The notes below the pieces were generated by a model. It ran no database searches. It was given only the letters and a program-made list of their open reading frames with translations, and was not told where the DNA came from. A stretch of 30,277 nt of DNA, from positions 1 to 30,277 of the IMG/VR virus record IMGVR_UViG_3300025141_014374; one strand, written 5' to 3'. Shown here piece by piece: positions 1-30,277 of the stretch. The translations under genes and the position numbers were made by a program. Origin of the DNA: a virus. Positions within the stretch are counted from its first letter, which is position 1; each line of letters starts with the position of its first letter.

Positions 1-816
1 TGGGTCACGATGAAGAATTTGAATTTCGTCACCAAAAAGGGCGATAAGTATTTGGTTGCAGCCAAAGCCGATCGGAAGCAACTTGGGATCCATGGCGGGA
101 AGTTTACGAAAGCCATGGCGGCCGACTCGAACCTCAAGATTCTTGGGGAAGTGGCCGGAAAAGGTATCGTGAAAAGCGCAGGCACAATTAAGCTTGATGT
201 TGGTCACATGAAGAAGAGTAAAATTCATTACGCTGGGTTCAAAGCCGCAACCAATGAATTTGACGTTAAAGGAAACATAGGGGCAATAGAATATGCCAGC
301 GATGTGGATCCTAATGCGAATAAGGCTGTCCGCCAAGCGTACAAAAAGGCATATGATGAGAAAGCCAAGGAATTAGGCCTGAAAGTGGATAAGGTTGGTG
401 CAATAGCTGACTTTTTCGACCAAACCAAGAATGCAGTGGTTAAATCATTCAATCAAGGTGCACCAGGTAGGGGCTTAGCGGGCGTGATAAAGTCTATAAA
501 ATTTGATTGGCTTGATAATTTCCCGTGGAATATAGCGGGCCCTGCGATAAAGGACGGAGACAGCGCCGGTGTAGAGGGGGAGATAAATAATAGGGCACCT
601 AAAATGTGCAAGGTTTCAATATCGTATCAACCAATTCATGATATATCTCCAGGAATCGACGCTGATGGAGCAAATAGGGCACCTGTATATAATGTTGGTA
701 GGGTTGTTGATGGAATGACAGCAGGGCAAGATACATATGATGGTGGTGATAAGGGAACAAGTGTTGTGGATAAAATAAAGAAAGCATCTTTCTTGGATGG
801 CGATGGCCCAGAATAA
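1..816 (+). CDS. Baseplate/tail-tube-type virion structural protein (5' end possibly outside window)
   Basis: The frame is open to the left edge of the window, and the first ATG (position 10) has only nine bases before it and no visible ribosome binding site, so this may be the C-terminal part of a longer protein. About 268 residues follow the ATG. The early part is rich in Lys, Ala and Gly. Near the C terminus (about residues 198-232) lies a stretch with the pattern MCKVSISYQPIHDI-PGID-DG-NRAPVYNVG. From memory I associate this pattern with baseplate or tail-tube-junction proteins of contractile-tailed phages; I could not check it by search. The next genes are a LysM-fold baseplate protein and a hub-like protein, which supports a tail/baseplate role. 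The first 500 bases are clearly richer in G+C than most of the window. The exact structural role is uncertain. Confidence 0.5.
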   Translation, partial: WVTMKNLNFVTKKGDKYLVAAKADRKQLGIHGGKFTKAMAADSNLKILGEVAGKGIVKSAGTIKLDVGHMKKSKIHYAGFKAATNEFDVKGNIGAIEYASDVDPNANKAVRQAYKKAYDEKAKELGLKVDKVGAIADFFDQTKNAVVKSFNQGAPGRGLAGVIKSIKFDWLDNFPWNIAGPAIKDGDSAGVEGEINNRAPKMCKVSISYQPIHDISPGIDADGANRAPVYNVGRVVDGMTAGQDTYDGGDKGTSVVDKIKKASFLDGDGPE

Positions 817-828
817 TGAGAGGTAATT

Positions 829-1131
829 ATGGCACTTAATAGGTATACAAGGACAAGTCAATTGGCGTCTGCTGACGGTTTATTTTATGCAACACCTGCA
901 TATATCAATGTAATTCGTTCAGGAATACAAAATGGTAATATAGGTTATAAAACTGAAATAACGACTTTTCGAGCCCGGCTGGATCACATAGCGGCTCGTG
1001 AGTATGGCGATGGTAGGTTATGGTGGATTATAGCGGCTGCATCAGGTATCGGTTGGGGTTTACAGGTCCCACAGGGCACAAACATTAAGATACCTGATGA
1101 TATTGAAAAAATAATAGCATTCGTAGGTTAA
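829..1131 (+). CDS. Small LysM-domain baseplate protein (T4 gp53 / tail protein X type)
   Basis: This 100-residue protein has a C-terminal half (about residues 45-97) that reads as a LysM fold: LDHIAAREYGDGRLWWIIAA followed by a short turn, then VPQGTNIKIP. The pattern of Asp, Ala-x-x-x-Tyr-Gly-Asp, a Trp-Trp pair and a final Pro-x-Gly-Thr-x-x-x-x-Pro is typical of LysM modules in phage baseplate wedge and tail protein X families, where the module serves assembly or peptidoglycan contact rather than catalysis. The start follows AGAGGTAATT at good spacing. The gene sits 12 bases after the previous structural gene and its stop is 1 base before the next ATG, so the three are probably co-transcribed late genes. 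Confidence 0.7.
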   Translation: MALNRYTRTSQLASADGLFYATPAYINVIRSGIQNGNIGYKTEITTFRARLDHIAAREYGDGRLWWIIAAASGIGWGLQVPQGTNIKIPDDIEKIIAFVG

Positions 1132-1132
1132 C

Positions 1133-4100
1133 ATGGCAAAAATATCAAAATTACCAAAAATACAGGAAAAAATTAACAAATATTTTGGCCTACAATCAAC
1201 AAAGGATTATTTAACTACACTTTTTACAACACAGAAATCTGAACAAGCACCTCCTCAACCCAAGAAGAACGAAACGAAAAAAACACCAAATACAAAACCA
1301 TTAGATAAACTTGTTAGTAAATTTATAGATGCCATTTTGGGACAAGCCGGTGGTAAATATGCACACCAGGTTGCTAAGATGAAACATGAATTAACGCAAG
1401 GTGCCAAAGTGGGTGCGGATAATGTAAATATGGGTACATTGGTTGCTAGTAATATTCAATTATTTTTATGGGATAAGGTATCAGGTATCGAAGGTGCAGC
1501 CCCTGGGCCATATATCAAAGAAATCCTTGGTAAATTATTGCCTTCTAGTGATAATACACCTGCTCAACCAAGCGATACTACAAATCACCCACCATTAATA
1601 ACGGTTATGTTTGTAAAGGATAATCGTATTTCACCTGCTGTACGTCAAAATAATGCAATTGCATTATTTTTAAATGCAATTCCAACAATCGAGTTTTCAC
1701 GTGCCATACCATTTTTAGATATAGAGGTTTTATCAAATAGGCCTGCTGTGAATCAAGTTAGCAAAAAATTAGCCACACTTTCACTTTATAAGTTTCTTGA
1801 AGGTGCAAAGAAGATAGAAGATCCTACTGAATTGGTAATGGCACAAGCAGGTAGCGTTGAAGGAAGACTATTACGTGATGGTGCAAATGTACAAAAGGCT
1901 GCTGATCGTGCCAAGTCTGATCCTGATAATGTTAAAAAGATTTTAGGATCTTCAGGTATGGAAATGTTTTTATCGCCACAAACACTTGTTGGCACCGGTG
2001 GCCCGAGATCAACGCCCATCATTGATCAATACCGCCCATTTTTATCTATTTCGTCCTTTGACGTGCAGGTTGTATCAGCGGCAGGAATTATGAGCTATAA
2101 GAGTGGTAAGCTTAATGTGATATTACATGATCGTTCACGTTTGCATGAGGTTGCAGATCTTGTGAATCCAGATCTATATGGACAAGTTGAATTGTTTATA
2201 CAATATGGTTGGTCACATCCGATTGCAGATCCTGAAGAGAATGTATTCGGTGCATTGATAAATGAATTTCAAGCAGCTGAAAAATATGGCATATCAAATT
2301 CATCATTTAATTTTGATGATACAGGTCAGGTCAACATTGAACTACAAATATATATGAAAGGTGGACGAGAATTAGGCGTTGGAAATATAATGGAAGACCC
2401 TACCATCCGTCGCCTTGGTGATTTTATTAGGGATACAAAGCGTGTAATAATGAAATTGCAACAAAAGGCAGGACTGACAGAGGAGCAGGTTAAGGCAATT
2501 GGCGGTTCAAATTTTCTTGACGGTAGTGAACGTGTTGCATTGTCCCTTACAACCGCATTACAGACCCAATATAAAGCTTTGTTAGCAAAATTTACAGCCG
2601 CTTCGAGTGATGCCAATATGACGGCATTAAAAAAGGAATTAAAGGCCTTATACGGTGAAGACGGAAAGCCTGGCTCTGGTAAGGTAGGCGAAATGACCGC
2701 GAGAATTGATCAAATCTATGGTGACCGTTTAAAGATTATAAAAAAAGGCGCCGGTAACCTAACGCGTGATCCATTTTTGGTAGATGGTAAACCAGATAAG
2801 GTCGCAGAAGGCAAAATTAAAGGTATAGGAACCAATGGTACGGTTTCGCTTGCAAAATTATTATTAGTATTTGTTGGTTATCCGTTGAAAAATGCCGCAC
2901 AAAGTAGATTTGATGAAATCCAATTTATTTATTATAATTTTAATGATAATAGTGCAGGTGCGTCAAATACATCAATTGGTTCTTTTCGAATTAGTGTTAA
3001 TCATTTTGATAAAATGATGAAACATATACAGGATACTAGGCAGTCAACATCAATGCAAATAGGCGAATTTATTGGTTTAATAAACGCAGAATTCATTAGT
3101 TCAATGGCAAGTGCAACATATGAGTTGGGATCTTTTTATGAACGTAAATGGTCCACTAAGGAAAAATCATTCGAAACTAAGCAAAAGTCAAAGTCAAAAG
3201 GAAATAAAGCAGCAATATTTAACGCAGAACTTGAACAAGCATTTCGTGATAAAGGTAATGGATCAGGTACCTTTAGTCAGCCTGATATTGGTTTTCATGT
3301 TGAGACTGTCCCAATGACCCCCATCGAAGGACAACCGGCCTCTAATGCAGATCAAAAATCAATATTAAGGATTCATGTTTTTGATAGAACAAATTCACCG
3401 TATGCAACAGAAAATCAATTATTACGTGCAAACGACAGTAGTGGAATTGCAAAAATGATTAGAGATTATAGTGCAGCAATACCTGGTCATACAAGCACCG
3501 AAGTAAATAGAATTGTCGAAGGTGAGAGTCGCACAATCAAACATCCACCTTCAAGGGATGGGGTTAAATCAGTTAGGTTACAAAGGGCAAATGCATTAAT
3601 TCAAGAAGCGAAATATCGAGGAATTTTAACCCAAGATGAGAAGACAAAAAAATATTCCATTGTGGCGCATAAAGGCCAAGCGATTAAAGAATTAATTATG
3701 AATTCTGTACCAACAATAATTTATGGCTCAAATGCAACTGCGGTAAAAAAGGCTTCACTATCATCACTTCAAGATCCTAGTTTAAATACAATACACATGA
3801 TGGGAAATGATAGGTCAGGTTGGACGGACCCAGAAGGTTCTGGCCCAATGAGGTTACCGTTACGTATGATTCCAACAATGTTGGATCTTGAATTATTTGG
3901 ATGTCCATTACTTGACTATATGCAGGAGTTTTTTGTTGATTTTCGTACAGGAACCACTGTTGATGGCATATACCAGGTATCTGAGGTAACACATTCCATT
4001 GCCCAAGGTAAGTATGATACTTCTGCAAAATTAATTAATATTGATCAATATGGGAAGTATGAATCAGTGTATCGTGTATTAGAAGATGCTATGAAAGCAG

Positions 4101-4216
4101 TTGAAAATTATGAAAAGCAAGTAAAAGCCTCAAAACCCGCCGATACCACACCACCCAATGATGAGTCGGCACCCCCCGATCCTAAAAAAGCCGATAAAAA
4201 ACCGGAACCAAAGTAA
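1133..4216 (+). CDS. Large baseplate hub-like virion protein
   Basis: A 1027-residue protein with no signal peptide or membrane segment. Residues about 36-57 and 1000-1027 are Pro/Lys-rich and probably disordered. The central part has beta-rich blocks, including VELFIQYGWSHPIADPEEN at about residues 351-369 and a repeated FNFDDTGQVNIELQIYMKGG-type strand pattern. The C-terminal block (about residues 895-985) contains LELFGCPLLDYMQEFFVDF then TGTTVDGIYQVSEVTHSI-GKY-T. That arrangement resembles the final domain of phage baseplate hub (gp27/gp44-type) proteins, where a tube-forming beta domain ends in a 'Y-V-x-V-x-H-x-I-x-G-x-F/Y' strand. It directly follows the LysM baseplate gene. The family assignment rests on remembered patterns; hub versus another large baseplate component cannot be decided from sequence alone. 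Confidence 0.55.
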   Translation: MAKISKLPKIQEKINKYFGLQSTKDYLTTLFTTQKSEQAPPQPKKNETKKTPNTKPLDKLVSKFIDAILGQAGGKYAHQVAKMKHELTQGAKVGADNVNMGTLVASNIQLFLWDKVSGIEGAAPGPYIKEILGKLLPSSDNTPAQPSDTTNHPPLITVMFVKDNRISPAVRQNNAIALFLNAIPTIEFSRAIPFLDIEVLSNRPAVNQVSKKLATLSLYKFLEGAKKIEDPTELVMAQAGSVEGRLLRDGANVQKAADRAKSDPDNVKKILGSSGMEMFLSPQTLVGTGGPRSTPIIDQYRPFLSISSFDVQVVSAAGIMSYKSGKLNVILHDRSRLHEVADLVNPDLYGQVELFIQYGWSHPIADPEENVFGALINEFQAAEKYGISNSSFNFDDTGQVNIELQIYMKGGRELGVGNIMEDPTIRRLGDFIRDTKRVIMKLQQKAGLTEEQVKAIGGSNFLDGSERVALSLTTALQTQYKALLAKFTAASSDANMTALKKELKALYGEDGKPGSGKVGEMTARIDQIYGDRLKIIKKGAGNLTRDPFLVDGKPDKVAEGKIKGIGTNGTVSLAKLLLVFVGYPLKNAAQSRFDEIQFIYYNFNDNSAGASNTSIGSFRISVNHFDKMMKHIQDTRQSTSMQIGEFIGLINAEFISSMASATYELGSFYERKWSTKEKSFETKQKSKSKGNKAAIFNAELEQAFRDKGNGSGTFSQPDIGFHVETVPMTPIEGQPASNADQKSILRIHVFDRTNSPYATENQLLRANDSSGIAKMIRDYSAAIPGHTSTEVNRIVEGESRTIKHPPSRDGVKSVRLQRANALIQEAKYRGILTQDEKTKKYSIVAHKGQAIKELIMNSVPTIIYGSNATAVKKASLSSLQDPSLNTIHMMGNDRSGWTDPEGSGPMRLPLRMIPTMLDLELFGCPLLDYMQEFFVDFRTGTTVDGIYQVSEVTHSIAQGKYDTSAKLINIDQYGKYESVYRVLEDAMKAVENYEKQVKASKPADTTPPNDESAPPDPKKADKKPEPK

Positions 4217-4259
4217 TAAATAATAAAACATATATTATATTAAAATTTAAAATGTTAAT

Positions 4260-5474
4260 GTGAATGTATGCGTTTTAAATACAGTTTTAGGTTCATGCCA
4301 AAATTTACTGGTTAATCATGATAGGAATGAATTTAAATGGATTGATGGTATTCCACCAAATACTTGGGTATATGGCGATAACAACAACCGCTTAAGTGTT
4401 GATGTATTATTTAAACTTTTAAATAAAAAATTGGATTTTATACCAGAGAATTATCGTAATTCATTGTTAGAACTCAATGTAGATCCAATGGATTTATATA
4501 TGATACGTTGGCAATATGTAATGCCACCAAAAGTTTATATGAAATTTGTTAGAAACGTCTTGGATGCAATCTATGACTGTTTCAATAGTTCGGTGGTGGA
4601 TTACCATAGGAAGATCTATGTGAAGGCACATGACCTTATGGATAACCTTGATAGAGCCGTAATAGATATTGATCTATATCGTACGTTTTTATCAAGTGAA
4701 CGAAACGATACAAATCATAGTACCATAAGAACATTTCAACCAGATTATGATGGTTTTGCTCAACCTGTTAAATATAATCAATTATCATCGCGAACAGGTC
4801 GATTAACTGTTGCATCAGGACCAAGAATTCTTACCCTTAAGAAGAATATGAAAAAAATGATAACATCACGTTATAAACATGGAAAAATTATTTCCCTTGA
4901 TTATGTTTCACTTGAACCTAGGATAGCTAGAGGTATTCACAATAAGATTGTTAAATCTGATATTTATGAAGATTTGATTGAAAGCGCATTGCTTGGAATT
5001 ACAAGGGTTACTGCAAAATCAATTGTATTACCTTATTTATATGGTGCTGCGCCAAAGACAATAGCAACCAGGTTAAGCATGCCAATTACTGTAATTAAAA
5101 ATTACTGTGCTGCACTTGATTCATATTTTAACATTAGTGGTATTGTTAAAAAATTACATAGTGAATTATTGAAACATGGATTCATATACAATTACTATGG
5201 TCGACCATTGAAACCTGATACAACATCATCAAATGTATTGTACAATTATTATATACAATCAACAGGCGTTGATGTTGCAATGTTGGGTTTTAATACAATC
5301 ACTAATTACATTAAAAAAAATAACCTTAAGATTCATCCAATTTTTATTATACATGATTGTCTTATGTTGGATATTCACCCTGATATGGAATGTGAACTTA
5401 GTAATTTAATGAAGATGGGTGAACATATTGATGGTTTTGATATAAAGTTTGTTATGAATAAGGAGATAATATGA
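4260..5474 (+). CDS. Stand-alone family A DNA polymerase core (PolA-like)
   Basis: A 404-residue protein that matches only the polymerase half of DNA polymerase I (the Klenow polymerase domain alone is about 410 residues); no 3'-5' or 5'-3' exonuclease domain is present. Visible family A signatures are SSRTGRLTVASGP (residues 176-188, primer-template contact TGR), motif A LDYVSLEPRIA with catalytic Asp214 and Glu219, motif B R249-VTA-K253 running to Y261-G262 (a Leu occupies the usual Phe/Tyr position), and motif C IIHDCL with His365-Asp366 (the following Glu of the common HDE is Cys). The residues needed for catalysis are therefore present. The start is a GTG; no good Shine-Dalgarno is visible. 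The stop overlaps the ATG of the HD-domain gene (ATGA). A second, unrelated replicative polymerase (DnaE type) is encoded at 22555-26154, so this enzyme may serve gap filling, priming hand-off or repair. Confidence 0.9.
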   Translation: MNVCVLNTVLGSCQNLLVNHDRNEFKWIDGIPPNTWVYGDNNNRLSVDVLFKLLNKKLDFIPENYRNSLLELNVDPMDLYMIRWQYVMPPKVYMKFVRNVLDAIYDCFNSSVVDYHRKIYVKAHDLMDNLDRAVIDIDLYRTFLSSERNDTNHSTIRTFQPDYDGFAQPVKYNQLSSRTGRLTVASGPRILTLKKNMKKMITSRYKHGKIISLDYVSLEPRIARGIHNKIVKSDIYEDLIESALLGITRVTAKSIVLPYLYGAAPKTIATRLSMPITVIKNYCAALDSYFNISGIVKKLHSELLKHGFIYNYYGRPLKPDTTSSNVLYNYYIQSTGVDVAMLGFNTITNYIKKNNLKIHPIFIIHDCLMLDIHPDMECELSNLMKMGEHIDGFDIKFVMNKEII

Positions 5475-6082
5475 GTGTTGATGATAAAACTGTTAAAAAA
5501 ATGCATGATAATTGGCTAAAATTTAGGTCTTTATGTAATAAAGTAGGGAAACGTTCTAAAACAGTTAATAAAATGTTAGATCATTTTGAAAATTCCGCTG
5601 TATTTGCTCCAGCATCATCTAGAACTGAATATCATGCTTCATACCCAGGTGGTTTAATTGATCATTCGTTACGTGTTTTGTTGAATTTAAATAAACTTGT
5701 TAAGGTATATGAATGTGAAGATAGTGTGCCTAAAGAATCAATGATTATTACAGCTCTTTTTCATGATTGGGGTAAGGTCGGCGACCTTGATGGTCCCATG
5801 TATATTGAACAAGATTCTTCTTGGCATCTTGAAAGAGGTATGAATTATAAAATTAATAACAATATTCAATATATGCCTAATTCGCAAAGAACACTTTGGT
5901 TAATGCAACACTTTGGAATTAAACTTACACGTGATGAATATCTTGCAATATTATTAAATGATGGAATGTATTCCGATCAAAATAAAACATACGGTATGAA
6001 AGAACCAACACTTGCATTGTTAGTCCACCACGCAGATCGTATGGCTTGTCAATTTGAGAAAGGTAAAAAATCATTATGTTAA
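5471..6082 (+). CDS. HD-domain metal-dependent phosphohydrolase
   Basis: A 203-residue protein with a complete HD signature: His65 (YPGGLIDHSLRV), His98-Asp99 (ALFHDWGKVGD), His147 and Asp189 (VHHADRM). HD proteins use a metal site to hydrolyse phosphoester bonds in nucleotides or nucleic acids. The HASYPGGLIDHSL segment resembles the HD module of YhaM-type 3'-5' exoribonucleases, but the OB-fold domain found in YhaM is absent here, so a dNTPase, cyclic-nucleotide or oligonucleotide hydrolase is equally possible. The ATG overlaps the polymerase stop codon by four bases, implying translational coupling and a shared task in DNA metabolism. Substrate cannot be read from the sequence. Confidence 0.8.
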   Translation: MSVDDKTVKKMHDNWLKFRSLCNKVGKRSKTVNKMLDHFENSAVFAPASSRTEYHASYPGGLIDHSLRVLLNLNKLVKVYECEDSVPKESMIITALFHDWGKVGDLDGPMYIEQDSSWHLERGMNYKINNNIQYMPNSQRTLWLMQHFGIKLTRDEYLAILLNDGMYSDQNKTYGMKEPTLALLVHHADRMACQFEKGKKSLC

Positions 6083-6095
6083 TTATTATTTAGCT

Positions 6096-6112
6096 GCATA
6101 TTTATAATATGC
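6096..6112. repeat. 17-base inverted repeat overlapping a start codon
   Basis: Perfect inverted repeat GCATATT-TAT-AATATGC. The right arm contains the ATG (6109-6111) of the following gene, and the left flank carries TTTAGCTG. It could be an operator, part of a promoter, or an mRNA hairpin hiding the start. In AT-rich DNA a 7-base stem may also arise by chance. Confidence 0.4.
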
Positions 6113-6417
6113 AAAGAAAGAAAATTTTCCATCCGTTTTTAAAAAATGTTTCGCCTGAATTTGGTGGTAGGAAAAAAACTCATGCCGTTAGCGGGCCACT
6201 TGATGTTCATCAAAATGTTGGTTCTCAGGCTTCACAACGTATGTCTAATGTTATAACACCTGAAGATATTGAAAATGCATATGAATTGGATAAAAAATTA
6301 TCTAATCGTTGGCTAAGAGATAATAAGACAGAAGATGAAGTAGAAGGTGATGATAACCTGGATACGGGTGAATCTTATTTAAGGGAATACATAAAAGCTA
6401 TTTTGGGCGTGATATGA
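6109..6417 (+). CDS. Hypothetical 102-residue protein
   Basis: Not recognised. The N-terminal third is basic (MQRKKIF, GRKKTH) and the rest is acidic and probably helical (PEDIENAYELDKKL, TEDEVEGDDNLD). No signal peptide, membrane segment or cysteine motif is seen. The start is uncertain: ATG 6109 has no Shine-Dalgarno and lies inside an inverted repeat; the next in-frame ATG is at 6241. The stop overlaps the ATG of the following leader-bearing gene (ATGA), so it belongs to the same transcription unit. The open frame and tight coupling support that it is a real gene. Confidence 0.6.
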   Translation: MQRKKIFHPFLKNVSPEFGGRKKTHAVSGPLDVHQNVGSQASQRMSNVITPEDIENAYELDKKLSNRWLRDNKTEDEVEGDDNLDTGESYLREYIKAILGVI

Positions 6418-6809
6418 TTATTAATGAAAATAAATTAAAATATATTATTAGGCAAGAAATTAAGGAACATATGATTCAAGAAGGCAAATTTCAAGATGTG
6501 TTGGGTTGGATTAAAGATAAAGGTAAAAGTGCTATTGATGCAACAAAGGGGTTTCTTTTAAAATTAAAACAAGAACTAGCTGAAACAAAAGAAGGTTCAA
6601 AAATTCTTATAAAAATGGTAAGAGGAAATAAATTAACGCCTGAAGAAAGTAAAGAATTAACTACACAAGCAAAGGATTTAGCAAAGGGCATACCGCTCCT
6701 TGGTTTGGTCGCACTTCCTGGGGGTGGGATTGCAACAATTGCTTTAGTTAAATTGGCTAAAAAATATAATGTTGATTTATTACCAACTTCATTTAAAGAA
6801 AAGGATTAA
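6414..6809 (+). CDS. Small protein with shared N-terminal leader and LETM1-like C-terminal segment
   Basis: A 131-residue protein. Residues 3-23 (INENKLKYIIRQEIKE then HMIQE) form a short amphipathic helix that closely matches the N termini of the proteins at 6816-7079 and 21624-21929, although the rest of the three proteins is unrelated. After the leader comes a Lys-rich helical region, then LTPEESKELTTQAKDLAKG (75-92) and a hydrophobic stretch with LPGGGIATIALVKLAKK and DLLPTSF (101-127). The final PGG...LLPTSF pattern recalls the LP..LPSTF region of LETM1-like proteins; this is a weak resemblance from memory. The hydrophobic part might insert in a membrane. It overlaps the previous gene by four bases. 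Function unknown. Confidence 0.6.
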   Translation: MIINENKLKYIIRQEIKEHMIQEGKFQDVLGWIKDKGKSAIDATKGFLLKLKQELAETKEGSKILIKMVRGNKLTPEESKELTTQAKDLAKGIPLLGLVALPGGGIATIALVKLAKKYNVDLLPTSFKEKD

Positions 6810-6815
6810 TATTAT

Positions 6816-7079
6816 ATGTTAATCACAGAAAAAAAATTAAGACAAATAATACGTAAAGAATTAACGTTATTAATTGAAAAGAAGAAAAAAAATAAAAAGC
6901 TGAAAAAGCGGAAAAAGCGAAAAACAAAATTTGAGGATATTGAAGAAATTAGCACAACAGCAAATGTTGGTAATTTTGGTTGGAATGCGCCTTTAGGGCA
7001 TGGTCAAAAAAGGGATAAAAAATTTATTAGAAAACAAGCCAGTTTCTTTGGCGGTGCTAAACCAATGCATGAAAATTAA
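6816..7079 (+). CDS. Small, extremely basic protein with shared N-terminal leader
   Basis: An 87-residue protein starting MLITEKKLRQIIRKEL, followed by TLLIE and then an unbroken run of about 19 mostly Lys/Arg residues (about 22-40). The leader matches those at 6414 and 21929. The C-terminal half (NVGNFGWNAPLGHGQKRDKKF) is Gly/aromatic-rich. Such a basic block suggests DNA or RNA binding, or an internal head protein packed with DNA. If the leader were cut after the LIE triplet, the product would begin directly with the basic block. It lies 6 bases after the preceding leader-bearing gene. No known family recognised. Confidence 0.6.
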   Translation: MLITEKKLRQIIRKELTLLIEKKKKNKKLKKRKKRKTKFEDIEEISTTANVGNFGWNAPLGHGQKRDKKFIRKQASFFGGAKPMHEN

Positions 7080-7184
7080 TTTAAATTTTTTAGATACAAA
7101 AATTCATTATATTATAAATTTCCATAAAGATTGTGTATTTTATACATGCAAAGATTAAAACAAGAATTATAAAGGAGATTAATA
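7080..7184 (+). promoter_or_regulatory. AT-rich leader before the SSB gene with strong ribosome binding site
   Basis: This 105-base gap precedes the replication cluster. It contains TATAAATT (7114-7121), a short inverted repeat TGTAT-TTT-ATACA (7134-7146) and a strong Shine-Dalgarno AAAGGAGA ending about 8 bases before the ATG. A promoter here is likely because the gap is one of the longest in the region and the SSB gene is normally highly expressed, but no -35/-10 pair is convincing. Confidence 0.35.
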
Positions 7185-7943
7185 ATGGCACTTGATTTAG
7201 ATGCAATTAGAAATAAATTGGCTCAGCTTTCTGGTAGGAAAAAGTCGGCTAGTTCACTGTGGAAACCACAAGGCAAGACTAATGTTAGGATGTTACCACT
7301 TAAAACAGAAAATGGTACACCATTTCATGAGAGGTATTTTTACTACAATATTGGTAATAATCCAGGCATTCTTGCACCCCATCAATTTGGTAAACCTGAT
7401 CCAATTCAGGAATTAATTAATAAGCTGCATGATGATGGTTCTCCGGAATCACGAGAATTGGCAAAGAAGCTATATCCTAAGTTACGTACTTATGCAGCCG
7501 TTGTTGTACGTGGCGAAGAAGAAAAAGGATCCCGTTTATGGGGCTTTGGTAAAATGGTTTATCAGAGTCTATTAAATATTTTGTTGGATTCTGATTATGG
7601 CGATGTATCTGATCCTATGGAAGGTCATGATTTGTCGGTTACAGTTACAAAACAACCTGGTCGTCAATTTGCGACCACTGAGGTAATGCCTCGCCCAAAG
7701 GTCACGCCATTATCTGATGATGCCGACCAAATTAAGCAATGGATTGATGACATTCCGAATATTGATGACATTTATACATTAAAATCGTATGATGAGATTA
7801 AATCAATTGTAAATAATTGGTTGTCTGGTGAAACTCATGATAATGAGCATACGACGACTGCTGTTGCACCTCGGAAGGATACAAATAAATCTGATAAAGT
7901 TTATACTGACCTTGATGATGCTTTTAATGATTTATTGAGTTAG
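7185..7943 (+). CDS. Single-stranded DNA binding protein, T4 gp32-like
   Basis: A 252-residue protein that would coat single-stranded DNA at replication forks and recruit recombinase and helicase. The N terminus (LDAIRNKLAQLSGRKKSAS) is basic and helical, then SLWKPQGKTNVRMLPL (24-39), a pattern typical of the OB core of gp32-like proteins (Trp-x-Pro-x-x-Gly-x-x-x-x-Arg-x-x-Pro). A YFYYNIG and LRTYAAVVVRGEE strand follow. The C terminus ends in an acidic tail, DLDDAFNDLLS, the usual protein-protein interaction tail. The zinc-binding cysteines of T4 gp32 are absent, as in many marine relatives. It has the best ribosome binding site in the region and lies 11 bases before the recombinase gene. 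Confidence 0.8.
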   Translation: MALDLDAIRNKLAQLSGRKKSASSLWKPQGKTNVRMLPLKTENGTPFHERYFYYNIGNNPGILAPHQFGKPDPIQELINKLHDDGSPESRELAKKLYPKLRTYAAVVVRGEEEKGSRLWGFGKMVYQSLLNILLDSDYGDVSDPMEGHDLSVTVTKQPGRQFATTEVMPRPKVTPLSDDADQIKQWIDDIPNIDDIYTLKSYDEIKSIVNNWLSGETHDNEHTTTAVAPRKDTNKSDKVYTDLDDAFNDLLS

Positions 7944-7954
7944 CGTGAAAATTC

Positions 7955-9139
7955 ATGCCTAAAAAAAATAAAAAAAATGATGGCTTGGATGATTTTACGT
8001 CTGATCTCATTAAATCTTTGAATAAAGAATTTGGATCGAGGGTTGCGTATAATTTAGGCACCGATATTTCACCAACACATGTGAAACGTTGGATATCAAC
8101 AGGTTCTAAATTAATTGATTATATAGTTGCAAATCGTCGTAATGGTGGTTTACCTGAAGGTAGGATAGTCGAAATATTTGGTCCACCATCAATTGGAAAA
8201 TCACATTTGGCAATTCAGGTTGCCCGTACAACACAGCAAATGGGTGGTATGGTTGTTTATATTGACACTGAAAATGCAACATCGGTTGAAAACTTAGAGG
8301 CATTAGGTGTTGATATTACAAAACGTTTTGTGTTTATAGAAACATCGTGTACCGAAGATGTTTTTAAATTTACTGAATCAACAATATTAAAAGCAAAGGC
8401 AATGCATAAAGATGCTCCAATTACTATTATTTGGGATTCAGTTGCGGCTTCATCACCAAAGGCAGAACTATTAGGTGATTATGACAAGGATTCAATAGGG
8501 TTACAGGCCCGTGCAATTTCAAAAGGTATGAGGAAGATTACACAAATAATTGGAGATACAAATACGTTATTTTTAATTTTAAATCAAACTCGTACTAAAA
8601 TCGGTGTTATGTTTGGGGATCCAGATACTACACCTGGAGGCAAGGCAATTCCTTTTCATTCATCTGTGAGATTAAAACTTGGCGCTGGCCAACAAATTAA
8701 AAATAAAGATGGTGATGTTATTGGAATACATGTATGGGCAAAGACTGTAAAAAATAAGGTCGCACCCCCATTTAGAAAGGTTGAATTTGAAATTCATTTT
8801 GGTGTAGGTATCAAGGAACATGAACAAATTTTTGATCTTTTACGTAAACATGGTGAAGTTTGTGTTGATGGTAAATTAATTTCTGTTGGTGGTACTGGTG
8901 CGTGGAAAAATTTTACTGTCACAGATGCAAAATTAGGCGAAGTATTAATTGATAAAAAATTTCATAAGTCCGAATTTGATAAAATTATGATAGAACCAGA
9001 TTATAAACAATATTTTAATAATCTTTTTGAAAACGTAATGATTAAAAAATTTAATTTAGATTTAGATATAGATCCGGAATCTTATGAAGATATAAGGTCA
9101 TTAAATGATTTATCAGATGCTACAGAGATTAATGGTTGA
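7955..9139 (+). CDS. uvsX: RecA/UvsX-type recombinase
   Basis: A 394-residue ATP-dependent strand-exchange protein. Walker A is GPPSIGKS (76-83); the catalytic glutamate lies in VYIDTENATS (Glu106); Walker B is TIIWDSVAA (Asp161). The DNA-binding/L2 region NQTRTKIGVMFGDPDTTPGG (210-229) is strikingly close to bacterial RecA. Length is slightly above E. coli RecA (353) and close to T4 UvsX (391). The gene sits between SSB and the 5' nuclease and its stop TGA overlaps the next ATG, so recombination and replication functions are co-translated. It would load on SSB-coated DNA for recombination-dependent replication. Whether it is nearer to bacterial RecA or to UvsX needs a tree. Confidence 0.93.
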   Translation: MPKKNKKNDGLDDFTSDLIKSLNKEFGSRVAYNLGTDISPTHVKRWISTGSKLIDYIVANRRNGGLPEGRIVEIFGPPSIGKSHLAIQVARTTQQMGGMVVYIDTENATSVENLEALGVDITKRFVFIETSCTEDVFKFTESTILKAKAMHKDAPITIIWDSVAASSPKAELLGDYDKDSIGLQARAISKGMRKITQIIGDTNTLFLILNQTRTKIGVMFGDPDTTPGGKAIPFHSSVRLKLGAGQQIKNKDGDVIGIHVWAKTVKNKVAPPFRKVEFEIHFGVGIKEHEQIFDLLRKHGEVCVDGKLISVGGTGAWKNFTVTDAKLGEVLIDKKFHKSEFDKIMIEPDYKQYFNNLFENVMIKKFNLDLDIDPESYEDIRSLNDLSDATEING

Positions 9140-10098
9140 TGAATGAAGATAATAGGCCGATTTTAATAATTGATTCCTTAAATTTATTCATAAGAAATTA
9201 TGTTGTAAATCCGTCAATGACATCAAATGGTATACACTGTGGGGGGATTGTTGGTTATTTAAATTCAATTAGGTATTTGAATAATAAATTTTCCCCAAAA
9301 CAGATTATAATAGCATGGGAAAATAAAGGTTCTGCAAAACGTAGGGCAATTTATCCAGAGTATAAAGCCGGCAGAAAACCAGTTAAACCAAATAGATTTT
9401 ATGATGATGAAATTCCTGATAGTGAAGAGAATAAGGTTTGGCAAACAATTTTTTTAACAAAGATTTTAAATAATTTACCTATTTGTCAAATTTATGTTGA
9501 TGATTGTGAAGCAGATGATGTTATAGGATACTTGTGTAAATACAAATTAAAAGGCAAGAGAAAGCTAATAGTGTCATCTGATAAGGATATGTATCAATTA
9601 CTTGATGAATCAACACAAGTATATTCACCAATAAGAAAGGTAATAATTGATAATGCATATATGAAATCTGAATATAATTTAATACCAGAAAATTTTGTAT
9701 TATGTAAAGCAATTTGTGGTGATTCTTCTGATAATATACCTGGCGTTAAACGCGTCGGTTTTAAATCACTTATAAAACGTGTAAAGATTTTAAGTAATGA
9801 CACAGAAATATCATTGGATGATATTTTTGAATATTGTAAAAATGAAATAAAAACTTCAAAAATAAAACTGTATAGTAATATTATAGATGGTGAAGAGTTG
9901 GTTAAGCGTAATTTAAGATTAATGAATTTAGACACTGCAATGTTATCATTTGGGCAAATAAAAAAAATTGATTATGCTTTAGATACATTTAAATCAAAAA
10001 AAGACAAAATATCTATGATAAGAATGTTAATTAATACTGGAATCCAAAATGTTAATGTGGATTCAATTTTTTATTCAATGAATAGCATAAAGGGCTAA
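9139..10098 (+). CDS. 5'-3' exonuclease / flap endonuclease (T4 RNase H-like)
   Basis: A 319-residue FEN-family nuclease that would remove RNA primers and 5' flaps. The acidic metal-binding residues are all visible: LIIDSLN (Asp12), the YVDDCEADDVIGYL cluster (Asp121, Asp122, Glu124, Asp126, Asp127), VSSDKDMYQLL (Asp148, Asp150) and CGDSSDNIPGVKRVG (Asp195, Asp198), the last being the helix-hairpin-helix DNA-binding region. The chosen start is the ATG at 9139 that overlaps the recombinase stop (TGATG), rather than the TTG three bases upstream. Since the PolA-like protein in this window lacks its own 5' nuclease domain, this protein is its natural partner in Okazaki-fragment maturation. Confidence 0.92.
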   Translation: MNEDNRPILIIDSLNLFIRNYVVNPSMTSNGIHCGGIVGYLNSIRYLNNKFSPKQIIIAWENKGSAKRRAIYPEYKAGRKPVKPNRFYDDEIPDSEENKVWQTIFLTKILNNLPICQIYVDDCEADDVIGYLCKYKLKGKRKLIVSSDKDMYQLLDESTQVYSPIRKVIIDNAYMKSEYNLIPENFVLCKAICGDSSDNIPGVKRVGFKSLIKRVKILSNDTEISLDDIFEYCKNEIKTSKIKLYSNIIDGEELVKRNLRLMNLDTAMLSFGQIKKIDYALDTFKSKKDKISMIRMLINTGIQNVNVDSIFYSMNSIKG

Positions 10099-10100
10099 AT

Positions 10101-11519
10101 ATGGACTTACAACAAGATATTACGTTTGCAGATTATGGAAAATCATTTCAAGAAAAAATTTTACAGGCATTAATCAGTGATAAAAATTGGGCAGCACAAA
10201 TGTTTGAGGTGGCCAAGGTCGAATATTTTGAATTAAAATATTTGAGATTTTTGGTTGACAAATATTTTGAATATTATAAAAAATATCATGTTTTTCCAAC
10301 AATGCAATTATTAATTACAATTGTACGTGATTGTTTAAGAGAAGGAAATGACATAATTTTACGTGATCAAATTGTTGAATTTTTACATAGAATTAAGACA
10401 AATCCTGATATGGGTGATTTACAATACGTTAAAGATAAATCACTTGATTTCTGTAGGAAGCAAGCGTTAAAGGAAGCACTTGAGAGCGCTGTTGAATTAA
10501 TAGCAGTTGATAAATTGGATAATGTTTTAGGTGTTATAAAAGAGGCCCTTACAGTTGGTACAACACCTTCAATTGGGCATGATTTTATGAATGATTTTGA
10601 TACACGTTTTATAAAAATAAATAGAAATCCAGTACCAACTGGGCTTGATAAACTTGATACAAAAAATATTTTAAATGGTGGTTTAGGAAACGGTGAAATT
10701 GGCATAATCACAGCCCCAACCGGTGTTGGAAAATCACATTTCCTTGTTTCACTTGGGGCAAATGCAATAAAGCTTGGTAAAAATGTTTTACATTATACAT
10801 TTGAATTATGTGAAACCATTGTTGGCATTAGGTATGATTCATTTTTATGTGATATCCCAAGTAGTGATGTTATTAATTCTAAAAATTTAATTAAATCAAA
10901 GTATGAAAAGATGAAACTAGGGCGACTTTTTATTAAAGAATACCCAACGGGTTCTGCAACAATTATGACATTAAAAACTCATATTGAAAAATTGGCGCTG
11001 AAAGGATTTGTTCCAGATATTATTATTATAGATTATGCCGATATTATGCGTTCAACACGTAAATATGATTCTTTACGACATGAGTTAAAATTAATATATG
11101 AAGAATTAAGAAATCTTGCAATGGAGTTAAATCTACCGATTTGGAGTGCGTCACAAGCTAATCGTCAGGCTTCAAATGCTGATATTGTTGGACTTGAAAA
11201 TATGAGTGAAGCATATGGGAAAGCAATGATTGCAGATGTTGTATTATCATTGTCACGTAAGCCAGTTGAAAAAGCAAAAGGAACGGCAAGATTATTTATT
11301 GCAAAAAATAGGGCAGGCCGCGACGGTTTGGTTTATAATATTGGAATTGATACTTCAAAATCAAAATTTACGATTATTGATGATAATGTTTTGACATTTG
11401 AAGAATCTCAGAATTCTACTGAAAAAGAAATGAAAAATTTATTAAAATCAAAGTGGCAACAAATAGGAAAAAATAAGGATTTACAATTACTTAAAATTGT
11501 TGAGAAAAAATCAAAATAA
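10101..11519 (+). CDS. Replicative DNA helicase, DnaB / T4 gp41 type
   Basis: A 472-residue hexameric helicase subunit. The N-terminal 150 residues are helical, as in the DnaB N-terminal domain. The RecA-like motor domain begins near residue 180: Walker A is APTGVGKS (205-212), Walker B is DIIIIDYAD (Asp311), the sensor region is SASQANRQ (349-356), and an arginine-finger-type segment FIAKNRAGRDG lies at 399-409. It would unwind DNA ahead of the polymerases. No DnaG-type primase is encoded in the window, so the primase must lie elsewhere or be supplied by the host. Its ATG is 2 bases after the nuclease stop, keeping the four replication genes in one unit. Confidence 0.93.
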   Translation: MDLQQDITFADYGKSFQEKILQALISDKNWAAQMFEVAKVEYFELKYLRFLVDKYFEYYKKYHVFPTMQLLITIVRDCLREGNDIILRDQIVEFLHRIKTNPDMGDLQYVKDKSLDFCRKQALKEALESAVELIAVDKLDNVLGVIKEALTVGTTPSIGHDFMNDFDTRFIKINRNPVPTGLDKLDTKNILNGGLGNGEIGIITAPTGVGKSHFLVSLGANAIKLGKNVLHYTFELCETIVGIRYDSFLCDIPSSDVINSKNLIKSKYEKMKLGRLFIKEYPTGSATIMTLKTHIEKLALKGFVPDIIIIDYADIMRSTRKYDSLRHELKLIYEELRNLAMELNLPIWSASQANRQASNADIVGLENMSEAYGKAMIADVVLSLSRKPVEKAKGTARLFIAKNRAGRDGLVYNIGIDTSKSKFTIIDDNVLTFEESQNSTEKEMKNLLKSKWQQIGKNKDLQLLKIVEKKSK

Positions 11520-11534
11520 TATGTATTATTTTTT
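11513..11534 (+). terminator. Possible weak AT-only hairpin after the helicase gene
   Basis: Inverted repeat AAAATAATA-TG-TATTATTTT followed by two more T residues, overlapping the helicase stop codon. It has no G:C pairs, so it would be a weak terminator at best; a TATAAT (11537-11542) just downstream might start transcription of the RNR gene. Both are speculative in DNA this AT-rich. Confidence 0.2.
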
Positions 11535-11562
11535 GGTATAATTGATTTATAGGGGTGTGTGA

Positions 11563-13983
11563 ATGTATAGTACAAACATTGTTAGTGAAAAAACATTAAA
11601 ATATTTTGATGGTGATGAACTTGCAACCAATGTTTTTATGACAAAATATGCATTAAAAGACAAGGATGGTAACTTTATTGAATCCACGCCAGATGATATG
11701 CATAAACGTTTGGCAAAAGAATTTGCTAGAATAGAGAAAAAATTTGGTAAAAATGGTATTTCAGAAGAAAAAATTTATGAATTATTAAAAGATTTTAAAT
11801 ATATCGTTCCGCAGGGTTCACCAATGATGGGCATTGGCAATAACTATGTAAATGTATCACTTTCAAATTGTGTTGTAATAAACTCACCAGATGATAATAT
11901 TTCATCAATTATGGATGCAGGAAAAGAGCTTGCGAATCTTTTTAAACGTCGGTGCGGCGTCGGGTTGGATATATCAAATCTTAGGCCAGAAAATGCACCT
12001 GTAAATAATTCTGCCGGCACTACAACTGGCGCTTGGTCATTCGCAGATTTTTATTCATATGTTTGTCGAATGATAGGTCAAAATGGCCGCCGTGGTGCAT
12101 TAATGATAACAATGGACATTAGGCACCCTGATATTGAACGATTTATTGATATGAAACATGACCTTGAAAAGGTTACAGGTGCAAACGTTTCTGTTAAAAT
12201 TACTGATGATTTTATGCGAGCAGTTGAACATAACAATAGTTATGCTTTAAGATACCCAGTTGATTCTGAACCATCAAATTATCAAATTGCAACGGAAATT
12301 CAAGCTCGTGATATTTGGAATAAAATTATTAATTCTGCAACAAAAACAGCCGAACCAGGTATTTTAATGTGGGATAATATAATAAATTATTTACCTGCAG
12401 AATCATATGCTGATGACGGATTTAAAACAATATCAACAAATCCATGTGCTGAAATTCCATTATCGGCTTATGATAGTTGTCGATTAATATCAATTAATTT
12501 AAAGAATTTTGTAAAGAAGAAATTTACAAAAAATGCTTATTTTGATTTTGATTATTTTAAATATGTTGTTAAACATGCAATGAGGTTATCTGATGATTTA
12601 ATTGAACTTGAAATTGAAAAACTTAATAAAATTATAAAAATATCTGATACAGATAGTGAAAAGAAATTGTGGAAAAAACTCCTAAAAGCATGTGAAATTG
12701 GTCGTCGTACCGGTTTAGGAACACATGGTTTGGCTGATGCAGTTGCATGTTTAAATCTACCTTATGATTCCGGTGATTCATTACAAGTAATTGATAACAT
12801 TTATGAAACATTAAAAATTCAGGCATATACGACCAGTATTGATTTGGCAAAGGAAAGGGGATCATTTTCAATTTTTAATTGGGAAAAGGAAAAAAATAAT
12901 AAATACATTAAAAATTTGCCGCAAGATATTCAGGATTTAATAGAAAAATACGGTCGCAGAAATATATCAATTTTAACAAATGCTCCGACCGGTTCTGTTT
13001 CAATAATGTCACAAACAAGTTCTGGTTTGGAACCTGTTTTTCGTAATTTCTATATTAGACGAAGAAAATTAAGTCATAACGAACAAAATCTTAAACCAGA
13101 CTTTATAGATGATATAGGTGATAAATGGTTAGAATATAAAGTATATCATCATAACATTAGGGAATGGGTTGAACAATTTGATGATAAGATACCTGATTTT
13201 TTTATGACTAGTGACCAGATTGATTGGCAAAAAAGGGTTAAGATACAATCAATAATTCAAAAACATATTGATCATGCAATTAGTTCAACAATTAATTTAC
13301 CAAAAGATATCAATCCAAAAATAGTTGGTGATTTATATATGCAAGGTTGGAAATCAGGTTTAAAGGGAATAACCGTGTATGTTGACGGATCGAGATCAGG
13401 TGTTTTAATTACTGAAGATAATAGAAAAGAAAATTTCCCACAAAACGGTGCACCAAAACGTCCTAAAGAATTGACATGTGATATCCACCATACGACAATT
13501 AAAGGTGAAAAATGGACAATATTGATAGGCTTACATAGTGATAAACCGTATGAAGTTTTAGGTGGGTTATCAAATTTAATTGAAATTCCAAAAACATATA
13601 CATCTGGCGTTCTTACAAAGCATCATTTTAAAACAAAAAATAATAGATATGATCTTTCATTTGGATATAATGGTGATGTTATAACGATAAAAGATGTTGT
13701 CAAGGTATTCGATAACGCAAATAATTCAGCCTTTACACGTATGATTTCCCTTGCCCTCCGTCACGGTGCAAAACCAAGTTTTCTTGTTGAACAACTTCAA
13801 AAAGATAGGGATAGCGATATGTTCAGTTTTGCAAAGTGTATTGCAAGAATACTTAAAAATTATATCAAAGATGGTGAAGAAGCATATTCTGACAAGGCAT
13901 GTTCTGAGTGTTTAACAGAGGCACTTGTTTATCAAGATGGATGTGTAATATGTAAAAATTGCGGTTGGAGTATGTGTGCTTAA
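11563..13983 (+). CDS. nrdJ: Class II (adenosylcobalamin-dependent) ribonucleotide reductase
   Basis: An 806-residue single-subunit reductase that converts ribonucleotides to deoxyribonucleotides. Active-site elements are visible: redox cysteine Cys103 (SLSNCVVIN), the NPCAEIPL motif with Asn293, thiyl Cys295 and Glu297, second redox cysteine Cys306 eleven residues later, the phosphate-binding APTGSVSIMSQ segment, and a C-terminal Cys cluster (Cys780, 783, 794, 797, 800 and 805) typical of the class II tail that re-reduces the active site and binds zinc. No separate NrdB radical subunit or NrdG activase is seen nearby, consistent with class II and with dependence on host B12. Its start follows AGGGGTGTG. 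It works with ThyX and the dUTPase-like enzyme to feed phage DNA synthesis without oxygen dependence. Confidence 0.92.
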   Translation: MYSTNIVSEKTLKYFDGDELATNVFMTKYALKDKDGNFIESTPDDMHKRLAKEFARIEKKFGKNGISEEKIYELLKDFKYIVPQGSPMMGIGNNYVNVSLSNCVVINSPDDNISSIMDAGKELANLFKRRCGVGLDISNLRPENAPVNNSAGTTTGAWSFADFYSYVCRMIGQNGRRGALMITMDIRHPDIERFIDMKHDLEKVTGANVSVKITDDFMRAVEHNNSYALRYPVDSEPSNYQIATEIQARDIWNKIINSATKTAEPGILMWDNIINYLPAESYADDGFKTISTNPCAEIPLSAYDSCRLISINLKNFVKKKFTKNAYFDFDYFKYVVKHAMRLSDDLIELEIEKLNKIIKISDTDSEKKLWKKLLKACEIGRRTGLGTHGLADAVACLNLPYDSGDSLQVIDNIYETLKIQAYTTSIDLAKERGSFSIFNWEKEKNNKYIKNLPQDIQDLIEKYGRRNISILTNAPTGSVSIMSQTSSGLEPVFRNFYIRRRKLSHNEQNLKPDFIDDIGDKWLEYKVYHHNIREWVEQFDDKIPDFFMTSDQIDWQKRVKIQSIIQKHIDHAISSTINLPKDINPKIVGDLYMQGWKSGLKGITVYVDGSRSGVLITEDNRKENFPQNGAPKRPKELTCDIHHTTIKGEKWTILIGLHSDKPYEVLGGLSNLIEIPKTYTSGVLTKHHFKTKNNRYDLSFGYNGDVITIKDVVKVFDNANNSAFTRMISLALRHGAKPSFLVEQLQKDRDSDMFSFAKCIARILKNYIKDGEEAYSDKACSECLTEALVYQDGCVICKNCGWSMCA

Positions 13984-14197
13984 AGTTGGGCCAGGCGATT
14001 TAATCCAAGTTAAACCAGAACATGACATAATTAATAAGGTTTCATATGAAACGCTTGTGTATTATAGCAAATTTTATGATAATTCATTATTTGAAAAACA
14101 TGGTATAATAATAAAAAAAATAAAGAATAATTTTTTGGTGTATATACAGTGTGGGTATTACAATTTAAAAAATCATGATTTTTTAAAAATAAAATAG
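13976..14197 (+). CDS. Hypothetical 73-residue protein, possible SH3-like barrel
   Basis: Starts with GTG overlapping the end of the RNR gene by eight bases. The sequence LKVGPGDLIQVKPE followed by GIIIKKIKNNFLVYIQCGYYNL has the alternating hydrophobic pattern of a small beta-barrel such as SH3/KOW folds. It resembles in size and layout the 18171-18389 protein, which also begins with a KxGDFVRLK-type strand. No catalytic motif. Function unknown. Confidence 0.55.
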   Translation: MLKVGPGDLIQVKPEHDIINKVSYETLVYYSKFYDNSLFEKHGIIIKKIKNNFLVYIQCGYYNLKNHDFLKIK

Positions 14198-14211
14198 GTA
14201 TTGTAGCTAAA

Positions 14212-14571
14212 ATGAATAATATAATATACGTTCAGAAACCATGGGGTGATGAAAAAATCTGGGCAAAAACTGATAAATATGTGGGAAAAATCTTAACAAT
14301 TAAGTCGGGACATAAATTATCAAGGCAGTATCATAATGAAAAGGATGAAACAATCTATGTTTTAAAAGGTGATCTTATGTTAGAGATTGGAAAAGATGAT
14401 AATATGGAAAAATTATTATTAGTTCCAGGTTCATGTTACAGGATTTATCCAAATACGGTCCATCGTTTTATTGCAGGTGATTATGATTGTGTGTTATTAG
14501 AGGTATCTACCCCGGAATTGGATGACGTTGTCAGATTAGAAGATGATTATGATCGGGCAAAATACAAATAA
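14212..14571 (+). CDS. Cupin protein, mannose-6-phosphate isomerase / ManC C-terminal type
   Basis: A 119-residue single cupin domain. It opens with YVQKPWGDEKIW (residues 6-17), the hallmark of sugar-phosphate isomerase cupins, and has SRQYHNEKDETIYVLKG (37-53), giving metal ligands Gln39, His41 and Glu46, with the fourth ligand His84 in PNTVHRF. The family includes mannose-6-phosphate isomerase type II and the C-terminal domain of GDP-mannose pyrophosphorylase; a stand-alone copy may alter sugar pools or host surface polysaccharide, or act on another small ligand. No other sugar gene is seen in the window, so its pathway is unknown. Confidence 0.8.
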   Translation: MNNIIYVQKPWGDEKIWAKTDKYVGKILTIKSGHKLSRQYHNEKDETIYVLKGDLMLEIGKDDNMEKLLLVPGSCYRIYPNTVHRFIAGDYDCVLLEVSTPELDDVVRLEDDYDRAKYK

Positions 14572-14574
14572 AAC

Positions 14575-14970
14575 ATGAAAATTAAAGTAATGGCAACGTT
14601 TTTTCTTGTGATTATTTCATTTACGGGATATTATATTTATGAAATGATTAATTCTTTGCAAGAAGAAAAACATATATTTCAAGAAAAAATTGTAAAATTA
14701 AAAGAAAGATTTATTGCATGTGAAACAACATGCAAAGAGCCTATTTGTGGTGCCGGTGACGAGTATCAAGGCGATGTAAGATACATAGACTGTGGTGAAT
14801 CTTTTATAGAAAGGTGGGCAACATGCGTTTGTACAACAATGTGTTTGGAAGACTTTACTGTTGTTGTAACCAACAGATCACGGTGTAGGGATTGGCCAAG
14901 TGTCCCTATTCAAATAAGGCCAGAGCCGAATGAAGAAGATGAAGAAGTTGAAGAAGAAGATGAAGAATGA
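14575..14970 (+). CDS. Membrane-anchored Cys-rich protein with acidic tail
   Basis: A 131-residue protein. Residues 5-21 form one hydrophobic helix (VMATFFLVIISFTGYYI), followed by a short coiled-coil-like stretch to about residue 47. Then comes a Cys-rich domain with nine cysteines (CETTCKEPICG, DCGE, CVCTTMC, RCRDW), suggesting disulfides in the periplasm or outside. The last 16 residues are almost all Asp/Glu. No family is recognised. It lies just before the lysis cluster; a membrane-tethered periplasmic protein could be a spanin-like or superinfection-exclusion component, but this is guesswork. Its acidic end overlaps the start of ThyX in another frame. Confidence 0.6.
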   Translation: MKIKVMATFFLVIISFTGYYIYEMINSLQEEKHIFQEKIVKLKERFIACETTCKEPICGAGDEYQGDVRYIDCGESFIERWATCVCTTMCLEDFTVVVTNRSRCRDWPSVPIQIRPEPNEEDEEVEEEDEE

Positions 14971-15670
14971 AATTGAACTTTTCGATGATAAAATTGGTTT
15001 TGTTGGGTACGTTTCCCATATGGGTACCGATGTTACAGTTGTTAATAGTGCTCGTGTCAGTTTCGGTAAGCGTGTTGATGATCTTAATGAGCGTGATAAA
15101 AGGTTAATTAAATACCTCATAAAAAATAAACATACCTCAACATTGGAACACTGTGTAGTTACTTTTAGGTTTAAGGTACCTTTATTTATTAGATCACAAC
15201 ACCATAGGCATCGAACATGGTCTTATAATGAAATATCACGACGATATACAGATTTTAATTTAGAATTTTATGAACCTAAACAATTTAGAAAACAGAGTGA
15301 TTCAAATAGACAGGCTTCTACGGATGAAATATTTGATCCATTAATGTCAATCGGAATGTCAAGCGAAACGGCCGCAAGGGCGTCTGATATCCTTAAAGAA
15401 CACCATGATGCTTCACTTTATATTTATAACAAACTTTTAGAAGCAGGGGTATGTCGCGAACAAGCAAGAGGTGCTTTGCCTCAAAATTTATATACAGAAT
15501 ATTATGGTACAGTTAATCTTAATAATCTATTTAAATTTATTGATTTAAGGATGCACGAAGGAGCACAGTGGGAAATTCAACAGGTTGCTAAGGCATGTTT
15601 GAGTATCACGAAAAAATTATTTCCAGTGACTGTAAAATCTTATATGGAAATTAAAGGGAAAAAAAGTTGA
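14960..15670 (+). CDS. thyX: Flavin-dependent thymidylate synthase
   Basis: A 236-residue enzyme that methylates dUMP to dTMP using FAD and methylenetetrahydrofolate. The family signature RHR-x7-S is present as RHRTWSYNEIS (residues 83-93), followed by RRYTDF. VVNSARVSFGKR (27-38) and ARGALPQNLYTEYYGT (169-184), then LRMHEGAQWEIQ (196-207), are the other conserved blocks around substrate and flavin. An upstream ATG at 14930 is in frame but would add MKKMKKLKKK; the ATG at 14960 gives the usual N terminus (MKNEIELFDDKIGFV) and is preferred. The gene overlaps the previous one by 11 bases. Together with NrdJ it secures dTTP during infection. Confidence 0.93.
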   Translation: MKNEIELFDDKIGFVGYVSHMGTDVTVVNSARVSFGKRVDDLNERDKRLIKYLIKNKHTSTLEHCVVTFRFKVPLFIRSQHHRHRTWSYNEISRRYTDFNLEFYEPKQFRKQSDSNRQASTDEIFDPLMSIGMSSETAARASDILKEHHDASLYIYNKLLEAGVCREQARGALPQNLYTEYYGTVNLNNLFKFIDLRMHEGAQWEIQQVAKACLSITKKLFPVTVKSYMEIKGKKS

Positions 15671-16290
15671 ATACTGTAATTTTTATTTTACATAGTTTAT
15701 TGTGTACTATTGATTTACCACAAACATATGAAGAAATTTATAATCAAGCTCTTTATAATTGTGGCGGTACAAGTGTACCATTAAGCGAGGAACGTGAAAG
15801 TGTAATGAAAGATTTAATATCGGTTGAAAAAAATTTTTTTCTAGATCATCCTGAAATTCCACGCTCCTTAAGAGGAATGTCTATTGCTGCAGCATGTATC
15901 GAAAGTCGTTATAATCCACAAGCTCGTGGCGATTGGCGAACGAATAAACGAGGAAAGCGAGTTGCAAAAGCCCGTGGAGTATTACAGTTGTGGCCTTGGT
16001 GGGTAAAAAAATATAAAATTGATAGAGATGATTATATAAAGGCATCAAATGTTTGGCTGGAAAAGATTGCGTATCAATATCAAAAAAATAAACGCCTTCG
16101 CCGCTGCCCAACTTCTTTTTCAGAAAAACGAAAGTGGATTGCAGCGTGGGTACAAACAACGCGGGGAAATGTTAATCGACAAAATCGTTATCGTTGTTAT
16201 CAAATGCCAAGCCATTATAATTTATTAAAAAGATGGATTAGGAATATTGAACGTGAGAGAATAAATATCAATACAGAATGTGGCTGTTAA
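15667..16290 (+). CDS. Lytic transglycosylase-like (SLT-fold) protein
   Basis: A 207-residue protein with SIAAACIESRYNPQARGDW (72-90), where Glu79-Ser80 matches the catalytic 'ES' of SLT/goose lysozyme-type enzymes, followed by ARGVLQLWPWW (102-112), matching the conserved Gly-x-x-Gln-x-x-P stretch. It would cleave glycan strands of peptidoglycan. The first 15 residues are hydrophobic without a positive charge, so a signal sequence is possible but weak. The start is TTG overlapping the ThyX stop, supported by AAAGGG at suitable spacing. It is rich in Arg and Trp at the C terminus. It is followed by an exported hydrolase and a muramidase, suggesting a lysis role, though a virion-borne role is also possible. 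Confidence 0.72.
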   Translation: MNTVIFILHSLLCTIDLPQTYEEIYNQALYNCGGTSVPLSEERESVMKDLISVEKNFFLDHPEIPRSLRGMSIAAACIESRYNPQARGDWRTNKRGKRVAKARGVLQLWPWWVKKYKIDRDDYIKASNVWLEKIAYQYQKNKRLRRCPTSFSEKRKWIAAWVQTTRGNVNRQNRYRCYQMPSHYNLLKRWIRNIERERININTECGC

Positions 16291-16314
16291 TATATGATAT
16301 AGGGGATAGGCGAG

Positions 16315-17295
16315 ATGATAAAAACAATTAATACAGTAATTATATTACTATTTTTACATAGTATTGCATTTGCAACCAATAATGTAAATATTAGTGAGAT
16401 ATTAATAACTGAAAGTCGTACATATCATAAAACAAAAAGAACATGGAAAAATGTTTATCATGAATTAACAAAAAATGGTAGTTCAGTTAGGGGTGCAACT
16501 TTCATTGCACCAGTCAAAGGAAATGGTTATAACGATTCAAAACACAAGAATGGTGCTAGGAATACAATTATTTTTGTACCACAAAAAACAAATTTTAATG
16601 AAGATGTTGATTTAATATTTTATTTTCATGGTTTAGGTGGTTTTAAAGAAAGGGATTTTAAAACTAGGGTATTAAGACATACAAAAGCATTGGAGGCACA
16701 GGGAAGGAATTTTATAGTTATTATTCCAGAAATGCCTTGGTCTAAAAATACAAATACCCCCAGAACAAGACAGGGGCGTGTTTTTACTAGGAAAGGTCAA
16801 TTTTCAACTTTTGTAAATTCAATTGTAAAAATTACAGTTACATTATTTGAACCATCACCGGTAAAAAGAAATAATTGTATTATGCATAATAAGTGTCAAT
16901 TTAATTTTGGCGATGCTATTTTGATTGGTCACAGTGCCGGAGGAAGTACACTTATGTCTATTTCTAGATCCGGTGGTTTAAATTGGCTTTATAGTGTTGC
17001 AAAAGTGGGATTTGTGAAGGTTATTTTTTCAGATGCATCTTATGGTTATTGGCTTGATATTGCATGGAAATATTTTAAACCGACGGTTACTCAATCAGGG
17101 TTTGTTGTGTTAACGAGAAAATTTGATAGACCACATAAAAATGCGAAAAGATTTTTAAAGAAATTTAGGAAAAAGCCAGAGAATATTAGACATATTGTCT
17201 TTAATAGGAAAATAACACATGCCGATATCGGCGATCAATCATTTAAATGGGCGTATCCTGTTTATGAATCAGGATGCGGCGAAGGAGTAAAATAA
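16315..17295 (+). CDS. Sec-exported alpha/beta hydrolase, putative esterase/lipase
   Basis: A 326-residue protein with a clear signal peptide (positively charged start, hydrophobic core 7-19, likely cut after AFA at 18-20). The hydrolase core shows the oxyanion loop FHGLGG (104-109), nucleophile elbow GHSAGG with Ser207, a likely acid in FSDASYG (Asp240) and a likely catalytic histidine in ITHADIGD (His302), in the correct order for the fold. The substrate is unknown: membrane or outer-membrane lipid, lipoprotein or polysaccharide ester are candidates. It starts after AGGGGATAGGCGAG and its stop overlaps the muramidase ATG (TAATG). Position between two wall-degrading enzymes argues for an envelope-lysis role, analogous to but not clearly homologous with LysB of mycobacteriophages. 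Confidence 0.75.
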   Translation: MIKTINTVIILLFLHSIAFATNNVNISEILITESRTYHKTKRTWKNVYHELTKNGSSVRGATFIAPVKGNGYNDSKHKNGARNTIIFVPQKTNFNEDVDLIFYFHGLGGFKERDFKTRVLRHTKALEAQGRNFIVIIPEMPWSKNTNTPRTRQGRVFTRKGQFSTFVNSIVKITVTLFEPSPVKRNNCIMHNKCQFNFGDAILIGHSAGGSTLMSISRSGGLNWLYSVAKVGFVKVIFSDASYGYWLDIAWKYFKPTVTQSGFVVLTRKFDRPHKNAKRFLKKFRKKPENIRHIVFNRKITHADIGDQSFKWAYPVYESGCGEGVK

Positions 17296-18155
17296 TGAGT
17301 TTATTGTATAGAAAGGGAGATAATGGCCAGGAAGTTAAACGTATTCAAAAAGTAATAGGTGGGCTTTCAGTTGATGGTGATTTTGGGCCAAAAACTGAAA
17401 ATGCTGTACAAAATTACCAGCAATCAAAATCATTAGGCGTAGATGGTGTTGTTGGCCCTACCACCAGGAAATCACTTGGAATTGATATATATGCGGGTGT
17501 TGATGTTAGTAAATGGAATGGTAATGTTCCATGGGGTAATGTTGATAAATCAAAAGTAGAATTTGTTTGGGCAAAGGTATCCCAAGGAAGAGATTGGTAT
17601 GATAAAGCAAGGGAACATAATTTTGTAGGTTGTCGTGCTAATGACATTCCAATTGGTGGTTATCATTTTCCATCACCGCATATCGGTAAAAGCAGTGATG
17701 ATCCAAAATTAGAGGTGCAACAATTTATACGTGCCCTAGGACCCATTAAGGATGGGGATATGCTTCCGGTTTTGGATCTTGAGGCAGGTGTAAAAGGTGA
17801 TCCTGAGTTTAATCGACAATGGGCATTAAGTTTTCTTGAAGAATTTGAAAATGAAACCGGTATACGATGCGTTGTTTATACTGCACGTTGGTTTGTGAGA
17901 GGTTATATGGGACGTAATATGGATGGGCTAGTAGATTATCCCTTATGGGTTGCCGATTATACAAAACCATATAGTGATGGAGGCCGCAATGAACCAGATG
18001 ATTTATGTGGTTGGGATGAGTGGCACGCCTGGCAATGGACAAGTAGTGGAAATGTTAGGGGTTTAATACAAACAGGGATTAGAAAATGTGACAGGAATTG
18101 GATTTGTGGCGGCCCTGATTCATTTAAAAAATTGCAAGTATGTAAGAATCATTAA
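17295..18155 (+). CDS. Endolysin: peptidoglycan-binding domain plus GH25 muramidase
   Basis: A 286-residue protein. Residues 3-62 are a PG_binding_1 domain (YRKGDNGQEVKRIQKVIG, VDGDFGPKTENAVQNYQ, VDGVVGPTTRKSLG). Residues 66-270 are a GH25 muramidase: GVDVSKWNG with Asp70, FVWAKVSQG, GYHFPSPH, the catalytic MLPVLDLEAG with Asp161 and Glu163, VVYTARWF and LWVADYT. It would hydrolyse the MurNAc-GlcNAc bond. There is no signal peptide, so a holin or another route is needed; none is obvious in the window. The chosen ATG at 17295 is preceded by AAGGAG and overlaps the previous stop; an in-frame ATG at 17274 is rejected. The domain order (binding module at the N terminus) is common in phages of Gram-negative hosts. 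Confidence 0.93.
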   Translation: MSLLYRKGDNGQEVKRIQKVIGGLSVDGDFGPKTENAVQNYQQSKSLGVDGVVGPTTRKSLGIDIYAGVDVSKWNGNVPWGNVDKSKVEFVWAKVSQGRDWYDKAREHNFVGCRANDIPIGGYHFPSPHIGKSSDDPKLEVQQFIRALGPIKDGDMLPVLDLEAGVKGDPEFNRQWALSFLEEFENETGIRCVVYTARWFVRGYMGRNMDGLVDYPLWVADYTKPYSDGGRNEPDDLCGWDEWHAWQWTSSGNVRGLIQTGIRKCDRNWICGGPDSFKKLQVCKNH

Positions 18156-18170
18156 AAGGTTTGGAATGTG

Positions 18171-18389
18171 ATGTTTAAAATTGGTGATTTTGTAAGGTTA
18201 AAATTTAATTTAAAAAAAATCAATTATAATAATATTATTACAGTTAATGAGCATATATATGGTATAATTACTGATGTTTTTACACCACGTGAACAATATG
18301 ACTATGATACAATAATTGATAATATGTACGAAGTGTTTTCTGACGGTTGTTATGTGATGGTATATGAAAACGATATAGTAGGTGAATGA
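18171..18389 (+). CDS. Hypothetical 72-residue protein, possible SH3-like barrel
   Basis: Begins MFKIGDFVRLKFN and continues with strand-like blocks (GIITDVF, MYEVFSDGCYVMVYENDIVG). The KIGDFVRL-type opening and YEV...V-ENDI end are typical of tiny SH3-like proteins common in phages. ATG 18171 is preferred over the adjacent in-frame GTG because AAAGG lies upstream at usable spacing. Function unknown. Confidence 0.55.
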   Translation: MFKIGDFVRLKFNLKKINYNNIITVNEHIYGIITDVFTPREQYDYDTIIDNMYEVFSDGCYVMVYENDIVGE

Positions 18390-18390
18390 A

Positions 18391-18870
18391 ATGATGAATG
18401 CAATTTTTTTTATTGGTGTAACCTTAATAAACCCTTTCAATTTAAATAGTGATCAAATAAATAATTTAACAAAGATAGTAAATGTTGCAAATGAATTTAA
18501 ATTAGATGCAGTTGAACTTACATCAATATCATATATTAATACTAATTTAAATACTGGCAAGAGTGGTGAATTATTTGGAATAGATTGCAATAAATATGCA
18601 AAAGAATTTAAACAAAAACTTGGTATTACAAATTGTGTTAATGGAATGAAAAATATAAAAATGAATGTAATTGCATATTCATATATTTTACATAATCATA
18701 AAAATGTTTGTGGTACTTATAATCAAATTATGTGTTATAGAAAAGTATTTGGTAACCAACAGGCATTAAAGTTGGTTAATACAATGAATATATTTAGGAT
18801 GTATTATTTAAATATGAACAATGCGTATGATCATAATATAATTGATACTATGAATCGTAATGCATTTTAA
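18391..18870 (+). CDS. Hypothetical protein, possible degenerate lysozyme/SLT-like fold
   Basis: About 160 residues. ATG 18391 is chosen because AGGTGA lies five bases upstream; an in-frame GTG exists at 18382. The first 15 residues are hydrophobic (MMNAIFFIGVTLINPF) and may be a signal sequence. The body, VANEFKLDAVELTSISYINTNLN then GIDCNKYAKEF and a late MNVIAYSYILH / NQIMCYRKVFG, follows the helix spacing of SLT-type proteins ('A...y.ld..l..aia..ES..n', later 'Y..G....Y...V'), but the catalytic Glu-Ser is replaced by Asn-Thr. This is a weak structural guess. It contains four cysteines. It lies right after the lysis cluster. Confidence 0.5.
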   Translation: MMNAIFFIGVTLINPFNLNSDQINNLTKIVNVANEFKLDAVELTSISYINTNLNTGKSGELFGIDCNKYAKEFKQKLGITNCVNGMKNIKMNVIAYSYILHNHKNVCGTYNQIMCYRKVFGNQQALKLVNTMNIFRMYYLNMNNAYDHNIIDTMNRNAF

Positions 18871-18872
18871 AT

Positions 18873-19166
18873 ATGAATCTTAGTAATAAAGCAAATAAAA
18901 GAATTAAACAGTTAAAGATTATTCAATCTGAAGCACTCGAATTATTTAAGAAAAAAAACATAGATTATGGTGATAGTTTTGCAAAACATGGCCCAATTGG
19001 TGTTATCGTAAGGGCAGGTGATAAAATAGATCGTTGTTTGTCTATTACAAGACATAATATTACAATGGTTAATGATGAAAAATTACGAGAAACATTAATT
19101 GATTTACACAATTACACAGCTATGATAATAATGTTATTAGACGAAGGATATACAATAAATGAGTAA
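18873..19166 (+). CDS. DUF1599 / nucleotide modification associated domain 1 (Nmad1) protein
   Basis: A 97-residue all-helical protein. Key matches are KKKNIDYGDSFAKHGPIG (26-43), VRAGDKIDRCLSI (46-58) and ETLIDLHNYTAMIIML (73-88), which together form the conserved pattern of DUF1599 (Nmad1): a DYG-D-F loop, a DKI-R helix and a D-HNY helix. The family has been linked by genome-context studies to phage nucleotide or base-modification systems; its biochemistry is not known to me. It is followed, three genes on, by a pyrophosphatase of the dUTPase/MazG fold, supporting a nucleotide-pool role. Confidence 0.75.
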   Translation: MNLSNKANKRIKQLKIIQSEALELFKKKNIDYGDSFAKHGPIGVIVRAGDKIDRCLSITRHNITMVNDEKLRETLIDLHNYTAMIIMLLDEGYTINE

Positions 19167-19434
19167 TGATATATTGGAAGCAAAATTTAGGTATAAATTT
19201 AGTGACGATGTAATTGCAGAGATAGCAAAGCAGTTACAAGTTGCAATTTTGACCGGAACAGATGTTGTTGATAATTTAAGATTAATTGAGGTTACATTGA
19301 AAAAAGATAAATTAGTTTTATCACAAAACTATGTAAATTTTTCTGAAGGCAGAATGGATAATATGTTAAATTTTGCATCCGAACTTGCTAATTCACAAGA
19401 GGCAAGTGAACAAAAAACAAAAATTGAAATATGA
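19159..19434 (+). CDS. Hypothetical 91-residue protein
   Basis: Not recognised. Contains AKFRYKFSDDVIAEIAKQLQVAIL then GTDVVDNLRLIEVTLKKDKLVLS, i.e. a helix followed by strands, with an acidic, Gln-rich end. AAGGAT precedes the ATG at about 10 bases. It overlaps the Nmad1 gene by eight bases, and its TGA is directly followed by the next ATG, so the four genes from 18873 to 20029 form a tight run. Codon pattern and coupling support a real gene. Confidence 0.6.
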   Translation: MSNDILEAKFRYKFSDDVIAEIAKQLQVAILTGTDVVDNLRLIEVTLKKDKLVLSQNYVNFSEGRMDNMLNFASELANSQEASEQKTKIEI

Positions 19435-19662
19435 ATGATGTTAAATTCACCTGGTTTAAAAGTAGAAAATATTACCCAAACTGAAGACGGATATTTTGAG
19501 GCCGACATTGAAGTGTCTCCTGAATTTCAAGAAAGTTTTATAAAAAAAATGAATTGGAAGCATTGGGATGATTATGCTTTTAGTGAATTATTAAATGTTG
19601 CAATTTTGAAATATGTTAATAATAAACGTTCAGAAAGAGGAGAAGAACCAATTGAATCCTGA
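19435..19662 (+). CDS. Hypothetical 75-residue protein
   Basis: Not recognised. Begins MMLNSPGLKVENITQTEDG with strand-like stretches (YFEADIEVSPEF), then a helix rich in aromatic residues (FIKKMNWKHWDDYAFSELL). No cysteine or membrane segment. Its ATG directly follows the preceding stop, and its last 11 bases overlap the next gene, whose ribosome binding site lies inside it. Confidence 0.55.
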   Translation: MMLNSPGLKVENITQTEDGYFEADIEVSPEFQESFIKKMNWKHWDDYAFSELLNVAILKYVNNKRSERGEEPIES

Positions 19663-20029
19663 TAGGTTAGAAGAGTTATTTTATCTACAAGAACAATTAA
19701 TGCTTGAATATAAAAAGAAAAAAGCAGATGATTTACCAGCATGGCCTGTTGATCTTCTAGACAAAAAATCACAACAATTTTGTAGGGATATTACTTTACG
19801 ATGTGTTGAAGAATTATTTGAGGGATTGGCACATTTAAAAAATTGGAAAAAACATAAAAAGACAATAACGTCAGAATTTAATCGTAATGAATTTTTAGAA
19901 GAAATTGTTGATTCAGTACACTATTTGTTGGAATTATTAATTTTGTCAGGTGTAAAACCTGATGAATTATATAATGCATATAAAATAAAAAATAAAATAA
20001 ATCTTGATAGATTAAAAAATGGGTATTAA
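19652..20029 (+). CDS. All-alpha NTP pyrophosphatase, dimeric dUTPase/MazG-like
   Basis: About 125 residues from a TTG start chosen because GGAG (19639-19642) lies nine bases before it; a longer reading from ATG 19613 lacks support. The metal-binding pattern of the all-alpha NTP pyrophosphohydrolase superfamily is present: CVEELFEG (Glu53, Glu54, Glu57) and EEIVDSVHYLLEL (Glu84, Asp87), with the NPDRLEELFYLQEQL opening and the WPVDLL segment characteristic of phage and trypanosomal-type dUTPases. It would hydrolyse dUTP (or dCTP/damaged NTPs) to the monophosphate, yielding dUMP for ThyX and keeping uracil out of DNA. Exact substrate is not fixed by sequence. Confidence 0.78.
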   Translation: MNPDRLEELFYLQEQLMLEYKKKKADDLPAWPVDLLDKKSQQFCRDITLRCVEELFEGLAHLKNWKKHKKTITSEFNRNEFLEEIVDSVHYLLELLILSGVKPDELYNAYKIKNKINLDRLKNGY

Positions 20030-20140
20030 TTTCAATAATTTATTTTTTTTATTATCTGAGACATCACCACCACAATAATTAAGAATATATTTGTAGCTAA
20101 CTGTATATTTATCATATAAATTATTTTTATAAGGTGAATT
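20030..20140 (+). promoter_or_regulatory. AT-rich intergenic region with promoter-like elements
   Basis: This 111-base gap holds TAGCT (20094-20098), TATTTATCATATAAATTA (20106-20123, an imperfect palindrome with a TATAAATT core) and AAGGTGA before the next ATG. The combination TAGCT followed by TATTTAT is also seen before 6109. A promoter is plausible but not proven. The stretch ACATCACCACCACA lies in the middle and has no evident function. Confidence 0.3.
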
Positions 20141-20440
20141 ATGCATTTACGTAGACAAAAGATAACGCAATCTTTTATGACGGTGTTGGGTAAAAGAATG
20201 ACAGTATTTATTTTACTGCTTCTATTTGTTGTACCTGTTTCATATGCAAAGCCACCTAATAAGAATACTAAATCAAAATTTTATAATTTTAATGAACAAG
20301 TAATTGATGGTGAAATACGTAAGCCTACAACATTATATACTAGTGCAAGGGAAAGGGCAAAATTTGAACGACTTCTAAAATTGAAAAAGTCATTTTTACC
20401 AATGCTATTCAGAACAAGTAAAAATAAAGTATTTAAATAA
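20141..20440 (+). CDS. Small exported protein with signal peptide
   Basis: A 99-residue protein with a basic N terminus (MHLRRQK...GKR), a hydrophobic core (about 21-34, TVFILLLLFVVPVS) and a signal-peptidase site after AYAK-like AYA at residue 36. The mature part contains YNFNEQVIDGEIRKP followed by ARERAKFERLLKLKKSFLPML. I recall similar 'F-x-x-x-V-I-x-G-E-x-x-x-P ... R-x-x-F-x-x-L-x-x-L-x-x-x-F' segments in exported proteins of deltaproteobacteria-like bacteria, but could not check. A phage-encoded periplasmic protein next to the FtsZ-like gene might modify the host envelope. Confidence 0.6.
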   Translation: MHLRRQKITQSFMTVLGKRMTVFILLLLFVVPVSYAKPPNKNTKSKFYNFNEQVIDGEIRKPTTLYTSARERAKFERLLKLKKSFLPMLFRTSKNKVFK

Positions 20441-20486
20441 TTGAAAAATAGGATAAAATTATATTTTATTATAAGGAGATATTAAA

Positions 20487-21647
20487 ATGGATGATGATTT
20501 TTTAATCCCAGAATTACCGATAGAAGATTTTGAAATACCAGAAGATAAGGATGAAGGTATTGAATCTACACATGGTGGAAGTATAGAGGTCGCGTTTATT
20601 GGGGCCGGCCAGGGTGGTAGTAGAATTGCTGAGGCATTCCATAAATTAGGTTACAGTAAAACAATTGCTGTAAACACTGCAAAGCATGATTTAGCCCATA
20701 TTAATCTACCGGATGAACAAAAATTACATATGTTAGGTGAAGAAGGTGGTGATTGGTATCAGACACATACTCGTGGTGCAGGAAAAGATATGGAAGTTGC
20801 AGCTTCAACAGCATCAGGTAATAGTCAAAAGATATACGATTTAATGCTTAAGATTTTTGGCAAAACAGAACGTATATTTGTTGCCATAGGCGCCGGTGGT
20901 GGTACAGGTGGTGGTTCTTGCAAAATATTAATTGAAATTGCAAAAAAATATCTTACTTATATGGGATTTGATGATGTTGAAAAACGAGTTGGTGTTATAT
21001 GTGCATTACCAACGGCTGGTGAATGTGCATCTCCAAATGTTGCAAGAAATGCAAGCGGGTTGGTATCAGTTTTGTCTGACATGGCGGAAAATAGTGAAAT
21101 CTCACCACTTTTAATTGTTGATAACGATAAAATTAAAAAATTATATCCAGGTTTAACTGTTAAAAAGTTTTGGCCAACTGTGAATAGTACAATTGCAGGT
21201 TTATATCATACCTTTAATAAAATAACGACACTTAGTTCTGGATATACAACTTTTGACCCGGCTGATTATGATTCAATTCTTAGATCACATGGTTGTATGA
21301 TTTTGGGTGTAACAAATGTAAAGGATTGGTCATCGTCAACAAATATTAGCAATGCATTACGTTCAAATCTTTCAAAGACGTTATTGGCTGGCGGATTTGA
21401 TTTATCAACAGCTAAAAGTGTTGGTGTCGTTGTTGTTGGTGGATCAGATATTTTTGAAACGGCAGTTGGCTTAATGGATTCAATAGAATATGGCTTTGAT
21501 ACAATTGCTAATTTGGTCGGTAAAGCATTGGTCCACCGTGGAATATATGAATCTGGCCAAGGTAAACTAAGGGTTTATACAATTGTTAGTGGAATGGATC
21601 GTCCAACAGAAAGAATTACAGAATTAAATAGATTCCATAGAGGATAA
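20487..21647 (+). CDS. FtsZ/tubulin-family GTPase
   Basis: A 386-residue protein. After an acidic, disordered 30-residue N-terminal tail (MDDDFLIPELPIEDFEIPED...) the GTPase domain begins: VAFIGAGQGGSRIAEAF (35-51), the nucleotide-sensing AVNTAKHDL (61-69), the G-box/tubulin signature GAGGGTGGGS (135-144), and a synergy (T7) loop TTFDPADYDSIL (254-265) that retains acidic residues needed to trigger GTP hydrolysis in the neighbouring subunit. It should therefore polymerise and hydrolyse GTP. The FtsZ-like glycine-rich loop and lengths are unlike PhuZ as I remember it. Strong Shine-Dalgarno (AAGGAG) suggests high expression. Phage tubulin homologues elsewhere centre or partition phage DNA. The 3' end overlaps the convergent minus-strand gene by 24 bases. 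Confidence 0.87.
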   Translation: MDDDFLIPELPIEDFEIPEDKDEGIESTHGGSIEVAFIGAGQGGSRIAEAFHKLGYSKTIAVNTAKHDLAHINLPDEQKLHMLGEEGGDWYQTHTRGAGKDMEVAASTASGNSQKIYDLMLKIFGKTERIFVAIGAGGGTGGGSCKILIEIAKKYLTYMGFDDVEKRVGVICALPTAGECASPNVARNASGLVSVLSDMAENSEISPLLIVDNDKIKKLYPGLTVKKFWPTVNSTIAGLYHTFNKITTLSSGYTTFDPADYDSILRSHGCMILGVTNVKDWSSSTNISNALRSNLSKTLLAGGFDLSTAKSVGVVVVGGSDIFETAVGLMDSIEYGFDTIANLVGKALVHRGIYESGQGKLRVYTIVSGMDRPTERITELNRFHRG

Positions 21648-21929
21648 TTCTTCTTTTAATTTTTGAATTTTATTTTTAATTTGTATTATCAATACATCCC
21701 TAACATCTTCCGGCAATAATTCATAAAGATCGCTATCATTTTGTATCATATCTAAAAGGCTCACAAGTTTCTTAAATGCTGCAACATTTAAAGTATTATT
21801 CTTATTATCTAAATATGGAATAGCTTCAGTTGGCTGTGATGATTGAAGTTTAAATTCAATTAAATTGGACAATTCTTCAAATATTATTTTTCTAATCTTA
21901 TTTTTTGTAATTTGTATGTTCATATTCAT
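21624..21929 (-). CDS. Small helical protein with shared N-terminal leader (only minus-strand gene)
   Basis: A 101-residue, almost entirely helical protein. Its N terminus, ITKNKIRKIIFEELSNLIE (6-24), matches the leaders of the proteins at 6414 and 6816, which is the main reason to believe this reading frame. The remainder (NVAAFKKLVSLLDMIQN, LYELLPEDVRDVLIIQIKNKI) is unrelated to those proteins. An alternative ATG is two codons in. The gene converges on the FtsZ-like gene and overlaps its last 24 bases, and it is divergent from the gene at 21977 across 47 bases of AT-rich DNA that must hold its promoter. Function unknown. Confidence 0.6.
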   Translation of the reverse strand: MNMNIQITKNKIRKIIFEELSNLIEFKLQSSQPTEAIPYLDNKNNTLNVAAFKKLVSLLDMIQNDSDLYELLPEDVRDVLIIQIKNKIQKLKEELSSMESI

Positions 21930-21976
21930 CTTTTTATATTAAATATATATTGTACCTGTAATTAAAGGGAAAATAT

Positions 21977-22234
21977 ATGGATAATAATGAACAAAAAATG
22001 CAATATGTAATGGACTTTATTAAATCACTTGCTACAATTGAATACCAAATAGAACCATTTGTGGAACAAAAAAAGGATTTAAAAAAAGAATATGTTGATA
22101 ATGGGTGGTTATCAAAGGATGATATTAAGGCGGCATTAAAAGCCTACCAATTATTAAAGAGTGATATTGATTTCGAAAGTTTGCATGAAGCTTACGAACA
22201 AATATCAAATTTAAGAAATGAATTGGAAAATTAA
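21977..22234 (+). CDS. Hypothetical 85-residue helical protein
   Basis: Not recognised. Entirely helical and charged, with MQYVMDFIKSLATIEYQIEPF and KDLKKEYVDNGWLSKDDIKAALKAYQLL, the latter resembling a short 'WLS-x-x-D-I-x-x-A' helical hairpin seen in many phage replication accessory proteins, without a firm match. AAAGGG precedes the ATG at good spacing. The next gene follows after two bases. Confidence 0.6.
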   Translation: MDNNEQKMQYVMDFIKSLATIEYQIEPFVEQKKDLKKEYVDNGWLSKDDIKAALKAYQLLKSDIDFESLHEAYEQISNLRNELEN

Positions 22235-22236
22235 AA

Positions 22237-22479
22237 ATGTCTAATATAACTAGAAAATTTAAAAGAAAAAACGCCGGTAAAAATAAAAAACAAACAAAAA
22301 AACAATTAAAAGAACAAATATCAAATTTAAATAAAATGGATAATAAATGTATTTTTTGTGATGCACCATATGATAGAACAAATTCGGAACACTTAGATTC
22401 ATTTAGAGTTTCAATAAAGGAAAATGATATAAAATTGTGTTGCGGTGATTGCTGGGCAAAAAGACCTGGCAATTTATAA
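22237..22479 (+). CDS. Small zinc-finger protein
   Basis: An 80-residue protein with a very basic N terminus (FKRKNAGKNKKQTKKQLKEQ) followed by CIFCDAPYDRTNSEHLDSF and KLCCGDCWAKRPG. The Cys-x2-Cys and Cys-Cys-x2-Cys pairs, about 28 residues apart, would bind one zinc ion; His52 (SEHL) might take part. The layout resembles the zinc-binding half of HNH-type or small nucleic-acid-binding proteins, but the catalytic HNH residues are not complete. Probable DNA or RNA binding. Confidence 0.6.
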   Translation: MSNITRKFKRKNAGKNKKQTKKQLKEQISNLNKMDNKCIFCDAPYDRTNSEHLDSFRVSIKENDIKLCCGDCWAKRPGNL

Positions 22480-22527
22480 ATTATAAATCATTATAAAATG
22501 AAAATATAAACAATTAAATGATAAAAT

Positions 22528-22542
22528 ATTAATAGTATTAAT
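22528..22542. promoter_or_regulatory. 15-base dyad upstream of the DnaE gene
   Basis: ATTAATA-G-TATTAAT, a perfect 7-base dyad just upstream of the ribosome binding site (TTGAGGT) of the polymerase gene. It could be an operator; it is AT-only apart from the central G, so chance is possible. Confidence 0.25.
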
Positions 22543-22554
22543 TGAGGTAAATAG

Positions 22555-25500
22555 ATGTCAATAGAAACTGTTCCTTCTAGATTTGCAAGTCTACATAGTC
22601 ATTCAGGCTTTAGTACATTTGATGGTTTAGGTTATCCACAAGAACACATAGATTATGTTATAAATAATGGTATGGATGCATGGTGTTTAACTGACCATGG
22701 ACAAATGAATGGATTTGCACATGCATGGTTACATACACATAAATTAAATAATCAAGGAATAAATTTTAAATTTGTGCCTGGTTGCGAAATGTATGTACAT
22801 CCAGACCTTGAGACATGGAAATTAGATTATGAAATTAGAAAAGCTGTAAAAAAAGGTGATCAAGATGCTATTAAAACCCTAAAAGAACAAAGGGAAATGT
22901 TAAGTTCACCATTAATTGCAAAAATTGATGGAAATGATGAAACACTTGACTTAAGCACTGATGGGGCATCATTAACAATTGAAAACGAAGAAGAAACAAA
23001 ATCAGCAAAGTATTATGATCCGATTAAAAGACGCCACCATCTCGTTGTGTTACCAAAAACTTCTATTGGTTTACAGAGGTTATTTAACTTAGTATCTCGA
23101 GGGTACTTGGAGGGATTTTATAGGTTTCCAAGGGTTGATTATAAGATGTTAAAAGAAGCCGCGTCAGGCGGCCATATAATGGTCTCCACGGCATGTTTAG
23201 GCGGTCCATTGTGCTATGAAGTTTTTAAACACTTACAACAACACGGATTTGATGAATTAAATGCTAATCTATTAAATGATGAAGCTTTAATGAATAAAGT
23301 TATGATTGATGTTGGAAATTCATATGACCAACTTATTGATGCCGTTGGTATGAATAATGTTAAATTGGAACTACAATTCAATAAATTACCTGCACAACAC
23401 CTTGTAAATCGTGCAATTATGCAATTTGCAAAAAATGAAAATTTGACAAATCAATTGGTTGTAACAGTTGATTCACATTATTCTCAACCTGATCATTGGA
23501 AAGAAAGAGAAATTTATAGAAAATTGGGCTGGTTAAATTATAAAGATATTGATCCTACACAACTTCCACAAACTAGGGATGAATTAAAATGTGAATTATA
23601 TCCTAAAAATGCTGGTCAGGTATGGCAATCATATCATAATACAAAACAAGATTATGATTTTTATGATGATCAATTAATATGCGATGCAATAGAAAGGACA
23701 CACGATATTGTTCATGAAGAAATTGGCAATATTCAACCTGATCGTAGTATGAAATTACCATCATATGTTGTGCCAAAAGGCCAAACGCCGATGCAAGCGC
23801 TTATTAAGACATGTAAACAAGGTTTAATTAATCGTAATTTGTCAGATAATAAAATTTACATAGAGCGCCTTAAGCTAGAATTAAAGGTGATTGAGCAAAA
23901 GAAATTTGCTGAATATTTTTTAACAATGAAAGCCATTACAGATGTTGCAAGTGACCACATGCTAATTGGTCCAGGACGTGGATCGGCGGCCGGTAGTTTG
24001 GTAAATTATTTATTATACATTACTGATGTTGATCCAATTAAATATGATTTGTTGTTTGAAAGGTTTTTGTCTATACATCGTCAAGAACCGCCTGATATAG
24101 ATAGTGATTTTGCCGATCGTGATTTATTAATAGAATTATTAAAAGAAAAGTTTGGCAAGGATAATATTATACCTATTTCAAATTATAATACGTTTAAATT
24201 AAAATCACTTGTTAAGGATATCTCACGTTTTTATGGTATTTCTTTTGATGAAGTTAATATAGCAACCAAAACAGTTGAACAAGATGTACGAAAAGCAGTT
24301 ACAAAACATGGCGATGATAAAAATTTATTTGTATTAAAATATGATGATGCAATTAAATATAGTAAATCATTTAAAGAATTTATTGAAAAATATCCACAAG
24401 TTGCTGATCCCATTGGGGTATTGTTTAAACAAAACAAGGCATTAGGTCGGCATGCCGGTGGCGTAATCTTTTCGGAAAAAATCCCAGAAAGAATGCCTAT
24501 TATTTTGGCAAAAGGTGAAGCTCAAACTCCATGGGTTGAGGGTACAAATTATAAACATCTTGAAGAATTTGGGTGGATCAAATTTGATTTGTTGGGTTTA
24601 GAAACGTTAAGGATTGTTCAACGTGCAATTGAGCTAATTCTTAAACGTTATTGTAATGTTGAAAATCCAACATTTAGTGATGTTAAAAACTGGTTTAATG
24701 AAAATATGGCACCAGATGTTATAGATTTTAATGATCAAAAGGTTTATAAATATGTATATCATGAAGGTCGTTGGGGTGGCATTTTTCAATTAACCTCGCG
24801 TGGTGCACAGAAATTATTTATTGAAGCAAAACCTAAAAGTATCATTGACATTGCAACACTTACATCAATTTATAGGCCTGGCCCACTTGCAGCAAAGGTG
24901 CATAAATTATATTTGACTGCTAAGGCTGATCCTAGTTCGATAGATTATAAACACCCTTTAATTAAAAAGGTTACAGAGCCAACCTATGGAACAATAATTT
25001 TTCAGGAACAAATTATGCAGTTAGCTGAGATTGTTGCAGGTTTTCCAAAGGAAGAATGCGACAAAGTTAGAAAAGCGATTATGAAGCGATCAATTTCTGG
25101 GGGTGAAGCTGCAAAAAAGAAAGCATCTGAATTACATGAAAAATTTGTTAAAGGTGCAATAAATAACGGTATTTCTGAAGATGTTGCAAATGATTTATAT
25201 AATAAAATTTTATATTATGCAGGTTATGGATTTAATAAAAGCCATGCAATTTCATATGCAATAGATTCATATTATTGTGCATGGTTAATGACACACTATG
25301 AGCCTGAATGGTTATGTGCATATATGGAGACACAGGCTGAAAATCCTAAAAAAAGAGCAAATGCAATATCAGAAATTAAAGCATTAGGATATGACATTGT
25401 TAATATTGATATTGGGCATGCTACATCTGAATGGACCATTATGCCTGGCAAAAAATTTATGCCATCTTTTCTTACTGTAAAAAATGTCGGTAGATCTGCA

Positions 25501-26154
25501 GTTGATGAAATTAAAGCGAATCGGCCATATAAAACAATATATGATTTTTTATGGGATCAAGATGGTAAATGGAAGCATTCAAAATTTAATAAACGTGCAA
25601 TGCAGAATTTAATTAAAATAGGTGCATTTAATTCATTTGATGTTGTTGGTGATGATAAATTATTTAAAAATTATAAACACATGCATCATGTTTTAATTGA
25701 TAACTTAAATCTTATTAAGAAAAAGAAATTTACAATTGATGATTTTCATAAACTTACAATGGAAACATCTGATATTCAGGATTGGACAAAACAAGAAAAA
25801 ATTCAAATGCATAAAGAGGTTATTGGGCATGTTGATTTAGACATTGTTGTTCCAAAAGATATTCAACAAAAATTTACCGATAAAGGTATACAATCTATTA
25901 ATGATTTTGATGAACAGTTGGCAATATGTTGGTTTGTTATTGATGAATTACAAATAAAATATACACGAAATAATAAGCCGTATTTATTTTTAAAAATATA
26001 TGGTAACACAGGTGAAAAGAGCAGAATGTTTTGTTGGGGCTTAAGAGATACAGATAATGTTAAATTGCATGAAAATGCAGTTTGTATTGGCAAAGTTACC
26101 AATGGGGATTTTGGTTTTACGACAAAGGTATGGGATGTTAAAATGTTGTGTTAA
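22555..26154 (+). CDS. dnaE: DNA polymerase III alpha subunit (DnaE-type), with intact PHP domain
   Basis: A 1199-residue family C replicative polymerase, close to E. coli DnaE length (1160). The PHP domain spans about residues 8-330 and shows HSH (14, 16), TDHG (Asp47, His48), GCEMY (Glu78), His162, STACLGG (Cys214) and VDSHY (Asp306, His308), i.e. all nine expected metal ligands. The palm contains GPGRGSAAGSLV and the catalytic PDIDSDF with Asp514 and Asp516. A fingers region with GRHAGGVIFS, and FQEQIMQLAEIVAGF with YGFNKSHAISYA further on, also match the family. The C-terminal part contains an OB-like strand set (AICWFVIDELQIKYTRNN then YLFLKIYG). An insertion rich in Lys/Glu (about 95-150) interrupts the PHP domain. 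Confidence 0.95.
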   Translation: MSIETVPSRFASLHSHSGFSTFDGLGYPQEHIDYVINNGMDAWCLTDHGQMNGFAHAWLHTHKLNNQGINFKFVPGCEMYVHPDLETWKLDYEIRKAVKKGDQDAIKTLKEQREMLSSPLIAKIDGNDETLDLSTDGASLTIENEEETKSAKYYDPIKRRHHLVVLPKTSIGLQRLFNLVSRGYLEGFYRFPRVDYKMLKEAASGGHIMVSTACLGGPLCYEVFKHLQQHGFDELNANLLNDEALMNKVMIDVGNSYDQLIDAVGMNNVKLELQFNKLPAQHLVNRAIMQFAKNENLTNQLVVTVDSHYSQPDHWKEREIYRKLGWLNYKDIDPTQLPQTRDELKCELYPKNAGQVWQSYHNTKQDYDFYDDQLICDAIERTHDIVHEEIGNIQPDRSMKLPSYVVPKGQTPMQALIKTCKQGLINRNLSDNKIYIERLKLELKVIEQKKFAEYFLTMKAITDVASDHMLIGPGRGSAAGSLVNYLLYITDVDPIKYDLLFERFLSIHRQEPPDIDSDFADRDLLIELLKEKFGKDNIIPISNYNTFKLKSLVKDISRFYGISFDEVNIATKTVEQDVRKAVTKHGDDKNLFVLKYDDAIKYSKSFKEFIEKYPQVADPIGVLFKQNKALGRHAGGVIFSEKIPERMPIILAKGEAQTPWVEGTNYKHLEEFGWIKFDLLGLETLRIVQRAIELILKRYCNVENPTFSDVKNWFNENMAPDVIDFNDQKVYKYVYHEGRWGGIFQLTSRGAQKLFIEAKPKSIIDIATLTSIYRPGPLAAKVHKLYLTAKADPSSIDYKHPLIKKVTEPTYGTIIFQEQIMQLAEIVAGFPKEECDKVRKAIMKRSISGGEAAKKKASELHEKFVKGAINNGISEDVANDLYNKILYYAGYGFNKSHAISYAIDSYYCAWLMTHYEPEWLCAYMETQAENPKKRANAISEIKALGYDIVNIDIGHATSEWTIMPGKKFMPSFLTVKNVGRSAVDEIKANRPYKTIYDFLWDQDGKWKHSKFNKRAMQNLIKIGAFNSFDVVGDDKLFKNYKHMHHVLIDNLNLIKKKKFTIDDFHKLTMETSDIQDWTKQEKIQMHKEVIGHVDLDIVVPKDIQQKFTDKGIQSINDFDEQLAICWFVIDELQIKYTRNNKPYLFLKIYGNTGEKSRMFCWGLRDTDNVKLHENAVCIGKVTNGDFGFTTKVWDVKMLC

Positions 26155-26170
26155 TGAATAATTAATAAGT

Positions 26171-26662
26171 ATGATTTTAGAACTCATGATTTGGCCGAAT
26201 GATGCATTAACACAGATTGCAGATAGTGTCATTGAATTTGACGATAATTTAAAACAATTATGTGAAGATATTGCTGAAACAATGTATTACCATAAAGGTA
26301 TTGGTCTTGCGGCACCACAAGTTGGAATTAATAAAAGAATCCTTATAATAGATGTACCAGATAATGCTGGAAATTCAAGATTACATTATATTATTAATCC
26401 AAAAATTTTGGATAAAAATGGAAATATTAATATTAATGAAGGATGTCTATCACTTCCGGGAATTGCGGTGAATATTAATCGCAGTAAAACAATAACGATT
26501 GAATATAGTGATTATAATGGAAATAGTAATATATTAACCTGTAGTGATTTAGAGGCAATTTGTTTACAACATGAAATGGATCATTTGGATGGTATAGTAA
26601 TGCTTGATAAAATTAGTCTGACCATGAGAAATATTTTCATTAAAAAACTAAAGAACAAATAG
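26171..26662 (+). CDS. def: Peptide deformylase
   Basis: A 163-residue metal enzyme that removes the N-formyl group from new proteins. All three signature motifs are present: GIGLAAPQVG (43-52), EGCLSLPG (90-97, metal ligand Cys92) and HEMDHLDG (134-141, ligands His134 and His138, catalytic Glu135). Length is typical. Peptide deformylase genes occur in marine phages such as cyanophages, where they are thought to speed maturation of phage or host proteins. The start lacks a clear Shine-Dalgarno; the gene follows the polymerase after 16 bases and is the last gene before the fibre region. Confidence 0.93.
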   Translation: MILELMIWPNDALTQIADSVIEFDDNLKQLCEDIAETMYYHKGIGLAAPQVGINKRILIIDVPDNAGNSRLHYIINPKILDKNGNININEGCLSLPGIAVNINRSKTITIEYSDYNGNSNILTCSDLEAICLQHEMDHLDGIVMLDKISLTMRNIFIKKLKNK

Positions 26663-26684
26663 GTGTATATTTAGCTGTTTATTT

Positions 26685-26692
26685 TATAAATA
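26685..26692 (+). promoter_or_regulatory. T4-type late-promoter-like TATAAATA
   Basis: Exact match to the T4 late promoter core, 30 bases before the ATG of a virion-type gene and at the switch from enzyme genes to structural genes. No sigma-70 -35 box is evident. Use would require a T4 gp55-like sigma factor, which is not encoded in this window. Confidence 0.45.
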
Positions 26693-26700
26693 GCAACAGA

Positions 26701-26714
26701 TTAAGTATACTTAA
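26701..26714. promoter_or_regulatory. Perfect 14-base palindrome, possible operator
   Basis: TTAAGTATACTTAA is self-complementary over 14 bases and lies between the TATAAATA element and the ATG at 26722. It occupies the place of a ribosome binding site; no Shine-Dalgarno is seen. It may bind a regulator or affect translation of the leader. Confidence 0.35.
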
Positions 26715-26721
26715 ATGTAGT

Positions 26722-27165
26722 ATGGCAGAACTAGATTATGTTTTAAAAGATGGATTTTTACAAACCACAAGTGCTAATGGTTCACAACGTGTGCCATCTA
26801 CACACCTTTATAATAAATTTGTTTTTGTTGTGACTATTAGTGAATTTGCTCGGGTCTATCTTCAGTGGGGATATCCAGGAAAAAATATACATATTGAAAA
26901 TAGAAATTGTAGGGGGACAGAAACTTTAACTCAAACCGGTACAGTTTCTTTTATAGGCGTAACGCCACATCTAACAGTTGAGTGGGCTGATAATACCGGG
27001 ACAGTTACAATTGATTATATTGCAGAAGTTGCAGCAGGTACAGAACGTTTAAGAATTGGCGGTAGAAATTTAAAAAGAAGATATGGTGGACGATCAATTG
27101 TATTGGGAAAACGTCAAGATAGGTACACTAAAGTATATCCAACTCGACGGAAGCCAAATATTTAA
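26722..27165 (+). CDS. Small virion-type protein, paralogue of the next gene
   Basis: A 147-residue beta-rich protein. The segment YNKFVFVVTISEFARVYLQ (residues 33-51) and later FIGVTPHLTVEWADNTGTVT align with YNKHEFAITISTEANVTEL and FLEGVFPNLRVSYTQ in the next protein, so the two share a fold. The C terminus is basic (LKRRYGGRSIVLGKRQDRY). A TATAAATA element lies upstream and fibre-type genes follow, so a tail-fibre or virion-surface role is likely. No recognised family. Confidence 0.6.
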   Translation: MAELDYVLKDGFLQTTSANGSQRVPSTHLYNKFVFVVTISEFARVYLQWGYPGKNIHIENRNCRGTETLTQTGTVSFIGVTPHLTVEWADNTGTVTIDYIAEVAAGTERLRIGGRNLKRRYGGRSIVLGKRQDRYTKVYPTRRKPNI

Positions 27166-27196
27166 TTATATAGTTGTATAAAAATTAGAGGATAAT

Positions 27197-27517
27197 ATGG
27201 CAATTAGTTATAACACACAGCAGTTATCAAACACATCAAGTTCCGCGTCAACACATACAATCAGTGTTGACGCAGGAACAGAGTATAATAAGCATGAATT
27301 TGCTATTACAATTAGCACCGAAGCAAATGTAACAGAATTAAAGTTACAATTTGCAGTTAATACAGACAGATATGCAGATATATGTGATCCTGTAAATGAA
27401 ACTGGCAGTTCATTTTTTTTAGAGGGTGTATTTCCTAATTTGAGGGTTTCATATACTCAATCTGTTGCATCATCAACTGCTGTCAATGTGGATGTTGTTC
27501 AATATAAGGATTTTTAA
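27197..27517 (+). CDS. Small virion-type protein, paralogue of the previous gene
   Basis: A 106-residue beta-rich protein, Ser/Thr-rich, with the pattern YNKHEFAITIS...LKLQF...GVFPNLRVSYTQ...VNVDVVQY shared with the preceding protein but without its basic C-terminal extension. The start follows AGAGGA at good spacing. Its stop is 14 bases before the fibre-like gene. It probably belongs to the tail-fibre or virion-decoration set; function not known. Confidence 0.6.
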   Translation: MAISYNTQQLSNTSSSASTHTISVDAGTEYNKHEFAITISTEANVTELKLQFAVNTDRYADICDPVNETGSSFFLEGVFPNLRVSYTQSVASSTAVNVDVVQYKDF

Positions 27518-27531
27518 TTTAGGGGTGGCAT

Positions 27532-29382
27532 ATGAGTACTAAGGTTGTTGGCGGAGGTTTTAATCCTTACATAGGCAGTGATGCAATATCTGCCGCCAGA
27601 ACATTATCTCAAGGTGGCGTGAGTGGATCATATGGTGAAACTGTTTTATCAGTCACCGGTGCAATAGTAGCTGAACAATTTAAAACTGCGCTTGCATCCG
27701 CAAGCATAATTTTCCCAAGTGGTTCTACTCGATTTGGTAATGATGATGAGAATGATACCCACCATTTTAGGGGTTCAATATTTGCAGTTACAGCCTCCGT
27801 TATTGCATTTGGATCTTCAAGTGTTCAATTTTCAAATGAATTCCCACCTGGCGCCCATAAGGCCGACGGGACTGCAAATAATTTATGGGGTAGTGATGTA
27901 ACATTCTTCGTTTCAGGCTCTGTTGGTGGAAAACGTACAACTGGCGCTGGCGTTGGTGTAACAGGCGGTGGCGGAGTAGCATTATTTGGTGGTGATTTAG
28001 TAACAAGCGGAACGCTCTTTGCACGCGATGTTACTTTATGGTCAGGTGAAACAAGGTCATTTGTAATTACATCATCCGCTGGTGATGCTTATATTTCTTC
28101 ATCCGTTTCAAATAAAGATATGATCTTTATGGTTAATGATGGCGGAACCATGACTGAGGTCTTTAGGCTTGATGGTGATGTTTCGGCATTAAAAGTTGCA
28201 GCCAATAAGAAACTTATGCTTGGTGCAGCTGAAGAATACCTTTATGGTGATGGTACCGATATTCATATTTCACTTGGCGCAGGTGGTGATATTAATGTTC
28301 CTACAGATATTGGGATTACATTTGGTAATGATGGTGAAAAGATTGAAGGCGATGGAACTAATTTAACGATTGCCGGTGGTACAATTAATTTAGATTCTGA
28401 GGGCGATATTACATTAGATGCAGGTGGGGCAGATATTGTCTTTAAGGATGATGGAACAGAAGTCGGTTCATTAAATCTGACAGGCACCACCAATATGACC
28501 CTAAGGTCAAAGGGTGATCTTACTTTTAATGTAGATGATGATAATATTTATTTTCAATCTGAAGGAACTGAATTCGGTTTTATTTCATCAACTGGTGCAA
28601 ATGAATTTGCACTATCAGCCTCAGTTAGTGATAAACACTTCATGGTTTATGCAAGTGTAAGTGGTAGTTCCAAAGAATATGCTCGATTCGGTGCCGAACA
28701 GGTTTTAATTTTATCTGGTGGAGGTTCCAGTTCCCCACACCCGATTGGCACTGATACAAATTTCTTTGTATCTGGTTCAATAGGCAAAAAAGATAGTTCT
28801 GTAAAAGGTACATCCATATTTGGTGGTGATGTAGTTACCAGCGGTACTCTTTACGTAAATACCCCAACCACTGTACCAGCCGCAGCGTTTGGAAATTTAG
28901 ACGGTGCCGCAGGCGCTGGTAATGATACATTTATTTGGGTATCTGGTTCAATTTATACTAAAGGTGGATCAACAAGGGGTACATCCATATTTGGTGGTGA
29001 TGTTGTTGTATCAGGCGCACTTGATGTAAAACAGCAAACTGTTACATTAACTAATAATACCACTACCGCAACGATCGTTTCAGGTACGCTTGGTGCAATA
29101 CAATTTGATTATGGTAAAACCTATCACACGCAGATTAGATATGGTATTAAACGAAATAGGGATGTTGAAGGCGGCCAGATTCTAATGACCATGGCCCCAA
29201 ATGGTAGTTCGGCAGATGTAGCAGTTATATCTAATATTATTTCTGTTGATGCACAAAACCCAGGCATAACATTTTCTGCAGATGTAGGTGGTGGATATGC
29301 AAGGTTAAATTATACTTGTATTAATAGCGGTAGCCACCATGCAACAATGAATTATGCAATAGAACAAGAATTCACATATTAA
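27532..29382 (+). CDS. Repeat-rich tail-fibre-like protein
   Basis: A 616-residue Gly/Ser/Asp-rich, beta-structured protein. A compound repeat (F/W-x-V-S-G-S-I/V ... FGGD-x-V-x-SGTL/AL) occurs three times, at about residues 124-165, 409-440 and 465-500. Between them, about residues 241-312, is a ladder of short strands (GDINVPTDIGITFGNDG, GTINLDSEGDITLDAGG, ADIVFKDDG) typical of fibre shafts in marine phages. The last 115 residues (from about 500) are free of repeats and end in a beta-sandwich-like sequence, possibly the receptor-contact or trimer-closing tip. Strong Shine-Dalgarno (AGGGGTGG). The protein has no signal peptide. DNA composition is more G+C-rich than the replication genes. Confidence 0.75.
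   Translation: MSTKVVGGGFNPYIGSDAISAARTLSQGGVSGSYGETVLSVTGAIVAEQFKTALASASIIFPSGSTRFGNDDENDTHHFRGSIFAVTASVIAFGSSSVQFSNEFPPGAHKADGTANNLWGSDVTFFVSGSVGGKRTTGAGVGVTGGGGVALFGGDLVTSGTLFARDVTLWSGETRSFVITSSAGDAYISSSVSNKDMIFMVNDGGTMTEVFRLDGDVSALKVAANKKLMLGAAEEYLYGDGTDIHISLGAGGDINVPTDIGITFGNDGEKIEGDGTNLTIAGGTINLDSEGDITLDAGGADIVFKDDGTEVGSLNLTGTTNMTLRSKGDLTFNVDDDNIYFQSEGTEFGFISSTGANEFALSASVSDKHFMVYASVSGSSKEYARFGAEQVLILSGGGSSSPHPIGTDTNFFVSGSIGKKDSSVKGTSIFGGDVVTSGTLYVNTPTTVPAAAFGNLDGAAGAGNDTFIWVSGSIYTKGGSTRGTSIFGGDVVVSGALDVKQQTVTLTNNTTTATIVSGTLGAIQFDYGKTYHTQIRYGIKRNRDVEGGQILMTMAPNGSSADVAVISNIISVDAQNPGITFSADVGGGYARLNYTCINSGSHHATMNYAIEQEFTY
28429..28449 (+). repeat. 21-base block repeated in the next fibre gene
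   Basis: The 21 bases coding for GADIVFKD-type residues at this place recur exactly at 30257-30277 in the following fibre gene, inside a longer, imperfect match (GDITLDAGGADIVFKD in both proteins). It marks homologous shaft segments in two adjacent genes. Confidence 0.85.
28807..28832 (+). repeat. 26-base direct repeat within the fibre gene, copy 1
   Basis: Identical over 26 bases to 28978-29003 (begins GGTACATCCATATT, ends GGTGGTGATGT). Both copies encode GTSIFGGDV. The identity at DNA level, including third codon positions, suggests recent duplication or gene conversion. Confidence 0.9.
28978..29003 (+). repeat. 26-base direct repeat within the fibre gene, copy 2
   Basis: Second copy of the repeat at 28807-28832, 171 bases downstream (57 codons, so a recombination event between them would keep the frame). 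Confidence 0.9.
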
Positions 29383-29524
29383 TGTATTGATAATTATTTA
29401 TTGATTATTTATGTTTTTTTTCATAAAATTTAATTTTTTCATTCTTATCGCCGGTCAAGTAAATATTTATAGATGTGTATAAATATATGAGTTTTTAACT
29501 TAGGAACATTAGGAGGAAAAGAAA
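29383..29524 (+). promoter_or_regulatory. Intergenic region with TATAAATA late-promoter-like element and strong ribosome binding site
   Basis: This 142-base gap, the longest in the window, contains TATAAATA (29478-29485), preceded in opposite orientation by TATTTATA (29464-29471), and ends with AGGAGGAAAAGAAA before the ATG. A small T-rich inverted repeat, TTTATG-T8-CATAAA, lies near 29408-29427. No RNA gene is apparent. A late promoter for the second fibre gene is the simplest reading. Confidence 0.4.
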
Positions 29525-30277
29525 ATGGCACTCAAGGTATATGGCGGAGAACTTATTTTATCAGGTACTCAAGTTATTGCCGTCACAGGCGCACTTGAAG
29601 CATACCATGAAATCGGTGGATCAGGTAAAGGCATTCAGATTTCAGATGGTGGCGCAATTACTGCAGGGTCTGATATATATTTTCACGTATCAGGTAGCTC
29701 AATAGCAAATAAAGAAGGCGTTGCCGTTTTTGGTGGCGACCTAGTAGTGTCTGGTACTCTTTACGATGGCGACGGTGATGCCATCAGTTTAACACTGGCA
29801 AACGATGCAAATAACAGGGTTACAACAGGTGTTGGGGACGGCACAATAAATGCTGAGGCAAATCTTACATTTGATGGATCAACGTTAACTGTCACTGGCG
29901 ATGCAACAATCACAGATGACCTTACCCTTAATTCAGATTCAGCAGTCTTTAATATGGGTGATGGTAGTGATTTTAAAATTACACATGATGGCACCACCGG
30001 TGCAACGCTTACTGGTAATCCTATTACGATTACTTCTGCTGGCGCCGCCACATGGTCAACTTCTGCCGGCGCATTGACAATAGATGCTGCTGGGGCTTTG
30101 ACCTTAGACACTGATGGCACTGATGCGGTCAATCTTGGTATTGAGGCCGCCGCGAAGACGATTACTATCGGTAATGCTGCATCAACAAAGGTTGATGTCA
30201 ATGCCTTGGCAATCGAACTTGATTCAGCTGGAGATATTACTCTAGATGCTGGTGGTGCAGATATTGTCTTTAAGGAT
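29525..30277 (+). CDS. Second repeat-rich tail-fibre-like protein (3' end outside window)
   Basis: Open from ATG 29525 to the window edge (251 codons, no stop). The N terminus is MALKVYGGELILSGTQVIAV. At about residues 55-80 it contains FHVSGSSIANKEGVAVFGGD then LVVSGTLYDG, the same compound repeat as in the upstream fibre protein, followed by a shaft of short strands (NLTFDGSTLTVTGDATITD, GALTIDAAGALTLDTDG, GDITLDAGGADIVFKD). It is therefore a paralogue of, and probably shares an assembly site with, the preceding fibre protein. The Shine-Dalgarno AGGAGG is the strongest in the window. Coding composition is clearly more G+C-rich than the replication genes. Confidence 0.75.
   Translation, partial: MALKVYGGELILSGTQVIAVTGALEAYHEIGGSGKGIQISDGGAITAGSDIYFHVSGSSIANKEGVAVFGGDLVVSGTLYDGDGDAISLTLANDANNRVTTGVGDGTINAEANLTFDGSTLTVTGDATITDDLTLNSDSAVFNMGDGSDFKITHDGTTGATLTGNPITITSAGAATWSTSAGALTIDAAGALTLDTDGTDAVNLGIEAAAKTITIGNAASTKVDVNALAIELDSAGDITLDAGGADIVFKD

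Follow-up and report, generated by a model that had tools for sequence, protein, structure and literature searches.

A short N-terminal leader shared by unrelated proteins of uncultured T4-like phages as a probable capsid-targeting propeptide

Three leader-bearing genes in the window

The window, by which we mean the whole stretch of DNA analysed, is a linear IMG/VR fragment of 30,277 bases whose gene content points to the baseplate (with a baseplate-wedge gene, PHROG 7145), replication and nucleotide metabolism, and in which no head genes were found among the ORFs or by Pfam and PHROG. Three of its genes, 6414, 6816 and 21929 (Table 1), begin alike. If the first 30 residues of all 36 likely window genes are compared pair by pair, the pairs among these three take ranks 1, 2 and 3 of 630, and their summed score is 130 while the best triangle in 200 shuffles reaches 102 at most. 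The bodies after residue 24, on the other hand, gave no BLASTP match with one another. A triplet of the form (I/L)-x-E, namely IQE, LIE and LIE, follows the helix in the three proteins and, with the start of the leader taken as position 1, falls at 21-23. Thus, the original prediction, made from this DNA alone, of a closely similar N-terminal helix ending near such a triplet on three unrelated proteins is borne out, although the leader proved to belong to a far larger set that lies mostly beyond the window. A leader profile built from other contigs matches exactly these three window genes and no fourth, with HMM scores of 14.0 bits for 6816, 9.0 for 21929 and 6.2 for 6414, the last of which is borderline if taken alone, since 5 out of 3,286 N-termini read in reverse also score 6 bits or more. 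Genes 6414 and 6816 are adjacent in tandem, a frequent arrangement for leader genes.

Table 1. Coordinates of the three leader-bearing genes in the window, with their putative leaders and predicted mature cargoes
Feature	Position	Strand	Details
Gene 6414	6414-6809	+	ORF
Putative leader (propeptide) of gene 6414	6414..6482	+	MIINENKLKYIIRQEIKEHMIQE, predicted cleavage site I-Q-E, residues 21-23
Predicted mature cargo of gene 6414	6483..6806	+	residues 24-131, helical
Gene 6816	6816-7079	+	ORF
Putative leader of gene 6816	6816..6878	+	MLITEKKLRQIIRKELTLLIE, predicted cleavage site L-I-E, residues 19-21
Predicted mature cargo of gene 6816	6879..7076	+	residues 22-87
Gene 21929	21624-21929	-	ORF
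Putative leader of gene 21929	21855..21929	-	MNMNIQITKNKIRKIIFEELSNLIE, predicted cleavage site L-I-E, residues 23-25
Predicted mature cargo of gene 21929	21627..21854	-	residues 26-101, acidic, helical, orphan

What are the bodies behind these leaders? An AlphaFold model of 6414, built from two sequences and of low confidence (mean pLDDT 51.6, too poor for fold search), has residues 5-22 in a helix, with a break at 23-25. The body of 6414 has a single remote relative, L113:747-1130 (28-31% identity, E=1e-6), which shares an operon with two leader genes; close relatives were not found in viral contigs, nor was a Pfam or PHROG family. It had been described as LETM1-like, a label that neither Pfam nor PHROG nor PDB supports and that we reject. 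For the body of 21929, viral contigs gave no relative, and Pfam and PHROG gave no family over the cut-off. The cargo of 6816 consists of a Lys/Arg block and then a conserved tail, EISTTANVGNFGWNAPLGHG...FFGGAKPM. Homologues of this body were found in two other viral contigs (L003 and L073), and an iterative search expanded the family to about 40 ORFs, which in relatives lie upstream of an ssb-like gene and often carry the variant N-terminus LRxYIRExLxxLLE. A near-identical phage (L002) retains the 6816 leader with LFE at the site instead of LIE, and the homologue in L003, the nearest large relative of the window, has a degenerate N-terminus. The tail motif E-I/M-S-T-T-x-x-V-x-G-x-x-T/A-P recurs in a small gene of Flavobacterium phage immuto (L292:4660-4881) that lies two upstream of gp21 with one gene between, and, by iterative search, also near the Peptidase_S77 (S77) gene of LR756508 (L319:8399-8911). 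Homology of this tail to a prohead-core gene is possible.

Other genes of the window also deserve a comment. The frame at 20487-21647 encodes a Tubulin/FtsZ-TubZ-like protein (Pfam Tubulin 3.7e-9, TubZ-like_C 3.4e-7), and since homologues with about 51% identity occur near gp21 in both L265 and L271, such phage tubulins may be frequent within this group. A short DNA polymerase frame of 404 aa with a GTG start (4260-5474) matches only part of the PHROG model, 171-384 on 964-1208 of 1445, and on its sequence is a split or reduced polymerase. Two consecutive genes at 15667-17295 have signal-peptide-like N-termini, and the second of them shows a weak match to platelet-activating-factor acetylhydrolase (E=0.03) and 65% identity to the L003 copy.

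Reuse of the leader on unrelated bodies

Leaders on other proteins were already visible in relatives retrieved by the DnaB protein. A degenerate DNA pattern encoding MxIxxxxL[KR]xIIxEE, searched in IMG/VR viral contigs, hit at least 120 stretches, while the reversed pattern hit 16 chance stretches in the whole collection with one match each. The 166 pattern-matched N-termini, drawn from 201 loci, read M-K-I-T-K-x-Q-L-K-Q-I-I-K-E-E-L/I, then L at 19-20 and E at 21-22, and the consensus vanishes after residue 21-22; the leader as a whole can be written M-K-I-T-K-x-Q-L-K-x-I-I-K-E-E-[LI]-x-x-L-L-x-E. With a threshold of at least 10 bits, the leader HMM matches 295 of 3,286 N-termini, 10 of 2,374 internal segments and none of the 3,286 reversed N-termini. 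The 149 proteins of the pattern-matched set fall into 125 body families, and the 286 leader proteins of the profile-matched set into 233, so that searching the leader as a profile, as had been suggested, recovered hundreds of unrelated carriers in related viruses. As in a capsid-targeting sequence (CTS), a short N-terminal sequence is common to otherwise unrelated proteins. Copies number 1 to 13 per contig and often stand in tandem. At the DNA level, leader genes are 0.69-0.78 identical over codons 1-15 and 0.33-0.37 over codons 16-22, and identity upstream and downstream of the leader is at the background of 0.27-0.31. Therefore, what is kept is a protein leader and not a duplicated block of DNA, and shared upstream DNA, be it a promoter or a duplication block, is rejected as the cause of the similarity.

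Exact leader patterns were found neither in T4, KVP40, P-SSM2, HTVC008M, RM378 and S-RSM4 nor in Flavobacterium phage immuto and Microcystis phage Mel-JY01, and occur three times in LR756508, a 484-kb genome of an uncultured phage. Cultured phages gave weak matches only; those in Streptomyces phage Scarif and Xanthomonas phage SU1 have E above 1, and the Scarif record has 0 pattern matches. Among 84,980 prokaryote genomes, a tight leader pattern hit nine stretches, all of them on contigs of metagenome-assembled genomes (MAGs). One such contig, of 306 kb, has 13 leaders together with an S77 gene and is probably a misbinned jumbo phage genome. Leader-rich contigs in the MAGs Methylococcaceae TMED69 and Halobacteriovorax SP2999 are NHDW01000006.1 (L312, L316, L317) and PBIO01000025.1 (L313, L315). 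A literature search in open-licence papers found neither the leader motif nor an equivalent description, and the consensus is apparently undescribed.

The proteins that carry the leader range from about 40 to 694 aa, and the majority of their bodies are orphans. In L103:10031-10849 (minus strand), the leader is followed by a TseH-like domain (Pfam 9e-15), TseH-like proteins being a family of type VI secretion effectors, and this protein is a candidate for a packaged enzyme. Another leader-bearing protein, L123:2501-3211 (plus strand), has a domain of the PAP2 phosphatase family (7e-9). Further entries for leader proteins in batch scans are DUF6127, FliG_C and a PHROG cytidyltransferase.

The end of the leader and the head-gene clusters

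In T4, gp21 cleaves after L/I-X-E, replacement of the Glu by Asp blocks cutting, and the propeptides of the internal proteins (IPs), 10-19 residues long, are capsid-targeting sequences (PMC9026906). Does the leader end accordingly? An [LI]xE triplet ends at residues 19-24 in 47% of the 125 body families as against 5-8% in later windows of equal size, and its joint occurrence, observed 59 times, exceeds the 28 +/- 3.5 obtained with shuffled columns (maximum 39 in 2,000 shuffles). [LI]xD is rare at the same place (2.4%). At P1', the residue after E, A, G, S and Q are overrepresented and I and L are scarce. A strict [LI]xE is missing from the expected place in roughly half of the leaders, and [LIVM]xE is found in 58-60%. 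An (L/I)-x-E end like that of a capsid-targeting sequence is therefore frequent, including all three window proteins, and not universal. Among orthologs, conservation at the site goes in the expected direction (L 0.41, x 0.05, E 0.36), but the 6 families behind this are too few to serve as evidence. Within the bodies of leader proteins, [LI]xE occurs at 0.77 times its level in other proteins of the same loci (95% CI 0.69-0.85), with values of 1.17 for [LI]xD and 1.22 for E.[LI]; since [LI]..E is depleted about as much (0.79), this is only supporting evidence, and the depletion may partly reflect secondary structure. In 22 major capsid proteins (MCPs) from these clusters, L-[RK]-E is conserved at residue 58-61, next to position 65 where T4 has its site, and therefore the protease of these phages should by homology have the expected specificity.

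A gp21-like protease, for which it had been advised to look, is widely present. A search of 42 large records gave Peptidase_S77 in 31, including 27 of the 37 with the leader pattern and 19 of the 23 of those that are at least 100 kb long. The 10 leader-bearing records in which it was not found are mostly fragments, but three of them (G013, G014 and G015) measure 123-135 kb. It was seen in all 9 control phages, T4-like or jumbo, and in 1 of the 16 records fetched by the reversed pattern, a rough base rate because only 4 of these 16 exceed 70 kb. The co-occurrence of S77 and leader could merely come from both belonging to T4-like phages. As the window is a 30-kb fragment without head genes, we infer the protease of its own phage from its relatives, five of which (G002, G003, G006, G007 and G008) have S77.

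The clusters follow the gene order of T4: portal, core genes, protease, scaffold and capsid. In three loci (L253, L254 and L269) a canonical leader gene stands immediately upstream of the protease, in the gp68 slot, in two others (L256 and L266) one stands immediately downstream of it, and in LR756508 a leader is located 1.4 kb upstream of S77. About 28 of 31 clusters have, one to three places downstream of gp21, a conserved gene whose product of about 140 aa starts with a leader variant, MxKLSRxxLKxIVKECLxEILxEG or MKKSELKxIIKPIVKECIxEVLIEEG. With the full head-cluster protein as seed, an iterative search recruits ordinary leader genes via the N-terminus; the conserved head-cluster proteins have no match in INPHARED. 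Five of the leader-variant clusters come from phages related to the window by DnaB (L273, L274, L277, L279 and L280), in which the T4-type gp17-gp20-gp21-gp23 head module, absent from the window fragment, is present.

A proposed prohead signal and its known counterparts

What, then, is the leader for? We consider it quite likely that what these proteins share at the N-terminus is a T4-type capsid-targeting propeptide, cut by a gp21-type protease after (L/I)-x-E. The capsid-targeting reading, already offered in the original prediction, gains from the unrelated carriers, from the S77 gene in most leader-bearing records, from the gp21 motif at the leader end and from the carriers within the prohead-core cluster. 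While the head is being assembled, the amphipathic helix of 21-23 residues would guide unrelated late proteins into the prohead core; the gp21-type protease (Peptidase_S77) would then cleave after (L/I)-x-E and remove the leader, and the cargo would remain within the mature head and probably be delivered together with the DNA. Core binding, cleavage, retention in the virion and injection of the leader proteins are steps that we infer from sequence.

It is possible to think of the same helix as an uncleaved docking device for some other late structure or process, such as tail or baseplate assembly, the phage tubulin or replication compartment, or a late-transcription factor, with the (L/I)-x-E end being merely part of the helix. 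Such an explanation, which we regard as improbable, can draw on the scattering of carriers beyond the head cluster, where those of the window flank DNA-metabolism and tubulin-like genes, and on the half or so of the leaders that have no strict [LI]xE; however, the internal-protein genes of T4 are likewise scattered outside its head cluster, [LI]xE stands above the column-shuffled expectation with Asp rare there, and leader genes occupy core slots beside gp21. Less probable still is a single paralogous family whose bodies have diverged beyond recognition and whose helix is the conserved core of a fold rather than a transferable tag. Many bodies are indeed small, helical and of unknown function, but 286 proteins in 233 body families, the wide range of lengths, domains as distinct as TseH-like and PAP2, and the abrupt stop of conservation after residue 22 speak against it. 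That the three N-termini of the window became amphipathic helices by chance and have nothing to do with the wider leader, as the low score of 6414 and the orphan state of 6414 and 21929 might suggest, is hardly credible when their pairs lead the ranking with no shuffled triangle close, the profile from other contigs picks exactly these three genes, and 6414 and 6816 form a tandem of the kind common among leader genes.

In T4, a handful of head proteins with a short targeting tag are injected; the packaged or injected proteins of this phage include an inhibitor of host restriction and an ADP-ribosyltransferase. For other phages, to our knowledge, it mostly takes proteomics to learn what is packaged. 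We lean, with some reserve, towards a separate zip code for the prohead, unrelated in sequence to the T4 capsid-targeting sequence, by which a large group of uncultured T4-like phages would package arsenals of diverse proteins. These arsenals would comprise up to a dozen or more proteins, TseH-like and PAP2 enzymes included, on contigs of up to about 290-306 kb and in the 484-kb genome. The packaged and injected proteome of uncultured viruses might then be read from sequence, and a recognisable tag would make hundreds of orphan genes candidates for packaged, possibly injected, proteins. The tag also suggests a mode of cargo swapping, in which 22 residues are kept and the remainder is exchanged, and it could serve for loading foreign proteins into phage heads.

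The leader reads as a capsid-targeting sequence of T4 type by function, with its own consensus and a far wider use. Like the sequence on IPI, IPII, IPIII and Alt, which is cut by gp21, it is a short N-terminal propeptide, here a predicted one, on unrelated cargoes; both start with MK and end at (L/I)-x-E in phages that encode Peptidase_S77 (as most of the leader-bearing records do), and in both cases cargo genes lie outside the head cluster. However, the leader has 21-23 residues where T4 has 10 (10-19 for the IPs), reads MKITKxQLKxIIKEE and not MKTYQEFIAE, comes in 1-13 copies per contig, often in tandem and also on core-cluster genes, and was not seen in the cultured T4-like phages that were searched. 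We do not claim common descent with the T4 sequence, because the leader HMM matches the N-terminus of none of the T4 proteins IPI-III, gp67, gp68, gp21 and gp22. The genes for gp67, gp68 and gp22 lie between portal and MCP, beside gp21, in the same slots as leader genes, and these proteins too have (L/I)-x-E near the N-terminus, whereas the leader-bearing core genes match PHROGs only weakly. A more distant parallel is found in phiKZ and SPN3US: although their motif is S/A-x-E, their propeptides are mostly much longer and homology of the protease is only distant, the prohead protease (gp175 and gp245, respectively) removes propeptides of many packaged or ejected proteins after x-x-E. Among the proteins of SPN3US, gp53 and gp54 are diverged and have identical N-termini (PMC5694885).
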